NCBI GenBank assembly: GCA_025360125.1
Contig: JANYCU010000018.1
Span: 62,001 to 126,000, forward strand
DNA from: Armatimonadota bacterium
Lineage (GTDB): Bacteria > Armatimonadota > Fimbriimonadia > Fimbriimonadales > Fimbriimonadaceae
Reading direction: 5' to 3'
DNA length: 64,000 nucleotides
Part shown: one piece after another, positions 1 through 64,000 of the stretch
Layout: each line of letters opens with the position of its first letter
Position numbering within the stretch: the stretch's first letter is position 1
Translations under genes and position numbers: made by a program
The notes under the pieces: generated by a model
The model's database searches: none
The model's input: the letters and a program-made list of their open reading frames with translations, nothing else
Told to the model about the DNA's origin: nothing

Positions 1-192
1 TTTGAAGACACGAAGCTCTTCGCAGTTGAGGGATTTGCTGCTCATATTCCCGATCTTGCGGAGCATATGAAGTCGGAAAAAATGCGAACCATGTTTGAGT
101 ACTTGCGAAAGACCGAAAATGAACCGAGCCTCATGGGTTCGTCGCCGCATATTATGGCGGTCTCGCGAAAGTGGTTGAAGCCGAGGGAGTAG
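1..192 (+). CDS. SAM-dependent methyltransferase, C-terminal part only
   Basis: The reading frame is open from the first base of the window to a TAG at 190-192, so only the last 63 residues are visible. The tail contains a stretch like EPSLMGSSPHIMAVSRK. This ending (glycine, two small residues, H-x-M/L-A-V-x-R-K) is typical of the last beta strand of small-molecule class I SAM methyltransferases. The SAM-binding motif itself lies outside the window, so the assignment rests on the C-terminus alone and the substrate cannot be named. A hairpin terminator follows 14 bases after the stop. Confidence 0.6.
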   Translation, partial: FEDTKLFAVEGFAAHIPDLAEHMKSEKMRTMFEYLRKTENEPSLMGSSPHIMAVSRKWLKPRE

Positions 193-206
193 GCGTAGAA
201 ATAAAA

Positions 207-235
207 ATAGCCGAGGTGATATTCACTTCGGCTAT
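207..235. terminator. bidirectional hairpin terminator
   Basis: Two 13-base arms (207-219 and 223-235) pair with one G-T wobble around a 3-base loop. A-rich sequence flanks the left side and a short T run flanks the right side. It sits between the tail of the methyltransferase gene and the convergent S41 protease gene, and can serve both. Confidence 0.8.
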
Positions 236-249
236 ATTTGCGCCAACGA

Positions 250-3200
250 TTAAGGATTAATCTTGCCGTTTTTGCCAACCTTCGGAACGGTCTTATAGAC
301 CTTCTTCGGTGGTAATTTGGCCAGTTCATCCATCAGGTACTTCACCGCAGCTTCGAGCTGAGGATCTTGTCCAAGAGCGACCAAATCTGGTCGCATATCG
401 ACGTCCATATCTGGATCGATACCCTGGTTCTCGGCGATGATGTCGCCGGTCTCTGGGTTATAGATTGCGAATGATGGAGCCGTTAGGTTTCCTCCATCGA
501 CGAGGTTGTAGCCGCCGCTTATTCCAACAAGTCCACCCCAGGTTCGCTTGCCAATCAGTGGACCGCGCTTTGCTTGGCGGAACATGTAGGGGAAGAAGTC
601 TCCACCCGAACCCGCATACTGGTTGATCATGAGAGCCATTGGACCTTCGATAACCGGAGCTTCAGGTTGGTGAGCGCCGTAGCGCGGCTCGATCATTGCC
701 TTCTTCTTTCGTGAAAGGGTATCGACGAACCAAGGTTGAATATATCCGCCACCATTCCAACGCTCATCGACCAGCATCGCTTCTTTGTCTGTTTGAGAAT
801 AGAATCCTCGGACAAAGTCACTTGAACCAGGTCCAGCGGTGTCTTCGATGTGCATATAACCGATTCGTCCACCAGACAGTTTCAAAACCGTCTTACGGTT
901 GTTCTCGATGAACTCGTAGTAGCGAGCCGCCATATCTGAAGCAATCGGCTTCACCCTGACTTTTCGGGCACCCGTCAAAGACGGTACGCCATTGATACTC
1001 AATGTCACCGTTTTACCGACCTTGCCGATCAGGAATTGGCTAGGATTGGTCTCGGCCGTAACTGGCTTTCCGTCAATCGCGACCAAATATTCGCCATCTT
1101 GCACATCAATTCCCTGCAATCCCAGAGGAGTTTGATACTGCTCAAAGTCATTTGAGCCTCGAACGATTCGCTTGAACGCGACCATTCCATTCTTGACTTC
1201 ATAGTCAGCACACAGGGTGCCGACGGCAGTTCTTGGTAGCGGAGCACCAATGTCGCCAGGGGCTTGCACGTAAGCGTGTCCCGTCCCGAGCTCAGCAATC
1301 ATCATTCCCAAAATGTAGTTGACATCGGTTCGATGATTGGCCCATTGCAGATAGCCCTCATATTGCTTGAGAACCGCATTCCAATCCACACCGTTCATAT
1401 TTGGATCGTAAAAATTATCGCGCTGGTATCGCCAAGCATCGACCAAGATTTGGTGCCATTCCTCGCGAGGGTCAATAATCGCCTCAAGGTTGGAAATATC
1501 TGCTCGCCCTGGGGTCGCGGCCGATAAACCAGGCTGGACCGTAACGACTTGAATTCCGCCAGGAACCATGACTGCCAACTTAGATTTCGAAGCATTGAAA
1601 GCGAATGATCCAATGTTGTCATAAATCAGTGCAGGTGCCTTTGTGCCCATCGTGTACTGGTAAAGGTCACCCTCCATAACGTAGAAGAATCCGTTATCAG
1701 TGCCACTGAGACCACTATACTGGCTGACTCCCATGGGCAGGGCGATGATTCTGTTCTCAATTCCTGCGAAATCAATGTCTGGCCCAGATTTTGCCTTCTC
1801 TTCTTCCTTTTTGGCTGGATCAGCTTCTTCGTCGTTCTTGTCAAGGAATGGATTTGGAGTATCGGCCTTCAGCGAAATCGCGTACAGTCGTTCGGTCGCA
1901 TCAACCTTAAGGCTAAATTCATTTTTGCCAAAGGTTGGGGCAAAGACTCGACTAGAAGTGAAGTAGAGCCATTTCCCGCTCTTATCGAAACATACATCGT
2001 TATCGTCAAAAAATCCTTCGGTAACTTTTGACTTCTTGCCCGTTGCAACCTCATAAACCATTAACGCCCTAAAGCCATTTCCTCGACCCTTGGTGTAAGC
2101 AATCCATTTCGAGTCACTTGAGAACGTAAATCCGCCACCACCATTGGTGAGGTCATCCATGACGGATATTTTTTTAGTATCGACATCCAAGATGTGGATT
2201 TCCGTGCCGAGGCCAAAGAGAGCAACCTTCTTGCTGTCAGGTGACCAAATGTATTGGCTAATCTTGAAAGAACCGTCGGTTAATTTCGTCGCTTCGCCAC
2301 CGGCCTGAGGCTGCACATAAAGCTCATACTCACCACTCTTGTCGCTCAGATAGGATATCCATTTACCATCGGGTGTCCAATCAACGTTGTGCTCCCGCAC
2401 GCCGCTGGTTCCCGTCATGTTTCGTGTTTCACCTGATTTTGCGGGAACGGAGAAGACTTCGCCTCGGGCAGAGACGGCCACCCGTACTCCACTTGGAGAA
2501 AGGGCAAAATCCGTCATATATGGGGCAAGGTTCTTCAGCGTTGGACGCGTTGCTAAGTTTTCGCCAGGAATGTGGATGTTGAGTTTCGTCTCGGTGTTGT
2601 TCTTTATCGAATATTCGTAGAGGAAGCCTTCACGCTCCCACACTATGTTTTGGCCATCGGTACTTGGCCACTTAATATCAGTGTTTGCGTTCTTCGTAAG
2701 TTGGATGTCCTTTCCACCTTCGTTCTTGAAAAGATTAAGGGAGCCGTTGGTTCGGTCGGAAATGTAGTAAATGGTTTCGCCTACGACCATCGGGAAGTAG
2801 CTTTGCTCGCGTTTGGACGGCAGCTCTTCGTATTTATTGGTCTTGAAGTCGTAGATCGAAACTCGGCCTTGGGTTCCACCGCGGTACTTTCTCCAGTTGA
2901 ATCCGAAACTGTTGACTCGGTTGTACGCAATCTTGGTTCCGTTGGCATAGAATGAGCCTGCCGCGATCTCCTTAATCGGAGTCTCCATCGGCAGTCCGCC
3001 TTTCGGGTCTACCAGCATCAACCGAGCTTGGCGGCCAAGGTATGGGTTTCCTTCTGGAGTTGCGTAGGCGATTTTCCCGTCCGGAGTCCAACCAATGGCC
3101 TGATCGGTCGTATTGGCATAGGTCACTCGTCGTGGTTCGCCACCATCAATCGATACGACATAAATATTGGAGGCACCATCGAAGTTGCCCGTAAACGCAA

Positions 3201-3453
3201 CCCACTTGCCATCAGGTGAAATATGAGGGCGCGTCGTAGGGCTGTTAGCCGCACTGGTTCGCGCGCCAACGTTGGATGCGATTCGTCGAGCCACTGAACC
3301 GGGCTCGGTAGTTGAGGCCCAAAGGTCTCCTGCATAAACAAAAACAACGGTATTGCCGTGAATATCCGGCTGACGAAGCATCCGAGGCTCAACTGCTTGA
3401 GCATGGGAATTCATCATTGCGGTGGCCAGAGCCAGTACAGATAAGGAAGTCAT
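250..3453 (-). CDS. tricorn-like S41 family peptidase with beta-propeller and PDZ domains
   Basis: This 1067-residue protein starts with a signal peptide (about residues 1-20, ending SHAQA), so it is exported. The first roughly 650 residues are WD/TolB-type propeller blades (repeated SPDGKW, TPDGK, SSDSKW turns). A PDZ-like stretch follows around 760-850 and an S41 protease core closes the protein. The predicted nucleophile is the serine of YAGSGGD (about residue 949), with a histidine in GTGHAY (about 730) and a glutamate in IAENQG (about 1007). The spacing matches the Ser/His/Glu arrangement known for archaeal tricorn protease. It probably degrades peptides in the periplasm. It stands alone, divergent from the ThuA-like gene. 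Confidence 0.9.
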   Translation of the reverse strand: MTSLSVLALATAMMNSHAQAVEPRMLRQPDIHGNTVVFVYAGDLWASTTEPGSVARRIASNVGARTSAANSPTTRPHISPDGKWVAFTGNFDGASNIYVVSIDGGEPRRVTYANTTDQAIGWTPDGKIAYATPEGNPYLGRQARLMLVDPKGGLPMETPIKEIAAGSFYANGTKIAYNRVNSFGFNWRKYRGGTQGRVSIYDFKTNKYEELPSKREQSYFPMVVGETIYYISDRTNGSLNLFKNEGGKDIQLTKNANTDIKWPSTDGQNIVWEREGFLYEYSIKNNTETKLNIHIPGENLATRPTLKNLAPYMTDFALSPSGVRVAVSARGEVFSVPAKSGETRNMTGTSGVREHNVDWTPDGKWISYLSDKSGEYELYVQPQAGGEATKLTDGSFKISQYIWSPDSKKVALFGLGTEIHILDVDTKKISVMDDLTNGGGGFTFSSDSKWIAYTKGRGNGFRALMVYEVATGKKSKVTEGFFDDNDVCFDKSGKWLYFTSSRVFAPTFGKNEFSLKVDATERLYAISLKADTPNPFLDKNDEEADPAKKEEEKAKSGPDIDFAGIENRIIALPMGVSQYSGLSGTDNGFFYVMEGDLYQYTMGTKAPALIYDNIGSFAFNASKSKLAVMVPGGIQVVTVQPGLSAATPGRADISNLEAIIDPREEWHQILVDAWRYQRDNFYDPNMNGVDWNAVLKQYEGYLQWANHRTDVNYILGMMIAELGTGHAYVQAPGDIGAPLPRTAVGTLCADYEVKNGMVAFKRIVRGSNDFEQYQTPLGLQGIDVQDGEYLVAIDGKPVTAETNPSQFLIGKVGKTVTLSINGVPSLTGARKVRVKPIASDMAARYYEFIENNRKTVLKLSGGRIGYMHIEDTAGPGSSDFVRGFYSQTDKEAMLVDERWNGGGYIQPWFVDTLSRKKKAMIEPRYGAHQPEAPVIEGPMALMINQYAGSGGDFFPYMFRQAKRGPLIGKRTWGGLVGISGGYNLVDGGNLTAPSFAIYNPETGDIIAENQGIDPDMDVDMRPDLVALGQDPQLEAAVKYLMDELAKLPPKKVYKTVPKVGKNGKINP

Positions 3454-3538
3454 AATGATTCAGAACCCCGGCGGGGCTTCTAGTTAATTTACTGGTTACC
3501 CTTTCTGAAAAGTTGCAAGGCAGATCATAATTCCCTCA

Positions 3539-4207
3539 ATGTCCAAAAAGAATGCATTGATCGTTTGGGGTGGCTGGGAAGGTCACCAGCCTGAATCCGT
3601 CGCCAATTTCCTCGGAGAGATTCTGACCCAAGAAGGGTTTGCTGTTACGATTTCACCGACTCTCGACTCGTTTGCTGACGAAGATCTCGTTTTCGCCCAA
3701 AACTTACTGGTTCCGGTCATCACCATGAGCGAGATCACCAACGAGCAATTCGAGCCCGTTAGAAAAGCAGTTGCCGAGCACGGCATAGGAATGGCGGGTT
3801 GCCACGGCGGAATGTGCGATGCGTTTCGGGGGAATACCGAGTGGCAGTTTATGACGGGCAGCCAGTGGGTTGCTCACCCCGGCAATGATAGCGTCAAATA
3901 CAGGATCAATATTAATGGGGCGGTTTCTCACGAAATTACGGCGGGGCTTCCTGATTTCGAGGTTGAATCGGAGCAATATTATTTGCATGTCGATCCGGGT
4001 GTAAATATTTTGGCGACGTGTGACTTCCCGGCTCCAGGGGTAGAAGGTCCACATACCGAAAACCCATGTAAGATGCCGCAGATTTACACCAAGATGTACG
4101 GCAAGGGACGAGTGTTCTATAACGCGCTTGGACACCAATGTTCCGTGCTTGAAGCAGAGGTTCCCAAAGAACTGATGCGCCGCGGCATGTTATGGGCGGC
4201 TAAATAA
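3539..4207 (+). CDS. ThuA-like domain protein
   Basis: This 222-residue soluble protein has no signal peptide. It opens with a Rossmann-like strand (NALIVWGGWEGH) and carries GMAGCHGGMCDAF around residues 85-97, where ThuA proteins have a G-x-H-G turn in a glutamine-amidotransferase-like fold. It covers the whole ThuA domain (trehalose-utilisation protein family, PF06283 by recollection). Members are often linked to carbohydrate catabolism, but their reaction is not settled, so no substrate is named. The start codon is ATG, a short distance after the divergent S41 gene. No sugar operon surrounds it. Confidence 0.85.
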   Translation: MSKKNALIVWGGWEGHQPESVANFLGEILTQEGFAVTISPTLDSFADEDLVFAQNLLVPVITMSEITNEQFEPVRKAVAEHGIGMAGCHGGMCDAFRGNTEWQFMTGSQWVAHPGNDSVKYRININGAVSHEITAGLPDFEVESEQYYLHVDPGVNILATCDFPAPGVEGPHTENPCKMPQIYTKMYGKGRVFYNALGHQCSVLEAEVPKELMRRGMLWAAK

Positions 4208-4309
4208 GTTGACAGTTTGCGGTCGGCAGAGGAGAGCTTTAGACTTTTTTGGTCAAAAAATGAATGAACCTAGCTCGTTGAGGGTTCTCATCGACATGGC
4301 GAGGATATT

Positions 4310-4597
4310 TTGCTAGTCCTGTTTGCCTTGGGCCCAGTTTCTTCGATCGTCAGCTTAGTCTTGTTGTTCTTTCAGCACTCTAAGAAATTGAAAAGGGTCT
4401 CGATTGGTATTTTTGCAACGATTGTCATCACCAGTACCTTTCCGATAGTCATGGTGAATTATGGTGAAAGCGGGATCCAACTTGCGGTTCTATTCGGCTT
4501 GCCAATTGCCCTCGTGATGCAATTTTTTGGACTTCTTGGCCAGGCATGTTTATTGGAAGGGAAATCAAAGGGTCCGAAGAATGAAGCTAAAATCTGA
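4310..4597 (+). CDS. small hypothetical membrane protein
   Basis: This 95-residue protein has about three hydrophobic segments (near residues 1-22, 33-52 and 58-80) and a short charged C-terminal tail (KSKGPKNEAK). The proposed start is TTG at 4310, supported by a GAGG five bases upstream. No ATG exists in this frame after the stop at 4271. I do not recognise a family. It precedes another short membrane protein in the same direction, and the pair may form a small operon. Confidence 0.5.
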   Translation: MLVLFALGPVSSIVSLVLLFFQHSKKLKRVSIGIFATIVITSTFPIVMVNYGESGIQLAVLFGLPIALVMQFFGLLGQACLLEGKSKGPKNEAKI

Positions 4598-4641
4598 AGC
4601 TCACCTTGCACCCAGATATCCAAATTTAACGTTTAATAGGT

Positions 4642-5298
4642 ATGCCTCACGGAGTAGATAGGTCATGCCTGGGCACTATCGAGCGAGTCTTTTCGACTAC
4701 GCGGCAGTTTGGCGTTCATCGTCAAGGCCTAAACCGGGCTCTGGGGCGCTTCCGGTGGAAAAAGTTCCTTTTGTGGTGCGCAGCAGTTTTGATTGTGATC
4801 ACAATGGTGGCATTTGCAATTCTCGTGCTGTCGGGAACTCCGCTTGACCGATTCACTCTTTTCTTCTATTGGGGAAACGCGATCTTCTGGGTTTTCTCGA
4901 TGCTGCTGGGAGTCCTATTGAGCGTGATGGAATCCAAACAGGACGCTGCGAAAGACTTCAACGACCTTGCCGCATTGCACGATTCTTTACCGCCCGTAGC
5001 CTGGGAAGTTCGGCTTGAAACCGGGGAAACGGTGATCCTCAAGGGCTTTTCAGGACAGAGAGGAGATCAAGTTGGCGTCAACTTTATAGGCGACTGGACG
5101 CCTTCAATCGTAAATTTCTCAGATATTGGCCGTGGCGCTGAAGTTCGCGAGCAACTGGCCCTCGACTTTCAAATCTCCGATCAGTCATCGCTTTTTCCGT
5201 GGCCAGACGAGTACCGATTGTTTGTGGAAGGCGAGGCGGCAAGAATAAAGGAATATGAATTAAGAATCAGGAAAACACTGAACTCAATAATCTCTTAA
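4642..5298 (+). CDS. hypothetical membrane protein
   Basis: The protein is 218 residues if the first ATG is used, but the first 35 or so residues look poor and a later start is possible. Two transmembrane helices are clear (about 43-65 and 72-94). They are followed by a cytosolic or periplasmic domain of 120 residues with no motif I recognise. The next gene starts 18 bases after the stop, so they may be co-transcribed. Confidence 0.5.
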   Translation: MPHGVDRSCLGTIERVFSTTRQFGVHRQGLNRALGRFRWKKFLLWCAAVLIVITMVAFAILVLSGTPLDRFTLFFYWGNAIFWVFSMLLGVLLSVMESKQDAAKDFNDLAALHDSLPPVAWEVRLETGETVILKGFSGQRGDQVGVNFIGDWTPSIVNFSDIGRGAEVREQLALDFQISDQSSLFPWPDEYRLFVEGEAARIKEYELRIRKTLNSIIS

Positions 5299-5316
5299 AA
5301 GCGTAACATTAGAACC

Positions 5317-7875
5317 ATGAAAAAGTGGATCGTCGTTGGCGCTGTTGCCGCCGTCGCTGCATCGGGTGTTTCGTATTGGTCTTTCCAGAATTCGAGGGTC
5401 CAAATGGGACCGCAACCGAACGGCAAATTCATTGTTTCCTCTGGTCAAACGATTAACGCGGGAACAATATCCTACGAGCAACGGCTCTCCGATCTTGCCG
5501 TTCATCCAAGCGGAAAAGTAGTTGCCGTCGCCGCGAAAAACAAAGTCTTTCTGTGCGACGAAACTCATGTACTTCCTAATTCTGAAGTCGGAATTGGCGC
5601 TGATTCCGGGTTTCATGGCATCGCCTGGACTCCCGACGGCAAGCGTCTCATCGCTACTACGGATGCGGGTCATCTCCAAGAATTCACCTACGATGGCGAC
5701 CTACTCCAGAAAGGTCAGAAGATCGAACTGACGGCTCGCGGTAAGAAAGGGAACCCCGTCCCCGGCGGACTCTGCATCAATAAAGCAGGAACCGAGCTAT
5801 TTGTAGCTTGCGCCGATTGGGATGGCGTTGTCGCGGTTGATTTGGCAACCAACCAGTCAACGAAATTTCTTCCGAGTGGAATGGTGCCATTTGGCTGCTC
5901 CCTGAGCTCGGATGAAAAGATGCTCTTGGTGAGCAATTGGGGCGGCAAAGCACCTGGCAAAGACGATGTGACCATGGCCAGCGGTAAATCGCGGGTTGCG
6001 ATCAACCATCAAGGCTCAATCCTCACCGGAACGGTAACCGCCACTGACCTCAGCAGCGGCGAAAGCACCGAAATCACCACCAACGTCCACCCAACCGAAA
6101 TACTTTGCGACGGAAATTTAGCCTACGTCGCCTGCGCCATGAGCGATTCGGTCGATGTCTTGGATCTAAGTTCGAAAAAGCGAACCAAAAGTTGGCCGAT
6201 CAAAACCACAAAGTTCAAATTGATCGGTTCGATGCCCAATGCGCTGGCTAAGTCTGGCAACACGCTTTACGTCGCCGATGGAGGAGACAATGCAGTTTGC
6301 GAAATCGACGTGACTACCGGAAAAGTGGGCGGCTTCCGCTCGGCCGGATACTATCCGACCGCGGTTCACCTCAGCCTAGATGGTAAAAAAGCCTTCGTGT
6401 TAAACACAAAGGGCAATGGTTCAGTTCGAGAGACGATGAAAGGCAAGAATCGTCGAAACACCCATGATTTCCAGGGCACTGTTTCGGTCCTCGACCTTTC
6501 AAAAGACCTCAAAGCCGAGACCGACCAAGTGGCGATCAACAACAGCTGGAACGATCCCGCATCCACCCAAAAGCCAAACTTGAAGGTCTACCAAGGGGCG
6601 ATTAAACACGTCATCTATGTCATCAAAGAAAATCACACCTACGATGACATTTACGGCGACCTTCCGGTTGGAAACGGCGACCCGACCCTTTGCAGCCTTG
6701 GCGAAAAAGTGATGCCGAATCACCGAAAAATCGCCCAAGCTTTCACCCTGTTTGACAACGCCTACACCAGCGGAACCAACAGCGCGGACGGGCACCACTG
6801 GTGCGACGAAGCATTCGCCAATGACTATCTTGAGCATTTTTATGTTGGCTATTCGCGAACCTATCCCGACGATGGGACCGATGCATTATCACTTAACAGC
6901 GGCGACCGAATTTGGGATGCTGCTCTCAAGAAGGGCCTGAAAGTCAGGGTCTATGGCGAGTGGGCCGATGACGAACATCCGATCTACAAACCCCGGAAAC
7001 CGAAGGATTGGTTTGAAGCATGGGAAGACCGCAAGTCAGGTCGAAACGAGTTTCAGTACATTCCCACCACGGAAATTCCGTCCCTAAAACCGCTGCTCGC
7101 TCCTGGATATCATTATTGGCCGCTTATCCAAAGCGATCAGAGTCGCATGGATACTTTTGAGAAGGAATTCCGAGCGTTCGAGGCTGGAGGCAACCTACCA
7201 AATCTTTCGATCATGACGTTGCCCTGTGACCACAGCGAAGGCGCGAGCCAGGCATATCCTACACCGCGGGCCATGATGGCGGATAATGACTACGCGCTTG
7301 GCCGCCTGATCTCATTGGTATCCCACTCCAAGTATTGGAAGGACACCGCGATTGTCATAACCGAAGACGATTCTCAGTCGGGCCCTGACCACGTGGACGG
7401 TCACCGAACCAGCACCCTAATCGTAAGCCCCTATACGAAGCGAAACTATGTAAGTAGCGAGTTTTTGACCCAGGTCAGCCTGCATAAAACGATGGGAATG
7501 ATGCTCGGATTTGGCCCGCTGGGACGATTTGATGCGATCGCCCGACCAGCCACTGACTGCTTTACCGACACGCCAGACTTATCGCCTTACGAGATCGCAC
7601 CGAACAACATTCCGTTTGACGAGCCAAACCCGGGTCGAGTCAAAGCGATGACCAAGGAAGAAAAATACTGGGCCGACAAGTCGGCTTCGCTCGACTGGAG
7701 TTCGATGGATCGCGCCGACCCGTATTGGTTGAACCGAATCAACTGGTTCTCGATCTATCACGGCTCGAAGCCGTATCCGGGACGACCGAATGAGCGGCCG
7801 GGGATGATTGACAGCGATGAAGGGCCCGTGTCGAGTCTGGTGCGTCAAGGTGGTCACCGGGATGCCGCCGACTAG
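5317..7875 (+). CDS. beta-propeller plus phosphoesterase-family protein
   Basis: The 852-residue protein begins with an N-terminal membrane or signal segment (about 5-23). A YncE/lactonase-like seven-bladed propeller spans about residues 45-400. A phosphoesterase domain (PF04185-like, alkaline phosphatase superfamily) starts near 425 with HVIYVIKENHTYDDIYGD; the N-H-T-Y/F-D motif is the metal-binding entry of phospholipase-C-type and acid-phosphatase-type enzymes. Further motifs are LFDNAYTSG with DGHHW, TLPCDHSEG, and ITEDDSQSGPDHVDGH, which supplies the second set of metal ligands. The fusion of the two domains is a known bacterial architecture. The substrate is unknown; the location is probably periplasmic. 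Confidence 0.85.
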   Translation: MKKWIVVGAVAAVAASGVSYWSFQNSRVQMGPQPNGKFIVSSGQTINAGTISYEQRLSDLAVHPSGKVVAVAAKNKVFLCDETHVLPNSEVGIGADSGFHGIAWTPDGKRLIATTDAGHLQEFTYDGDLLQKGQKIELTARGKKGNPVPGGLCINKAGTELFVACADWDGVVAVDLATNQSTKFLPSGMVPFGCSLSSDEKMLLVSNWGGKAPGKDDVTMASGKSRVAINHQGSILTGTVTATDLSSGESTEITTNVHPTEILCDGNLAYVACAMSDSVDVLDLSSKKRTKSWPIKTTKFKLIGSMPNALAKSGNTLYVADGGDNAVCEIDVTTGKVGGFRSAGYYPTAVHLSLDGKKAFVLNTKGNGSVRETMKGKNRRNTHDFQGTVSVLDLSKDLKAETDQVAINNSWNDPASTQKPNLKVYQGAIKHVIYVIKENHTYDDIYGDLPVGNGDPTLCSLGEKVMPNHRKIAQAFTLFDNAYTSGTNSADGHHWCDEAFANDYLEHFYVGYSRTYPDDGTDALSLNSGDRIWDAALKKGLKVRVYGEWADDEHPIYKPRKPKDWFEAWEDRKSGRNEFQYIPTTEIPSLKPLLAPGYHYWPLIQSDQSRMDTFEKEFRAFEAGGNLPNLSIMTLPCDHSEGASQAYPTPRAMMADNDYALGRLISLVSHSKYWKDTAIVITEDDSQSGPDHVDGHRTSTLIVSPYTKRNYVSSEFLTQVSLHKTMGMMLGFGPLGRFDAIARPATDCFTDTPDLSPYEIAPNNIPFDEPNPGRVKAMTKEEKYWADKSASLDWSSMDRADPYWLNRINWFSIYHGSKPYPGRPNERPGMIDSDEGPVSSLVRQGGHRDAAD

Positions 7876-7943
7876 GCTCGGATGGCATGGGTTTGCAACT
7901 ACATGCCTTTCAAATCCTTTCTGACTATTAGGTTCGCTCAAAT

Positions 7944-9140
7944 ATGGCATTTCCCCTGCTCATCGTTCTGGCTCAAAACTTGAGCCAGTCAACCCTAACC
8001 TTTCCGGCGCCGAGAGGGATCTATCAGGCGGATGTTACAACCTGCACCGAGAAAGATCGCGGCTTATATACGGCTATCTTCCAAGGCTATCTTTCGATTC
8101 AAAAGAAGGAATTTGAGGTTTCTATATTCGGTGGCGATTGGAAACAAGTAGGAAACAGGCTCCTCCTCACTATCGGCAGGTTTATGGCAACTGACATTCA
8201 AAAAACGAAAGGAAAATTTAACGACAGAACCTTCCTTTCGGGCCTGACTTTGGAAATTCAGCCGAGCGGAGACTTGGTTCTCCAACCTGCCAAAGGGATG
8301 GTCATGACCTCAAAATTGACATTTCGAAGACTGGCCCCGATCAAAACGGTCGATGCCCTTGAACAAATCGCAAAAGTAAATTTTGAGGACAGGGAATTTC
8401 GGATGACGCTCGGTTGGGCTCTCACCAACCAGCTGTTTGAGATCAAGAATGAAGTCGCACCTCAGATGATTCAAATACTTCAATCGGGCGAACCATTCAC
8501 TATTCGACATGAAGCGGCTTACCGTTTGTGGGGAGTTAGGAGCGACCAAGTCGTCAAAGCGACTGGTGAAATGCTTCTGTCCCAACTCGAATCTAAGGAT
8601 AAAGAGAATCTCATGATGAGAAGAACTTTGACTATGGCGCTCATTGAGTCTCGCCATCCTGCAGCTGCTTATTTCGGCATTGCTGCTTTTCGAAAAGGAC
8701 TGATTCGAGAATTCGAGGTGGCCAAGATCATTGGAAACAGCAAAAATCCAGATGGAATCGCCTTCCTCTACGAAGTTGCCGCCAAATCCAAAGGCAAATC
8801 ATTGACAAGCCTCCTAGAAAGTATGCGGCTGGTTAGCAAGGCTGATGGTTTAAAGCTAGCCAAGGATTTTGAACGTGATCCGGACAAAAATGTTCATTTC
8901 GAAGTTCTTCGGGCTTTTGCCGAAACCGAAACAACGACCGCTAAGCGCGGTTTGGCTTCGAAGCAACTAATCGATTTATTTCCAACTGTGGATTGGATGA
9001 AGCAATGTGATATAGCCAAATCCTTGGGAAATGCGGACAACCCGGTGGCCCGACGCGGACTTCGAAAGCTAAGTGGCAAGGGAAGCGATCCTGCGGTCCA
9101 GCATTGGATCGACGGCGGACTGGAAAAATATAAGCATTGA
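7944..9140 (+). CDS. secreted hypothetical protein with HEAT-like repeats
   Basis: The 398-residue protein has a short hydrophobic N-terminus (MAFPLLIVLAQ) that may act as a signal peptide. An all-beta region follows to about residue 140, then helical repeats to the end (alternating amphipathic helices with small-residue turns, HEAT-like). It has no catalytic motif. It lies 68 bases after the phosphoesterase and ends 15 bases from the convergent prmC, so the space between the two stops is too small for a full terminator. Confidence 0.6.
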   Translation: MAFPLLIVLAQNLSQSTLTFPAPRGIYQADVTTCTEKDRGLYTAIFQGYLSIQKKEFEVSIFGGDWKQVGNRLLLTIGRFMATDIQKTKGKFNDRTFLSGLTLEIQPSGDLVLQPAKGMVMTSKLTFRRLAPIKTVDALEQIAKVNFEDREFRMTLGWALTNQLFEIKNEVAPQMIQILQSGEPFTIRHEAAYRLWGVRSDQVVKATGEMLLSQLESKDKENLMMRRTLTMALIESRHPAAAYFGIAAFRKGLIREFEVAKIIGNSKNPDGIAFLYEVAAKSKGKSLTSLLESMRLVSKADGLKLAKDFERDPDKNVHFEVLRAFAETETTTAKRGLASKQLIDLFPTVDWMKQCDIAKSLGNADNPVARRGLRKLSGKGSDPAVQHWIDGGLEKYKH

Positions 9141-9155
9141 GGTGCGATTCAATTT

Positions 9156-9968
9156 TTAAGGGTCGTCGGCAAAACGCCACATCACAACACGGTCGTTCCC
9201 GCTGAGGTCTTTTATGATTTCTGATCCAGGATAGAGCGCGGAAACCGCCAAGCCCTGTTCCTGACCAATTTCGAGGATGACCCTTCCACCAGGTGTTAAA
9301 TGGTCTTTGATCGTTGCCGCTAATTGTCGATAAATCGCGAGCCCATTGTCGTCGGCAAACAACGCTGAATCAGGTTCAAATTCTCTTACTTCACGAGGAA
9401 TAATTTCATTTCGCCCGATGTACGGCGGATTCGAAACGATTAGGTCGAACTTCTCGCCAGCCAGTTGCTCCAGCAAATTCGAATGCCGAAACGTAATATC
9501 TGCTCCAAGTGTTTCCGCATTCTCCCGGGCGACCTGCAGCGCCGAACTGGAAATATCCGTCGCCCAGACTTCCCAGTTCGGACGTTCGAGCTTGAGAGTA
9601 ATGGCAATACAGCCGGACCCAGTGCCGATATCGAGAGCTTTAAGCCGATCAACAGGAAGCTCCAAAGCAGTCTCCACCAAGACCTCGGTTTCCTGGCGTG
9701 GAATCAAAACATTGGAGTCCACACGAAAACGTCGCGAAAAGAACTCTCGGTAGCCAAGAATGTAGGCCAAAGGCTCGCCACTTTCGCGGCGTTGCAGTAA
9801 TCCTTCAAGCGCTAAATCGTTAACAACATGCTCAGGATGGGTCAATACCCAGGTGCGGTCCACCAGCATCGAATGAGCAGCTAAAACCTGGGCTTCAAGC
9901 TTTGGCGAAGCGACCCTAACGGCAGTAAGCCGGTTCGAAGCGTTCGTCACCCAATCATTCAGTAGCAT
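9156..9968 (-). CDS. prmC: peptide chain release factor N5-glutamine methyltransferase
   Basis: PrmC methylates the glutamine of the GGQ motif in release factors RF1 and RF2. The 270-residue length is normal. An N-terminal helical domain ends in IPRQETE (89-95), the SAM-binding motif reads DIGTGSG (113-119), and the substrate-glutamine motif NPPYIG is at 180-185. Its first 14 bases overlap the end of the AI-2E-type permease gene, so the two are probably co-translated. prfA, the usual neighbour, is not here. Confidence 0.95.
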   Translation of the reverse strand: MLLNDWVTNASNRLTAVRVASPKLEAQVLAAHSMLVDRTWVLTHPEHVVNDLALEGLLQRRESGEPLAYILGYREFFSRRFRVDSNVLIPRQETEVLVETALELPVDRLKALDIGTGSGCIAITLKLERPNWEVWATDISSSALQVARENAETLGADITFRHSNLLEQLAGEKFDLIVSNPPYIGRNEIIPREVREFEPDSALFADDNGLAIYRQLAATIKDHLTPGGRVILEIGQEQGLAVSALYPGSEIIKDLSGNDRVVMWRFADDP

Positions 9969-11067
9969 GTTCGTCTGGCAAGTTTAGCAAACTCCGTGTG
10001 TAATCTACTAACGCCAGGAACAAAGTTAGGATCATTGGACCCACCATTAAACCGATCGGTCCAAAGAGCGATATACCGCCCAGAACAAAAAAGAAAATCG
10101 CGAGCGGATGGAGGCTGACTTGATTGCCGATGAAATACGGCTTTAAAACGTTATCGATTTGGCTAACAATGAGGAATCCGACACCAAAGACGATTGCCGC
10201 TTTGGTCAAATCCCCCTGAGCGAGAAAGAGCAAGCCAACGGGAATGTAAATAATCGGCGCGCCAAGGAGCGGCACGATGCACAACACGACCGAAATGAAT
10301 CCGAGCAAAACTGAGCTTGGCACGCCTAGGATTGCGTAGGTGATTCCCATGATTGCTCCCTGAATCACCGCCACCATCACACTTCCGCTAAAAACGGCTC
10401 GAATGGTTTTCTGAACCTTGATACAGATCTCTTCACCGACATCTTGAGGCAGTCCCGAGAACTCTAAAAATGGCTTCTTGAGCGACTTGCCATCTCGCTG
10501 AAAAAAGAACATCGAGAGGAGGGCGACAATCATCGTGAAAACCGTCATTCCGGCTTGCTTGGCAACGTTGCTGGCAGGTTGTCGTAGTGACTTGACTACT
10601 TCTTGGGAATTCTCCGTCCACCATTCTTGAACGTGGAACTCGTGAAAACCGACTTTCTCCATGATCGGATGCAGGGCTTTATCGATTCGGTCGGTAATTT
10701 CGTAACCTTGGCTTCCTTGCATTTCCTTGAGGGCAGGTGAGATTTGTGCTACCGCTAATCCACCAACGAGGACAAACGGAAGGCATATCACAACGAGGGT
10801 AAGGAACGTACTCTTTAGGGCCGCAATTGAGTCGCCAGCTTTCGCGATCTTTGCCCTCAACCCGGTTGGGTTTGACTCGCGCATCAGCTCGTAACGCATG
10901 CGGCTCTTCTCGAACCAGGAATAAGTGAGGACGGAAAGCGTCATTCCCCAAAGGATCGCGGAAAGGAAAGGCAGGAGAATCGTGACGCTTAGCCCAACAA
11001 CAATCGCGCAAAGGATCAGGAAAATCATTCCCTTAATTTGCGAAGAAGAAATTGGAGGCTTGTGCAT
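9955..11067 (-). CDS. AI-2E family transporter (PF01594-type permease)
   Basis: The start is taken as ATG at 11067; a TTG eight codons upstream is also in frame. The protein has about 370 residues with seven to eight hydrophobic helices. These include paired helices near the N-terminus, a large loop around residues 130-190, and the conserved C-terminal block LFGPIGLMVGPMILTLFLALVDY typical of the family. Members export small molecules or ions; despite the name most have nothing to do with autoinducer-2, so the substrate is left open. It overlaps prmC downstream. Confidence 0.88.
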   Translation of the reverse strand: MHKPPISSSQIKGMIFLILCAIVVGLSVTILLPFLSAILWGMTLSVLTYSWFEKSRMRYELMRESNPTGLRAKIAKAGDSIAALKSTFLTLVVICLPFVLVGGLAVAQISPALKEMQGSQGYEITDRIDKALHPIMEKVGFHEFHVQEWWTENSQEVVKSLRQPASNVAKQAGMTVFTMIVALLSMFFFQRDGKSLKKPFLEFSGLPQDVGEEICIKVQKTIRAVFSGSVMVAVIQGAIMGITYAILGVPSSVLLGFISVVLCIVPLLGAPIIYIPVGLLFLAQGDLTKAAIVFGVGFLIVSQIDNVLKPYFIGNQVSLHPLAIFFFVLGGISLFGPIGLMVGPMILTLFLALVDYTRSLLNLPDEHATE

Positions 11068-11160
11068 GGTCTTTTCGATTTCTACCTGCAAATTGGCCCC
11101 AAGGTTTCAATCTGGCGTAATGTTAGCGGAAGAACCTTAAGCGAAATACTTTTGAGCGGT

Positions 11161-11195
11161 CGGAGGCTGAAAGCTGATGGCTCACAGCTAAAAAC
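11161..11195. repeat. degenerate 7-bp tandem repeat, array 1
   Basis: The sequence divides into heptads GGCTGAA, AGCTGAT, GGCTCAC, AGCTAAA, AACTGGT. Each has CT at positions 3-4 and a purine at the front. The array abuts the 3' end of tRNA-Lys. The same pattern occurs at other intergenic sites in this window. Confidence 0.7.
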
Positions 11196-11270
11196 TGGTG
11201 GGTCCGGAGGGATTCGAACCCTCGACCAATGGCTTAAAAGGCCACTGCTCTACCGCTGAGCTACAGACCC
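11196..11270 (-). tRNA. tRNA-Lys (anticodon TTT)
   Basis: On the minus strand a 75-base cloverleaf folds fully. The acceptor stem is GGGTCTG/CGGACCC, the D-arm GCTC..GAGC, the anticodon stem GTGGC/GCCAT with loop CTTTTAA, and the T-arm GAGGG-TTCGAAT-CCCTC, ending in discriminator A and an encoded CCA (11196-11198). The loop gives anticodon TTT, which reads lysine codons AAA and AAG. Confidence 0.97.
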
Positions 11271-11334
11271 AACCGGAAGATGATACCTCGCTCTGAGGAA
11301 CCAAAACCGCCCCTGCCGGGGTAGATTGATAAGG

Positions 11335-12366
11335 ATGAGCAACGAAATGACCTATGCTTCCTCGGGTGTTAACATCGATGAGGCGAGTCGCGCACTACGT
11401 GGAGTCGGCGAAAAAATTAAGGCGACCCAGAACGAAAACGTAGTCGGCGGGCTTGGAAGTTTTGGCGCTTTGTACAAAGGATTGTTTCCTGGAATGAATA
11501 ATCCGTTGATCGTTTCTTCGATCGACGGCGTCGGAACCAAGACAAAGGTCGCGGCGATGGCGGGCGATTTTTCGAACCTGGGTAAAGACATCGTCAATCA
11601 CTGCGTCAACGACATTCTCTGCCAAGGCGCGAAGCCCCTCTTCTTCCTTGACTACTACGCGAGTTCGCAATTGTCAGCCGAAATTTTCGAATCGGTCGTT
11701 GGCGGAATGGCTGAAGCCTGTCAAGAAGTAGGATGCGCCCTCATTGGTGGAGAAACAGCCGAGATGCCCGGAGTCTACGTGGAAGGCGAAATTGATATCG
11801 TCGGCACGATTGTCGGGGTCGTTGACACCGAAGCTCTCCTTCCCAGAACGGTTGCCCCGGGTGACGTTGTGGTTGGAATTGCGAGCAATGGACTCCACAC
11901 TAACGGATTTTCTCTCGCTCGCCGAGCCCTTTTTGAAGTCGGTGGCTTGAGCGTTCGCGACGAGCCAGAAGGTCTCGCCGAAAGCATCGGCTCAGTACTG
12001 TTGAAGCCTCACCGTTGCTATTTCAATTCGGTTTACCCTCTGTTAGCTCAGCCAACGATTCATGCGATTGCTCATTTGACGGGCGGCGGCTTTTTTGATA
12101 ACATCCCGCGAGTCCTGCCATCCAGTGCCCGCGTTTTGATCGAGAAGCGATCGTGGACTCCAAGTCCAATTTTTCAGCTGATCCAAGAATCAGGGAATAT
12201 TTCTGAGGCAGAAATGTACCGCACCTTCAACATGGGGATCGGAATGGTACTAATCGTCGATCGATTTGCCGCTCAGGGAATCGTTGATGTACTCAACGAA
12301 ATGGGTGAGCACGCCGCGGTAATTGGAGAAGTCCAATCAGGTTCCCGCGACGTACAGTTGATCTGA
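11335..12366 (+). CDS. purM: phosphoribosylformylglycinamidine cyclo-ligase (AIR synthetase)
   Basis: PurM closes the imidazole ring in step 5 of purine synthesis (FGAM + ATP to AIR). The 343-residue product begins MSNEMTYASSGVNID and carries the family blocks SSIDGVGTKTKVA, NHCVNDILCQGAKPLFFLDY (ATP-binding acidic motif), IGGETAEMPG and HLTGGGFFDNIPR. The ATG at 11335 is preferred over a TTG nine bases upstream because the family starts close to this point. It stands alone, with no other pur genes, and converges on the FHA gene with only a 2-base gap. Confidence 0.97.
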   Translation: MSNEMTYASSGVNIDEASRALRGVGEKIKATQNENVVGGLGSFGALYKGLFPGMNNPLIVSSIDGVGTKTKVAAMAGDFSNLGKDIVNHCVNDILCQGAKPLFFLDYYASSQLSAEIFESVVGGMAEACQEVGCALIGGETAEMPGVYVEGEIDIVGTIVGVVDTEALLPRTVAPGDVVVGIASNGLHTNGFSLARRALFEVGGLSVRDEPEGLAESIGSVLLKPHRCYFNSVYPLLAQPTIHAIAHLTGGGFFDNIPRVLPSSARVLIEKRSWTPSPIFQLIQESGNISEAEMYRTFNMGIGMVLIVDRFAAQGIVDVLNEMGEHAAVIGEVQSGSRDVQLI

Positions 12367-12368
12367 GA

Positions 12369-12803
12369 CTAGCTCAGGTGAAAAACGAATCGAGCGTTGC
12401 CCAATGCGATTTCGGCTCCATCAGCCAAGTCGGCAATGGTGACCTTTTCAAAATCATTCGCCAAAACGAAAGTGCCGTTCGATGAACCCAAATCGTGAAT
12501 CTTCCAGATTCCATCCTCTTCGGTGATCTTTGCGTGCTTTCGGCTGACATAAACGCCTTCGGGCAAGTTGCCAAGGTCAATATCGATTGGTCCAACGGAT
12601 GGGTCGAATCGACCAATCACGCAGGGATTGGTAACGGTGAAGATTTCGGTAGTCTCGGCTCCGTTTCGTTTGACCACGAGGGTCGGTTGGCTGGTGACCG
12701 TTTCGTCACCCGATGTTGCTTCAACAACGGCCTCATTCATGGGCTCGTGGTGCTCAGCATCGTGGTTCTCGGTAAGGTCGGCTACTTGAGTGTCGTCAAT
12801 CAT
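12369..12803 (-). CDS. FHA-domain protein
   Basis: The 144-residue protein starts at ATG 12803, five bases after GGGAG; a TTG inside the ribosome site is rejected. An acidic, low-complexity N-terminus (about 1-45) leads into a full forkhead-associated domain with the conserved blocks IGRFDP, SRKHAKI, DLGSSNGT and ALGNARFVF. FHA domains bind phosphothreonine peptides, which implies a serine/threonine kinase partner elsewhere. There is no membrane segment. It lies downstream of thiN in the same direction, with a 94-base gap. Confidence 0.9.
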   Translation of the reverse strand: MIDDTQVADLTENHDAEHHEPMNEAVVEATSGDETVTSQPTLVVKRNGAETTEIFTVTNPCVIGRFDPSVGPIDIDLGNLPEGVYVSRKHAKITEEDGIWKIHDLGSSNGTFVLANDFEKVTIADLADGAEIALGNARFVFHLS

Positions 12804-12897
12804 GGTTACTCCCAAATGTATTATTCGGTTAAATCCTGTAAAAATTACCGTTAAAACGAAGAAGTCGTCAAGAAATCTAATTCAATTCCTATGATCT

Positions 12898-13548
12898 TTA
12901 GTCCCTTAGGGTTGGCCAGACTGGCTCGGAGGACTCAATAAAAAGGTATCCAGCGCCACTTTCGAACGAAAGTTTGACTTCACTCTCGGTCGCTTGATTG
13001 GAAATACTCGTAAACCCGCGAACCGAGAGAATTCGATCGGAAAATCCCCACTGGACACCGGACATCGTCGCATGGTTAATGGTTTCGAGCGGAAGAAATG
13101 AAACCCTCGCACCAGGATTTGCTGCAAAACTTCCGGTGAATGGGCCCTTAAGGATGTGGGCTTGCCCGCGCTCAAGGCCAATAGAGACAGTTAAATCGGT
13201 CCTTACCGAACAGTGGACGGTGTCAAGAAAATGGTCGGAAAGATCTCCTTCGGCACATATGAGTGTCACTTCGGAGTGCCCTCGATACTTGCAGTACGTT
13301 AACAATTTTGCGCAGTCAGTGTCTTCCTGACTTTGATCTACAATGGCAATAGTTTTGGGGTCGACCATGTCGAGAGAAAACGAATCAAAATCACCGACGA
13401 CAATATCGGGCACAAAACCGGATTCTAAAACTCTTAGCATTCCGCCATCGGCGGCGATCACCACATCTGCAGATTCAACCCAGGCGGCAACTTTGCTTGC
13501 CGACATGTGGCTCCCGCCCAAAACGCCTAGGATTTTTGAGTTTGCCAT
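12898..13548 (-). CDS. thiamine pyrophosphokinase
   Basis: The enzyme would transfer pyrophosphate from ATP to thiamine, giving the cofactor TPP. The 216-residue length is typical. Family motifs are ADGGMLRVLE (about 34-43), DIVVGDFDSF (48-57) and the charged QSQEDTDCAKLL (73-84), which matches the D-x-T-D metal and ATP site. The C-terminal half is a beta-rich thiamine-binding domain. A ThiN-type name is appropriate, but no thiamine biosynthesis genes or TPP riboswitch are next to it. Confidence 0.85.
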   Translation of the reverse strand: MANSKILGVLGGSHMSASKVAAWVESADVVIAADGGMLRVLESGFVPDIVVGDFDSFSLDMVDPKTIAIVDQSQEDTDCAKLLTYCKYRGHSEVTLICAEGDLSDHFLDTVHCSVRTDLTVSIGLERGQAHILKGPFTGSFAANPGARVSFLPLETINHATMSGVQWGFSDRILSVRGFTSISNQATESEVKLSFESGAGYLFIESSEPVWPTLRD

Positions 13549-13737
13549 ACTACCAATTAAGATTAGTCTACCGGGTGGAACTAGGCAAGCAAGAGAACCA
13601 GTAGAGAGGAGTCAACTGGTAAGAAAAGTCAAGACGGATGAGGGGCAAAAAAGGGTGCAAAAAAGTCCAAAAAAGTGCTGGTTGTTAACAAAACTTCGTG
13701 TGTATACTGCCTCTCCTGGCACCCCGCCTTTTTAGTA

Positions 13738-15114
13738 ATGAACGAGCAACTCTCTTTTGAAGATTCAGAATCCCGAATACGCCTAGAATCTGCATGGCAA
13801 CGTGTTCTTGGAAGAATCTCGAGTGAAGTTCAAGAGCCAATTATGGCTCGATTCATTCGGCCGCTGGCCCCAGTCTCGTTCGACGATGGAGTCGTAAAGT
13901 TATGTGCGCCAGGGCGATTTTTGCAAGAATGGGTCCGAGAACGGTTCTCCGGTATTTTGCAAAGCTACCTCAGCGACGAATTGGGCCAATCGGTTCAACT
14001 CGAAGTCCTCGCTAAGCCTCGAGAAAAATCGGATCACACACCAACTAAGGCCGTAATCTATTCACCAACTACAACCGAGAATTCAGTCACCCGATTTGTT
14101 CCGAACGACAAATACCAATTTGACAAATTTATCGTCGGACAGAGCAACCGCCTTGCGGTCGCCGGAGCCAAAGCTGTCGCCAAGGAGCCCGGCCAAAAAT
14201 TTAACCCTCTCTTTATTTACGGCTCCAGCGGACTTGGTAAGACCCACCTTCTGCATTCAATCGCCCGCGAATTGATTTCGTCTCAGCCGGGTATCTCGAT
14301 TGTCTACATGACGGCTCAGCAATTTGCCGAGGAGTTCATCAATGCCCTTCAAGGCAACAAAGTAGAGCATTTTCGCCGTCAACATCGACACGTTGAAGTC
14401 TGGCTTGTTGACGATATTCAATTTGTTGCAGGCAAGGATAAGACGCAAGAAGAGATTTTCCATACGTTTAATTACTTGCACTCACTTGGCAAGCAGATCG
14501 TTCTGACCTCGGATCGTCCGCCAAAAGATATTTATCAGATGGACGAGCGGCTTCGTTCCCGATTCGAGTCGGGTTTGGTAGCCGATATCCAAATGCCAGA
14601 TACCGAAACACGGTGCGCGATTATCCAGTCCAAGGCGAACGCATTGCAGGTTGAAATGTCGTATGACTTGGCGATGTTCCTCGCCGAAAGCGTTCCTGGC
14701 AATGTGCGAGTACTTGAAGGAGCCATTACCAAGTTGGTAGCGATGGCTTCACTAGAAGAAACTCCGCTGACCAAGGAGTTTGCCGAGCCAATTGTTGAAC
14801 AGTACTTCCACAATGCCTTTTCAAAGCCAGGCTTTGGTCAAATCGTCGACCTGGTTTCTCAACAGTTTAATATTTCAATCGACGAAATGAAGGGACCGTC
14901 GCGAAAAGCACCTGTAGTTCATGCCCGGCATATCGCGATCTTCTTAACTCGACGCATCACAGGTGACTCGTGGAAGCATATCGGCTCTCAATTCGGCGAT
15001 CGAGATCACACGTCGATCATGCACGGATACCAAAAGATCGACGAACTCATGCATCACGACAAAGAACTTCTTGGCCAGGTGAAATCCCTGATGAAGAACC
15101 TGAATCCGCACTAA
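13738..15114 (+). CDS. dnaA: chromosomal replication initiator protein DnaA
   Basis: The product has 458 residues from ATG 13738; an upstream in-frame extension reads into non-conserved sequence and is rejected. Domain I is at the N-terminus. The AAA+ domain III has Walker A GSSGLGKT (about 162-169) and Walker B followed by DDIQF (about 225). Domain IV ends with the helix-turn-helix signature GDRDHTSIMHG (about 420-430), which reads the DnaA box. A possible promoter (TTGTTA at 13682, TATACT at 13703, spacing only 15) lies upstream. dnaN, recF and gyrB are not adjacent, and I saw no cluster of DnaA boxes by eye, so the origin need not be here. Confidence 0.97.
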   Translation: MNEQLSFEDSESRIRLESAWQRVLGRISSEVQEPIMARFIRPLAPVSFDDGVVKLCAPGRFLQEWVRERFSGILQSYLSDELGQSVQLEVLAKPREKSDHTPTKAVIYSPTTTENSVTRFVPNDKYQFDKFIVGQSNRLAVAGAKAVAKEPGQKFNPLFIYGSSGLGKTHLLHSIARELISSQPGISIVYMTAQQFAEEFINALQGNKVEHFRRQHRHVEVWLVDDIQFVAGKDKTQEEIFHTFNYLHSLGKQIVLTSDRPPKDIYQMDERLRSRFESGLVADIQMPDTETRCAIIQSKANALQVEMSYDLAMFLAESVPGNVRVLEGAITKLVAMASLEETPLTKEFAEPIVEQYFHNAFSKPGFGQIVDLVSQQFNISIDEMKGPSRKAPVVHARHIAIFLTRRITGDSWKHIGSQFGDRDHTSIMHGYQKIDELMHHDKELLGQVKSLMKNLNPH

Positions 15115-15115
15115 T

Positions 15116-15147
15116 TTAGCTTTCAGGCTTCAGCTCTCAGCTTTCGG
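15116..15147. repeat. degenerate 7-bp tandem repeat, array 2
   Basis: Read on the minus strand the sequence divides into heptads AGCTGAG, AGCTGAA, GCCTGAA, AGCTAA. It starts right after the dnaA stop codon and has the same CT-core heptad pattern as array 1. Confidence 0.7.
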
Positions 15148-15183
15148 AAACAAAGGTGATTTTGTCGCGAAACACCGTTGGCT

Positions 15184-15218
15184 CGCTCCTAACTCCTAAC
15201 TCCAAACTCTATACTGAG
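15184..15218. repeat. degenerate 7-bp tandem repeat, array 3 (AACTCCT type)
   Basis: Heptads AACTCCT, AACTCCA, AACTCTA, TACTGAG follow each other directly up to four bases before the creatininase-family start codon. The core CT is in the same heptad position as in the AGCTGAA-type arrays. Because the array is so close to the ATG, it occupies the whole 5' leader, and no ribosome-binding site is visible. Confidence 0.75.
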
Positions 15219-15221
15219 TCT

Positions 15222-15968
15222 ATGATCCTTGCCGACATGACGTGGAAAGAAGTTGATGCTCTTAGCCGAGAGACCATCATTCTCATTCCTACGGGTTCGC
15301 TAGAGCAACACGGGGCGCATTTACCGCTGTTAACCGATACATTGTTGGCGACCGCAATGACAAACGCGGTCGAGAAGCGAGTTTCGGAAATGGTCCTTTT
15401 GACGCCGTGTATCTGGCTCGGAGCAAGCGGTCACCATTTGAATTTTGCCGGTACCTGCACCGCGTCGATGGAAGGGTACGTTTTGGCTCTGAAGGCGGTC
15501 ATTGAGTCGATGATGCACCACGGCTTTCATCGGTATCTGGTCATCAATGGGCATGGTGGAAACAACGAACCCAACGGTGTTACATTACGCAGCTTGAAAG
15601 AGAAAAACAACAATTTGACCGTCGGTCATACTGGCTACTACACGTTTGGCGAAGCCGTGATCAAGGAAGTATTGGAAGGTCCAGCAAAGGGAATTCAGCA
15701 CGCATGCGAAGCCGAAACCAGCCTCATGATGCATCTATACCCGGACAAAGTTCGTACCGACAAATTGCGAAATGACGGACTTCGATCGGAGCCAGTCACC
15801 ACGTCCTTAGTGAGGATGTGGGATGAGATGAGTGAAGAAGGTGTTCTTGGTTACGCGTCTTTGGCTACCGCTGCCAAGGGTAAAACGATCTTTGAAGCGT
15901 GCGTTGACGGCATCGTTAGCGAAGTTCAGGCAATCCACAGTGGCGTTGTTTACGTTGGAAATTTTTAA
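15222..15968 (+). CDS. creatininase family protein
   Basis: The protein has 248 residues from ATG 15222; 22 upstream in-frame codons only translate the heptamer array and are rejected. The family signature IPTGSLEQHGAHLPLLTD (about 23-40) supplies the metal-binding E, H and D. VINGHGGNN (about 107-115) and HACEAETSLMM provide the remaining ligands. Relatives include creatinine amidohydrolases and amidases in cofactor and mycofactocin pathways, so the substrate is not assigned. Its stop codon shares one base with the hflX start (TAATG), which indicates translational coupling. Confidence 0.85.
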   Translation: MILADMTWKEVDALSRETIILIPTGSLEQHGAHLPLLTDTLLATAMTNAVEKRVSEMVLLTPCIWLGASGHHLNFAGTCTASMEGYVLALKAVIESMMHHGFHRYLVINGHGGNNEPNGVTLRSLKEKNNNLTVGHTGYYTFGEAVIKEVLEGPAKGIQHACEAETSLMMHLYPDKVRTDKLRNDGLRSEPVTTSLVRMWDEMSEEGVLGYASLATAAKGKTIFEACVDGIVSEVQAIHSGVVYVGNF

Positions 15969-17248
15969 TGTCTCGTTCCCCCAAAACCATCTCTAACGAA
16001 GATCCGATTGAAACCGCGCTTTTAGTCGTGGTTAACCAGGATGAACTCGACGACACGGTTGTCGAGGAAGAGCTTATCGGGCTTTGTGAAGCCGCAGGCG
16101 TCCAGCCACTTACGATTGTTCGACAACGGCTGGAACGGCCCTACAAAGGTACGTATATCGGGTCCGGGAAGGTCGAAGAAATCGCGATCGTTGCCAAAGA
16201 CCTCAAGGCCGACATCGTCCTCATCGACGGCGAGGTCAGCGGCATGCAGCAGCGTAACCTCGAAAAAGTGTTCGAGACGCGGGTTGTTGATCGGACGCAA
16301 CTGATTCTCGACATCTTTGCCCGTCGGGCAAGAACCAAAGAAGGCATGCTCCAAGTCGAGTTGGCCCAGCTGACCTACATGATGCCCAAGCTGATGTCGG
16401 TCTACACCAAGTTTGAACGGCAAAAGGGTGGAATCGGTATGAGGGGCCCGGGTGAAACCAAACTGGAATCCGATAAGCGATTGGTTCGAGATCGCATTTC
16501 CCGGCTGAAAGACGAAATAAAGGAAGTCAAGCGAGTGCGAGACCAGCAGCGCACTAGCCGTCGGAAACACCCATTCCCTTTTGCTTCGATTGTGGGTTAT
16601 ACCAGTGCGGGAAAGAGCACCCTCATGAATCGAATGGCGGACACGGATGTTTTGGTGGATGCGATGCCATTTGCCACCCTCGACCCAACCACCCGGAAAA
16701 TTGATTTACCCGATGGCTATGCATTGTTTTTAACCGATACGGTTGGATTTATTCGAAACCTTCCTACCCATCTTGTGGCTGCATTCCAGTCAACGCTTGA
16801 GGAGGTCACGTTTAGCGATTTTATCCTTCATCTTGTTGACGTGAGCGCACCTTCATGGGAATCTCAACGAGACGCAGTATTGGAAACGTTGCATTATTTG
16901 GGAGCCAAAGACAAACCCGCAATTACGGTTTTCAACAAGATTGATGCAGCAAATGATCCAACTTTGGTGAGAGGGCTCGTGGCTGAATTCCCTAACTCAG
17001 TTGCCATTTCGGCTACCACTGGTGAGGGAATGGATGACTTGCTGGCGGCAATCAAGCGTCAGGTTCAAGATCTTCTTGGGTACATCAAGGCCCTGATTCC
17101 ATATTCTCATACCAGCCTGATCCAAGAATGTTACAACTTTGGGCGAGTGTTGAAAGAGGAGTATCGGGAGGACGGCATCTATATCGAAGCCGAGCTGGTC
17201 AAAGAGATGCAAGGTTTGCTGGCGCCGTATATCATCACCGAGGCGTAG
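15968..17248 (+). CDS. hflX: ribosome-associated GTPase HflX
   Basis: The 426-residue protein has the HflX N-terminal domain (GSGKVEEI near 57-64, then a coiled coil at about 155-200 with MRGPGETKLESD) and a G domain. The G1 motif is in GYTSAGKST (about 209-217), G3 in DTVGFI, and G4 is FNKID. HflX splits and rescues stalled ribosomes under stress. The ATG overlaps the preceding stop by one base. The gene is 1.8 kb upstream of the infA/ribosomal-protein block. Confidence 0.95.
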   Translation: MSRSPKTISNEDPIETALLVVVNQDELDDTVVEEELIGLCEAAGVQPLTIVRQRLERPYKGTYIGSGKVEEIAIVAKDLKADIVLIDGEVSGMQQRNLEKVFETRVVDRTQLILDIFARRARTKEGMLQVELAQLTYMMPKLMSVYTKFERQKGGIGMRGPGETKLESDKRLVRDRISRLKDEIKEVKRVRDQQRTSRRKHPFPFASIVGYTSAGKSTLMNRMADTDVLVDAMPFATLDPTTRKIDLPDGYALFLTDTVGFIRNLPTHLVAAFQSTLEEVTFSDFILHLVDVSAPSWESQRDAVLETLHYLGAKDKPAITVFNKIDAANDPTLVRGLVAEFPNSVAISATTGEGMDDLLAAIKRQVQDLLGYIKALIPYSHTSLIQECYNFGRVLKEEYREDGIYIEAELVKEMQGLLAPYIITEA

Positions 17249-17308
17249 GCCCGTCGGTCGCCAAGAATCATCCACCCAGTCACCTCACCTACGGCCCTTT
17301 AGTTGACA

Positions 17309-17329
17309 GCCCTCCAATCTTTGGAGGGC
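17309..17329. terminator. hairpin between convergent genes, probable terminator
   Basis: Perfect 9-bp arms (GCCCTCCAA / TTGGAGGGC) enclose a 3-base loop in the 148-base gap between hflX and the convergent flavoprotein gene. The T tract is poor on both strands, so it is called with moderate confidence. Confidence 0.5.
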
Positions 17330-17396
17330 AAAAAGGACAGTGGCGCATCCAAGTTTGATCCTTCCCAAAGCGACGGAAGGGATGGTTGACCAATGT

Positions 17397-18728
17397 CTAA
17401 CTACTCGCCGCTGATTCACCCGCAACGAAACCTGTTGCAAACGCAGCCTGAAGGTTATATCCCCCGACTGGACCCGCGATGTCCAAGACTTCACCACACA
17501 AGTAAAGTCCTGACACCAGCTTCGACTCCATCGTTTTCGGGTCAACTTCGTCAAGGCTAACTCCGCCCGCAACGACCTCCCCTTTCTCAACTGGAACATG
17601 CCGCACATCACCGATAAACCAACTCTTGATCTGAGTCACAAGCCGATGACGGGCTTTTCGATCAAGCTGCCCAAACGGGGTCAAAGGGTCAACCTGACAA
17701 TCATCGGTAAACGGAGCAATCAAACTATCCGGCAGAAATTCCTGGAGGAATTTTGAAATGGTGATCTTAGGGTCCTCTTTCAAAAAATATTCGGTTAGTG
17801 TTTCCTCATTGGTGTTGGGCCGTAAGTCAACTTCTAACCGAACTGGCGAAGTCTCCAATGCCTCCGCGACGAGGCGGCTGACTCCGAGTACACATGGTCC
17901 TGAGACTCCTAGGTGCGTGAATAGTAAGTCACCAGTCCATCGTGCAACCTCTTTCCCGGCTTTGCCCTTGAGCACAATGTCTCGCAACGCTACGCCGGAC
18001 CAGCCAACCTGAGGGTCAACCAGATAGATTGGCGACAACGCAGCCCGAGTTTTGACAATCGAATGCCTGAGAGTGCGCATCCACTTCCATCCGTCGCCAG
18101 TGGTGCCGGAGTTGGGATAGCTCGAGCCACCGGCGCAAACGATGATTCGGTCTGCCATAAGCTCGTCAACGGCAATGGTCCGATGATCGTCGGTAATGTT
18201 TAAAGCATCAGAAAGTAGCGCCTTCGCTCCATATTGGGAACCGGAGGCAGCGCCCTGCCGAATTTGGGATTCAGCGTGACCGATTCGAACTCCCGCTATT
18301 TTTTCGTTCACCACAATCAACTCTTCGACAGGTGAGTTGAAATAAACCTGAACTGCAACTTCATCTAGTAGTCGTTTCAGAACTGCGACGACATCCTTTG
18401 CTGTCTGGTGAACGGGAAAGATTCGTCCGTCAGGGCGAGTGTAGACCTCGATTCCCCGGTCAGTAAGCAAAGGAACTATTTGGGTCGAAGGAAATCGATA
18501 CACGCTTGGCCGGATGAACCTCGCTTCGTTTTGTCGAAATGGAGCCAGTACGGTTTCAATCGGCCCATCGTGGCAGATATTGCATTTGCCGCCACCGGAG
18601 ATCAGAATCTTGGTTCCAATGCGTGCGGTCTTCTCGAGAAGAACAACGTTGGCACCGAGCGACGCGGCTCGCCAAGCGGCAAATATTCCCGCCGCCCCTG
18701 CCCCCACCACAATCACATCTGGCTTCAT
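17397..18728 (-). CDS. NAD(P)/FAD-dependent oxidoreductase, HI0933/BaiN-like
   Basis: The 443-residue flavoprotein has the FAD dinucleotide-binding motif VVGAGAAGIFAA (about 6-17) and the family mark LISGGGKCNI (about 42-51). A middle domain is followed by the C-terminal FAD signature GLYLCGEVLDIAGPVGGYN near 405-425. The HI0933 family contains enzymes of unknown substrate and the bile-acid reductase BaiN; no substrate is inferred here. It converges with hflX and is divergent from infA, with a 65-base shared upstream region. Confidence 0.88.
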   Translation of the reverse strand: MKPDVIVVGAGAAGIFAAWRAASLGANVVLLEKTARIGTKILISGGGKCNICHDGPIETVLAPFRQNEARFIRPSVYRFPSTQIVPLLTDRGIEVYTRPDGRIFPVHQTAKDVVAVLKRLLDEVAVQVYFNSPVEELIVVNEKIAGVRIGHAESQIRQGAASGSQYGAKALLSDALNITDDHRTIAVDELMADRIIVCAGGSSYPNSGTTGDGWKWMRTLRHSIVKTRAALSPIYLVDPQVGWSGVALRDIVLKGKAGKEVARWTGDLLFTHLGVSGPCVLGVSRLVAEALETSPVRLEVDLRPNTNEETLTEYFLKEDPKITISKFLQEFLPDSLIAPFTDDCQVDPLTPFGQLDRKARHRLVTQIKSWFIGDVRHVPVEKGEVVAGGVSLDEVDPKTMESKLVSGLYLCGEVLDIAGPVGGYNLQAAFATGFVAGESAASS

Positions 18729-18793
18729 CTGTGGATCAATTATGGACGCTGGAGGATTTGCAGTTGAGCCGAACCTTGGTAAACTAAAGACTA

Positions 18794-19060
18794 ATGGCGC
18801 GACGAAGGCACTTTAAGCAAAAAACGGGAGATCAATCGGGGAAGGAGCAGGGCATTGAGCTGGATGGCACAATCCTTGAGAATTTGCCGAATGCGCGATT
18901 TCGCGTGAAGCTGGATGAAGGCGACCTCGAAGTCCTCGCTCACGTCAGTGGCAAGATGCGCATGCACTACATTCGAATCCTCCCGGGCGACCGAGTCAAG
19001 GTTGAAGTCAGTCCATATGACTTGACTATGGGCCGAATCACGTATCGGCACCGAAATTAA
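18794..19060 (+). CDS. infA: translation initiation factor IF-1
   Basis: The 88-residue OB-fold protein contains the family blocks [27 protein letters not shown] and [13 protein letters not shown]. It is about 16 residues longer than typical IF-1 because of a basic N-terminal extension (ARRRHFKQK...). No closer ATG is available, so the extension may be real. It is followed by its own terminator, separating it from rpmJ. Confidence 0.95.
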
Positions 19061-19084
19061 GGGCGAGGCCCCACTCTGTTAAGG

Positions 19085-19119
19085 AAAAGCTGGTTACCGC
19101 AAGAGGTACCAGCTTTTTG
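19085..19119 (+). terminator. intrinsic terminator of infA
   Basis: The stem AAAAGCTGG-T-TACC / GGTACCAGCTTTT has one bulged T and the loop GCAAGA. It ends in a run of five Ts, 25 bases after the infA stop. Confidence 0.85.
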
Positions 19120-19480
19120 TTTGCAACTTAATCCCCAACTGAACGAGCGCTGAGGGAACCGATGCCTTGCGAAAGCATGCCCTCCTGCAAGTGCTCTGAG
19201 CCCTTTCATGAGGACTCTTTTCCCCATATTGCCGATTCGTTCGGAGATGTGTCGTTCAATCCAGTACACTGGGTTGGTTAATTTCGCTCAACTCAAGAAA
19301 GATTGACAAATCGAGGAGTTTGGCAAGCAAATCCGAAACGCGACGTTTCAGGGTTGCAAAACGATTCACACGTTGAGTATCATTTACAGTTGCGTCAGCG
19401 ACGTTCTGCGTGTGCTTTCGTTCCCACTCTTTGTGAAGTTATATTGACTTTACAGACGGGCGAATTAGGAAAAACAGATC
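19120..19480 (+). other. 361-base leader upstream of rpmJ operon, no gene seen
   Basis: No credible ORF lies between the infA terminator and rpmJ. The interval must contain the promoter and 5' leader of the ribosomal-protein operon. A TTGACA at about 19303 and a TATATT at 19440-19445 are visible but are not at a proper distance from each other, so no promoter is called. The left part has short GC-rich inverted segments (GAGGG...CCCTC around 19152-19184) that could fold as an RNA leader. Confidence 0.4.
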
Positions 19481-19594
19481 ATGAAAGTAAGAGCAAGTGT
19501 AAAAAAGATCTGCGACAAATGCAAGATCATTAAGCGCAACGGTGTTGTGCGCGTGATTTGCAGTGTCCCAAAGCATAAGCAACGACAAGGTTAA
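19481..19594 (+). CDS. rpmJ: 50S ribosomal protein bL36
   Basis: The 37-residue protein begins [14 protein letters not shown]. The zinc-binding residues Cys11, Cys14, Cys27 and His32 of the C-type (zinc-containing) bL36 are all present. The gene opens the operon rpmJ-rpsM-rpsK-rpoA-rplQ, with 8 bases to rpsM. It is short and easily missed, but its position between infA and rpsM is the standard one. Confidence 0.97.
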
Positions 19595-19602
19595 TAGAAT
19601 TT

Positions 19603-19980
19603 ATGGCACGTATTGCAGGTATCGATCTTCCGAGAGAAAAAATGGTTCAGTACGCACTTCCAGTGCTGTACGGAATTGGGAAGCATAACGTCATCGATTT
19701 GCTTGAAAAAGCAAAGATTGACCCACGAACGAAAATCAAAGACCTTGATGAAAACGAAATTCAACGAATTCGTGAAATCTTGGACGCTGACTATCAAGTA
19801 GAGGGCGACCTGCGACGGGAAGTCCAAACAAACATCCGCCGCTTAATGGAAATCCGATGTTTCCGTGGCATTCGCCACACTCGCGGCCTCCCAACTCGGG
19901 GCCAGCGTACTCGAAGCAACGCGCGAACTCGAAAGGGTAAGGCGAAGACCGTTGCCGGAAAGAAGAAGGCGAAGAAGTAG
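19603..19980 (+). CDS. rpsM: 30S ribosomal protein uS13
   Basis: The 125-residue protein starts MARIAGIDLPREK and has the family blocks YGIGKHNVIDLLEKA and RCFRGIRHTRGLPTRGQRT, then a lysine-rich tail ending AGKKKAKK. uS13 sits in the head of the small subunit, contacting the P-site tRNA and bridge B1. It follows rpmJ closely and precedes rpsK by 39 bases. Confidence 0.98.
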   Translation: MARIAGIDLPREKMVQYALPVLYGIGKHNVIDLLEKAKIDPRTKIKDLDENEIQRIREILDADYQVEGDLRREVQTNIRRLMEIRCFRGIRHTRGLPTRGQRTRSNARTRKGKAKTVAGKKKAKK

Positions 19981-20019
19981 ATTTGATGGCTCCGGCTTCG
20001 CGCCGGAGCAAAGGCACCC

Positions 20020-20412
20020 ATGGCAAGAAAAACCAATACGAAAGGAAAGCAGAAAGAGAAGAAAAACATCGCAATCGGTGTGGCGCACGTTCACGCGTCC
20101 TTCAACAACACAATTGTTACTATCGCCGATGTGAACGGCAACACGATTAGCTGGGCTAGTGCCGGCAACGTAAACTTTAAGGGAAGCCGAAAGGGCACTC
20201 CGTTTGCAGCTCAGGTTGCAGCGGACAAAGCTTCTCGACTCGCTCAGGAGCACGGCTTGAAGCAAATTTCAATTCAAATTTGCGGACCGGGTTCTGGTCG
20301 CGAAACCGCCATGCGAGCTTTGGCCGCAAGCGGTCTTGAAGTCACTCACGTCATTGACGTCACTCCTCTTCCGCACAACGGCTGCCGACCACCGAAGCGA
20401 CGACGAGTCTAA
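20020..20412 (+). CDS. rpsK: 30S ribosomal protein uS11
   Basis: The 130-residue protein has a basic N-terminus ([14 protein letters not shown]). Its core blocks are [33 protein letters not shown] and the C-terminal [18 protein letters not shown]. uS11 forms part of the platform near the mRNA exit. The next gene is rpoA after 21 bases. rpsD, often found at this position, is missing. Confidence 0.98.
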
Positions 20413-20433
20413 TTTAGGAGAACCGAACCCAGA

Positions 20434-21423
20434 ATGCCCGCAATTTCAACTCTGCAAGTAACGAACGACTACGGAAAGTTTGTCCTAGAGCCACTCGAAA
20501 GAGGCTACGGTCAAACGATCGGTAACGCGATTCGCCGAGTGCTGCTCAGTTCCATCCAAGGAGCTGCTGTCAGTGCCATCCGAATCGACAAAGTATTTCA
20601 TGAATTCGCTCCAATTCCAGGAGTCAAAGAAGACACCACTCAACTGATTCTCAACCTCAAGGATGTTGCAGTTAAAGTTGTTAGTGATGAACCAATCGAT
20701 GAGGTTGTATTAAAGCTCGAAGCAACTGGCCCCGGTATTGTCACTGGCGCCGATATCGTATGCCCAGAAGGCGTCGAAGTTGTTAACCCTGAATGCTACA
20801 TCGCCACTATCAGCGATCCTAAGGCCACCTTGAGCATGGAGCTCTTTGTGAACTGGGGAGTTGGTTACCTTTTGCCGGACAAGCAAGAGCGATATAAGGG
20901 TGTTATCGGACTTCTTCCCGTTGGCGCACAATTTACGCCTATTCGAAAAGTCAACTACTTGGTCGAAGCTACTCGTGTAGGAACTCGAACGGACTACGAA
21001 AGACTGGTAATCGAAATCGAGACCAGTGGCGCCATCGCTCCAAACGATGCACTTTCTCAGTCGGCTCACATTCTCGACAAGTACTTCCGACTGTTCTTTG
21101 ATCTCGGTGCTGCTGGCTTCCAAGCTGAAATTGGAACCGAAGAGCAAAGCACAGACGAGATCCTGAAGAACGTTCCTGACGTAAAGATCGAAGAACTCGA
21201 TTTCTCACAGCGAACCTTTAACTGTCTTCGACGTGCAGGGATTCTAAACCTGCGTGCTCTCGCTCTCGTCAGCGAAGCAGACCTCACGGCAATTCGTGGC
21301 TTCGGTAAGAAGTCGCTGCTTGAGGTTCGAGACAAGCTACAAGAGCACGGCCTTGAGCTGAAACCATCCAAGGGTGGCTACCGTTCAATCGACCTTCTCG
21401 ATGATGACGACGACGATTTTTAA
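20434..21423 (+). CDS. rpoA: RNA polymerase alpha subunit
   Basis: The 329-residue protein has the assembly domain with LEPLERGYGQTIGNAIRRVL (about 18-37) and a linker. The C-terminal DNA-binding domain (about 255-315) is recognised by FNCLRRAGI and RGFGKKSLLEVRDKL. It ends in an unusual acidic run, DDDDDDF. A clear AGGAG ribosome site (TTTAGGAGAA) precedes the ATG. It is co-transcribed with the flanking ribosomal-protein genes. Confidence 0.98.
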   Translation: MPAISTLQVTNDYGKFVLEPLERGYGQTIGNAIRRVLLSSIQGAAVSAIRIDKVFHEFAPIPGVKEDTTQLILNLKDVAVKVVSDEPIDEVVLKLEATGPGIVTGADIVCPEGVEVVNPECYIATISDPKATLSMELFVNWGVGYLLPDKQERYKGVIGLLPVGAQFTPIRKVNYLVEATRVGTRTDYERLVIEIETSGAIAPNDALSQSAHILDKYFRLFFDLGAAGFQAEIGTEEQSTDEILKNVPDVKIEELDFSQRTFNCLRRAGILNLRALALVSEADLTAIRGFGKKSLLEVRDKLQEHGLELKPSKGGYRSIDLLDDDDDDF

Positions 21424-21432
21424 GGATATAAG

Positions 21433-21882
21433 ATGCGACATAAAGTAGACCACCGTAAACTTGGCCTGCCGTCCGATCAGCGGATGCACCTCCTGACGAA
21501 TTTATCTCGTCAGTTCATTCGACATGGATATGTTCGAACCACATTTGGTCGAGCAAAAGAACTCCAGCGAATGGTTGAGAAGCTAATCACGTTGACTAAG
21601 ATGGAAGATGGCCTCGAAGCACGCCGACGAGCACGAAAAATTCTCGTTGGTCACAGCTCAAGCAACTTCGTCAGCGGCAAAGTCACCGCCGGAAAGACTG
21701 CACTGGAAACGACTCAAATCAAAATTCAGTTCAACAAACTTTCGGGTGAAGACCTCGTTCAACACTTGTTCGACAACATCGGTCCACGGTTTAAAGACCG
21801 CAACGGTGGATGTACCCGTCTCATTAAGACTGGTAACCGCCGAGGCGACGCCGCCCAGACTGCAGTACTCGAACTCGTTTAA
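21433..21882 (+). CDS. rplQ: 50S ribosomal protein bL17
   Basis: The 149-residue protein begins MRHKVDHRKLGLPSDQR, with the core KELQRMVEKLITL and the end GGCTRLIKTGNRRGDAA typical of bL17. It starts 9 bases after rpoA. It is a little longer than the usual 115-130 residues because of an insertion around residues 75-110. The operon is ended or attenuated by the terminator just after its stop. Confidence 0.97.
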   Translation: MRHKVDHRKLGLPSDQRMHLLTNLSRQFIRHGYVRTTFGRAKELQRMVEKLITLTKMEDGLEARRRARKILVGHSSSNFVSGKVTAGKTALETTQIKIQFNKLSGEDLVQHLFDNIGPRFKDRNGGCTRLIKTGNRRGDAAQTAVLELV

Positions 21883-21887
21883 GATTT

Positions 21888-21912
21888 ATCCCACCCAGAG
21901 GTGGGATTTTTT
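21888..21912 (+). terminator. intrinsic terminator between rplQ and truA, overlapping the truA ribosome site
   Basis: The 8-bp perfect stem ATCCCACC / GGTGGGAT has loop CAGA and runs into six Ts (21907-21912). It begins 6 bases after the rplQ stop. The right arm (GAGGTGGGA) is also the only purine-rich sequence upstream of the truA ATG at 21916, so terminator and ribosome site are the same bases. Confidence 0.85.
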
Positions 21913-21915
21913 GTG

Positions 21916-22704
21916 ATGCGTATCAAACTTACCGTTGCCTACGATGGAACGGAATTTAAAGGATGGGCGCAAAACAAAGGACAGAGAACTGTCCACTGCA
22001 CATTGAAAGAAGCTGTTCGCCGTGTCTCGGGCGAAGAAATTGAGATCACCGGAGCGAGTAGAACCGACGGAGGAGCGCACGCGAAAGGGCAAGTTTGCCA
22101 TTTCGATAGCGACATCAAAATGCCACCCGAAAGGTGGGCATTTGCACTCAACCGGGCACTTCCAAGTGACGTAGCCGTCATGAAGTCCCAAAGAGTACGC
22201 GATGACTTCCATTCAAGGTTTTCTGCACTCGACCGATTTTATCGATACCGAATTCTTGTTGGATCACGAGATCCCATGAGAGAAAGGTTCGCCTACCACT
22301 ATGGTCGGGAACTGGATTTGGATTTGATGAATCAGGCCGCTTGTGCGCTTGCAGGTGAACACGATTTTAGAGCCTATACAGAGGAATTGGAGTCCACTGT
22401 ATTGAACACCACCAGAACGTTGTTCTCGGTTGGGGTTCGGCAAGTCCGAGATGAGGTGTGGGTGGACGTAGTCGGTACTGCTTTTCTCCGCGGAATGATG
22501 CGAAGAATGTCAGGCGCGATCCTAGAAGTAGGGCGCGGATACCGAGACGTCGTAGAGGTCAGTAGACTCCTCCAACCAGAGGAGCGGCTCAAGTACCAAT
22601 GGCCAGTGGTACTTCCGGCAAAGGGTCTTTGTTTAATGAAGATTCGCTACGGAAGAACGCCACGGGACAATCGGGAGTCATCGAACAGTTTTAATCAAGA
22701 ATAA
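21916..22704 (+). CDS. truA: tRNA pseudouridine(38-40) synthase TruA
   Basis: The 262-residue protein begins MRIKLTVAYDGTEFKGWA. It has the catalytic aspartate in ASRTDGGAHA (Asp51) and the second-half blocks DFHSRFSALDRFYRYRI and FLRGMMRRMSGAI. TruA modifies uridines 38-40 of the tRNA anticodon arm. ATG 21916 is chosen because the family starts here; GTG codons upstream fall inside the terminator hairpin. Downstream rplM and rpsI follow in the same direction, an order seen in many bacteria. Confidence 0.96.
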   Translation: MRIKLTVAYDGTEFKGWAQNKGQRTVHCTLKEAVRRVSGEEIEITGASRTDGGAHAKGQVCHFDSDIKMPPERWAFALNRALPSDVAVMKSQRVRDDFHSRFSALDRFYRYRILVGSRDPMRERFAYHYGRELDLDLMNQAACALAGEHDFRAYTEELESTVLNTTRTLFSVGVRQVRDEVWVDVVGTAFLRGMMRRMSGAILEVGRGYRDVVEVSRLLQPEERLKYQWPVVLPAKGLCLMKIRYGRTPRDNRESSNSFNQE

Positions 22705-22732
22705 AAGTTTAAATAGGAAATAGGAAAAGAAA

Positions 22733-23176
22733 ATGAATCGAACATTCACCAACAAGGGTGACTCTATCGAGCGAAATTGGTACATTGTGGATGCCGCTGG
22801 CATGCCCGTGGGCCGTCTCGCTGGACAAGTCGCACAGCTTCTTCGTGGTAAAAACAAACCAACTTTCGAATACAACCAAGATTGTGGAGATTTTGTGATT
22901 GTAATCAATGCGTCCCAAGCCGTACTCACGGGCAACAAGAAGGACGAACTCATTTATTGGCACTCAGGTTGGCCAGGCGGACTTAAGAACATCGCCCGTG
23001 GTGAAATGCTTGAGCTAGACCCAGCAAAATTGGTCTCGAAAGCAATCTGGGGAATGTGCCCCAAGACCAAGCTCGGCAAGGCACTCTTCAAGAAGTGCAA
23101 AGTTTATCCAGGTACTGAGCATCCACACGAAGCTCAGAATCCTCAACCTTACAACATCAAAAAGGAAGGCAAATAA
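22733..23176 (+). CDS. rplM: 50S ribosomal protein uL13
   Basis: The 147-residue protein carries the conserved blocks WYIVDAAGMPVGRLAGQVAQ, LRGKNKPTFEYNQDCGDFV and KAIWGMCPKTKLGK. uL13 is an early-assembly protein of the large subunit. The upstream spacer holds a duplicated AAATAGG, the second copy serving as ribosome site. rpsI follows after 3 bases, forming the usual rplM-rpsI pair. Confidence 0.98.
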   Translation: MNRTFTNKGDSIERNWYIVDAAGMPVGRLAGQVAQLLRGKNKPTFEYNQDCGDFVIVINASQAVLTGNKKDELIYWHSGWPGGLKNIARGEMLELDPAKLVSKAIWGMCPKTKLGKALFKKCKVYPGTEHPHEAQNPQPYNIKKEGK

Positions 23177-23179
23177 GGC

Positions 23180-23572
23180 ATGGCAGTTAAGCAAAACTAT
23201 GGAACCGGGCGACGTAAGTGCGCCATTGCACGAGTTTGGCTCAAGCCAGGCGAAGGCAACATCACTATCAACGGCAAGGAATTCCGAGCATATCTCGGTC
23301 GACCTGTTCTCGAAATCTTAGTCAAGAGCCCATTGGTTCACCTCGGTCTCGAAGCAAAGTATGATGTCGTGGCAACTACCAAGGGCGGCGGAATCTCCGG
23401 TCAAGCTGGTGCAGTCCGACTTGGCATCTCACGAGCATTGATCACGGTTGATGAAGAGTTCAAAAAGGACCTTCGTGCCCAAGGTTATATGACACGAGAC
23501 TCACGAGTTAAGGAACGAAAGAAGTACGGTCGCAAGAAAGCACGACGTGGCTTCCAGTTCGTTAAGCGCTGA
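23180..23572 (+). CDS. rpsI: 30S ribosomal protein uS9
   Basis: The 130-residue protein begins with YGTGRRKCAIARVWLKPG and has GGGISGQAGAVRLGISRAL. It ends with RDSRVKERKKYGRKKARRGFQFVKR, whose final arginine contacts the P-site tRNA. The start is 3 bases after the rplM stop. A strong terminator follows. Confidence 0.98.
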   Translation: MAVKQNYGTGRRKCAIARVWLKPGEGNITINGKEFRAYLGRPVLEILVKSPLVHLGLEAKYDVVATTKGGGISGQAGAVRLGISRALITVDEEFKKDLRAQGYMTRDSRVKERKKYGRKKARRGFQFVKR

Positions 23573-23601
23573 GAACTCTCTCTCGTTCGATTCACTTTCA
23601 A

Positions 23602-23640
23602 CGGACTCTCCCGCTTTTGCGGGAGGGTCCGTTTTTATTT
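23602..23640 (+). terminator. intrinsic terminator of rplM-rpsI
   Basis: The 13-bp stem (23602-23614 with 23619-23631) has one G-T pair and loop TTTT, followed by TTTTATTTT. It lies 29 bases after the rpsI stop. Confidence 0.92.
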
Positions 23641-23658
23641 TCGGCATCATTTGGGAGT

Positions 23659-23700
23659 GCTCAAGCCTGCTTGAGCTTTGGCCTGCGAGACCTGTCTCGC
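23659..23700. repeat. two tandem hairpins with identical CCTG loops
   Basis: GCTCAAG-CCTG-CTTGAGC (23659-23676) and GCGAGA-CCTG-TCTCGC (23685-23700) follow each other with an 8-base spacer. The stems differ in sequence but the loop is the same, so structure rather than sequence is conserved. They stand between the rpsI terminator and the next gene. Confidence 0.6.
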
Positions 23701-23761
23701 TGTCATGCTAGTAATTCGCCTAGGCTGGCAATGTCACGCAATCAGGAATGAGCCCAGCAAG

Positions 23762-24259
23762 ATGAAGAACCGCCTAATCTTGTGGGGAACCGCCCTGTCC
23801 CTTGCGACGATCGCCACCGCCGCGTCGTTCAGCCTGCCTGTTGTCCAAGGAAACACCGATCCAAACAAAGGGGCGAAAGAGCTTGGCGTCGATCCACACG
23901 AACTCAAAGAGAGCACGCGCATGGCGAGACAATTAGGTTCAGACCTACGATATGGTCGACCAGCCAAGGAAACCGAGGTTGCCCATCTAGTCGAGGTGAC
24001 GAAAAAAGGCGGAGCCTTAGCGGGCGAGATATATTGGAACCTCATGCCCATCCGAAAGAAAGCCTACCGAGCAAAATTTGTCGAGCAGGCTGCCCAGAGT
24101 GGAAACTCGAGGAACGAAAACGAAGTCTTCTCAGCCGTGCACCTCCTGAAGTTTTGGAACGACAGCCGATGGGAAACTATCGCGAAGCGACACGTCTGGC
24201 AGTCCAAAGGGCTCGAAGAACTTGCCTTGGAACCGAGATATGGTGATAGCTTAAGTTAA
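23762..24259 (+). CDS. secreted hypothetical protein
   Basis: The start is ATG 23762, where a signal peptide begins (MKNRLILWGTALSLATIATA, cleavage near residue 25); the 28 upstream codons translate the hairpin region and are rejected. The mature part, about 140 residues, is polar and helical with no motif I know. It has only a weak ribosome site. No partner gene is nearby, so its role is unknown. Confidence 0.55.
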   Translation: MKNRLILWGTALSLATIATAASFSLPVVQGNTDPNKGAKELGVDPHELKESTRMARQLGSDLRYGRPAKETEVAHLVEVTKKGGALAGEIYWNLMPIRKKAYRAKFVEQAAQSGNSRNENEVFSAVHLLKFWNDSRWETIAKRHVWQSKGLEELALEPRYGDSLS

Positions 24260-24335
24260 AGTCCAAGCCTCCAAAGCAAAGTCTTGTCCTTAACGTAGGC
24301 GGACCGCTTTTTACGGCAATAGTATTGCAGCAATT

Positions 24336-24806
24336 CTAGCTGGCTTCGGCGGCGCGTTTCAAATGCTCACCGAAGAGCTCCTTCCAACCCGTCTCCAGCG
24401 ACTCGGCGTTCTCGTCGGTGATGTACCCACAAATGGCGTCATCGACCTTGAGTAAACAACCATGTTCCGTTGGCGACAGGGCGATCGAAAGATGATAGTC
24501 ACCTGGTCCACCGTAGTCGGGAAACAGAGCACCTTTGACTTGCAACCGACGAGGAGCATCAAACTGCAGGATCGTGCCCCATAACACGCCGTTTCCGTCG
24601 CCCTGATCCTCGAAGATCATTCCTCCGACTCGAGGCTCCATAGTGAACTGCTTGGTCTCTTCGCTGGAATGGAAGTGAGCTGGCCACCAGGTGGCAATGT
24701 CGTGCGTCAAAAGTTGCCACACCCTTTCGGGTGTGGCCTTGATCTCGACATCAAACGCGTATTTCACTGCGTGGGTGTCGAGTTTAGTCATGTTGCCAGT
24801 AGGCAT
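24336..24806 (-). CDS. SRPBCC (AHSA1-type) domain protein
   Basis: The 156-residue protein has the START-like helix-grip fold mark near the start (VEIKATPERVWQLLT, about 20-34), then HSSEETKQFTMEPRVGGMIFED and a C-terminal amphipathic helix. It is clearly related to the second half of the neighbouring fusion gene: both share VEIKA.P.RVW, .GG.....G.G, PD.GGP and the L-K-x-D-D block. GGAG seven bases before the ATG supports the start. It is probably translated from the same mRNA as the fusion gene, whose stop lies one base away. The ligand is unknown. Confidence 0.85.
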   Translation of the reverse strand: MPTGNMTKLDTHAVKYAFDVEIKATPERVWQLLTHDIATWWPAHFHSSEETKQFTMEPRVGGMIFEDQGDGNGVLWGTILQFDAPRRLQVKGALFPDYGGPGDYHLSIALSPTEHGCLLKVDDAICGYITDENAESLETGWKELFGEHLKRAAEAS

Positions 24807-24807
24807 C

Positions 24808-25593
24808 TTACTTCTCCGCGGCTTGCTTCAACAGGTTTCCAAACAACTCTCGAAAACTCGCTTCTCTCATTTGGGCCATCTCGTCAGGAAAGACCCCAAA
24901 AATCGAGTCGTCGATCTTGAGCGTGCAACTGTCGTCACCCGGAACCAAGTGCATGCACAAAATGTGGGTCGCAGGTCCCCCCCAGTCCGGCGCGACCGAA
25001 CCCTGAATATGGATCTTCGATCCGGCCTCATAGTGAATGATGGTGCCCATCAGCTTGCCGTCGCCGTTGCCGTAATCTTCGTAAAAGAGTCCGCCAATGC
25101 GGCGTTCACTCACAAAGCCTTTGGTATGCGGGCTGGAATGATAGGTAGTAGGAAACCACGAATTGTCGTTTCCAGACATGAGGTCCCACACGCGTTGGGC
25201 GGGAGCCTTGATTTCGACTTCAAATGCATACTTGTGGGCATGCAGTTCGAGATTGTTTGATTGATTTGTCATGGCGGGCGCATTCTCCTCGGCAAGCTTC
25301 TTTAGGTCCAAAAGTCGCTGCGAAGCCTGAGCTGTGTAGCTCGACAACCAGCGCTCGTGAACCTTCTGAAGCTCGACGGGGTTGAGGAAGTTCAGCCGAT
25401 TGCGTCCCTCACGCCGAAACGTGATGAGCTTTGAATTCTCCAGAACGCAGATGTGTTTCATCACCGTACACCGATCGAGATGCGGGAATTTCTCGCACAA
25501 CTCGCCAGTGGTTGACGGGCGTTGGCGGAGGCTATCCAGCATCTGCCGACGCGTGTCATCAGCCAATGCTTTCCAAACGGCTGAATCTTCCAT
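24808..25593 (-). CDS. ArsR-type HTH regulator fused to an SRPBCC domain
   Basis: The 261-residue protein has residues 1-95 forming an ArsR/SmtB winged helix (VWKALADDTRRQMLDSLRQ, then TTGELCEKF and CTVMKHICVLE as recognition helix). Residues 115-261 form an AHSA1-type SRPBCC domain. The cysteine and histidine metal-site pattern of classical ArsR is not evident, so the SRPBCC part is the likely sensor. The upstream 9-bp inverted repeat fits an autoregulatory operator. It is divergent from an O-methyltransferase, which could be a co-regulated target. Confidence 0.88.
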   Translation of the reverse strand: MEDSAVWKALADDTRRQMLDSLRQRPSTTGELCEKFPHLDRCTVMKHICVLENSKLITFRREGRNRLNFLNPVELQKVHERWLSSYTAQASQRLLDLKKLAEENAPAMTNQSNNLELHAHKYAFEVEIKAPAQRVWDLMSGNDNSWFPTTYHSSPHTKGFVSERRIGGLFYEDYGNGDGKLMGTIIHYEAGSKIHIQGSVAPDWGGPATHILCMHLVPGDDSCTLKIDDSIFGVFPDEMAQMREASFRELFGNLLKQAAEK

Positions 25594-25597
25594 GTGA

Positions 25598-25621
25598 TTA
25601 TGTTACCAATTAGTAACATAA
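25598..25621. promoter_or_regulatory. perfect inverted repeat, probable ArsR-family operator
   Basis: TTATGTTAC-CAATTA-GTAACATAA is a 9-bp perfect inverted repeat with a 6-base centre, in the 72-base gap between the ArsR-SRPBCC gene and the divergent O-methyltransferase. It starts 4 bases before the regulator's ATG. Binding there would cover the regulator's translation start and both promoters. ArsR proteins bind such symmetric AT-rich sites as dimers. Confidence 0.75.
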
Positions 25622-25665
25622 TTGTCAACAGCAATTTGACCGTCAATCAAAGTAAAACAAGTGTC

Positions 25666-26319
25666 ATGGCCAAATCCTTCGTCGCTCCCGAGCTCCAAAC
25701 CTACATCGAATCGGTGACTCTCAAAGAAAATGACATTCTTCGACGGTTGCGAGAAGAAACCTCCGCAATGCCGGAAGCGGGCTACCAAATAAGCCCCGAC
25801 CAGGGACAATTTATGGGATTTCTAGCCAAAGCGGTAGGAGCAAAACGATATCTTGAGATTGGTGTATTCACGGGTTACAGCACTCTGGCGATGGCTCAAG
25901 CGATGGGCGAAGATTGCCAAGTTGTGGCGTGCGATATTAGCGAAGAATTTACCAATGTGGGCAAAAGGTATTGGGCCGAGGCCGGATACGGATTGAATAT
26001 CGACCTACGAATCGCCCCCGCAATTGAAACCCTCGATCAACTCATCGAAACCAACGCCGAACCGTTCGATATTGCCTTCATCGATCCCGATAAACCAAAC
26101 ATGCCGAATTACTTTGAGAGATGCCTCAAGCTCGTTCGTCCCGGCGGACTCATCCTGAGCGACAATGTGCTTTGGTCCGGAAAAATTATCGACCCAGCCG
26201 ACCAAGAAGAAAACACCCTGGTTCTCCGCAAATACAACCAAGACCGGTTCAAAGACGACCGAGTCGATGTGGTCCTATTGCCCATCGGTGACGGCATTTC
26301 GATGGCAATTGTAAAATAG
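25666..26319 (+). CDS. class I SAM-dependent O-methyltransferase
   Basis: The 217-residue protein is of the caffeoyl-CoA/catechol O-methyltransferase type (Methyltransf_3). The start is ATG 25666, where the family begins. SAM motif I is YLEIGVFTGYSTLAMA (about 61-76), the acidic motif is VVACDIS, the metal-binding region is AFIDPDKPNM, and LVRPGGLILSDNVLWSG follows near 155-171. It would methylate a catechol-like or hydroxylated small molecule using a divalent metal. It is divergent from, and perhaps repressed by, the ArsR-SRPBCC protein. Confidence 0.9.
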   Translation: MAKSFVAPELQTYIESVTLKENDILRRLREETSAMPEAGYQISPDQGQFMGFLAKAVGAKRYLEIGVFTGYSTLAMAQAMGEDCQVVACDISEEFTNVGKRYWAEAGYGLNIDLRIAPAIETLDQLIETNAEPFDIAFIDPDKPNMPNYFERCLKLVRPGGLILSDNVLWSGKIIDPADQEENTLVLRKYNQDRFKDDRVDVVLLPIGDGISMAIVK

Positions 26320-26378
26320 AACGATTCCGTCCATTGCTCCGGGCTTTGCAGTGAGTGTCTTGGGTCACTCCCATGCTT

Positions 26379-26543
26379 GATCCCGGAGGGATCACAGATG
26401 GTAGCCGGGGTGTCGTAGCGTCATTGAGCCCAAGCGAAAATGAGGCGAAGACCCCCGGAAAGGTCGATTACGTCTTAAGTCCAAGGTCGCCCGGTCCTCT
26501 ATCTATCGCAATTTGAGAATTCTAGTAGCTGGGCGACCCCGGT
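26379..26543. repeat. structured intergenic element with three nested pairings
   Basis: The 320-base space between the O-methyltransferase and padR has no ORF but holds GATCCC-GGA-GGGATC (26379-26393). It also has CCGGGG paired with CCCCGG further on, and GGTCGCCC (26485-26492) paired with GGGCGACC (26531-26538). The opening CCCGGAGGGATCACAGATGG resembles the CCGGAGG block of the two larger repeats at 35.3 and 60.3 kb. I read it as a decayed member of a dispersed repeat, not a riboswitch. Confidence 0.5.
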
Positions 26544-26604
26544 TGTTACAACCGCTCTTTTGCCTCTTATAGAGAAAAGAGTTTTGAGTATCTTAAAAAT
26601 ATAA

Positions 26605-26633
26605 TAGACATATATCAAAATTTGCTATATAAT
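26605..26633 (+). promoter_or_regulatory. padR promoter with embedded palindromic operator; leaderless start
   Basis: A -35 box TAGACA (26605-26610) and a -10 box TATAAT (26628-26633) are separated by exactly 17 bases. The spacer is occupied by a 21-bp near-perfect palindrome (26610-26630: TATATCAAA-A-TTTGCTATA core, one mismatch). The expected transcription start, seven bases past the -10, falls on the A of the padR ATG at 26640. This predicts a leaderless mRNA and direct autorepression by PadR. Confidence 0.75.
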
Positions 26634-26639
26634 CATTTC

Positions 26640-26978
26640 ATGGACTTTCGAAGTGATGTTGAGGCGATGGTTTTGGGCGTTCTCCAAAACCAGCCGGGAT
26701 ATGGGTACGAGATCGCAAAGCGCATCCGCGAACTCAGCGATGAGATGTTTAAGTACGGTGAGGCTCAGCTTTACCCCGCCCTGCGCAAGCTCGAAGAAGC
26801 GGGTTATGTTGTCGGCGAGTGGGTAATGCAAGAAGGCAAACCGAACCGACGGGTGTATTCAATCACCGACGAAGGCGGCAAATTCCTTCTCGAGCGCCAA
26901 AAGGAATTCGAAAAGTTCGTGAAGAAAGTCAATGCCGTGATGAAGTTGTCGCAGACATGGACGGTGTGCGGTGTTTAA
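26640..26978 (+). CDS. PadR family transcriptional regulator
   Basis: The 112-residue protein starts at ATG 26640. The PadR winged helix is clear: VLGVLQNQPGYGYEIAKRI, then YPALRKLEEAGYV and the wing RRVYSITDEGGKFL. A short C-terminal helix for dimerisation follows. PadR regulators repress nearby membrane or efflux genes. Here the last 8 bases overlap the GTG start of the next gene. No ribosome site precedes the ATG, which agrees with leaderless translation. Confidence 0.92.
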   Translation: MDFRSDVEAMVLGVLQNQPGYGYEIAKRIRELSDEMFKYGEAQLYPALRKLEEAGYVVGEWVMQEGKPNRRVYSITDEGGKFLLERQKEFEKFVKKVNAVMKLSQTWTVCGV

Positions 26979-28029
26979 TCCCGTCAATCGCTTCCGTGTC
27001 GATCTGGCGACCGCTGTGAGACGATTATCTCGATCCCAAACTCACGAAACCGCCATCGACGAGATGGTCAGCCACTTCGACGGACTTTATCAAGAAGAAT
27101 GCAGTACCGAACCAAATGAAACGTTGGCCGAGAAGAAGGCTCGAAAGCGCATGGGAAGCATTTACAAGATCGCATTTCAGATTGTAAATAGTCCAGATCG
27201 AATGAAAAAGGCTCTACGCGTTCAAGCCTACATGTTCGTCATCTTCGCCGCGTTCATCCCGGTTTTCATCCGTTACCTTATGGGCGCAAATACACTTTTC
27301 CTTTCCCACACAGGCAGTATCAATACATTAACCGCACTTCTCCTTGGCAGTGGGTTGGTTGCTGGCCTTGGAATCTCAGTCGCAAAGCGGATCGCTTGGC
27401 CCACTCTAGCGATTGCCGTAAGTGTTTCAGTTATTGGTACTGGCCTCATGCTCAATAAAATGGCGTATCCGGAGATTTCCATGACAAAGGAGCAGTTAGC
27501 TAACCTTGTCAGTGATCAGGCCTCACTTGAGCCAAGAGTCGCAAAAATTGAAGCCCAGGTCAAAAACATTCTTAAACTTCAAGATCAGTCGCCGGAGACT
27601 TGGAAAAGGGAATTGAGCGCTTTACCAGCTCTCGTCAAGGAAGGTAACGTCCCTTTCTACATTGAGGATCAGAAGTCGAGCGGATCTTATCTTTATCCAA
27701 CCCAGACGAAATATAATCTTGGCAAATCAATAACTTACTCTATGACTTTGAGTCGGACCGATGACTTTCATACGGCCCAAATGGCTTGGAGAGCGAATCC
27801 TCTGGCAACTTCCAATCGATTTGCCGATTTTCGAAGCCGCGAAGCAGTCTACAAACTCTGGCGAGAAAATGCCGCAAGTACCTCGACTCTTTGGCTGAAA
27901 GGATTCAAGTTCGCTGGCGGTGTTTGCCTTTTCTTTGGAGGACTCTTCTCCTCGTTCGCTCTTCTCGGATTCCTTCTGGGCAGCATCAGAGTTTACGGGC
28001 TTGACTGGTTACGAGGCGTGCGAGCATGA
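26971..28029 (+). CDS. PadR-associated membrane protein, HAAS-like N-terminus
   Basis: The 352-residue protein starts with GTG inside the padR gene. The first 70 residues form a charged helical domain (NRFRVDLATAVRRLSRSQ, then VSHFDGLYQEE). It resembles the HAAS domain that commonly sits beside PadR and relays signals to membrane proteins; this is recognised by pattern and context only. Transmembrane helices follow at about 90-108, 117-140, 147-165 and near 310-345, with an extracytoplasmic stretch of about 140 residues between. It is paralogous in design to the next gene. Confidence 0.7.
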   Translation: MFNPVNRFRVDLATAVRRLSRSQTHETAIDEMVSHFDGLYQEECSTEPNETLAEKKARKRMGSIYKIAFQIVNSPDRMKKALRVQAYMFVIFAAFIPVFIRYLMGANTLFLSHTGSINTLTALLLGSGLVAGLGISVAKRIAWPTLAIAVSVSVIGTGLMLNKMAYPEISMTKEQLANLVSDQASLEPRVAKIEAQVKNILKLQDQSPETWKRELSALPALVKEGNVPFYIEDQKSSGSYLYPTQTKYNLGKSITYSMTLSRTDDFHTAQMAWRANPLATSNRFADFRSREAVYKLWRENAASTSTLWLKGFKFAGGVCLFFGGLFSSFALLGFLLGSIRVYGLDWLRGVRA

Positions 28030-29081
28030 TCAACAATCCCGTCTCCCAGTTCGAAGAAGCCCTTCGCCGGGCAACCCGCCGCAAAGGCTCCGACGACCAA
28101 ATCAAAGAAGTCGCCAGCCACTACGACGACCTTTATAGCGAAGCCCTAAACAAAGGCGCGACCGTCGAGGAAGCTCGTAAGCACGCAGACGAGCACATCG
28201 GCGAAGTCGCCGAGATTGCCAAAGAAATTAGGTTAGGAGATGGCAAATCAAACGGATATAGAATTCAATGGACTGCGATGGGCTTGCTGTTCTTTGGCGC
28301 ATTTTTCTACTGGTCCCTTACTCTTTTCCGTAAACCTGACGGCTCGCCAATATGGGAATTTTGGAAATTCGATCCAGAAATAATCGGAACGGTGGCAATT
28401 TACCTTGCTGGAGCACTCTTTGCATTTGGAGTCGGAAAAGCGAAAAAACTCTCCGTTCCCGCCCTCGCCGTCGGACTCACCATGATCGCCGTGGGATGGA
28501 TGGGAACAAAGATCGTAACTTACAAATCGCTCGCTCGCTACCAGTCAATCACCACGATGCTAATCCAAGATAGAGTGAGCTATCCGAAGGTCGAGCAGCC
28601 AAAGTACAATCATCGATTCGATCTCCTCTCAGCTTGTCTGAATCCAAAAGGTGCTAACAACCGATCAAATATCGAGGCATTTTCTGCGGCCATGAGGGAT
28701 GCAAAGAACATCCGTGGGTTTAGCATTCCAATTGAGGAAACTGGACGGTGGGTCTATCCAACAAGACTTCAAAAAATTATGCCAGCCCGTATGCCTTACT
28801 TAATTTTGGCGAGTACGGATACTTACTCGGTGGCGGACCAAGCTTGGCAATCGTCAAACGCCTTAAGAAAGGCTTTACCCGCGATAAAGCAGGCTGCCGA
28901 CGGCCATTTTGAAGAGTTCGCGAGCATGCCGAATCCGAGCAACCCTGCCCTTTTCGGGTTTTTGGTTGAGATTGGAATGTGCGTAATTCCGTTTGCATTG
29001 AGCTTTCTCTTTTGCTACTTAATGTTTGCAATTGCAATCAATCTAAAGAAGCTTTCGAGGAGAAATCGACCTGCTCAATAG
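28026..29081 (+). CDS. PadR-associated membrane protein, HAAS-like N-terminus, second copy
   Basis: The 351-residue protein starts at an ATGA overlap with the preceding stop. The layout is the same: a charged N-terminal domain with VSQFEEALRRATRR, VASHYDDLYSEAL and AEIAKEIRLG (about 5-72), three membrane helices (about 80-98, 115-133, 140-158), an extracytoplasmic loop and C-terminal helices near 310-335. The repeated design suggests a duplicated sensor or hetero-oligomer controlled by PadR. No enzymatic motif was found. Confidence 0.7.
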   Translation: MINNPVSQFEEALRRATRRKGSDDQIKEVASHYDDLYSEALNKGATVEEARKHADEHIGEVAEIAKEIRLGDGKSNGYRIQWTAMGLLFFGAFFYWSLTLFRKPDGSPIWEFWKFDPEIIGTVAIYLAGALFAFGVGKAKKLSVPALAVGLTMIAVGWMGTKIVTYKSLARYQSITTMLIQDRVSYPKVEQPKYNHRFDLLSACLNPKGANNRSNIEAFSAAMRDAKNIRGFSIPIEETGRWVYPTRLQKIMPARMPYLILASTDTYSVADQAWQSSNALRKALPAIKQAADGHFEEFASMPNPSNPALFGFLVEIGMCVIPFALSFLFCYLMFAIAINLKKLSRRNRPAQ

Positions 29082-29139
29082 TCAGTTCAGCGAGGTTGGT
29101 CAATTTGGCGTAAAATGAATAACGCGTGAGGGAAATATC

Positions 29140-29363
29140 ATGAGCTTTGACATCCCATCAAATATAGAACCAATGATTCAGCAGTTCGCCCTGATCAAAA
29201 TATTTCGCATGATGAACCTAAATCCAGTGAGAACTATGACCACCTCTTTACTGCGGATCGCTTAGCTCACCTTGACGCGATTACCGCGAAGATCGATGCA
29301 GGCGAACCGACACTTGATGCTGGCGCAGTTGATGCTCGATTTGCTGAGCATGTTATAGTTTAA
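29140..29363 (+). pseudogene. frameshifted antitoxin-like gene
   Basis: An ATG with a good GAGGG site opens MSFDIPSNIEPMIQQFA, the usual beginning of small antitoxins of the ribbon-helix-helix-like type. The frame then changes around 29188-29192 by one base. The continuing frame reads PDQNISHDEP...HLFTADRLAHLDAITAKIDAGEP...ARFAEHVIV and stops at 29361. ISHDE after a short helix is the expected continuation of such antitoxins. No toxin gene follows, so this looks like an orphan relic of a toxin-antitoxin pair. Confidence 0.65.
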
Positions 29364-29381
29364 CTTAAGGTTCGATACCGA

Positions 29382-29945
29382 ATGAAACGAAGGGGAATCA
29401 CACTCATCGAGGTCTTAGTGGTAATTGCAATAATTGCCCTTGTTTCCGCAGTTGTCTATCCCACAATTGCCAAAGCGAAAATGGCGTCCAAGGCAACTGC
29501 AGTCAAACTGAACCTGAAAGGAATGTGGATGGGTCTCCAGATGTATCGCCAGGAAAACGACGAGCGGGTGGAATACGGTCCGATTGATCAAATGGGTCTT
29601 CCGATTCCGCCAGGAGGAATTACTCGCTTCTGGCAAGATTACAATCACGATGAACACTTCACTTGGGATAGGCACAGGGATTTAGTGCCGTGCGGAGTCA
29701 CCGTAGGCAACGAAACCATGCGCGGAATCTTCTATATGGGAAATGTCGTCGGCTTTTGGGATGAGGAGGTAGAGAAATACAAAGACAAGATGGTCATTCT
29801 GTTCGACAAAAACTGCAATTCAAGCGATGTCAAGGTCGATTGTCAGTATTGCGATAAGCGATCTATCGGCGTAACGCTTGGTGGTCAGATTTTGGACAAA
29901 CGAAATTCGGAGAAGCTCGTTTTCAATCAAGAATTCTATCGATGA
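29382..29945 (+). CDS. type II secretion/type IV pseudopilin-like protein
   Basis: The 187-residue protein has the prepilin leader MKRRG followed by ITLIEVLVVIAIIALVSAVV: a peptidase cleavage site before a hydrophobic helix, with the conserved glutamate at +5. After the helix comes a globular domain rich in charged and aromatic residues, with four cysteines in the second half (two in CQYCDKRS). It lacks the H-x9-DG C-terminus of the gene at 57.8 kb. It is close to the next gene (12-base gap). Confidence 0.85.
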   Translation: MKRRGITLIEVLVVIAIIALVSAVVYPTIAKAKMASKATAVKLNLKGMWMGLQMYRQENDERVEYGPIDQMGLPIPPGGITRFWQDYNHDEHFTWDRHRDLVPCGVTVGNETMRGIFYMGNVVGFWDEEVEKYKDKMVILFDKNCNSSDVKVDCQYCDKRSIGVTLGGQILDKRNSEKLVFNQEFYR

Positions 29946-29957
29946 CGGTGATGGACC

Positions 29958-30650
29958 ATGGATGCCAAAAAGGAACAACGATTTCGTCAGAAGAAAGTAA
30001 GGATTTCCATCGCCCTTGGCGTTACAGCACTATTGTATGCCGTCATCTGGTTTCTAAACCTTGACTCGATCGACAAGCGATCCCGCATCGTTGGTGATGC
30101 CGTCCTGAACAATCGGGTCGACTATCTTTGGTCCATGATCCGACAAAGCGAACGGGAAGAATCTCAACTCACCGAAGCAAACTGCAAGAAGTTTTGGCAG
30201 ACTCTCGTGGTTCCCCAGTATCGAAATTTTACTGCGTACCACTTGGAAATGCGGGGCGTGGACTCTCGAGATGTATTGGTCACGGGGCCAAGCCGTTACA
30301 AGGTGGCTTCCTACACGGTGGTTAAGTCCGGGGATGAATACTACATTCCTGATCTTGTGAGTCACACTTGCACTTTTCTCGCCGGATACGAGCGGCCGAC
30401 TCCGACTGCGCAAGATTTGAAGAAGGGCGCGGGAGAAAGAGTCATAATGATATTGGATGCGGAAATTGCGTGGCTCCAAAAGAACCGTGACAAATTGGAA
30501 GCATGTGGTTTGCCTGGTTTAAAAACTGCCAAAGATAAACCCTACCGATCGATCGATGAATTAGTCATGGCCTATCAAGCCGAGATTGATAGTATTTTGG
30601 CGGAGAAAGCTTCTGCAACTTCAACCCAAACACAATTTCCTTCACGTTAA
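29958..30650 (+). CDS. membrane-anchored hypothetical protein
   Basis: The 230-residue protein has a basic N-terminus (KKEQRFRQKKVR), one transmembrane helix (about 17-36) and an extracytoplasmic mixed domain. I recognise no family. It starts 12 bases after the pseudopilin stop and is probably in the same operon, so it may be a partner of that pilin-like protein. Confidence 0.6.
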   Translation: MDAKKEQRFRQKKVRISIALGVTALLYAVIWFLNLDSIDKRSRIVGDAVLNNRVDYLWSMIRQSEREESQLTEANCKKFWQTLVVPQYRNFTAYHLEMRGVDSRDVLVTGPSRYKVASYTVVKSGDEYYIPDLVSHTCTFLAGYERPTPTAQDLKKGAGERVIMILDAEIAWLQKNRDKLEACGLPGLKTAKDKPYRSIDELVMAYQAEIDSILAEKASATSTQTQFPSR

Positions 30651-30681
30651 TGGGCAGCACGGCAAGCCGTGACGAGGAGTC

Positions 30682-32574
30682 TTATAGCTTTTTCAGCAGC
30701 AAGTAGTCTAGACCGAACATTCGGCGTTGGACTGCTTTCGCATTCGCCCCAACGCACTCCGCCGTCAAGATCGACTTGCCGCCCGTAATCCGAACCTTGC
30801 CCAACTTCACCTGCTTCCACTGCAGCGAGTCGTCATAAAAGTCGATCGGCTCGCCGAGCTTCTCGCCGTTCCAATAAAGCTGATGAATACCGTAGTCCCT
30901 CGCCCGGCAAGCGTTAATCGTCAGTTCGTATTCGCCGTCGGCGTGCGGAACCTCAACCGTCAGCTTCGCCCCAACTGGCGCATCTTGCCACCAAATTTGG
31001 CCATCACCCGACACTTCGCTAAAGCCGCCCTGAATCTCGGTGGCGCCAGCGGTGGCCGAATACTTAAGGCCCTCGGCCTCAATGGCCCCTTTAACCCGAA
31101 TTATGTCGACCATATCTGGCAGTTCCAAGTCTTTCCACGATGGTCGTGTCTGGCGGTCAGCCGTTGCGCCCTTCGCACCGTACCAATAAACCGTTCGATC
31201 CCAAGTTGCGACGCAGTCGGCCCAGTGCCACATTTCCATGTCGAACTTCAGCGATTTTGTAAATGGAATCGGATCCATCTGCATGAATCGCGAGACATTG
31301 CAGTAACCAAAACTATTTGCCGATGTTGTCGTATAGTTTTGCGATCCCGAAGGAGTCCAGTAGGGAACGGGTGAACCCCAAGCGTAATTGAAAAAGTCCT
31401 CGGTTCCGGTTCCAAAAGTTGACGGGAACGATTCACCATCGACGTAAATCTTCTCGTCGCCTTCACCCCACCATGCTCGGTCCGGGCTTTGCATGAGCAG
31501 GTTGACACCGACCAAGAATCCGGCACCTTTCACGTCTAGCCAATGCATGTCGCGCATCGGACGAGTCTTGCCCCGATCACGGCTGAAATCGGCATGGAAG
31601 TAGTTAATTTCCTGCAAGTCGCTATAGGATTCTTTTTTGCCCGAGAACTGAACCAAAACGGGATCACCCTGCTGAGCGGTATTTCGTTCAAAGGTGAAGA
31701 CCGCATCGCGTTTGAACGGCATGTCGAAGGTGAAATGCACTTCCATGCTGTCCACGGAGCCATGCCCGAACGGGGCAGCGAGCAAGTCTCCCAGGGGAGC
31801 ACTGACCGTTGTTTCACCATCGAACGTTCCGGTTACCCAGATGGATCGAAGTGTTTTGTGTAAATCTTTGGCCCCGTAATTCCAGTTTAAATGTATGTCT
31901 TGGATTCGTCCCGATCCGCTGAATTTCACCGAAGACAGCTTCTGACTGGGGCTCAGAGTTATCGAATCTGAAATTGATTGGTCGGCGAGTTCCGGCAACT
32001 CGTATTTTTCGTCGAGTTCGGCAGGTACGAACGTTTGAACGGACAAGCCAGGTCGATAGGTTTGATAGCCAACGTGGTAGTAGAGGCCGTTTGCGTTGTC
32101 TTTTGGCCCCGGTTCCATCGTGATTTTCAGGCTGTTTCGGTAGAGGAATGGGAAGTAGACGTTCCAGCCCGGACCCGCCCAAAACGCAAAATTCTTTAGC
32201 ACGGAGTTTTGCTTTTGCAATTGGGCAACCCAATCTCGCATCGGGACCTTTACGCGTGGCGTCGACTCGCCGTCAAAGTACATTCGAAGAGTCCCCATTG
32301 GGTTGGCAGACCACATCCGAACAACTGCCCCTGGTCCCTTTAGATCGGCCATGACGTACTCATTTCCTTCTTGACGCAGGTAGTGGCCGTAGTCATCGTT
32401 GGCAAACCATGCCTCGTTTCCTGGCGTCTTAGAAAGAGGAGAGCCACTGCTAGATTGACGTTGAGTAAAATCTGGACGCAAAAAGGCGCAGGCGGGTCGA
32501 CTCAGGACCATGCCCTTCGTGGTGCGACCATCTTGATAATGGTGAAGGAGCTCGACGATGAGACCGATGAACAT
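30682..32574 (-). CDS. DUF2961 / glycoside hydrolase family 172 protein
   Basis: The protein is 630 residues from the first ATG; no clean signal peptide is visible and the exact start is uncertain. The family blocks GPGAVVRMWSANP (about 82-94), RMYFDGE and GTGTEDFFNYAWGSP (about 385-399) are present. The jelly-roll domains pack as in GH172 enzymes, some of which hydrolyse fructofuranosyl or arabinofuranosyl links. A C-terminal beta-sandwich (about 500-630) resembles an accessory carbohydrate-binding module. The substrate is not assigned. It is divergent from an MFS transporter (92-base gap), which might carry the released sugar. Confidence 0.85.
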   Translation of the reverse strand: MFIGLIVELLHHYQDGRTTKGMVLSRPACAFLRPDFTQRQSSSGSPLSKTPGNEAWFANDDYGHYLRQEGNEYVMADLKGPGAVVRMWSANPMGTLRMYFDGESTPRVKVPMRDWVAQLQKQNSVLKNFAFWAGPGWNVYFPFLYRNSLKITMEPGPKDNANGLYYHVGYQTYRPGLSVQTFVPAELDEKYELPELADQSISDSITLSPSQKLSSVKFSGSGRIQDIHLNWNYGAKDLHKTLRSIWVTGTFDGETTVSAPLGDLLAAPFGHGSVDSMEVHFTFDMPFKRDAVFTFERNTAQQGDPVLVQFSGKKESYSDLQEINYFHADFSRDRGKTRPMRDMHWLDVKGAGFLVGVNLLMQSPDRAWWGEGDEKIYVDGESFPSTFGTGTEDFFNYAWGSPVPYWTPSGSQNYTTTSANSFGYCNVSRFMQMDPIPFTKSLKFDMEMWHWADCVATWDRTVYWYGAKGATADRQTRPSWKDLELPDMVDIIRVKGAIEAEGLKYSATAGATEIQGGFSEVSGDGQIWWQDAPVGAKLTVEVPHADGEYELTINACRARDYGIHQLYWNGEKLGEPIDFYDDSLQWKQVKLGKVRITGGKSILTAECVGANAKAVQRRMFGLDYLLLKKL

Positions 32575-32666
32575 ACTCTCGCCAGCATATCAGAAAAGCC
32601 TCCGCGTGCAAAACCATTTTCGCGCCGTAGCAGTATCATAAAGGGACTGTCGAAAGGGAGGGAGAT

Positions 32667-34115
32667 ATGAGCGAAACTACTGCGCGCCCGTGCTGGCGCA
32701 AACGCCCGGTGCGAAATATTCTCATCATCGCTCTCTTTGCCGAGATTGGCTACGCAATGCTCAATCTCGTGACGATGCCCGTATACCTGTCGGTAGATCG
32801 TCAGTTTGGAACTGCCGTCATCGCGTTGGTTATGGTGACATTCCTCCTGTTCGAAGCCGTCTTTAAGTCGATTACGGGCCATATGGCCGACCGTTTTGGA
32901 ACCCGGAAGTTGATGATTGCGGGTCCGCTGATCAGTGTAGGCACCTCGATCCTCAGCATCGCGATGCCCCATTGGGGCGGAGCTCCGATCGAAACGTTAG
33001 CGTTTATTCTCCTACGCGCCCTCGATGGAATTGCGGTCGCAATGCTTTGGCCTGCGGCGTTTGCTCAAATGAACGCGGTCGTAGATGACAGTGAGCGCCA
33101 GCAAGCCATGAGCTATCTCAATGGTTGCTATATGATCGGCATTGCGCTGGCATACCCTTTAGGCGGCTTTGCCAATGACTTGACCGGAACTCGATACGCA
33201 GGCATCGTCTTGGCGGCAATATTGTTTGCCGGGGCCGCGATTGCCAGTCAAAGGATTGCATCGCCCGCAAAGCCAATGACCGACGAACATTCGAGCGGAT
33301 TGCAGGATTTTGTCGATTCGCTCAAGCAGATTCCGGAATATTTGATTTTGGCGTTCGTAACGTTCATGGGCGTAGGATTTCCGTTACCGATCTTCAAGCT
33401 ATTTTTGGGCGCGGAGTTCAACATGAGCGAGTCGGCAATTGGCATGTTGATTTTGCCCGGCGCGCTGGCCATGGCAGCCATGAGCGGAGTCATGGCGCGT
33501 CTCGGCGAGCGACTTGGCAGGATTCGCGCCGTTCATTTTGGACTTTTGCTCTGTACAATTGGCGTAAGCATCATTGGTCTCGGTGCGTTCTTGCCATTTA
33601 TGCGCCATATTGCTTTCTTGGCTCTGGGTGGTTTGCCGCTTGGTTTCGGGTTCTTGCTCACCATTCCCGCGTGGATGGCAAGTGTTAGTGACATTAATCC
33701 TGAGAAGCGGGCGACCAACATCGGCGCAGTGATGACGGCTCAGGGCATTGGAGCGATGATCGGAGCGGCAATTGGCGGAACTCTTTACGAAAAGTTTCAG
33801 CCTCTCGGGATTCAGCTTCGCCTCGGAGTTTCTTTTGGACGATACTCACCATTCGTTGGGTGCGCGATCTGTGTCATTCTCGGCTGGCTCCTCAGTCTCA
33901 AAATTCTCCACGAGCCGAAGAAAACGGAGGCTCTGCCAACCGAACATGAAATGACCGTCGAGGCAAGCGAAGCAGAGGTTGGTCCCGAACCAGAGATTAT
34001 AGAGCCAGTGATTGCGCATGAAGAGCCGACTGCTGCACACGACTTATTCCATATTGGTCCCGAGGGCGTGGTTAGCCACGCGAATGACGAGACGCACGAC
34101 TCCCCAAAGCAGTAA
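32667..34115 (+). CDS. MFS transporter
   Basis: The 482-residue protein has twelve predicted transmembrane helices. The family loop 2-3 motif is G-H-M-A-D-R-F-G-T-R-K (about 71-81), the hallmark of the major facilitator superfamily. The last 75 residues are an acidic hydrophilic tail (EPEIIEPVIAHEEPTAAHD) of unknown role. A strong AGGGAGGGAG ribosome site precedes the ATG. The substrate is unknown. gap starts 9 bases after the stop. Confidence 0.9.
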   Translation: MSETTARPCWRKRPVRNILIIALFAEIGYAMLNLVTMPVYLSVDRQFGTAVIALVMVTFLLFEAVFKSITGHMADRFGTRKLMIAGPLISVGTSILSIAMPHWGGAPIETLAFILLRALDGIAVAMLWPAAFAQMNAVVDDSERQQAMSYLNGCYMIGIALAYPLGGFANDLTGTRYAGIVLAAILFAGAAIASQRIASPAKPMTDEHSSGLQDFVDSLKQIPEYLILAFVTFMGVGFPLPIFKLFLGAEFNMSESAIGMLILPGALAMAAMSGVMARLGERLGRIRAVHFGLLLCTIGVSIIGLGAFLPFMRHIAFLALGGLPLGFGFLLTIPAWMASVSDINPEKRATNIGAVMTAQGIGAMIGAAIGGTLYEKFQPLGIQLRLGVSFGRYSPFVGCAICVILGWLLSLKILHEPKKTEALPTEHEMTVEASEAEVGPEPEIIEPVIAHEEPTAAHDLFHIGPEGVVSHANDETHDSPKQ

Positions 34116-34124
34116 ACTGATTGC

Positions 34125-35135
34125 ATGGCAATTCGTGTCGGTATTAATGGTTTTGGACGAATCGGTAGGCTTTCGCTACGGACGATGCTCGACAGGCATC
34201 CCGGCAACATCGAGGTTGTTGCGATCAATGACCTGACCGACACCAAGACGAATTCACATCTTCTGAAATATGACTCGACCTACGGCAATTTTAACGGCCA
34301 AGTCAGCCATGACGACAAAGACATCACCGTCAACGGCAAAAAGATCAAAGTGTTTACCGAGCGCGACCCAGGAATGATCCCATGGGATACCGAAGGCGTC
34401 GACGTCGTCATCGAATCTACTGGCTTCTTCACCGACGCAACCAAGGCCGCTGATCACCGCAAGCACGGCGTCAAAAAAGTCATTATCTCAGCTCCCGCGA
34501 AGAACGAAGACCTCACGGTTGTATTAGGCGTCAACGACAACATGTACGACCCAGGCAAGCATCACGTCATTTCAAACGCCTCGTGTACGACCAACGGGCT
34601 AGCCCCGGTCGCAAAGATCTTGCACGAAAGATTTGGAATTGAAAAAGGCCTCCTCACGACGGTCCACGCTTTCACCAATACTCAACGAACGCAAGACACC
34701 GCTTCGAAAGACCTTCGCGACGCTCGCGCAGCATCGCAAAACATCGTTCCTTCCTCAACGGGCGCTGCCCGCGCAGTCGGCCTCGTAATTCCTGAGTTGC
34801 AAGGCAAGTTCACTGGTATGGCGTTCCGAGTACCCGTGCCGACCGTGTCGGTCGTCGACTTCACGGCTCACCTAACCAAAGAAGCATCGGTTGCCGAGAT
34901 CAATGCGGCTATGAAGGAGTATGCCGAGGGTGCTATGAAAGGAATCCTCGCCTACAGTGACGAAGAGTTGGTCTCGACAGACCTTCGCGGCAACAGCCAC
35001 AGCTCAATCTTCAGCTCAGTCGACACGATTACCATCGGCGACATGTGTAAAGTTGTCGCTTGGTACGACAACGAATGGGGCTACAGCTGCCGTATCGCTG
35101 ACCTCGTCGACTTCTTAGCCAAGAAAGGCTTTTAG
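34125..35135 (+). CDS. gap: glyceraldehyde-3-phosphate dehydrogenase
   Basis: The glycolytic enzyme oxidises GAP to 1,3-bisphosphoglycerate with NAD(P). The product has 336 residues. The NAD-binding start is RVGINGFGRIGRL, the catalytic cysteine is in SNASCTTNGLAP (Cys154), and the substrate-binding blocks are SSTGAARAVG and WYDNEWGYSCR. It is only 9 bases after the MFS gene and may be co-transcribed; no pgk or tpi is adjacent. The next 500 bases are occupied by a repeat. Confidence 0.98.
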   Translation: MAIRVGINGFGRIGRLSLRTMLDRHPGNIEVVAINDLTDTKTNSHLLKYDSTYGNFNGQVSHDDKDITVNGKKIKVFTERDPGMIPWDTEGVDVVIESTGFFTDATKAADHRKHGVKKVIISAPAKNEDLTVVLGVNDNMYDPGKHHVISNASCTTNGLAPVAKILHERFGIEKGLLTTVHAFTNTQRTQDTASKDLRDARAASQNIVPSSTGAARAVGLVIPELQGKFTGMAFRVPVPTVSVVDFTAHLTKEASVAEINAAMKEYAEGAMKGILAYSDEELVSTDLRGNSHSSIFSSVDTITIGDMCKVVAWYDNEWGYSCRIADLVDFLAKKGF

Positions 35136-35175
35136 GGAAATATGGTGGGGAGGAACGAAGTTCCCAAGCTTCCCC

Positions 35176-35555
35176 TGGGAGCCTGGGCGTCCTCGCCCCG
35201 ATTGAAATGTCGGAACATAAGCGTCACCGCCGTTGGGAATGTCGTTCCCCTCATCTAGTTTTTTCAGAACAGCCAGCAGAGTGAATCCTCAATTGCTGGC
35301 ATATCCAGGTCCTCCGGAGGGCCGAAGGCTCGATAGGATGTAAGCCCAGGTTGAAAGGAATTGCAACTGGACGAAGTCCCAAGCAAGTCCTTGATGCCTG
35401 GGTAAAGGATCGAAACTGTCTTTTCCATGGGCGCTCCTCCAAACTTTGAACCTAACTGACCATGGGAGCGTCCCCCCAGTCCGCCGAAGCTACTTCGTGA
35501 CCATTGAATTCTTTTCTTCGAAGTAGCGAAGGAGGAGCCAAAGGCGATCTTAACC
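35176..35555. repeat. long structured intergenic repeat, copy A
   Basis: This fills the 480-base gene-free space after gap. It starts TGGGAGCCTGGGCGTCC and later has TCCGGAGG, CGAAG, TCGATA, AGCCCAGG, GCCTGGGTAA, TTTCCATGGGC, CCAAACTTTG and AAAGGCGAT in that order. The same blocks in the same order occur at 60156-60450. Internal pairings such as GCTACTTCG/CGAAGTAGC suggest RNA or cruciform structure. It contains no gene. Confidence 0.75.
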
Positions 35556-35610
35556 GCTCATTACAATGGCGACCAAAAACTTAGCTTAAACCTGGCGTCC
35601 CGCCTGCACC

Positions 35611-35651
35611 AAAACAAAAAAGAGCATCGTGGAATCAATTCCACGACGCTC
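35611..35651 (-). terminator. intrinsic terminator of the 35.7-36.2 kb gene
   Basis: The arms at 35622-35635 and 35638-35651 form about 14 pairs with one A-C mismatch. On the minus strand the stem is followed by TTTTTTGTTTTG. It ends transcription 20 bases after the stop of the secreted protein gene. Confidence 0.9.
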
Positions 35652-35668
35652 CCTTTTGTTTAGTTTAA

Positions 35669-36178
35669 CTACGCATTCGGTCGGTAAATTTCGACCTGAT
35701 GGAATCCAGGGAATTCCCATCGCGACGTCACGTTTAGATCCGTTCCTGGCATCCAGAAGTGGATGGCAAACGCATCGTTTGGTCCATCGCCCGTTTGGTT
35801 TTGCTTTCGACGATCGATTCCATACCACTCCACATAAACATCTCTGCTGGTATTCGTCGTGGCGTCGCGCAACTGCCCTTTTCCGCGAAAGAGGAGAGCG
35901 CCATTGGCGTCGGACATTTGGGCCACGCTACGAACGTTGAGCACCATATTGTCGTTGGATGTCCCGAGATGGAAACCCATTTCTAGGTAGCCGTTGGATT
36001 GGACCGCACCTTCGGCGTTCTTCCAAACTTCGAAGAGGGTTGCGATCCGAGGATCCCTTAATCGCTCCGTGTTTGGTAACTTCGCCCGCAATCCAAAAAG
36101 AAATGGATCGGTCTGAGCGTGAGCGAGGGTCGAAAGAGCAAGCGTTAAAGCACTGATAGCCAGGAATTTGAATTTCAT
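35669..36178 (-). CDS. secreted hypothetical protein
   Basis: The 169-residue protein starts at ATG 36178, after GGGTGA. The signal peptide is MKFKFLAISALTLALSTLAHA, with cleavage after AHA. The mature 148 residues are rich in beta-strand-like segments and N/D turns. I do not recognise a family. It lies between repeat copy A and the AT-rich island, and is transcribed alone with its own terminator. Confidence 0.65.
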   Translation of the reverse strand: MKFKFLAISALTLALSTLAHAQTDPFLFGLRAKLPNTERLRDPRIATLFEVWKNAEGAVQSNGYLEMGFHLGTSNDNMVLNVRSVAQMSDANGALLFRGKGQLRDATTNTSRDVYVEWYGIDRRKQNQTGDGPNDAFAIHFWMPGTDLNVTSRWEFPGFHQVEIYRPNA

Positions 36179-36261
36179 TAGATATTCACCCAACCCAACT
36201 TATATCACTGATTGGATTCACCGGGGCTGGTAATCGTTGCTTTATGGGTAATAAGTACTAT

Positions 36262-36307
36262 GCTAATACGCATTTATAGGACTTTAGTCCTATAAATGCG
36301 TATTAGC
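36262..36307. repeat. 46-bp perfect palindrome
   Basis: Two 22-base arms (GCTAATACGCATTTATAGGA + CT and its exact complement) are separated only by TT. A perfect inverted repeat this long is far beyond a normal terminator stem. The sequence is AT-rich and no long T run follows. It lies at the left edge of the AT-rich island, in the 477-base gene-poor space between two divergent units. Confidence 0.9.
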
Positions 36308-36452
36308 CTTGCTTTCTCTTAGTTAGAAGTGAATTACCGGGTTTTGGTTCCAAAGAAGGCAAAAAAACTGCCTACTTGACGCCGCCAGCAAGTTTAGGAG
36401 AAAAGCTACCTTGTGTGCGGAAATCCTACACACGACGAAATGAGGTGAATAT

Positions 36453-36503
36453 ATGCCAACTCAACCAATTAGTAAGAATATTTTCGGCTGTTCAAATCAA
36501 TAA
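36453..36503 (+). CDS. 16-residue mini-ORF with strong ribosome site
   Basis: ATG at 36453 follows TGAGGTGAATAT, a strong Shine-Dalgarno at the right spacing. The 16 codons give MPTQPISKNIFGCSNQ and end in TAA. It lies 45 bases before the promoter of the cysteine-rich operon and is likely a separate short transcript. It is too short to classify, and could be a chance ORF, a leader or a small secreted signal. Confidence 0.35.
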   Translation: MPTQPISKNIFGCSNQ

Positions 36504-36547
36504 ATAACGAAACATAGACAATAAAAATAGGGTTTCGAAAATAATAA

Positions 36548-36576
36548 TTGAAAATTTACCGTAACTGTGTTACAAT
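36548..36576 (+). promoter_or_regulatory. sigma-70-type promoter of the cysteine-rich peptide operon
   Basis: TTGAAA (36548-36553) and TACAAT (36571-36576) are separated by exactly 17 bases, in an AT-rich context. The start site would be near 36583, giving a leader of about 70 bases before the ATG at 36656. Confidence 0.75.
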
Positions 36577-36655
36577 CGAGTGGACGGTCTACTTTGATCG
36601 TGCCGGAAGCCAATAAGCCCAGAATAAAGGCTTGAAGCAAGGGGGAAATAATAAA

Positions 36656-36922
36656 ATGAAAAACAAATTTTTGCGGATGACTGCAATATGCTCGTGTTTA
36701 ACCTTCTTAGCAAGCGTAGTACTTGCAACGACCGTTCCGAATTGGCCCGTATGCGCTGATAATGCAGCATGTGGTGCAAAGCACTCGCTAAGCCAGTGTG
36801 AGGATTGTTGCTTAACAGCTTGCACAACCGCAGGAGATCAACTGGCTTGTAATGCATGTTGCTCTAGGCAATGGGATCCAGTGAGGCAAAACTGCACGTT
36901 CTTGGCCGGGCGCCTACCTTAA
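36656..36922 (+). CDS. secreted cysteine-rich peptide (10 cysteines)
   Basis: The 88-residue protein starts at ATG 36656, with GGGGG about ten bases upstream. The signal peptide covers about residues 1-26 (hydrophobic SCLTFLASVVLA). The mature part has ten cysteines at 33, 39, 48, 51, 52, 56, 65, 68, 69 and 80. These include two C-x2-CC units (QCEDCC and ACNACC) that look like an internal duplication. An even number of cysteines fits five disulfides or a metal cluster. I recognise no family. It opens an operon that also encodes a thioredoxin-fold protein with CPPC, a plausible folding helper. Base composition is AT-rich compared with the rest of the window. Confidence 0.75.
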   Translation: MKNKFLRMTAICSCLTFLASVVLATTVPNWPVCADNAACGAKHSLSQCEDCCLTACTTAGDQLACNACCSRQWDPVRQNCTFLAGRLP

Positions 36923-36935
36923 TCTAAGATTGGCG

Positions 36936-37451
36936 ATGAATCGAATAGGAAAGATTTCGATAGGGTTATTAGCGTGTTCGGCTAGCGGCTTAATCGGTTG
37001 GTATGCTTTTAGGCCCAAGGAAGAGCACACTGATGATCAAATTTATGCAAAGATGTCACACCTCATAGGGGTCGACGAAAATTTTTGGAAGCAAGTTGGA
37101 AAAGTGCTAACAAAGGCGACTGCATCAAAAAATCCAAATCTTTCCTCAGATGATTACTATTTGCTATACAAAGCTCTGGAAACTGGAAGCCCTGGAGCTC
37201 AGAAGCCCGCAATGATGGCGTTGGGAAGATGTCCGCCAAAGAATAGGGAGGAGTGCTTTCAAAAAGTAGAAGCCGTGGCTCTGAATTCAAAGGATGCTGA
37301 CGCCCAAAGCTGGGCCTACGGCCTGCTTTGGACTCTTGACCCAAGCCGTCACGCAACAATTCGCCAGGAGGCAGCGACAAGTACATTTCCTGAAGTGGCC
37401 GAAGAAGTCAAAGATTGGCCAGAGGTATTTCCGAAAAAAAACTACAAATGA
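36936..37451 (+). CDS. membrane-anchored helical (HEAT-like) hypothetical protein
   Basis: The 171-residue protein starts at ATG 36936; a TTG two codons earlier is possible. A single N-terminal membrane helix (about residues 6-23) is followed by an all-helical domain. Short helix pairs such as AQKPAMMALGR and DAQSWAYGLLWTL recall HEAT repeats. It has two cysteines (in RCPPKNREEC). It begins 13 bases after the cysteine-rich gene and ends in an ATGA overlap with the pseudopilin gene, so it is part of the same operon. The function is unknown. Confidence 0.6.
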   Translation: MNRIGKISIGLLACSASGLIGWYAFRPKEEHTDDQIYAKMSHLIGVDENFWKQVGKVLTKATASKNPNLSSDDYYLLYKALETGSPGAQKPAMMALGRCPPKNREECFQKVEAVALNSKDADAQSWAYGLLWTLDPSRHATIRQEAATSTFPEVAEEVKDWPEVFPKKNYK

Positions 37452-38047
37452 AAACAGCTTTTACACTGATAGAGCTATTGATTGTGATTGCTATCATGGG
37501 AATATTATCTGCCTTGCTTTTCCCAGTATTTACTTCCGCAAAGAGGTCAGCATTTAAAGCATCTTCTACATCGGCGCTTAGGCAGTCTTTTGTTTCGTCA
37601 AATTTATATTCAAGCGACTATGAAGACCGTATTCCTTATGCGGTTGACGAGTGCGATTGGCGAGGGCTTTGTACTTCCTCATATTCTGATGAATGGCGGA
37701 ACATGATTCAAGACAACAATATTCCATCATTTACGATTGCCTTGAAGCCATATGGTTTTGTTCCAAGTTTATTTAAGATCGAGGTTGGTTCTGGGCCAAG
37801 AGATTTTGAGTCAATGGGAAGCAATTTCTACTATGACCTTAAGTTGTCATCGTCACCCTTGCAGAGATATGAAGAAAATGCTTGCCCGTATTTTACTGAG
37901 AGGAAGAGCTACTTTTGGAATGGCGGAATTGAGGGTACAGTTCAAGCAGACTATCGATGGCTTACCTTAAGATTTGGAGGTCAAATTCAATTTGCAAATT
38001 ACCATGATGCTTTTACCAAGGCGGATGAATGCAAGGCACTAAATTGA
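37448..38047 (+). CDS. pseudopilin-like protein of the cysteine-rich operon
   Basis: The 199-residue protein starts at ATG 37448, overlapping the previous stop by 4 bases. The prepilin signature is complete: short basic leader MKTA, then FTLIELLIVIAIMGILSALL with Glu at +5, then FPVFTSAKRSAF. The rest is a globular domain with cysteine pairs (CDWRGLC, NACPYF). It would be processed by a prepilin peptidase and assembled in, or held by, the inner membrane. It has no H-x9-DG ending. It overlaps the next gene by 19 bases. Confidence 0.85.
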   Translation: MKTAFTLIELLIVIAIMGILSALLFPVFTSAKRSAFKASSTSALRQSFVSSNLYSSDYEDRIPYAVDECDWRGLCTSSYSDEWRNMIQDNNIPSFTIALKPYGFVPSLFKIEVGSGPRDFESMGSNFYYDLKLSSSPLQRYEENACPYFTERKSYFWNGGIEGTVQADYRWLTLRFGGQIQFANYHDAFTKADECKALN

Positions 38048-38721
38048 GGTTCCCTGGACAGAAGTCAGATGTGTCAGATGCGCACTTGAAGGACGGTCAA
38101 TACAGGCGAATTGAGATAACCGTGATCGTAATTGGCTTAATGGGGATTGCTATGATTCCGGTTGTTCGAGCGAGGACACATTCGATGGATACTGGGGAGC
38201 CAGTCCGATTACCTGTAACGCAATTTCAAAGACTGCTACTGAGCTCGAGATTTATAATTGGCGACGAAAATGCAGCCTTCAATGTGGTGGAATTTTTTGA
38301 TTACGAATGTCCTCCCTGTCGTCTTCTCGGCCCAAGAGTTATAGACATTGTAAATTCTTCGAAAGGGAAGGCATCTTTGGCAATCCAAAACTTTCCGTTG
38401 AATATGCATCCCCACGCGAGAGCGTTGGCCAAAATCGCTTCAGTGTTGGGTGGGAGTGAATTTGAGAAGTTTCATTCAGACGCATTAAAACTTACTGGCA
38501 CCGACTTGGATGTGCTTGAAGCTAAATGGGGCGAAAAACTGACCATTAGTAACAAATTCTGGAAGTTGGATGCAAATAAGAAGCTCGAAGAAGCAAATTT
38601 AGCCGCCTCACACGTTCAAGTAGATAGCACACCATCGCTATTCTTGATTGATCGCAGAAAAGGCATAGTTTATAAATGCTCTACTCTTGGTGCTTTGGAG
38701 AAAGCAATAAGTAAGGTGTAA
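38029..38721 (+). CDS. membrane-anchored thioredoxin-fold (DsbA/DsbG-like) protein with CPPC
   Basis: The 230-residue protein has a cytosolic N-terminus, one membrane helix (about 28-46) and an extracytoplasmic thioredoxin-fold domain. The active site is FFDYECPPCRLLGPR (CPPC at 94-97). QNFPLNMHPHARALAK, typical of the DsbA/DsbG helical insert family, follows. The cis-proline loop is VDSTPSLFLID (about 197-207). This is the DSBA-like/thioredoxin_4 pattern, as in bacterial periplasmic disulfide enzymes. In this operon it may oxidise or isomerise the cysteine-rich peptide and the pseudopilin. It overlaps the upstream gene by 19 bases. Confidence 0.82.
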   Translation: MQGTKLRFPGQKSDVSDAHLKDGQYRRIEITVIVIGLMGIAMIPVVRARTHSMDTGEPVRLPVTQFQRLLLSSRFIIGDENAAFNVVEFFDYECPPCRLLGPRVIDIVNSSKGKASLAIQNFPLNMHPHARALAKIASVLGGSEFEKFHSDALKLTGTDLDVLEAKWGEKLTISNKFWKLDANKKLEEANLAASHVQVDSTPSLFLIDRRKGIVYKCSTLGALEKAISKV

Positions 38722-38876
38722 TGGACCAAGAATTACTTGTTTTCTTTGCCGCCCTCATTCTATTTGACAGCCGAGTTGACCAATTCCGCTGGCAGGGAAA
38801 TAGAATGACTGTATATCATGCCCCGGTAAAAAAGAAGAGTTTTATAGGTAATTGCCTTGTAGCGGCCGATGTTTAA
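38721..38876 (+). CDS. 51-residue ORF, last gene of the cysteine-rich operon
   Basis: The ATG shares one base with the preceding stop (TAATG) and the frame runs to TAA at 38874-38876. The product starts MDQELLVFFAALILFDSRVD, with a short hydrophobic N-terminus and a basic second half with one cysteine. The coupling and the terminator three bases after it favour translation, but the sequence resembles nothing I know. It could be the remnant of a larger gene. Confidence 0.4.
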   Translation: MDQELLVFFAALILFDSRVDQFRWQGNRMTVYHAPVKKKSFIGNCLVAADV

Positions 38877-38878
38877 AG

Positions 38879-38931
38879 TGCGATGTCCGTAACTCTGGAT
38901 CAATCTCTCAAAAGTTACGGACCGCATTTTC
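38879..38931 (+). terminator. intrinsic terminator of the cysteine-rich operon
   Basis: TGCG-(AT bulge)-GTCCGTAACT pairs with AGTTACGGAC-CGCA (14 pairs) around an 18-base loop. The right arm is followed by TTTTCATTTT. It is only 2 bases after the last ORF and also faces the end of the convergent M28 peptidase gene. Confidence 0.85.
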
Positions 38932-38934
38932 ATT

Positions 38935-40449
38935 TTAGTTTGTACCGCCGCGCCCGCCAGCAGCGGTTTGAGGAACGTCGTGTGGCAACATCCCTTTGTA
39001 TTCGCCCAATTGGTGAATGGTTAAGTAGACCAGCTTCGCGGTGTTGGCAATTTTGTCGAAGTTTATTTTGTCGACTGTATCAGTTGGCTGGTGATAGTCA
39101 GGATGGAATCCCGTGAAGAAGAATGCGATAGGGATTCCCTTTCGAGCGAAGTTATAGTGGTCGCTTCGGGTGTAGACATCTTCCGCGTCGTATTTAAATT
39201 TCCATCCGATCGACTCGTTTTGGTCAAGAATAATCTTGTCGAGGGCGGTGGAGATTCGCTTTGATCCAACTAGTCGGATCGTATCGAGATTCTCGGACTC
39301 AATGTCGATTCGCTTTTGGTCGCCGTTCTGCGCGCCAACCGAGTTTCGACCGACCATATCCATTTGCAGCTCAGCAATCATTTTTGTAAGGTCGATTGGA
39401 GCGTTGTTGCTGAAGTAGCCCGAGCCGAGCAAGCCCATCTCCTCGCCGTAGAACGACATGAAAATGACCGTTCGCTTTGGCTTGACCGGGTTCGAAGTCA
39501 ACGCCTTAGCAACTTGCAAGAGCGCGGTTGAACCGGATCCATCGTCATCGGCACCGGGGTACCAAACGTCGCCGTTCTTGCCAAGGTGATCGAGGTGAGC
39601 GCCAACGCCAATGAATTCGTCCCTTAGAGTCGGATCGGAACCTTCGAGCTTCGCAACCACGTTGCCAACACGAGCCTTATCAATCATTTGCTTCGCGCCT
39701 GCAGTAACCGATGTTCCGAGCGGAATCATCGCAATTCCATCAACCGGAAGGGAAGCATCGAGCACTGAGCTGGATGCTGGAAAAAGCTTCTTAGCGGTTT
39801 CCATAGAAACCGACAATCGAGCCGTTGCGGTTGTTGCATCTGGCTTGGTGCGTCGACCTTGCCAACCCGGTGCCGAAACTTTGTCGACAATGCTGATAAC
39901 TGCGGTGGCTCCTGCAGTGGAGAAGGACCCCTCAAATCGTCGTCGTGTACTCTTGTTGAGCAGCAAAACTACTTTGCCTTTAACCTGAGCTTGCTGTTCG
40001 TCAGTCAACGCGGCTACGGTGCCATTGGCAACGACAAAAACCACGTCTCCGGTGACATTGAGGTCACCTGCCATGGAGACGCCTATCTCGTTCGTTCGAG
40101 CGGAATACTTGTCCGTCTTCACCATGAGCGAATTGACGTCAGTTCCTACTTTCCAAAAGTCAACAAGTTGGAAGTAGCTACCATCGGGCATGATCGGTTT
40201 AAGCCCGAATCGTTTGAAGTTATCGGCCATGTAGTCCATCGCCTTTTCAAAGCCGGGCTGACCTGTTCCTCGTCCTTCAAACGCTGGGCCAGCGAGAACG
40301 CCTAAGAATTTGCGACCGTCATTGGCCTTAATTGTATTGAATCCCTTTTGATAGTCTTTCGGGATTTCGCGCATGCCGGGGCCAAACTGGGCGCTGGCAA
40401 AAATGGCCGATCCCGCGAATAAAATAGAGATGGAAGATCGAAGCTTCAT
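38935..40449 (-). CDS. M28 family metallopeptidase with PA domain
   Basis: The 504-residue protein has a signal peptide (SISILFAGSAIFASA, about residues 6-20). A PA (protease-associated) insert lies around 130-270 and an M28 zinc-aminopeptidase core follows. The metal ligands are in VGAHLDHLGK, YPGADDDGSGSTALL and MSFYGEEMGLLGS. It probably trims peptides in the periplasm. The ATG is close to the divergent tyrS, 53 bases apart. Confidence 0.92.
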   Translation of the reverse strand: MKLRSSISILFAGSAIFASAQFGPGMREIPKDYQKGFNTIKANDGRKFLGVLAGPAFEGRGTGQPGFEKAMDYMADNFKRFGLKPIMPDGSYFQLVDFWKVGTDVNSLMVKTDKYSARTNEIGVSMAGDLNVTGDVVFVVANGTVAALTDEQQAQVKGKVVLLLNKSTRRRFEGSFSTAGATAVISIVDKVSAPGWQGRRTKPDATTATARLSVSMETAKKLFPASSSVLDASLPVDGIAMIPLGTSVTAGAKQMIDKARVGNVVAKLEGSDPTLRDEFIGVGAHLDHLGKNGDVWYPGADDDGSGSTALLQVAKALTSNPVKPKRTVIFMSFYGEEMGLLGSGYFSNNAPIDLTKMIAELQMDMVGRNSVGAQNGDQKRIDIESENLDTIRLVGSKRISTALDKIILDQNESIGWKFKYDAEDVYTRSDHYNFARKGIPIAFFFTGFHPDYHQPTDTVDKINFDKIANTAKLVYLTIHQLGEYKGMLPHDVPQTAAGGRGGTN

Positions 40450-40502
40450 GACCGTACTTTACCGGAAATGCCCAGCGGTTAGTTCCCGGTACACTTGAAC
40501 CT

Positions 40503-41693
40503 ATGACCCAAGACGAACAGCTTCAAATAATCCGACGCGGAACGGTTGAAATAATCGGCGAATCGGAAATTTTAGAGCGGATTAAAGCCGGACGCGTTCT
40601 GCGGGTGAAACTTGGGGTTGACCCGACCGCAAAAGACGTAACCCTTGGTTGGGCGGTCGTCTTGCGAAAGCTCCGAGATTTTCAAAAGCTTGGGCATGTC
40701 GCTTGTCTAATCATCGGAGACTTTACCGCGCAAATCGGTGACCCAAGCGGCAAGAGCAAGACTCGAAAACAACTGACCCGTGAGGAAGTTCAGGCGAATG
40801 TCGATGCGGTTTCGAAGCAGTTTTTCCGAATCCTTGATCCAGCAAAAACCGAGATCTACTACAACAAGGACTGGCTCGGCAAAATGGGCTTTGAAGATGT
40901 TATCCGTCTCTGTTCGCGATACACCGTGGCGCGAATCATGGAGCGCGACGACTTTACCAAGCGATTCGCGAACCACGAGCCAATCGCCATGCACGAAATT
41001 CTCTATCCCCTCTGCCAAGGCATGGATTCGGTCGAGATCAAAAGCGACATCGAAATTGGGGGCAATGACCAGAAATTCAACAACCTCGTCGGCCGAACCC
41101 TTATGGAGCAGTACGGCTTAGAACCGCAGGCGGTTGTCCTGTGCCCACTTCTGGTTGGTACCGACGGCAAAGAGAAGATGTCGCAGTCACTCGGCAATTA
41201 CATCTCCATCACGGATGACCCGAACGCCATGTTCGGAAAGACGATGTCCATTCCGGACGAGACGATCGCTAACTGGTTCGAGCTGTGCACCGACGTGCCG
41301 ATGAACGAGGTCGCCGAGATGATGAGCGAAGGGAAGAACCCTCGCGATGCGAAGATGCGGTTGGGACGAGAGATCGTCGCTTTGTACCATTCTGATGCGG
41401 AGGCCGACGCGGCCGTTCAGTTCTTCGTGGATACGTTTAGCCAACGCAAAGTCGTCACCGAAGCGGAAGATGCCGAGATTCCCGCAAACGTCATTTTCGA
41501 TGGCTTGGTTTCGATTCCAAGTTTGGTTGTGGCTCTTGGGCTTGGCGCATCCAACGGCAAAGTAAAGGATTTGATCGGTGCCGGAGCGGTCGCCCTCGAC
41601 GGCGAAAAGGTAACCAAACTCTCCATGCCCCGCGAGGAATTGGTCGGAAAGATTCTCAAAGTCGGCAAGCACCAGTTTAGAAAGCTGATTTAA
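40503..41693 (+). CDS. tyrS: tyrosyl-tRNA synthetase
   Basis: The 396-residue class I synthetase has the Rossmann start KLGVDPTAKDV and the block GDFTAQIGDPSGKS, EIGGNDQKFN for tyrosine and tRNA binding, and a C-terminal S4 RNA-binding domain (about 335-395: GAGAVALDGEKV). The sequence where HIGH is expected reads TLGW (47-50), and the KMSKS loop reads KMSQS (225-229). Length and blocks otherwise match the TyrRS subgroup with an S4 tail. Confidence 0.95.
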   Translation: MTQDEQLQIIRRGTVEIIGESEILERIKAGRVLRVKLGVDPTAKDVTLGWAVVLRKLRDFQKLGHVACLIIGDFTAQIGDPSGKSKTRKQLTREEVQANVDAVSKQFFRILDPAKTEIYYNKDWLGKMGFEDVIRLCSRYTVARIMERDDFTKRFANHEPIAMHEILYPLCQGMDSVEIKSDIEIGGNDQKFNNLVGRTLMEQYGLEPQAVVLCPLLVGTDGKEKMSQSLGNYISITDDPNAMFGKTMSIPDETIANWFELCTDVPMNEVAEMMSEGKNPRDAKMRLGREIVALYHSDAEADAAVQFFVDTFSQRKVVTEAEDAEIPANVIFDGLVSIPSLVVALGLGASNGKVKDLIGAGAVALDGEKVTKLSMPREELVGKILKVGKHQFRKLI

Positions 41694-41729
41694 GGCCGGA
41701 GCTGACGCGCCACCCCTCCCAGCTCCGGA

Positions 41730-42608
41730 CTAGTCGTCAAACAATCCCGCCGCAAACTGATCCGGATTAAAGTCGATCAGGTCCGTCACCTTCTCGCCCG
41801 TCCCAATAAACTTGATCGGCACCTTTAGTCGATCATAAACCCCAATCAACGCTCCGCCCCGGGCGGTTCCATCGATCTTCGTTAAAATCAACCCCGTCAC
41901 CCCCGCCGATTTTGTAAACTCCTCGGCTTGTCGGATGGCATTCTGCCCAGTATTAGCATCAATGACTAATAGCACTTCGTCTGGATCTCGACCTAGGGCC
42001 TTGTTCGTAACCTTTCGCACTTTCTCGAGTTCCAGCATCAAATTCGCTTTCGAGTGCTGCCGCCCCGCAGTATCACACAAAACAAACTGAGTGCCGCGTG
42101 CCTTCGCAGCCGTGATAGCATCGAACAAAACCGTCGCTGAATCCGAACCCGGCTGGGCTTTGACGATGTCACAGCCAATTCGCTTTGCCCAAGTATCAAG
42201 CTGCTCGATAGCCGCCGCCCGAAACGTGTCTCCCGCGGCCAGCAAAACCGAAACCTTAAATTTAGTCACAAGCAAATGCCCAAGTTTAGCGATAGAAGTG
42301 GTCTTGCCAACCCCGTTGACGCCGACGAACATGTAAACGGTCGGACCCTCTTCGGCGACGGCTAAACCAACTGGCTCAAGCGACCGAAACCGATCTCCAA
42401 TCGCTTTTTGAAGTCGAGCTCGCATTCCCTCAGAATCAACGATTTTTTCTTCACGAACGGCTTGCCGAAGCTCTTCGAGAATTTCGTGAGCAACCTGAAT
42501 ATTGGTATCGGCCTGGAGCAGAGCTTCTTCGAGTTCATCGTAAAACTCCTCATCGATGACACCCCGACCCATCATGCGATCGACGCCCTCCATTAGCTTG
42601 CGAAACAT
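41730..42608 (-). CDS. ftsY: signal recognition particle receptor FtsY
   Basis: The 292-residue protein is an NG-domain FtsY without the long acidic A domain. It has the helical N domain and a GTPase domain with G1 GVNGVGKTTSIAKLG, G2 region DTFRAAAIEQLD, G3 DTAGRQHSK and the TKIDGTARGG block. It receives ribosome-SRP complexes at the inner membrane. It is the last gene of the minus-strand lipopolysaccharide operon, 15 bases after the PIG-L gene. Confidence 0.95.
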   Translation of the reverse strand: MFRKLMEGVDRMMGRGVIDEEFYDELEEALLQADTNIQVAHEILEELRQAVREEKIVDSEGMRARLQKAIGDRFRSLEPVGLAVAEEGPTVYMFVGVNGVGKTTSIAKLGHLLVTKFKVSVLLAAGDTFRAAAIEQLDTWAKRIGCDIVKAQPGSDSATVLFDAITAAKARGTQFVLCDTAGRQHSKANLMLELEKVRKVTNKALGRDPDEVLLVIDANTGQNAIRQAEEFTKSAGVTGLILTKIDGTARGGALIGVYDRLKVPIKFIGTGEKVTDLIDFNPDQFAAGLFDD

Positions 42609-42623
42609 ATTGTTCTAGGGTAC

Positions 42624-43355
42624 CTAGCGGGGGAGATGCGGCAACACATGCTCGCACCAAGTTCGCCAAGTTTCACACTGCTCAACCCGTTTGGCAAGGC
42701 CCGGCGGGTGGTTGGGAACTCGAAACACCTTGTGCCCCTGGGTTCTCATGATTTCCCGGCTGGATAGATGTGATCGGCGACCCCGCAAGACGTGCCAAAT
42801 CTCGAACCAGAGTAGCACCGACCAGATGTTTTGACTCACAAAGAGCTTCGCAATCTGACGTTTAAGCTGAACCTCCTCGGGCGACAGTAACAGGATAGAC
42901 TGTCCGGTCGGGTCAGAAAACGAATTCATAGTTTGCAACTTGGTCGCATAACTGTGATAGAAAGGAATTTCTAGCACCTCGCCAGCGAAAACTGAATTCA
43001 CCAAAACGTTGGTCGTGTCGTGATCGGGATGCCCCTGCTCGAAGGCCCCGCAGGCAATAACGTCTGGCTGAACGTGCTCAATCATCGATTGAAAGACGGG
43101 CATCAGCTCCTTATACTCGCCGCCGACCCGGCCATCAGTTGCACCATGAAAGAACAGATTATCTTGGGCAACTCCAAGGAGCTTGGCGACGTTTCGACCC
43201 TCCGCCTCGCGGACAGGAGTCGAGTGAGTCCAAGACACATAAACTTCATTGCCGTTGGCGGTTAGCCTGCGAATCCAGGCACAAATCGAAATCTCATCGT
43301 CCGGGTGCGTCATGCAAAAAAGCCATCGACGCTTGGTTAGGTCAAAAACGCTCAT
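42624..43355 (-). CDS. PIG-L family N-acetylglucosaminyl deacetylase
   Basis: The 243-residue protein has the zinc-binding signature THPDDEIS (16-23) and GHPDHDTT in the middle. These supply the Asp/His ligands of PIG-L/LmbE enzymes that remove acetyl groups from GlcNAc-containing substrates. The setting in a lipid A/core operon suggests a glycolipid substrate, which is inference. It starts in a 4-base overlap with the adenylyltransferase gene. Confidence 0.88.
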   Translation of the reverse strand: MSVFDLTKRRWLFCMTHPDDEISICAWIRRLTANGNEVYVSWTHSTPVREAEGRNVAKLLGVAQDNLFFHGATDGRVGGEYKELMPVFQSMIEHVQPDVIACGAFEQGHPDHDTTNVLVNSVFAGEVLEIPFYHSYATKLQTMNSFSDPTGQSILLLSPEEVQLKRQIAKLFVSQNIWSVLLWFEIWHVLRGRRSHLSSREIMRTQGHKVFRVPNHPPGLAKRVEQCETWRTWCEHVLPHLPR

Positions 43356-43795
43356 TCTTGGTTCATCTGGTCAATGATTCGGGTGGAAGAGCGCCCAAAA
43401 AGCAAAGGCAAAATGACCACCTTGCCCCCATAGCCCTGCACTATTTTCGATTCAGGCAATGACTCAACCGTGTAGTCGCCACCCTTTACGTGGATGTCGG
43501 GCTTAATTTCGGCAATGATACGCTCTGGCGTATCCTCCGCGAACGAAACCACGCAATCAACGCAACGCAGCGCAGCCATGACCGCCATTCGATCCTCAAG
43601 CGTGTTGATTGGACGACTCGGCCCTTTCAACCGAGAAACCGATGAATCAGTATTAAGAGCTACTATTAAATAATCACCAAGAGATTTTGCCTCGGTCAAA
43701 TAAGCAACATGTCCGGCGTGCAAAATATCAAAAACACCATTTGTGAAAACGATCTTCTTATTTGCTCGTGATGCTAATAATTGTTCTAATTTCAT
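43352..43795 (-). CDS. RfaE2-like ADP-heptose synthase adenylyltransferase domain protein
   Basis: The 147-residue protein starts at ATG 43795, after GGGAGG. The nucleotidyltransferase signature TNGVFDILHAGHV (18-30) has the HAGH motif. GGDYTVESLPE with the RSSTRII end matches the stand-alone adenylyltransferase (RfaE2/HldE C-terminal type) that makes ADP-heptose. The kinase half of HldE is not adjacent. The gene forms ATGA overlaps with both neighbours. Confidence 0.85.
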   Translation of the reverse strand: MKLEQLLASRANKKIVFTNGVFDILHAGHVAYLTEAKSLGDYLIVALNTDSSVSRLKGPSRPINTLEDRMAVMAALRCVDCVVSFAEDTPERIIAEIKPDIHVKGGDYTVESLPESKIVQGYGGKVVILPLLFGRSSTRIIDQMNQE

Positions 43796-44727
43796 CCAAG
43801 TGCCTCCCAGCAAGTTTTATACACATCGCCCGGCAAGATATCGTTCAACCCTGTCTCGGCGTAGTGACATCGGTGAATCTGCCCGTACGGGCAAGATCGG
43901 GCGGGTTTGGTAATAGAATACAGCCCAATCGCCGGAACTCCAAGCGCGGCGGCAATATGTGTGCTGCCAGTGTCCCCGCCAATATGAGCGTTACACAAGG
44001 ATATCAACGCGACCAATTGCCGGATCGAAGTCTTTCCCAATAAATTCACCACCGGAACAGGGCACGCGGAAATCACCTGTTCAGCAGCTTCGATGTCAGC
44101 CGCCGCAATTCCTCCTATCAGTGCCGAGGAGACCTCTTTTGCCGCCAGCATCTCCGCCAAAGTCGCAAAATGCTCCGGGCTCCATCGCTTCGTCGCCCAA
44201 CCCGCGCCTGCGTTCATCAAGACAAAAGGACCCGTGATCCCCGAAGCTTTCAAAAGCTCCTTCATCGCCTCTCGGTCAGATTCATCGGGCGTAAGGCCAA
44301 AATCCGCAACATCAGATTCTGCACCCGCCGCCCGAGCAACATCCAGATATTGATCAACAATGTGCAGACTCGATGGATCAGGCATAACGGGATGGGAGAA
44401 GAGAGGAGCAATCTCGCGTTGCCAATGGTAACCAAGTTTGCGGGCCGCTTTGGCTCGCCACACCACGAGCGCGCTTTTCGACAGCCCTTGCATGTCAAGC
44501 GCTAAATCAAACGGAGCCGAAAACCGGGGAAGCGACGAAAGGGAAAAATTTGGTTTGCATTTAATGATCTCGTCAACTGCCGGACAGCATTCCACAACTC
44601 CCGCAAATCGAGGATCAACCACCCAAGTTATCAATGATTCCGGAAATTCCTTCTTTAGTGCGACCGCAACGGGCAACGTGCAAACCGCATCACCCATCGC
44701 CGACAGTCTGGAAATCAGAATCCTCAT
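43792..44727 (-). CDS. glycosyltransferase family 9 (heptosyltransferase-like), first of two
   Basis: The 311-residue protein starts at ATG 44727. The GT-B fold start is ILISRLSAMGDAV, with LDMQGLSKSALV, LMNAGAGWATKRW and the sugar-nucleotide block GGDTGSTHIAAALG. The family transfers heptose or related sugars to the lipopolysaccharide inner core. It overlaps the RfaE2 gene by 4 bases, and the second family-9 gene overlaps it by 4. Confidence 0.92.
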   Translation of the reverse strand: MRILISRLSAMGDAVCTLPVAVALKKEFPESLITWVVDPRFAGVVECCPAVDEIIKCKPNFSLSSLPRFSAPFDLALDMQGLSKSALVVWRAKAARKLGYHWQREIAPLFSHPVMPDPSSLHIVDQYLDVARAAGAESDVADFGLTPDESDREAMKELLKASGITGPFVLMNAGAGWATKRWSPEHFATLAEMLAAKEVSSALIGGIAAADIEAAEQVISACPVPVVNLLGKTSIRQLVALISLCNAHIGGDTGSTHIAAALGVPAIGLYSITKPARSCPYGQIHRCHYAETGLNDILPGDVYKTCWEALG

Positions 44728-45647
44728 GCTTGCCACTCCAACCACGCCACGGCGGCATTTTCAATTTCCCAGCCTTTCACCGAAGCCGGCACTCCCTCAC
44801 GATCTAAAATCGTGACGAGCTTAGTTTGGGGTCGAAACCGATTCAGCGGCATGTTCCCCCAAATTGTAACCAATGGAGTGCCCACGACGGCGGCAATATG
44901 GCCAGTTCCTGTATCTCCCGCAATATGAACCGAACTACGACGTATCCATTCGATCGATTCAATGAGAGTGGTTTTGCCCACCAAACTCCTCGTTCCAGCG
45001 GGAGGAACAAAATCGTCATTTGCGCCACCCAAATAGACGACGTCATATGATCGTTCGGCCAATTCGCTTCCAACAAATGACAGAGTTTCCGGCGGGACTA
45101 CCTTGGCAGGATGCCCCGCTCCAACGCAAATCGTCACCAATTTAGGCACTCTACCTTCCGGCATACCCGGCAGAAAATCCGCCTGGGTCGGTGTAATCGG
45201 TAACTCGCTGGCAACCATTTCGCGGCTTCGATCGACAGAATTCCTGTCTTCAAATCCCGAAGAGGAAAAGATCGGGTTCAGCCGCTTGGCCAGGGCATCG
45301 GTGCCTCCGATTGACCGCCGTTTCTTCGCCCCGGACAAACGCAAGCACCATGCCGTTTTGCTATGCCCCTGTAAGTCAAAACCATAGTCAAAATCAAAGC
45401 GACGCAGACCAGCCAACCACCGATATTGCGCAAACAGAGTCCTGAAATCCCCTTTTACCTTCCACTCACGACGAGGCAAATCCAACCGACGATCGACTAA
45501 TTTTGGCGACGCTACGATTTCCGCGCATCGATCTTCAACCACCCAGGTGATTTCCGCCTCAGGATATTGATGCCGCAGATCATTCACGGCGTGCCCCGCC
45601 ATTACGCAGTCTCCAATTGCCGAAAACCTCACAATCAAAATCTTCAC
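44724..45647 (-). CDS. glycosyltransferase family 9 (heptosyltransferase-like), second of two
   Basis: The 307-residue protein starts at GTG 45647, which overlaps the LpxL stop as GTGA; AAGGG lies five bases upstream. It carries ILIVRFSAIGDCVMAGHAV, GFDLQGHSKTAWCL and AGDTGTGHIAAVVG, the same blocks as its downstream neighbour but with low sequence identity. The two probably add successive core sugars. Confidence 0.92.
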   Translation of the reverse strand: MKILIVRFSAIGDCVMAGHAVNDLRHQYPEAEITWVVEDRCAEIVASPKLVDRRLDLPRREWKVKGDFRTLFAQYRWLAGLRRFDFDYGFDLQGHSKTAWCLRLSGAKKRRSIGGTDALAKRLNPIFSSSGFEDRNSVDRSREMVASELPITPTQADFLPGMPEGRVPKLVTICVGAGHPAKVVPPETLSFVGSELAERSYDVVYLGGANDDFVPPAGTRSLVGKTTLIESIEWIRRSSVHIAGDTGTGHIAAVVGTPLVTIWGNMPLNRFRPQTKLVTILDREGVPASVKGWEIENAAVAWLEWQA

Positions 45648-46522
45648 AACAACCCTTTTCTTCGGGCATTGCGCCAGCGGTCGTGCATCCAAAGATACTG
45701 CTCCGGCGCAAGCCGAATCATGGCTTCAATCTCGCCGTTCACCCGCGTCATCAGGTCCTCGGCAGTCTCACCTTCGTGCGCAACCAGCGGCTCGCGAAAG
45801 ACGACTCGAAATTGTCCCGGCCCTGACCGCAAAAAACACATTGGCACAATCGGAGCCCTCGTCTTCAGATGAATGCGTGCGGGGCCGATGGTCGTGCCTG
45901 CGATTCGCCCAAAGAACGGAATGTAGGCATCATCGTTGTTTTGGTCGGGCAAGATGACGATCATTTCGCCCACCTTTAGGTTAGTCAAGATTTCTCGAGC
46001 CGCGCTGCCGCTGCTGAGAATGTTCAGGCTGCGATTTTCCCGAATCTTGGTGATTTCTACCGTCAGTTGATCATCATTAGCGTCGCGAGCCACGCCCGAT
46101 AATCGGACGCTTCGACTGTCAGACCAAGCGCCAAGGCGCTCCCAATTGCCCAGATGGGCGGTAATTAACAGGACGCCTTTCCCCGCATTCAAAAACTGAT
46201 CTAAATGCTCGCTACCTTCTTCGGGCATAGCAACCTCGGCGTCCGATAGCGTTGGCGATCGCATAAAATCTGCCACCAGGCAGCCAATGTGGCGGTAGTT
46301 GGCGCGCGCCATTTTGTATTGCTCGGCTTCACTCAATTCAGGGAACGCAACTGTCAGGTTTGCCAACGTCTGTACTCGGTGCTTCTTATCGAGATACCAA
46401 AGGACGTTCGTAAGACGGATCCCACGTTTTTCAGCAAGCACAGCATCTTTAACTTGAAATTTCTTCTTGCCATATCGAATGAGGGCAAGCCCTAGCTTGT
46501 TGATAAGGGGCTTGAAGTTCAT
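45644..46522 (-). CDS. lipid A biosynthesis acyltransferase (LpxL/HtrB family)
   Basis: The 292-residue protein starts at ATG 46522, overlapping the LpxK stop by 4 bases. It has the acyltransferase motif HLGNWE (His123, Glu128), VILPDQNNDDAYIPFFGR and a conserved R-x-W near the end. It would add a secondary acyl chain to lipid A at the inner membrane. Only one such gene is in the operon; LpxM is not here. Confidence 0.92.
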   Translation of the reverse strand: MNFKPLINKLGLALIRYGKKKFQVKDAVLAEKRGIRLTNVLWYLDKKHRVQTLANLTVAFPELSEAEQYKMARANYRHIGCLVADFMRSPTLSDAEVAMPEEGSEHLDQFLNAGKGVLLITAHLGNWERLGAWSDSRSVRLSGVARDANDDQLTVEITKIRENRSLNILSSGSAAREILTNLKVGEMIVILPDQNNDDAYIPFFGRIAGTTIGPARIHLKTRAPIVPMCFLRSGPGQFRVVFREPLVAHEGETAEDLMTRVNGEIEAMIRLAPEQYLWMHDRWRNARRKGLL

Positions 46523-47484
46523 CCTAGCTTTATTGTGAGCCATTTCTTAAAGTCTTCAGCGGGTTCGATGATGGCAGTGCGGTCGGCAATGACAAATGTA
46601 ACCAATGTATTGGACGATTGAGGCCGAATCTTGACCCAATCTTTTCGCGTCACGATCCAAGGGAACTCGGTGTCCATGGTCGAAAAATCGACCTCAATTT
46701 TGTCGTGATCTGGCAAGGAAATAAAATCGAGAATTGTAATCCCCGCTTTTTCTAGACCTTGACGGAATTTGTCCGGCCGCCCAATTGCGGTCAGAACGCG
46801 AACCTTGGTGATGACCGGGACCTTTTCACCTCCCGGAGTCGAGAACGTGAGATTCGAAAACGATTGACTATATTCGCCATTTGGGATGACAAGGTCAGCC
46901 CTTTTCTGACCAGTAGATCGCGGCTCGCGATAGGGTCCCGCCGGGAACATCATCCGATTGGGAGTATCTGGATCCAGAATAATGGCCAAATCTCTGAAAA
47001 TGGGCATATGTTGGAATCCGTCATCCATGAGGAGGATATGACCTGGGAATTGCTCGTCGCACAGCTTTGCCGCTTCGACTCGGGCTCGGCCGACAATGAG
47101 TGGCACTCCCGGCAATATGTCTCTTAGCTCGGCAGGTTCATCTCCCCACTCACTCGCATTGAGCGACCCAACTGGGGCGACCGTGGCTCCCACTGAGCGT
47201 GGAGCGCCATATCCGCTACAACCGATGGCAAAGGGGAGCCCGAGCTCGCTCAGGCATTGAGCGACAAAGATTGTGGTTGGTGTTTTTCCCGTGCCGCCTG
47301 CCGTGAAGTTTCCGATGCAAATGACGCGGTTATTCGCCTTGTAGGGCTGTTTTAGACCAAGACGGTACACAAAGACGTAAATCTGCCAACCAAGGCCATA
47401 CGCACAACTGAGGGGCCAAAGAAGGATTCGGACGACTTTTGCTGAAATCGAATCTCCGTACCAAACCTCATGTATCGTGATCAC
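46519..47484 (-). CDS. lpxK: tetraacyldisaccharide 4'-kinase
   Basis: LpxK phosphorylates the 4' position of the lipid A precursor at the inner membrane. The 321-residue product has an N-terminal hydrophobic helix (about 18-43), Walker A TAGGTGKT (61-68), LLMDDGFQH with the catalytic Asp, and an RKDWVK motif near the end. The start is GTG 47484; no ATG is close. It opens the operon lpxK-lpxL-GT9-GT9-rfaE2-pigL-ftsY. Confidence 0.93.
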   Translation of the reverse strand: MITIHEVWYGDSISAKVVRILLWPLSCAYGLGWQIYVFVYRLGLKQPYKANNRVICIGNFTAGGTGKTPTTIFVAQCLSELGLPFAIGCSGYGAPRSVGATVAPVGSLNASEWGDEPAELRDILPGVPLIVGRARVEAAKLCDEQFPGHILLMDDGFQHMPIFRDLAIILDPDTPNRMMFPAGPYREPRSTGQKRADLVIPNGEYSQSFSNLTFSTPGGEKVPVITKVRVLTAIGRPDKFRQGLEKAGITILDFISLPDHDKIEVDFSTMDTEFPWIVTRKDWVKIRPQSSNTLVTFVIADRTAIIEPAEDFKKWLTIKLG

Positions 47485-47502
47485 GCCACTTCATTGAACC
47501 CG

Positions 47503-47592
47503 AAAACCAGAAATTAGGACTCGGAGATCAGATATCTGGGATCCTGACATAATCCGATAGCTGAAGGCTGACAGCTGAAAGCTAAAATTAAC
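47503..47592. repeat. degenerate 7-bp tandem repeat, array 4
   Basis: The clear part is 47558-47588: AGCTGAA, GGCTGAC, AGCTGAA, AGCTAAA. It has the same heptad and CT core as arrays 1 and 2 and lies directly before the HIT gene start. A weaker heptad pattern (CCCAGAT, ATCTGAT, CTCCGAG read on the minus strand) lies just upstream, at about 47507-47549. Confidence 0.6.
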
Positions 47593-47593
47593 C

Positions 47594-47926
47594 ATGCCCT
47601 CCATTTTTACCAAGATCTTAAGACGGGAAATTCCGGCCGAGTTTGTCTATGAAGACGAGCACGTATTCGCGATCAGAGATATTTTGCCACAGGCCCCAGT
47701 TCATGTGATCATCATTACCAAACAAGAAATTACGGGCTTAGCCGGTTTGCCAGCCGAGGGAGATCATCTTGCAATTTTGAATGCGGCCAAGATAATTGGC
47801 GAGCAAGAAGGCCTTACCGCAGGATATAGACTGGTCATCAACCAAGGCGAGGATGGCGGCCAAAGTGTGAACCACTTACATGCCCACCTCTTCGGTGGAA
47901 GAAAAATGAGCTGGCCCCCAGGCTAA
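47594..47926 (+). CDS. HIT family protein
   Basis: The 110-residue protein is of the HinT type. The histidine-triad motif HLHAHLFGG is at residues 94-102 (His94, 96, 98), and N-terminal IREIPA-like sequence and FAIRDILPQAPVHV are present. Members hydrolyse AMP conjugates such as adenosine phosphoramidates. The leader is occupied by a heptamer array. It converges with the gene at 47927, which ends one base away. Confidence 0.92.
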   Translation: MPSIFTKILRREIPAEFVYEDEHVFAIRDILPQAPVHVIIITKQEITGLAGLPAEGDHLAILNAAKIIGEQEGLTAGYRLVINQGEDGGQSVNHLHAHLFGGRKMSWPPG

Positions 47927-48388
47927 TTATTCGGGCAAACCGGGGAACATTGTTTTCGAGATTCCTGGAACACTGATAAGCCACTTATTGCTGACTTTCT
48001 CGAGCGGCAATTCGTATTTTTCGTCGTACCCGTTTGCGCCGCCCTTATTAATCTGCACAATGACAGTAGCATGATCGTCGGTGGCATTGTTTGAGCCTGT
48101 AATCTTCCACTGGAAAGCATAATGCTCTCCGGCCGTATTGACGCAAAAATTCCACTGGTCCCTCAACTTCTTCTTTTCGACCTCGGCTGTCGAAGGGTCT
48201 GTTTTTCCAACAAGACTGAGTTCTGTAAGTTTTTCTGCATCATGCCGAGCCAAGGCGTCCATAAACTGTGAACCAACGGACGCAGGGTCCTCCTTCGCAA
48301 ATAGGAATGACACGAAGATCATTCCGACGATCACAACGACCGCCACAGTCAAAAGGCCAATTTTTCCTGATTCTCGATTCGACTTCAT
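47927..48388 (-). CDS. membrane-anchored hypothetical protein
   Basis: The 153-residue protein has one membrane helix near the N-terminus (about 11-30) and an extracytoplasmic domain of the NTF2-like/lumazine-binding size class (SQFMDALARHDAEKLTEL). The class is suggested by pattern only. It is 14 bases after the next gene upstream in the same direction; the two may be an operon. The function is unknown. Confidence 0.55.
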   Translation of the reverse strand: MKSNRESGKIGLLTVAVVVIVGMIFVSFLFAKEDPASVGSQFMDALARHDAEKLTELSLVGKTDPSTAEVEKKKLRDQWNFCVNTAGEHYAFQWKITGSNNATDDHATVIVQINKGGANGYDEKYELPLEKVSNKWLISVPGISKTMFPGLPE

Positions 48389-48402
48389 TTAGTTCACTTC
48401 AA

Positions 48403-48930
48403 TTATGGATCGGTCATTGCCGAAAGTGTTTTGTGTGCGCTGATTTTCCATTCGCGACCACCAAAAGGCTTCTCAATCACCCACACCATGGATATCGGCG
48501 GCATCTTGTCTTTAATATAGATTACGGCGATTCGGACTTCGCGCAGACGTCGGTCCATGGGACCAAGGCTGTAGGCTCGTCCTTCTTGAAATCGTTCTGC
48601 CACGCTATTGTAAATGTTGAATACATCGCGGTTGGGCAGAAAAGGTCCGTTGCCTAGTTCCCCAATATCTTCGTCGACGGTGGATCTGAGGACTTCCCAA
48701 TCAGCTTTTCGGATTTTGTTTCCGTTTACGACGGCTTGGTTGATATTGTGAATGGCGCTATGGAATTTCCGAATCGTGCTCTGAGGCCCGTAATTCTGAA
48801 GGGTCGAATAGGTAAACAGGACTAACATCCCAAGCAAAATTGCTGGGAGCAATGAGGCTTTAGGCACAGACCAGACGTTAAACAACTCCTTCCGCATGAA
48901 CTTTATATTTTTAACATCGTTTGTGTCCAT
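48403..48930 (-). CDS. membrane-anchored hypothetical protein
   Basis: The 175-residue protein has a single membrane helix (about 25-45) and an extracytoplasmic domain (FHSAIHNINQAVVNGNKIRK...). Its general layout is similar to the downstream gene. No known motif was seen. It is divergent from the DUF1501 gene, with a 44-base gap. Confidence 0.55.
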   Translation of the reverse strand: MDTNDVKNIKFMRKELFNVWSVPKASLLPAILLGMLVLFTYSTLQNYGPQSTIRKFHSAIHNINQAVVNGNKIRKADWEVLRSTVDEDIGELGNGPFLPNRDVFNIYNSVAERFQEGRAYSLGPMDRRLREVRIAVIYIKDKMPPISMVWVIEKPFGGREWKISAHKTLSAMTDP

Positions 48931-48974
48931 GAGGATTCCATTATCTTCAAAAAAAGTGTAAGGTTCAAACTAAT

Positions 48975-50204
48975 ATGAGCGATTTTCTTAGCCGACGCGA
49001 CTTAATGAAACATGGTGGCATGATTGCCGTTGGTCTTGCAGCTCCCAAATGGCTCTCGACCATTGCCGAAGCAGACGTCCTTCGGATTGCCAAAGGAGGC
49101 AAAGCCGCCAGCGACACCGTCCTCGTTGTTTGTCAACTATCGGGAGGTAACGACGGCCTAAATACAGTTGTTCCTTATTCTGATTCACTGTACTACAAAT
49201 ATCGTCCAACCATTGGACACAAGGAAGATGTTGTTCTCAAGCTCAACGAGAGCCTCGGACTCCATCCGTCGATGAAGGGCGTGCATACGCTATTCAAGGA
49301 AGGTAAGGTAGCAGTTGTTACAAACGTCGGATATCCAAAGCCAAACCGATCTCACTTCAAGAGCATGGATATTTGGCAGTCCGCCAGCCCTGACGACAAA
49401 ATGAAGCACGGTTGGATTGGTCGTCATTTTGATATTTCATTGAAGAATCAGCCACCAAATCCGATTGTGGCCCTGGGGCTTTCAACTGAAAAGCCTCTGG
49501 CATTGGTTGGAGAAAGCGCAAGTATTCCTTGCTTTGCCTCGTTGACCGATGTGCAAAACATGTTGGGTGACGCGAATTCCGAAAAGCTATTGCGCGATAT
49601 TCAAGGAATGGATGCAATGGCAGGTAGCCCAACGCGAGTCGTTCAGCAAGCCAATAAGTCTGCACTAGATGCGATGAGCATTTTGAGCAAGCAATTGAGC
49701 AAATTCACTCCGAAACAAACGTATGGCGATGACAATTTTGGCAAAGGATTCAAGCAGATTTCACAACTCATCGGCGCCTCGCCAACCACTCGAGTTGTTT
49801 ATTTCTCGGCGGGTGGTTTTGATACCCACTCTCGCCAGCTCGATACCCACGCAAAGCTCCTTGAGAACTTCTCAAATGCCGTGCTTTCGTTCCAACGAGA
49901 AATGGAAGCGCTCGGTAAAGCCGATAAAGTGGTCGTCCTCGTATTCTCCGAATTCGGACGACGGGTTAGCGAAAACGCAAGCCAGGGTACTGACCACGGT
50001 GCGGCTGCGCCAATGTTCTTGATCGGTGGCAAAGTGAAGGGTGGAATTCATGGCAGCAAGCCCGATTTAACCGACCTTCAAGACGGCGACGTCAAGTTTA
50101 AGATCGACTTCCGAGAAGTGTACGCAGCGACCCTCGATAACTGGGTCGGTGGCGATAGCGAGGTTGTTTTGGGTCAAAAGTTCAAACCGCTCCCAATTTT
50201 TTAG
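48975..50204 (+). CDS. DUF1501 domain protein, Tat-exported
   Basis: The 409-residue protein begins FLSRRDLMKHGG, a twin-arginine (Tat) signal followed by a hydrophobic stretch to about residue 30. The DUF1501 blocks are VVCQLSGGNDGLNTVVPY (about 51-68), SHFKSMDIWQSA, GGFDTHSRQLDTH and FSEFGRRVSENAS...TDHGAAAPMFLIGG. These belong to the alkaline-phosphatase superfamily fold. Genes of this family occur paired with DUF1800 genes; here the partner is at 50913-52313 on the other strand. Confidence 0.92.
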   Translation: MSDFLSRRDLMKHGGMIAVGLAAPKWLSTIAEADVLRIAKGGKAASDTVLVVCQLSGGNDGLNTVVPYSDSLYYKYRPTIGHKEDVVLKLNESLGLHPSMKGVHTLFKEGKVAVVTNVGYPKPNRSHFKSMDIWQSASPDDKMKHGWIGRHFDISLKNQPPNPIVALGLSTEKPLALVGESASIPCFASLTDVQNMLGDANSEKLLRDIQGMDAMAGSPTRVVQQANKSALDAMSILSKQLSKFTPKQTYGDDNFGKGFKQISQLIGASPTTRVVYFSAGGFDTHSRQLDTHAKLLENFSNAVLSFQREMEALGKADKVVVLVFSEFGRRVSENASQGTDHGAAAPMFLIGGKVKGGIHGSKPDLTDLQDGDVKFKIDFREVYAATLDNWVGGDSEVVLGQKFKPLPIF

Positions 50205-50215
50205 TCGCCCTGCAC

Positions 50216-50250
50216 AATTCCCCGTTTTCAAAGGAAACGGGGAATTTTTT
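50216..50250 (+). terminator. intrinsic terminator of the DUF1501 gene
   Basis: A perfect 12-bp stem AATTCCCCGTTT / AAACGGGGAATT has loop TCAAAGG and is followed by TTTT. It lies 11 bases after the stop. Confidence 0.92.
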
Positions 50251-50292
50251 GTTTTCAAGTCCAGCCTACGGCTAAAATAGAGCATTCCAACC

Positions 50293-50724
50293 ATGCACTA
50301 CTTGACTGTTCAGGATATTTTGTGGATTCACCTCCAAATCGCCAAGAAGCAGGAGCCGTTCAGTTTCGCTCAGCTAGAGGAAGCCACGAATTACCAATAC
50401 TCCTATGGAAAAAGCAAAGACGTGTTGGACCAAGCCGCTCGGCTTCTCGGAAATTTCGCGACCAAAGCACCCTTCGGCAGCGCGAATAAAGCGGTTGCCC
50501 TTGTGGCGGGTATCGCGTTTCTCGAACTCAATGGATACGAATTACATTCCAGAGAAAAGGACTTAATCGGATGGCTAGACAAATGTGCCGACAAGGCAAC
50601 CGCCCTACAAACCGTCACCGCAAGTGTTTCGAAAACAACTCACGAGCATGAAGTGACGACTCGAGAAATAGCCAAGGAAATACTGAACCACCACGCAACA
50701 ACGATTCAAAAATTGATGTCGTAG
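50293..50724 (+). CDS. Doc/Fic-fold protein with a lost catalytic motif
   Basis: The 143-residue protein keeps the frame of death-on-curing toxins: YLTVQDILWIHLQI, LEEATNYQYSYG, QAARLLGNFA and FLELNGYEL. The expected active-site sequence H-P-F-x-D-G-N-K-R reads APFGSANKA (59-67): the catalytic histidine, the acidic residue, the glycine and the final arginine are all changed. It therefore cannot carry out AMP or phosphate transfer by the usual mechanism. No antitoxin gene is adjacent. It may be a binding or regulatory protein that keeps the fold. Confidence 0.75.
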   Translation: MHYLTVQDILWIHLQIAKKQEPFSFAQLEEATNYQYSYGKSKDVLDQAARLLGNFATKAPFGSANKAVALVAGIAFLELNGYELHSREKDLIGWLDKCADKATALQTVTASVSKTTHEHEVTTREIAKEILNHHATTIQKLMS

Positions 50725-50732
50725 GAAAAAAT

Positions 50733-50806
50733 TGGAGCGGGCGATGAGAATCGAACTCACATGGCCAGCTTGGAAGGCTGGAGCTTTACCACTAAGCTAC
50801 GCCCGC
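50733..50806 (-). tRNA. tRNA-Gly (anticodon TCC)
   Basis: The 74-base cloverleaf on the minus strand has acceptor GCGGGCG/CGCCCGC, D-arm GCTT..AAGC, anticodon stem CCAGC/GCTGG with loop CTTCCAA (anticodon TCC) and T-arm GTGAG-TTCGATT-CTCAT. It ends with discriminator T and encoded CCA (50733-50735). Confidence 0.97.
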
Positions 50807-50880
50807 TTAGATAGGCTTATATTATGCACAATGTAGCCCACTCCTTTCCAGGGGGTGTGCCTGGTTAGGCTTGCCAGGTA

Positions 50881-50920
50881 ACAGCTCTTGGCTAATAGCT
50901 GGTAGCCCGAGACTAACAGA
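50881..50920. repeat. degenerate 7-bp tandem repeat, array 5
   Basis: Heptads AGCTCTT, GGCTAAT, AGCTGGT, AGCCCGA, GACTAAC run from 50883. The array lies between tRNA-Gly and the DUF1800 stop, and its last part enters the end of that gene. It has the same purine-purine-CT design as the other arrays, with one divergent unit. Confidence 0.6.
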
Positions 50921-52313
50921 ACTGAAATTCTGGCGAACCAAAAATCAACCGCAATACATCAGCGGCAACAGTGTTGGCGTTCTTTTGGCTAAGCTCTTCA
51001 CCATTGAGGCTCTGAGTCGCAGCTTGAGCCAGAGTCGCAAGCTTGGCTTGTTGAAACGGAGCGTCAAACATCGAGGCGAGCTTTTGGGTAATTCCCATCG
51101 GCGTTGGGTCTCCGGCCAAAATACTATATATCGGATATCGTCCGATATTCCCGCGAGCAGTCCCCATGAGTTTGTTGGCCCAGCTAATCCGCTCGACCAT
51201 CGTGGCAGATGTGATCCAAGGTTCGCCGGGTTTCCAGCCCGATACATCTGGTGGGTAGAGCAACCACATGCCCTGGCTCTTCATTGAAGAAGAAACGCCT
51301 GCCGCCGGGGCTATACGTGCGCGTGCGCCCTTTTCGTCCGCCGCAGTTGGTGCTAGCTTAGTTGCCATGTTTTCACCGAGCCCCATGGCTCGAGTGGTAG
51401 AAAGGCAGAAGTCAAGCGGGTTCTTGATGAGCTTTCGGTAGGCGCGCTCTGAGTAAAACTCGTTCGACTCTACGATCGCGCGAATCAAGGTCTTAATATC
51501 GAGGCCCGAGCGAATAAAGTCGTCTGTAAAGGGCTTCAAAACTGCGGGATCGGGGTTAGGGTACACAAACCAGTTCCAAATCTTTGTGGTGATGAACATG
51601 GCCACACGTGGATTTGCGCAGAGCAAATCGATGATTTGCTCACCGGTGAAGCTCCCCGTTTTACCAAAGAAAGTTTTGGTTCCTTCATCATGCAAAACAG
51701 GCTTAAACATGAATTCGGCATTTGCCTTTTCTGGCTTGCCCTTTGTTCGGACAAAACTCCAGCCAGTAAAGGCGCGTGCAGCCTCTTGGATGTCTTTTTC
51801 GGTGTAGTTTCCGACGCCGAGAGTAAATAGCTCCATGACTTCTCGGGCGAAGTTCTCGTTTGCGTGGCCTTTAATATTGTCTTGTCCATCGAGCCAGATA
51901 AGCATTGCCGGGTCTTTAGAGACTTCGAGAAGGAGGGTCTTAAAATTACCCAAGGAATTTCGGCGCAAGATTTCGTTCTGCTGAATCATCAGCGGCCCGT
52001 TCGTCACTTTTTCGGCGCTGGTCGCAAAGTGGTTGTGCCAAAACAGCGTCATCTTTTCAACCAAAGGCCGTCGCGTCATCATGATCCGGGCTGTGTATCC
52101 AATTACCGCTTGGGCGGGTTTAATTTGATCCTTGGCGTTTTGAACGATGTCCCATGAAAAATCGAATGCTTCGGGAATGGTTTCACAGTTGAGAAGCATG
52201 TCGATGGCTCCCTTCAAACCATTTTGCATGTAGTAATTCAACTCTGATTCGCTAGCACCCAACCCGAATCGTCGTAGCAGGTGAGCACCCTTTTCTCGTT
52301 CCGTTAAAGCCAT
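50913..52313 (-). CDS. DUF1800 domain protein
   Basis: The 466-residue protein has the family blocks HLLRRFGLGASESELNYY at the start, MTLFWHNHFATS (about 84-95), NENFAREVMELFTLGVGNYTEKDIQE and VSGWKPGEPWI near 365. No signal peptide is evident. DUF1800 proteins accompany DUF1501 proteins in many genomes, often near secreted or polysaccharide functions; their activity is not established. The partner here lies 700 bases away, convergent across the tRNA-Gly and the Fic-like gene. Confidence 0.92.
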   Translation of the reverse strand: MALTEREKGAHLLRRFGLGASESELNYYMQNGLKGAIDMLLNCETIPEAFDFSWDIVQNAKDQIKPAQAVIGYTARIMMTRRPLVEKMTLFWHNHFATSAEKVTNGPLMIQQNEILRRNSLGNFKTLLLEVSKDPAMLIWLDGQDNIKGHANENFAREVMELFTLGVGNYTEKDIQEAARAFTGWSFVRTKGKPEKANAEFMFKPVLHDEGTKTFFGKTGSFTGEQIIDLLCANPRVAMFITTKIWNWFVYPNPDPAVLKPFTDDFIRSGLDIKTLIRAIVESNEFYSERAYRKLIKNPLDFCLSTTRAMGLGENMATKLAPTAADEKGARARIAPAAGVSSSMKSQGMWLLYPPDVSGWKPGEPWITSATMVERISWANKLMGTARGNIGRYPIYSILAGDPTPMGITQKLASMFDAPFQQAKLATLAQAATQSLNGEELSQKNANTVAADVLRLIFGSPEFQFC

Positions 52314-52373
52314 GATGTGAGTTTAAACGCTTTGCCCAAAAATCAGTTCAGTTATCTGACGAAATACCCAGGC

Positions 52374-52410
52374 AAAAAAAAAGAGAGACCAGAATCACTT
52401 CTGGTCTCTC
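52374..52410 (-). terminator. intrinsic terminator of the small 52.4-52.6 kb gene
   Basis: A perfect 12-bp stem GAGAGACCAGAA / TTCTGGTCTCTC has loop TCAC. On the minus strand it is followed by nine or more Ts. Confidence 0.95.
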
Positions 52411-52430
52411 GGTCGATTGAAAACGTCGGA

Positions 52431-52625
52431 CTATTCTTCTTTCGCGTTGGAAGAGGTGAATGTCGCTTCGTTTACGAATTTGAAGAGTGTGGTTCCTTGG
52501 TAGGAAGCCTTGAGTGCATATCGAGTCTGTTCGCCAGATTTGGTCTTTCGAACCATTTTGGTCTTTCGAACGTCGCCTTCTGGCACTTCAACATGAGATC
52601 GAGTTTTAAGGTTGTAGAACTTCAT
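52431..52625 (-). CDS. small basic hypothetical protein
   Basis: The 64-residue protein is rich in K, R and T (KTRSHVEVPEGDVRKTKMVRKTKSGEQTRY). It has a tight AGGAG upstream (TTTAGGAGAAAATATG) and a perfect terminator downstream, both of which support expression. The pattern of short beta strands with basic turns suggests a nucleic-acid-binding small protein, but I recognise no family. It is an independent transcription unit. Confidence 0.7.
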   Translation of the reverse strand: MKFYNLKTRSHVEVPEGDVRKTKMVRKTKSGEQTRYALKASYQGTTLFKFVNEATFTSSNAKEE

Positions 52626-52779
52626 ATTTTCTCCTAAATTGGCTAACGAGTTTCCCCCTTGCGCAATACGTCTAGGTTCAATTTTGCCGAATTAGAGAAT
52701 ATCACAATCTCACGCAAAGTCAAGGTGTATTTGAGCAGAATCTAGGCAAAAGTTAAATTTTGCCTAGATTCAATTGAGC

Positions 52780-54369
52780 CTATTTAAAGGTTATTGGCTT
52801 CTCAAACGTCATTTCTGAGTTCTTTTCGAAGCGGTGAACTTTAATGCTAACGTGGTCTCCCCAGTTCAAATGAGCCATTTCTGAGCTCAATTGGTCCATA
52901 TTTTCGATTGGTTTGCCACCGATTGCCTCAATAACATCACCAGAATTAATTCCATTTCTTCCGGCGACCGAATCGGTATCAATTTTTCCGACCAAAACTC
53001 CACGAATACTTGACGGAATATTGTTTCTCTTTCGGTTTTCTGGTGTTAGGTTTTCAACAGAAACGCCAAGCCGGGCCTTTCCACTCTTAAGCGGAGCCAC
53101 TTCTTCGTCATCATTTTGCTTCTGATTCGGCGTCATCTTTTGGCGAAGTTTGTCTTGGAGGTCCTTCAAGTCGTTTGGACCGAAAATGTCTCCTTCTTTT
53201 CCACCGAATGGATTTGGAGTGACAGGTGCCCGCGGCTTGATGGGCTTCGCCAATTCAAGCGTGACTTTTGCAGACTTGGAATTACCGTCCCGTAGATATT
53301 CAATTTGAACGTCCGTCTTCGGAGCTAGTTCAAGCATTGAATTGCGGAGGTCGATTTGACCTTCGATCGTTTTTGAACCAATCTTGGAAATGATATCGCC
53401 CTGCTTGATGCCTGCCTTGTCAGCTGGACTGCCGGGTTCAACTTGCTCAACATAAGCGCCACCAGTCAGTTTTCGCTCAGTCTTCTCAAAAGGCTTCAAA
53501 TCTCGCGGATAGACGCCCAGCTGAGACCTAACTAGTTTTCCTTTCTGGATCAAAATATCGGCGATAAAGCGGACTTCGTTGCCAGGTATCGCAAAGGCGA
53601 TTCCATTGCTTCCGCCCGTTTTGGAATAAATTGAACTATTCATCCCTACAACTTGTCCGTCGATATTGACCAATGGACCACCGGAATTTCCAACATTGAT
53701 GGCCGCATCCGTTTGAATGAGGTCAGGATAGAATCGCTCTTCTTGACCCGTTATGGCCGAGTCTGGCACCCGATTCTCACGTTTGATCGCACTAACGTGG
53801 CCGAAGGTCACCGAGTTTTCGAGACCAAATGGAGCACCAATTGCCATGACCATTTGTCCAGGCATGACCGACCTGGTATCGGCAATCGTGAGGGTTGGAA
53901 AGTCTTTCCCTTCGATTTTAACGACAGCAACATCCCATTCAGGGGCTCGTTTGACGGTCCCCTTATATTCTCGGCCGTCGCTAGTAACAACGGTTACTTC
54001 GGTTGCTCCGCTAACCACGTGGTCATTGGTAATGACGTATCCATCCTTTCGATAAATGAAGCCTGACCCTTCACTTCCAGAGATTGGCACCATTTTGCCA
54101 CTTGAGTCGCTAGCTCGGCTCGTAACCGACTTAATGTGCACTACTCCAGGTTTGACGTATTCAGCCAAATTAACCAATGAGCTATTGAGGTTGTGGAGAG
54201 TAGTTGCCTCCTCGGCCGATGTATTGCCAACGAGATGGCCGATGGTGGCGCCCTTTGCGATCGCGGACTCAGGTTTGAATCCACCGGAAAGGCTAACAAC
54301 CGTTGCGATACCAGCAAAGAAGCCGCCAGCAATCAGCGCGTATGCAGTCCAAGAACGAACAGTTTTCAT
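52780..54369 (-). CDS. HtrA/DegP-type serine protease with two PDZ domains
   Basis: The 529-residue protein has an N-terminal membrane or signal helix (about 8-28) and a trypsin-like domain with His117 (TNDHVV), Asp146 (WDVAVVKI) and Ser229 (VGNSGGPLV). PDZ1 (about 285-375) and PDZ2 (about 440-525) follow, separated by a proline-rich, charged linker. It degrades or refolds damaged periplasmic proteins. It is the last gene of the sigma-E-like operon, 47 bases after the RseB-like gene. Confidence 0.95.
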   Translation of the reverse strand: MKTVRSWTAYALIAGGFFAGIATVVSLSGGFKPESAIAKGATIGHLVGNTSAEEATTLHNLNSSLVNLAEYVKPGVVHIKSVTSRASDSSGKMVPISGSEGSGFIYRKDGYVITNDHVVSGATEVTVVTSDGREYKGTVKRAPEWDVAVVKIEGKDFPTLTIADTRSVMPGQMVMAIGAPFGLENSVTFGHVSAIKRENRVPDSAITGQEERFYPDLIQTDAAINVGNSGGPLVNIDGQVVGMNSSIYSKTGGSNGIAFAIPGNEVRFIADILIQKGKLVRSQLGVYPRDLKPFEKTERKLTGGAYVEQVEPGSPADKAGIKQGDIISKIGSKTIEGQIDLRNSMLELAPKTDVQIEYLRDGNSKSAKVTLELAKPIKPRAPVTPNPFGGKEGDIFGPNDLKDLQDKLRQKMTPNQKQNDDEEVAPLKSGKARLGVSVENLTPENRKRNNIPSSIRGVLVGKIDTDSVAGRNGINSGDVIEAIGGKPIENMDQLSSEMAHLNWGDHVSIKVHRFEKNSEMTFEKPITFK

Positions 54370-54416
54370 TTTTGTCTCTTCTAATATTCTAAGGGAAATT
54401 GAGGAAAATAGGTTCC

Positions 54417-55454
54417 CTATATTCCTATGCTCGTAAGCATAACGGGGGCATTTCGGTCAGCAAAGACCAAGAAAGATCGGATCAACATATTTCTGACGTT
54501 TGAATCGATGTCAGAGACGATCATGATGTTGACCCCGTTGTGAAGTTTTATGACTCGGTTTTCTCCCGTCTTGATTGATTCACCTGGCTCAGGAATCCAC
54601 TCGTACACCGTGACCCTTTGAAGTCCGTCGGTCAATTTGATGCAAAGCGCCTTCCATTTCGATTTCTTGGTTGTCGTCATCCGTTGAATTCGGAACCCGC
54701 AAGGAATCTGGGTTGGAATGGTTGGAGTGAAGCCAAGCAACTGGGCCGCTTCCGAGGTAGAACCAATTTTTGTCGGTTCAGCGTAAGAAATTGTTTCGTA
54801 ACCGACCGGAGGTTCAATTTTGAAGATGGACTTATCGAGCTTGGAAGGGAAACTGACGTTTACCACTTCGTATTCTTGGTTGGAATCCCCATTTGGAGAA
54901 ATCATTTCCTTGCTCAATGGGAAACCCGTTTTTTCGTCGAAAAAGAATCGAATGCTCGGTACTTGAGGGTAGCGAGAGTTTGCTGTGACTACAACACAAT
55001 TTCTTCCTGCAATTTTCTTGGAGGCCTCTGTCTTCAACAGGTAGTTTTTTTCGATCAGCGGAGTTCGAAAGGCTAAGTCGGGACCAGATTGATTGGATGG
55101 CTGAACAATCAGGGTTCTATCATCTGGAGAATAGGTCTGAATCGTCGTACCATCATCGAGGTATTCGCACTGCATGTGTAGCGGCGACAGTACAGTTTGC
55201 CGAGTCTTGCCCTCCTTGGAACGTTGAATTTTGGCGATGACCGTACTTTTTTCGTTTCCTTGATACTGTTTGAGCATGGCCACAACGTTGACCTTGTAGT
55301 CTCCGGCCAACGACCGCATGAGATACCGCTGAGCACGATCATCCTCGCCAATTGAAAGGCTGATGGTTCCAATAAGAATCGAGAGGCTAACGACTTTCGA
55401 GATTCGCGTAATGGACAAGTGACGCTCCTGAGGTTGAGTCAGTGCCAGCATCAA
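54417..55454 (-). CDS. RseB/MucB-like sigma-factor regulatory protein
   Basis: The 345-residue protein has a signal or membrane segment (about 18-36). It then has the LolA/RseB-like beta half-barrel (EYLDDGTTIQTYSPDDRTLIVQ, GRNCVVVTANSRYPQ, RFFFDEKTGFPLSKEM) and a C-terminal domain (about 225-345). The two-domain layout matches RseB, which binds the anti-sigma factor and lipopolysaccharide or unfolded proteins in the periplasm. Position between the anti-sigma factor and htrA supports this. It overlaps the anti-sigma gene by 68 bases if the first start is used, so the true start may be later. Confidence 0.8.
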   Translation of the reverse strand: MMLALTQPQERHLSITRISKVVSLSILIGTISLSIGEDDRAQRYLMRSLAGDYKVNVVAMLKQYQGNEKSTVIAKIQRSKEGKTRQTVLSPLHMQCEYLDDGTTIQTYSPDDRTLIVQPSNQSGPDLAFRTPLIEKNYLLKTEASKKIAGRNCVVVTANSRYPQVPSIRFFFDEKTGFPLSKEMISPNGDSNQEYEVVNVSFPSKLDKSIFKIEPPVGYETISYAEPTKIGSTSEAAQLLGFTPTIPTQIPCGFRIQRMTTTKKSKWKALCIKLTDGLQRVTVYEWIPEPGESIKTGENRVIKLHNGVNIMIVSDIDSNVRNMLIRSFLVFADRNAPVMLTSIGI

Positions 55455-55818
55455 AAAGTTGATCCTTGGCCAATTGGCGATGAATCACAAGATCTCGATC
55501 TTGAGCCCGGATTGGTGCTGAACGAGGGTAGAAAATGACCGCAACAGCGCACAGCGGAATTGCCATGACTATGGCATATCGCAAATAATTTCTCCGAGTG
55601 GTCTTGATGGATGCCGTTATGCGGTCAGGAAGGTTGGCAGGAGCCTCTGGGGTCGAAGGTAAGCCACGAAGTACCATTTGGACCGATTTCAAGTCATTAA
55701 CTTGACCTTGACAATCAGGGCAATGATTGACATGCCTTCTGATGGCCTGCATTTCCATGCCCGACATTTCTCCGTCAACATAAGCAGACAGTTTGGATTG
55801 ACTAGTATTACAAGACAT
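55387..55818 (-). CDS. anti-sigma factor with zinc-finger (ZAS) domain
   Basis: The 143-residue protein starts at ATG 55818; the ORF extends 5 codons upstream, into the sigma gene. Its ZAS motif is H-x3-C-x2-C (His29, Cys33, Cys36 in RRHVNHCPDC). One membrane helix lies at about 80-98 and a periplasmic tail follows. It would hold the sigma factor at the membrane until stress triggers its release. It overlaps the sigma gene end by 11 bases. Confidence 0.9.
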   Translation of the reverse strand: MSCNTSQSKLSAYVDGEMSGMEMQAIRRHVNHCPDCQGQVNDLKSVQMVLRGLPSTPEAPANLPDRITASIKTTRRNYLRYAIVMAIPLCAVAVIFYPRSAPIRAQDRDLVIHRQLAKDQLFDAGTDSTSGASLVHYANLESR

Positions 55819-56398
55819 CAGCGTGCCTCCCATAAGATTCAGGTGCAGTTTTCAATAAGTAGTTTCGGAGTTGGACACGCCCACGGTGGATTCGGGATCG
55901 AACGGTTCCAACTGATGTTTCCATGATGTCGGCGACTTCTTCGTAAGAAAGTCCCTCGACATCAGCCAAGACGACCGCAAGGCGAAACTCTGGGTTCATC
56001 TGATTCAGCCCACCTTGGACGGATTCGGAAAAACTATCGTTGATCATGTCCTTGCCAGGAACGTTGGAATGATCGGCGATTTCAAAAGCTTGCATCCCAT
56101 CGCTACCGGAATGATCGAGCGAGCTAGTCTTGATTTTGCCCTTGCGGCGAATGAGATCAATGTGAGCATTGGCAATAATTCGGTACATCCAACTACTGAA
56201 AGGTAGCTTGTCGTCGTAGCGATGAAAAAATCGAAAGGCTCGGACAAAAGCCTCTTGCACTAAATCTTCGGCGTCAGACGAATCGCCCGTCAATCGATAG
56301 GCAACTGAGTAGGCCTGGCGATATGAATCGCGCATCAATCGCTCAAAAGTAATTGAGCGATCAAAGGTGCCATTTCGGTTTTTTACCCAACTAAGCAT
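55808..56398 (-). CDS. ECF RNA polymerase sigma factor, RpoE/SigE-like
   Basis: The 196-residue protein has region 2 (DAEDLVQEAFVRAFRFFHRY, PFSSWMYRIIANAHIDLIRR) and region 4 (EFRLAVVLADVEGLSYEEVADIMETSVGTVRSRIHRGR), an acidic linker, and no region 3. It is the extracytoplasmic-function type paired with the downstream ZAS anti-sigma factor. It is 36 bases after the holB-like stop and may share its transcript. No ECF -35 (GGAAC-like) box was recognised upstream. Confidence 0.93.
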   Translation of the reverse strand: MLSWVKNRNGTFDRSITFERLMRDSYRQAYSVAYRLTGDSSDAEDLVQEAFVRAFRFFHRYDDKLPFSSWMYRIIANAHIDLIRRKGKIKTSSLDHSGSDGMQAFEIADHSNVPGKDMINDSFSESVQGGLNQMNPEFRLAVVLADVEGLSYEEVADIMETSVGTVRSRIHRGRVQLRNYLLKTAPESYGRHADVL

Positions 56399-56434
56399 TC
56401 TGGTTTTCTCTGAGATTAGTCATACGCCATCGAA

Positions 56435-57376
56435 TTACGATTTCGTTCCCGCTTTGTTCTCTAACACAATTTTCCCAATCATGGCGTCGAGAGTTAAGTT
56501 CGCACTGGCATTAGAAATTACCCGACGGTGAGCCTTCGTGATTTGGTGGATGGCGTCAACTCGGTTTGAATGTCGCTTGCTTAGAGCAATTCCAACCAAT
56601 TCGAGGGTACGGGCGTTCGAGAGGCGAACTCCATGCTTCTCAGCGTCATCTAGCCGATCCGAAAGCTTCTTGAACTCTTCTGAAAGCACGATCGCATGGT
56701 GAGGGCTGCCTCCGACCAAGCGGTCAGAGAACGAGACAATATCCCGGTAAAGATCGATATTCTCCGACACCTTTGTCAGAACTCCCGGGGAACCTTCAGC
56801 AAGAAAATGGAGGTCATTGGGAGTCCCTTCAAATTGCCTTGACATTTCTTCATTGGTCGGAAGTTCACAGTTAATGACCAGGCACCGCGATAGGATCGTA
56901 GCCGGAACTTGGCTGATTTGGTTTGAAGTCAAAACCAACTTTACGTAGCTTGGGGGTTCTTCTAGCGTCTTGAGGAGTGAATTGGATGCGTGCTGGTTGA
57001 GCCGATGGACGTCTTCAATCCAAATCGACTTGTTGCGAGAATAAAGTGGAGAAACTCGAATGTATTCAATTAGAGAGAGTGGATCGTCGGGCTTTTTGGG
57101 TCCACCGGGTGAAATTTGTCCAACCGTAATGATATTGCTTGGTCCAGAGGGGCGAATATGATGGAAGTCTGGATTCGCCCCTCTCCGGAACGACTCGACT
57201 GCTCGATGCGTTCCATCGGATTTGACGTCAAGCCACATCTCGATCAACTGATGGACCAGGAGCGTCTTTCCGCATCCCCGGGGGCCATACAGGAGAACGG
57301 AAGAAACTCCGTTTGATTCGTCACCCAGCATTTGAGTGATGATCTTTGCTCGATTGAGCCCGAGAATCTGGCTCAA
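56435..57376 (-). CDS. DNA polymerase III delta' subunit (HolB-like) AAA+ protein
   Basis: The 313-residue protein has Walker A GPRGCGKT (31-38). A sensor-type arginine region, SILSRC-like TILSRCLVINCELP, and ...LNQHASNSLLKTLEEPP (about 127-143) are characteristic of clamp-loader delta' subunits. It helps load the sliding clamp. It directly follows the darA gene (4-base overlap), an order also known in other phyla. Confidence 0.9.
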   Translation of the reverse strand: MSQILGLNRAKIITQMLGDESNGVSSVLLYGPRGCGKTLLVHQLIEMWLDVKSDGTHRAVESFRRGANPDFHHIRPSGPSNIITVGQISPGGPKKPDDPLSLIEYIRVSPLYSRNKSIWIEDVHRLNQHASNSLLKTLEEPPSYVKLVLTSNQISQVPATILSRCLVINCELPTNEEMSRQFEGTPNDLHFLAEGSPGVLTKVSENIDLYRDIVSFSDRLVGGSPHHAIVLSEEFKKLSDRLDDAEKHGVRLSNARTLELVGIALSKRHSNRVDAIHQITKAHRRVISNASANLTLDAMIGKIVLENKAGTKS

Positions 57377-57702
57377 AAACGCTCGAACTCCTCGACGGGC
57401 AGCAGAAAGAGCACGGCGCCACCCACGGGAACCTTGACTGCAGAAGGTGCAAAAGCCGCAGTTGGATTGGTTTCGAAGGGAGCCACGTTAAGGATTTCCT
57501 CTCGACTTTGGCAATTGACAGAAATCACCTGCTTCAAATTCGCAATCTCGCTGTCCTGAACGCCGATGAGAAAGGTGGTATTACCTTCACGCAAAAAGCC
57601 TCCGGTTGAGCCAATGATGGTTGACTTGAATCCCGCCTTTACAAGTTCGTCGATAATACGACTCTTGTCCCGGTTGTGAATAATGCATACCGCGAGCTTC
57701 AT
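57373..57702 (-). CDS. cyclic-di-AMP receptor (DarA/PstA-like PII-type protein)
   Basis: The 109-residue protein is of the DUF970/PII-like fold. The conserved pattern STGGFLREGNTTFLIGV (about 32-48) and a second GG..LFLLPVEEFERF ending match the DarA/PstA/YaaQ family, which binds cyclic di-AMP as a trimer. It opens the minus-strand unit that continues with holB. No c-di-AMP cyclase is in the window. Confidence 0.85.
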   Translation of the reverse strand: MKLAVCIIHNRDKSRIIDELVKAGFKSTIIGSTGGFLREGNTTFLIGVQDSEIANLKQVISVNCQSREEILNVAPFETNPTAAFAPSAVKVPVGGAVLFLLPVEEFERF

Positions 57703-57719
57703 AGTGAGTGCATTATAAA

Positions 57720-57753
57720 CGAAAAGCTCCCCACAGAGGTGAGGAGCTTTTCG
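57720..57753 (-). terminator. hairpin terminator downstream of the H-x9-DG pilin gene
   Basis: An 11-bp perfect stem CGAAAAGCTCC / GGAGCTTTTCG encloses a 12-base loop. The right-hand T run lies inside the stem and TTTATAA follows on the minus strand. It lies between the pilin stop and the darA start. Confidence 0.8.
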
Positions 57754-57770
57754 ATGACAGTTAATTTTTC

Positions 57771-58760
57771 TTACTGACCGAGTCCCCAGAGAGGGTAGTT
57801 GATAGCAACATTAGGATTGACCCCGAGTCCAACCGTTCCACCAGTGAACCCTCGGGTGATTTGATTTGAAACTGATCCATTCCAACCAAACGCTGGCGTT
57901 ACGCCCACCCCATACTCAACCGCCGTAGGCGTCAATGAAAGGAATTTCTTGTAAGGGTAGAACTTTGCATGCCCGTCGCACGCGCCAATAATGACTCCGT
58001 TAAACGCTACTCGCTGTTCGTCCAACTCTGCAAGTTGATTGCCGGGGTAAGCCGCGGTCTGTTTGCCCAGTTCAAAAGTCCAAAGTTCGCGAACTGCCGG
58101 TGGGAAGATCGTTACGCTTGATGAACTTGAATCTGCACCAAAAGCGACCGGCACCACTCCAATCTGAGCATTGCCGTCTTCCATCAGGGCCATCGTTTCC
58201 GCTACATTCGGCACTGCTGTCATACTTCCACCCAACCAACTGTTTCGCTCTCGTGTCGAAGCAGTCAATGGCCGGTTGTAGGTGTTTAACTGACCAGACA
58301 ATGAGGTGTTGAAGAGGTAACTCCCAGTGATTTGACCACAGGCGGCCCAGTTCCCACCGGGGCATGAAGGAACAGGAGTATTGTTGATACCTCGACCAGG
58401 GTTGAAGTACAACTGAACGTTCTTAACGTACGGCATGGTCCACTTCTGCCAAGAAAAGTGATTCATTCTGTAGAAAAACGGAGCGGACGTACAGCCCGGA
58501 CCCGTTGGGTTGAATGGCAGCGTATTCAAAGCTGAATTCAGGGCAGAATTTGGTTGACAGTCGTCGTTCCGTGGATACATATCGTCGTAATCACCGCCGT
58601 AGAGGAAGATTCCGAGTGAGATTTGCTTTTGATTGCTGATAGAGACAGCCTTCTTCGCCGCTGCTTTTGCTTGAGCAAAAACAGGGAACAGAATTGCTGC
58701 GAGAATTGCGATGATCGCGATAACGACCAGGAGCTCGATGAGCGTGAATGCTTTTTTCAT
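57771..58760 (-). CDS. pseudopilin-like protein with H-x9-DG C-terminus (DUF1559-type)
   Basis: The 329-residue protein has the prepilin leader MKKA and the helix FTLIELLVVIAIIAILAAIL, followed by LFPVFAQAKAAAKKA. The mature domain is rich in N, G and S with scattered cysteines. It contains ACDGHAKFYPYKKF near residue 250, the DG-x-H/K type C-terminal motif of this group. These proteins occur in many copies in Planctomycetota and Armatimonadota and are thought to be secreted or surface-associated. It is a single-gene unit with its own terminator. Confidence 0.9.
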   Translation of the reverse strand: MKKAFTLIELLVVIAIIAILAAILFPVFAQAKAAAKKAVSISNQKQISLGIFLYGGDYDDMYPRNDDCQPNSALNSALNTLPFNPTGPGCTSAPFFYRMNHFSWQKWTMPYVKNVQLYFNPGRGINNTPVPSCPGGNWAACGQITGSYLFNTSLSGQLNTYNRPLTASTRERNSWLGGSMTAVPNVAETMALMEDGNAQIGVVPVAFGADSSSSSVTIFPPAVRELWTFELGKQTAAYPGNQLAELDEQRVAFNGVIIGACDGHAKFYPYKKFLSLTPTAVEYGVGVTPAFGWNGSVSNQITRGFTGGTVGLGVNPNVAINYPLWGLGQ

Positions 58761-58871
58761 AGCCTTGATGATTCCAATTAAGATTGCGAACGCACGTCAT
58801 GTGCTCCAGCAACGGAGTGGTTGGACGATCCTTCAAGGAGAGCTTAAGGTCGCAGCATTAAGGCTAAATTA

Positions 58872-60122
58872 TTAATGTGGTTCTTTCATCAAACCTTCAT
58901 ATAGCGAAACTGGCGATACGAATTTAGCTATCTCAGCCGCCATTCGTTGACGAATGACGCCAAGGCCCTCTCCTTGCTCAATGGACTGCCTCGCCCACGA
59001 ATTTCCAAACAAGATATCGATTGGCAGTTTTTCGTACTCGTATTCGTAGGGCGGCTGCTTCCACGCAAAGCCCGGAAGGTCTGTCTCTTTTCCGGCAGCA
59101 ACAAACCGCTCCGTCTTAACATGACTCGAATCGTGGAGACCAGTTTGAATGATCGTTTCGATCATCACAGCACAATAATTGATAACAGGCTCGAAAACGT
59201 CTCGGTCGGTCACGTGCACAAACACCCCGTTGCAGATCTGCCCATGATATTTATTAAAAGTAGGCTCAAATTGAATGGGTCGAAAGTAGACCCCGGCTAG
59301 TTCATTGGCATTTAGGGCGTGGGCCAACTTTTCTCCGTTGAGCCACGGAGCGCCAATCATTTCAAACGGTCGAGTGGTTCCACGTCCCTCGCTCAGATTT
59401 GTGCCCTCAAGCAGGCAACCCCCAGGGTAAACAACTGCGGTGTCAACCGTCGGCATATTGGGCGACGGCATCACCCAGGGGTATCCATGAGAATCAGCAT
59501 AGCTGTCTCGATCCCATCCCTCGACCTTGATCACGTCGAGTACGAGGTCCGGATAAGACTGGTTATGGAACAACAAGGCAATTTCCCCAATCGTCATTCC
59601 GTGTCGCAATGGCAAACGGTGCAAACCAACGAATGAAGCAAAGTTGGGATCAAGCACAGTCCCTTCAACTTTCGACCCGATTGGGTTTGGGCGGTCTAGG
59701 ATGAGCATGGGGATTCCGAGCCGCTCCGCCGCTTTCATCGCCAACGACATAGTCCAGATGAAGGTGTAATAACGCGAGCCGACATCCGGCAAATCGACCA
59801 CGATACGCTCAACCCCAGATAACATTTCATCGGTAGGTTCTCGATGCTCGCCATAGAGAGAGTGGACGGGATATCGAAAGGACTCTGCTCCTTGGCCATT
59901 CCACTCGATCATGTTGTCCTGAGTGGTTCCCGCCAATCCGTGTTGCGGACCAAAAGCCGCAACAATCTTGAAATGTCCTTCGACTTGAGCTTCACTAAGC
60001 ATGCCTAGCACATGCCGAAAACGGTGATCGACGCTCGCCTGGTTGCAAATAACGGCGACCCTGCCCGTGAGATTCGCAAACTTATTCGCCGCAAGAACAT
60101 CCAGCCCTGTCCGAATCCCCAT
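58872..60122 (-). CDS. DUF1343 protein, exo-beta-N-acetylmuramidase NamZ-like
   Basis: The start is ATG 60122; 32 upstream in-frame codons only translate repeat copy B and are rejected, giving 416 residues. No signal peptide is present. Family blocks are GLDVLAANKF, AVICNQASVD, FGPQHGLAGTTQDNM (about 60-74), VVDLPDVGSRYYTF, LDRPNPIG and LEGTNLSEGRGTTRPFE (about 240-256). NamZ releases N-acetylmuramic acid from the non-reducing ends of peptidoglycan fragments, supporting cell-wall recycling. No other recycling genes are adjacent. Confidence 0.9.
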   Translation of the reverse strand: MGIRTGLDVLAANKFANLTGRVAVICNQASVDHRFRHVLGMLSEAQVEGHFKIVAAFGPQHGLAGTTQDNMIEWNGQGAESFRYPVHSLYGEHREPTDEMLSGVERIVVDLPDVGSRYYTFIWTMSLAMKAAERLGIPMLILDRPNPIGSKVEGTVLDPNFASFVGLHRLPLRHGMTIGEIALLFHNQSYPDLVLDVIKVEGWDRDSYADSHGYPWVMPSPNMPTVDTAVVYPGGCLLEGTNLSEGRGTTRPFEMIGAPWLNGEKLAHALNANELAGVYFRPIQFEPTFNKYHGQICNGVFVHVTDRDVFEPVINYCAVMIETIIQTGLHDSSHVKTERFVAAGKETDLPGFAWKQPPYEYEYEKLPIDILFGNSWARQSIEQGEGLGVIRQRMAAEIAKFVSPVSLYEGLMKEPH

Positions 60123-60155
60123 CTCCGTATTGTACGCCCAAAGAAAGGCGTCCTT

Positions 60156-60450
60156 TGGGAGCCTGGGCGTCCCCGCCCGGATTAGAGCATAGGTAGATAG
60201 TCGTCCAATCATTGGCATCTAGTTTTATCCGTTTTTTCTGGTTGAACCAGAGGTACTTTAGTTAAGTGCAAAGCTGTCCGGAGGCACGAAGTGTCGATAA
60301 CATGTCAGCCCAGGGTGAAGCCGTTTGTGAGCTCAGCGAACAAACGGCTGAGGCCTGGGTAAGAACCAAACCTGTCCTTTCCACGGGCACTCTACCAAAC
60401 TTTGTTCCCGGCCAACAATGCGAGCGTCCCCGCCAAAGGCGATTCTAAAC
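60156..60450. repeat. long structured intergenic repeat, copy B
   Basis: It shares with copy A, in the same order, TGGGAGCCTGGGCGTCC, CATCTAGTTTT, TCCGGAGG, CGAAG, TCGATA, AGCCCAGG, TGAA, GCCTGGGTAA, TTTCCA, GGGC, CCAAACTTTG and AAAGGCGAT. Inner parts differ in sequence but keep paired arms, for example AGCCGTTTGT with ACAAACGGCT. It begins 34 bases before the namZ start codon, so it lies in that gene's 5' region. Confidence 0.75.
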
Positions 60451-60566
60451 GCTTCTGATTTCGGCGATCAAGAATTAAGTGATAGTTCGAAATCCCTGTC
60501 GGCGTACAGTCGAAACTGGCAAGGTCGATCTCCTAACTATCCTCGCCCTCGCCGTGATAAACAAAA

Positions 60567-60598
60567 ATCCCCGACCATCTTGAATGAAGGTCGAGGAT
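60567..60598 (-). terminator. intrinsic terminator of the basic protein gene
   Basis: ATCCCCGACC pairs with GGTCGAGGAT (one mismatch) around a 12-base loop. On the minus strand the stem runs into TTTTGTTT. It lies 40 bases after the stop of the 60.6-61.0 kb gene. Confidence 0.7.
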
Positions 60599-60602
60599 TC
60601 TT

Positions 60603-60637
60603 CTTGTAGCTTGCAGCTTGTAGCTAGCAGCCAAACA
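60603..60637. repeat. degenerate 7-bp tandem repeat, array 6
   Basis: Heptads AGCTTGC, AGCTTGT, AGCTAGC, AGCCAAA run up to the stop codon of the basic protein gene. It has the same purine-purine-CT design as the other arrays. Confidence 0.65.
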
Positions 60638-60994
60638 CTACGCCGCAAAGTCGTCGGCGAGCTGGTGGTTGAGATAGAGTTGCAACCTCGCATTTTGAAT
60701 GTGCGTCAGTTTCCCGTGCTTGTGAGGCTTAGCCGCCGCAAGCGGGGCGGGACGATCAGCTTTCCGCTTTTGGACCGTGTTAAGAATCCAAGTCTTTGTA
60801 CTCTCGATCTTTGTAATGATTCGACGTGATTGTTTACGTCTCCATGCCCTGGTTCGGTCTTTCATCTCAATGCTTACCTGCCTCATTTCGAGGCTAAAAG
60901 AACCAAGCAATTGCGCGGTTCTTTCCTTTAGGATACGAAACCTAGTGAATCCTTGTGCCTTTTTGGCATAAGAAATAAGGCTTTTGGAGGGCAT
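60638..60994 (-). CDS. small basic hypothetical protein
   Basis: The start is ATG 60994; a longer frame would overlap the MFS-HEAT gene and is rejected. The 118-residue product is strongly basic (RTRAWRRKQSRRIITKIE, VQKRKADR) and helical, with a short helix near the end. No motif was recognised. The upstream region is shared with the divergent transporter gene, 58 bases apart. It may bind nucleic acid or membrane, but this is a guess from charge alone. Confidence 0.5.
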   Translation of the reverse strand: MPSKSLISYAKKAQGFTRFRILKERTAQLLGSFSLEMRQVSIEMKDRTRAWRRKQSRRIITKIESTKTWILNTVQKRKADRPAPLAAAKPHKHGKLTHIQNARLQLYLNHQLADDFAA

Positions 60995-61052
60995 TTTTTC
61001 GGTAACCTTACAAGGTTCATGAGTCCGTATCTCCAAGGTGAGGGTGTGCCAA

Positions 61053-63446
61053 GTGTCAGAGACATCTGAGGCCCTTAACACCCCGAAGACCGACCGACTC
61101 GAAAACCTCCGCACTCTCCGGGTTGCCAACCTAGACGGTGCCTTCGCAACTGCCTTCGCCACCCTTATCGGCGGTAGTTTCATCATTGGTTACATCAAAA
61201 CCGAAATTCCTGACGGTAGAGCCGACCATTGGTTAGGTCTTATATCTGCTCTTCCAGGCTTCTTGGGTCTTATTCAAATTCCTGGGGCAATTTGGGGTCG
61301 AAGCTATCCATCCTATAAATCCTTTATCCGAATTCCGGCGGCAATCTATCGGTTTCTTCACCTGCCACTGGCATTCTTGCCGCTCATAACATTTCTCAGC
61401 ACCGACATAAAGCTGGCCATCATTGTCGGCTGTGTCTCCCTCGCCGCCGCGGTTATCAACATCGTCAATCCGATCTACAGCGATTGGCTAGCCGAAATGG
61501 TCCCGGAAACATCGCGCGGAGCGTTTTATGCCAATCGAAACTCGATCATGATGGCAATCGGAGCATCAGTTGGCTTGCTCGGTGGCGTCCTCGTTGATTT
61601 CCTTAAACGGCAACACCAAGCAAACTATGGTTACGGGCTCATTTTCTCACTTGCCCTCATTTTTGCGTTTGCGAGCTGGTTTTTCTTCTCGAAGATGCAA
61701 GATATCCCCCGCGAGGAGCCAGTCAAGCAGAACCTAAAAGAAGGCATAAAAGCATTTGCCGGGCCATTTCGGGATAAAAACTTCCAAAAGGTTCTCATGT
61801 TCCTTGCTGTCTTCATTTGGGGCCAAGCAATGGCAGGGAACCTCTGGGCGGCCTTCGCGTTCGAGTCCCTCAAATTTGATCAAACCCAGTTGCAACTCTG
61901 CGGCATCATGCATGCGGTCGGCAACATCACAATGGCCAAATGGTGGGGCTATTTGGCCGACAAATATGGCAACAAACCGTTGCTGATGGTCACCGGATTT
62001 GGCATGCTCCTCAGCCCGCTCGCATGGCTTCTAGCTCGTCCAACCGCAGGCGATCATGCATCGACATTCAACCTTGTCCTACTCATTTCATGCCATTTTC
62101 TCATGGGTGCGAACTGGAGCGGAGTGGCGATTTGCCAGTTCAATTTGTTGCTCTCAACTTCAAAAGCATCAGCCCGAGCGACGTATATTGGTGCCGGACT
62201 TGCAATCCAATCGCTCTTTGCCGGAATTGCTCCGCTTGTAGGTGCCGCTCTTTTGAATCAAGGTCGAACCTTTTTTAAAGGGCCATTCCTTGCCTATCAA
62301 TTTGTCTTCTATGTGACCATCGCCGTCCGGTTTATTGCGCTCTTCTTCCTTGCACCGATCAAAGAAGAGGGCGCGACCAGCATCCGAGACACCATTAAAG
62401 TGTTGAAAGGGGTCACCCCGAAAGGAATTCGAGCCATGCAAAGGTTTAGCCGAAGCGGTGACGCCATGGAACGTGAGTCGGCAATCGAAAGGATGGCAGA
62501 CAAGGGCCTTTCACTGGCATCATCCGAACTCATAGCCGCCCTCCATGACCCATCGCCGCGTGTCCGTCGACAAGCCGCATCCGCCCTTGGACGGTTGGGA
62601 GACACCGCTGCGGTGCCCGAATTACTTCACCAGCTTGAGCTTCACCCTGACCTCGTCGAAGAAGAAACAGTTCAAGCCCTTGGCGAGTTGGGTGATGACA
62701 CGGCTTTGCCCGAGCTAGTCAAACTACTCAAGAGTCCTCGTCCGCTCATCCGTCGAGCCAGTGCGAAAGCGATTTCGATCGTTTCCGGCGCGTCAGAAAG
62801 TGACCTCGCAATCAACGAATTGATTATTGCTGCCGAAGATAAGACCGATCCTGACCTTCGTCGAGCGGCCCTTCAAGCCCTGCGATATCTTGAGGCCGAG
62901 GATATTGGAACGACCGTTTCGCATGCCCTTCTCGACAAACACCCAAGTGTCCGAATCGCCGCCGCCGAAGCCGCCGCCGAACTAGAATTACGCGAAACAG
63001 CCGACTCTTGCCGAGCATCGCTGGCACTATACGATGACGAAGGCAATGCCGAAGTCGCCTACGCGCTAGGCGTCAACGGCAACCTCGAAGACGTCCCCAG
63101 AATCTTGGCCGTCGCCCAAACCTGCGTTTCGGTCATTACTCGGCGTCGGTGCTTGCTCGGCGTTGCCAACATTTTCAAAGTCGAAAGCGCAACATACCGA
63201 GCACTGATGACTCAAGGGATGGAGCGAGACAAGCTGATGGTCTCATTGCTGACAGTAAGTGGACGCACTTCAAAGGCCGCCGTAAAAGCTCTAGAAGCTC
63301 ACTCCGCCGAGGATGAACATGCCGCCGTGAGATCGCTTCACCTGGGCAAAGATGCAGAAGCTCTAATGCTCTTCCCCGTCGAAGAACTGTTCGTGGTCGC
63401 CGCCTGCATCTACGCCGATCGAATGAACACTCGCTCCGGTCGATAG
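61053..63446 (+). CDS. MFS transporter fused to a HEAT-repeat domain
   Basis: The 797-residue protein starts at GTG 61053 (GTG codons at 61038 and 61044 are also in frame); AAGGTGAGGG lies upstream. Residues about 20-455 form a major facilitator-type 12-helix domain (YSDWLAEMVPETSRGAFYANRNS, GYLADKYGNKPLLMVTG). From about residue 470 to 780 there are HEAT-like repeats (LIAALHDPSPRVRRQAASALGRLG, LVKLLKSPRPLIRRASAKAI, VSHALLDKHPSVRIAAAEAA). The C-terminal scaffold is unusual on a transporter and probably faces the cytosol. The substrate is unknown. Confidence 0.85.
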   Translation: MSETSEALNTPKTDRLENLRTLRVANLDGAFATAFATLIGGSFIIGYIKTEIPDGRADHWLGLISALPGFLGLIQIPGAIWGRSYPSYKSFIRIPAAIYRFLHLPLAFLPLITFLSTDIKLAIIVGCVSLAAAVINIVNPIYSDWLAEMVPETSRGAFYANRNSIMMAIGASVGLLGGVLVDFLKRQHQANYGYGLIFSLALIFAFASWFFFSKMQDIPREEPVKQNLKEGIKAFAGPFRDKNFQKVLMFLAVFIWGQAMAGNLWAAFAFESLKFDQTQLQLCGIMHAVGNITMAKWWGYLADKYGNKPLLMVTGFGMLLSPLAWLLARPTAGDHASTFNLVLLISCHFLMGANWSGVAICQFNLLLSTSKASARATYIGAGLAIQSLFAGIAPLVGAALLNQGRTFFKGPFLAYQFVFYVTIAVRFIALFFLAPIKEEGATSIRDTIKVLKGVTPKGIRAMQRFSRSGDAMERESAIERMADKGLSLASSELIAALHDPSPRVRRQAASALGRLGDTAAVPELLHQLELHPDLVEEETVQALGELGDDTALPELVKLLKSPRPLIRRASAKAISIVSGASESDLAINELIIAAEDKTDPDLRRAALQALRYLEAEDIGTTVSHALLDKHPSVRIAAAEAAAELELRETADSCRASLALYDDEGNAEVAYALGVNGNLEDVPRILAVAQTCVSVITRRRCLLGVANIFKVESATYRALMTQGMERDKLMVSLLTVSGRTSKAAVKALEAHSAEDEHAAVRSLHLGKDAEALMLFPVEELFVVAACIYADRMNTRSGR

Positions 63447-63471
63447 TAACAAAGTGCAAATCGGCGTATTT

Positions 63472-63506
63472 TCTCCTAACTCCAGACTCCCAACTCCAAA
63501 CTATTC
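63472..63506. repeat. degenerate 7-bp tandem repeat, array 7 (AACTCCA type)
   Basis: Heptads AACTCCA, GACTCCC, AACTCCA, AACTATT run in the 110-base gap between the transporter stop and the tmRNA. The AACTCC unit matches array 3. Confidence 0.7.
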
Positions 63507-63556
63507 AACCTAACGAACCTTCGCCCTCATTCCGACGTCATAATAGATAAGTAAAT

Positions 63557-63909
63557 GGGGGCGTCAGGGTTCGACAGAATCGTAGTGACTCTTCGTTGCG
63601 AGCCGTGGATTCTCGTTGGCCACGTAAAAAACGAGAAAAAAATAACTGCAAACAACAACTTTGCATTCGCTGCTTAATTGACAGCGCGTGACCCTGGACT
63701 TAGTCGGATAGTTCAGATGTTCGCGACGCAAATCCGAATCGCTTGAGGACCTTCTGTTCGTAGGAAGTCAGGCTAAAAAAAATCGAGCTGGATGATAGGT
63801 CGCGCGGTCTCGGCATAGATCTACATCGAGAAATAGTACAGAGAAGACGCTCGTGGTGATGATGGGAAGCCGGTTTTGGAAAGGGGTTCAATTCCCCTCG
63901 CCTCCACCA
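63557..63909 (+). ncRNA. ssrA: transfer-messenger RNA
   Basis: The 353-base RNA has tRNA-like ends: 5' GGGGGCG pairs with 3' CGCCTCC (one wobble) and the 3' end has discriminator A and encoded CCA. A T-loop is present (GGGGTTCAATTCCCC). A resume codon GCA at 63648 opens the tag reading frame to TAA at 63675-63677, giving the tag ANNNFAFAA. The hydrophobic end AFAA should still be recognised by Clp proteases. The tag has three Asn and no charged residue. A 63909-63933 hairpin follows. Confidence 0.95.
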
Positions 63910-63940
63910 AATATTTCGCAAAGCGAAATATTTGTCCGCA
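63910..63940 (+). terminator. hairpin after tmRNA
   Basis: AAATATTTCGC-AAA-GCGAAATATTT is a perfect 11-bp stem starting at the last base of the CCA end (63909-63933). The T run lies within the stem and is short after it. It is likely a terminator or 3' processing structure. The remaining bases to 64000 show no gene. Confidence 0.65.
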
Positions 63941-64000
63941 TAGCCAAAGTTGAACTTGGAAGACTTGGATAGGCGACGGCGGACCTGAACGCTAAAAATT

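Follow-up and report, generated by a model that had tools for sequence, protein, structure and literature searches.

A recurrent gene cassette of Armatimonadota joining a cysteine-rich exported peptide to a HEAT-like partner, a pseudopilin and, often, a DsbA-like oxidoreductase

Background

Disulfide bacteriocins served by a thiol oxidoreductase, dedicated or from the host, include sublancin, with BdbA and BdbB, and, reportedly, EntV. HEAT-repeat immunity proteins (Imm-HEAT) have been described for polymorphic toxins (PMC3482391), and the CX3C...CX3C motif defines the alpha-hairpinins, which consist of two antiparallel helices joined by disulfides and include antimicrobial peptides (PMC7191063). 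In the phylum Armatimonadota, the lineage concerned here is described as very rich in pseudopilin genes, with 79 in Fimbriimonas ginsengisoli, and as having fimbriae with a presumed role in attachment (PMC4072686).

The locus described here lies in a stretch of 64,000 nt (hereafter the window) of an Armatimonadota genome of 4.13 Mb and brings together, in four genes named A to D, components of each of these kinds or resembling them. The literature searched on Armatimonadetes pseudopilins, H-X9-DG prepilins, Cys-rich peptides alongside pilins and bacteriocins alongside pseudopilins describes no such set, in line with the initial annotation, whose author knew of none. The combination A-B-C, with or without D, appears undescribed while its components are of known kinds; the families of A and B themselves also appear undescribed.

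Organisation of the locus

The features of the cassette and its two neighbours, given by their positions in the window, are the following.

35669-36178, minus strand: gene for a hypothetical exported protein, 5' neighbour of the cassette
36548-36576, plus strand: promoter of sigma-70 type, TTGAAA-N17-TACAAT, extended TG present (consensus scan)
36656-36922, plus strand: gene A, Sec signal peptide and ten-cysteine mature peptide (translation; 17-member alignment)
36936-37451, plus strand: gene B, N-terminal membrane anchor and HEAT/ARM-like helical solenoid (translation; AlphaFold2; PDB neighbours)
37448-38047, plus strand: gene C, pseudopilin with prepilin N-methylation motif (Pfam; TIGR02532; pilin N-terminal helix match in PDB)
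38029-38721, plus strand: gene D, membrane-anchored oxidoreductase of the DsbA/BdbD/ScsC class with CPPC and Thr-Pro (Thioredoxin_4; profile against structures)
38721-38876, plus strand: 51-codon ORF, judged outside the system (no relatives or cassette counterparts)
38875-38930, plus strand: intrinsic terminator, a hairpin followed by a T-rich stretch (folding energy -23.2 kcal/mol, z -5.79)
38935-40449, minus strand: peptidase gene, 3' neighbour of the cassette

The initial annotation had read this region as five joined genes enclosed by one consensus promoter and one strong terminator. Both signals are present, the promoter being of a kind for which matches in the consensus scan are not rare in shuffled sequences, and the cassettes named C16 and C30 in the same genome have TTGACA-type promoters directly 5' of A. 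Four of the genes, A to D, do overlap or sit closely spaced. The fifth, the 51-codon ORF, was rejected: a search of 31 genomes returned no relative of it, none of the other cassettes has an equivalent, and it is therefore probably not part of the system.

Recurrence of the cassette

The search covered 291 Armatimonadota genomes; a search with A returned a second copy in the same genome, a search with D returned more, and the neighbourhoods were then read. The A-B-C(-D) cassette, with its gene order kept, occurs at 19 divergent loci in 14 of these genomes, which belong to three families, and this recurrence is far above chance. Homologues that never co-occur had been named beforehand as an outcome that would refute the proposal of a single system; the homologues instead stay together. 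Three loci are in the genome studied here (the window, C16 and C30), three in G004 and two, in tandem, in G003; single cassettes are found in G020, G030, G064, G070, G094, G103, G107, G135, G147, G157 and G159.

Intact A and B are adjacent at 18 of the 19 loci, the exception being G103, where stops and frame changes disrupt B while A, C and D are open. C follows the pair at 17 of the 19 loci, with contig ends cutting G107 and G157; exceptions are a G004 locus (C12), where a pseudopilin lies ~2 kb downstream, and G070, which carries A-B alone. D adjoins at 11 loci and is absent at six, the remaining two ending at a contig edge. A-B is the most constant pair, present in G070 without C or D, and D the least constant part, which need not define the cassette. 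Borderline matches to A in G080, G022, G106, G156, G277, G049, G060, G152 and G216 lacked the context or an open frame and were rejected, and the neighbourhoods examined around relatives of D in other phyla contained no A-B-C.

G157 and G159 were recovered by a profile of B only and yet carry A and C as well, so that they provide an independent check. The A, B, C and D proteins diverge in a correlated manner: over 9-14 cassettes, Mantel tests on their pairwise distances give r of 0.41-0.87 and p of 0.0001 to 0.0056. Each of the three cassettes in the genome studied here is most closely related to one in a different genome (the window copy to that of G135, C16 to that of G064 and C30, by B and C, to the C24 copy of G004), so that the pattern is one of descent of the cassettes rather than of the species.

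Other gene sets of partly similar make-up were observed. At 29382-30650 of the window, an AT-rich pair encoding a four-cysteine pseudopilin (187 aa) and then a membrane-anchored protein of 230 aa resembles part of the cassette. Within the genus, a DsbA-like protein is encoded in operons at L042, L043, L046 and L047 together with a Cys-rich exported peptide of another kind, of about 120-130 aa; a pilin, a Wzy_C protein resembling O-antigen ligase or a fusion of MauE and thioredoxin is added. These are possibly a second class of peptide cassette. In G051 (L145, 1799-3433), a 238-aa protein with a Cys-rich C-terminus is followed by a clear HEAT_2 protein and then by a 57-aa Cys-rich ORF that has a CX3C...CX3C core and no signal peptide, a set that may be a relative of toxin-immunity type.

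The peptide and its candidate partner

Translation bears out the description of A as a signal-peptide-bearing peptide with ten cysteines: exactly ten follow the signal peptide, including two C-x2-CC units. The signal peptide looks cleavable and there is no pilin helix. None of 15 family members has a Pfam match. An alignment of 17 members shows no variation at C33, C56, C65 and C69, and 16 of them have C52. The CX3C...CX3C core (C52-x3-C56, C65-x3-C69) is found in 16 of the 17 peptides, against 3.6 expected from shuffled peptides; across the family the mature peptides have eight to twelve cysteines each. The structural model of A, of low confidence (pLDDT 58), places helices at 45-58 and 62-68.

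B had been described simply as a membrane-anchored helical protein. The anchor and the all-helical nature stand, the latter in a confident AlphaFold2 model (pLDDT 83); missing from that description were the HEAT-like character and the constant pairing with A. In this model B resembles a HEAT/ARM solenoid, with HEAT/ARM neighbours in the PDB at a Z of about 10, a value in the range common among helical repeats generally. The window B has no Pfam match, and the HEAT_2 matches of its relatives in G070 and G147 (E 7.7e-5 and 7.4e-4) fall short of the curated cut-off. B diverges more than C and D when identical pairs of cassettes are compared, the pairs being non-independent and the p-value only indicative; such divergence is as predicted for the binder of a variable partner.

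The pseudopilin, the oxidoreductase and the host machinery

Both remaining products were correctly recognised from the sequence, C as a pseudopilin and D as a CPPC protein of thioredoxin fold. C has the prepilin cleavage/methylation motif and hydrophobic helix of type IV pilins and pseudopilins, matching PF07963 above its cut-off (E 1.3e-5, 25.0 bits against 21.2) and TIGR02532 (E 3e-6), the latter found in eight of eight C members. Beyond the N-terminal motif it matches no curated pseudopilin family above cut-off. The Verru_Chthon cassette protein D family was considered and rejected, C scoring 19.5 bits against a cut-off of 70, through the N-terminal motif only. Several relatives of C end in an FYDGH-type segment, which we take to be that of H-X9-DG pseudopilins.

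D matches Thioredoxin_4 (E 4e-9, 37.3 bits against a cut-off of 23.2) and, as expected for DsbA-like proteins of this family, is exported and combines the thioredoxin fold with a CxxC motif, here CPPC, and a Thr-Pro loop; both cysteines and the TP are invariant among the D proteins. Its profile is nearest to ScsC-like and BdbD structures in the PDB, with metal-resistance proteins also among the nearest. DsbA-like genes occur in most relatives, and comparison of the D proteins of the cassettes did not establish a single clade, which leaves room for repeated recruitment of D.

Elsewhere in the genome, with no physical linkage to the cassette, are a prepilin peptidase gene with PilB-, PilT- and PilC-type genes beside it, five secretin matches and a gene for VKOR, whose frame of 392 residues is also hit by the thioredoxin protein query. 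All components needed by the route proposed below are therefore present. With D at 11 of the 19 loci and VKOR, pilus core and secretins encoded in the genome, a dedicated disulfide route is plausible from gene content.

Mobility and acquisition

The window cassette was said to be AT-richer than both sides, consistent with recent acquisition, and both points are supported. Its GC content is 0.43-0.45 against about 0.52 on either side, and each of the 14 cassettes measured has a lower GC than its flanks, the difference being 0.2 to 13 points. Judged by the peptidase (70%), G009 is the closest relative; there, homologues of the flanking genes lie about 140 bp apart with an empty site between them, and in G002 the peptidase gene directly adjoins GAPDH. 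It is these empty sites in close relatives, together with the low GC, that argue for acquisition. No target-site duplication was seen at the insertion, which has one homologous edge only. A 46-bp near-perfect palindrome upstream of the cassette (36262-36307) was considered as a mobile end, but is unique in the genome and no obvious candidate. A phage or plasmid origin was likewise set aside, A having no match in phage or plasmid records and D none in viral contigs, and PADLOC gave no match to a defence system.

The cassettes are patchily distributed and multi-copy. In the C30 copy a perfect (GAAAG)14.8 tract (L035, 3947-4020) lies directly upstream of a TTGACA-N17-TAAAAT promoter. A repeat tract just upstream of a promoter is the layout typical of phase-variable promoters, which makes this copy a candidate for phase-variable expression.

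Proposed function and alternatives

We tentatively propose that the locus is a mobile cassette, present in several copies, for the production and handling of a single disulfide-rich exported peptide, with antagonism, B serving as immunity, as the likeliest end use, a reading drawn from sequence that we put at somewhat short of even. The interactions among the four products, the direction in which A is exported and its use in antagonism are inferred. A would cross the inner membrane by Sec, and its cysteines, among them the CX3C...CX3C pairs that would belong to a helical hairpin, would be oxidised by the membrane-tethered D, or by a host oxidoreductase at loci devoid of D; the VKOR encoded elsewhere in the genome would re-oxidise D. 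C, processed by the host prepilin peptidase, would act as a minor pseudopilin specific to the cassette, entering a filament of type IV (pilus or type II-like) and coupling A to the filament machine. B, with its inner-membrane anchor and predicted periplasmic, HEAT-like solenoid, would be the cognate binder that holds or neutralises A. The end use, for which we favour antagonism towards competing bacteria, B being the immunity protein, is the weakest step of this scheme. Antagonism is favoured because the A-B pair is constant, because HEAT-repeat immunity proteins are known, and because the cassettes are mobile and occur patchily and in several copies. Points against the reading are that the mature A peptides are mostly neutral or acidic, unlike membrane-lysing antimicrobial peptides; that a search with the window-type B profile found no clear case of a stand-alone B, although toxin systems commonly have orphan immunity genes; and that the broken B of G103 fits poorly with a strictly needed immunity protein. 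The low confidence of the peptide model, the six loci that have no D and the doubtful single origin of the D proteins also count against the scheme.

The main rival to antagonism, which we consider unlikely but well worth weighing, is that the oxidised A is a small cap or subunit on a type IV filament, displayed via C for attachment and assembled with B as an inner-membrane chaperone, the divergence of the cassettes mirroring differing surfaces. The pseudopilin adjoining A-B at most loci (17 of 19) would be accounted for, as would the phase-variation-like repeat 5' of one copy, in a lineage rich in pseudopilins and with fimbriae already assigned a presumed role in attachment (PMC4072686). A filament subunit accords less well with the cleavable-looking signal peptide of A and its want of a pilin helix, or with the A-B pair of G070 that has no pseudopilin at all; moreover, the high base rate of pseudopilins in the phylum makes the presence of C less informative than that of B.

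It is improbable that A is a folded, pheromone-like signal with B as its periplasmic receptor or escort and C and D as aids to export and folding. The small size and export of A, its constant pairing with a B that diverges along with it, and the patchy, multi-copy distribution could be so explained, but the cassettes examined include no sensor kinase, regulator or receptor with cytoplasmic output. Less credible still is a device against metal or redox stress, in which the cysteines of A would bind copper or another metal and D would act as a ScsC-like isomerase or reductase: A is indeed very cysteine-rich, and ScsC and metal-resistance proteins are among the solved structures nearest to D, but BdbD and other oxidases rank equally in that search, there is no linked gene for a metal transporter or metal regulator, and CX3C pairs are typical of disulfide helical hairpins. 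That unrelated exported genes, one of the phylum's many pseudopilins and a DsbA of the generic sort carried by most relatives came to lie together by chance is hardly tenable, and is refuted for A-B-C, given that three families share the gene order over 19 divergent loci, that the genes diverge in a correlated way, and that the A and B profiles recover each other's loci.

Lineages of the phylum can carry dozens of pseudopilins to which no role is assigned, and the cassette gives such genes a testable purpose by tying a specific pseudopilin to one small peptide, one candidate binder and one oxidase. With A comes a new family of bacterial peptides stabilised by cysteines, for which B is the candidate cognate binder. 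Should the antagonistic reading hold, the cassette would be a filament-coupled peptide weapon of a sort absent from the searched literature; that it constitutes a new class of weapon, a disulfide-locked hairpin peptide with its own oxidase, delivery by pseudopilin and filament, HEAT-like immunity and a mobile cassette, we regard as rather doubtful.

Comparison with known systems

With the disulfide bacteriocins the cassette has in common a small exported peptide needing disulfides and an oxidoreductase that is co-encoded or supplied by the host. It differs in lying outside Firmicutes, in the Sec-type signal peptide and ten cysteines of A, in having a pseudopilin rather than a peptide transporter, and in its additional HEAT-like, membrane-anchored partner. 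Polymorphic toxin-immunity pairs with Imm-HEAT (PMC3482391) offer a possible second parallel, that of a candidate toxin beside a HEAT-repeat partner, patchy and divergent, and a HEAT-like B, the candidate immunity-type partner, stands beside A at 18 of the 19 loci. Unlike the C-terminal toxin domains of large secreted proteins, however, A is a stand-alone small peptide, and B is predicted at the periplasmic side of the inner membrane.

A and the alpha-hairpinins have in common the motif Xn-C-X3-C-Xn-C-X3-C-Xn, found in 16 of the 17 A peptides, and a predicted helix-loop-helix, which in A comes from a structure of low confidence. Alpha-hairpinins have only four cysteines (disulfides C1-C4 and C2-C3) whereas A, a bacterial peptide, has six more (eight to twelve in total across the family). 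Because of these further cysteines, and because no sequence homology was detected, the likeness is one of resemblance and not of membership. In a cluster from Bacteroidota (L097, 203-3124), a Cys-rich exported peptide of 47 aa is encoded together with proteins resembling MauE, a propeller and Thioredoxin_4; this cluster is alike in layout only, as a secreted Cys-rich peptide with a thiol oxidoreductase, and has neither pseudopilin nor HEAT-like partner. Finally, C shares the prepilin N-terminal motif with the minor pseudopilins of type II secretion systems and type IV pili; in contrast to these systems the cassette encodes no ATPase, platform or secretin of its own, but its host has PilB, PilC, PilD and secretins.
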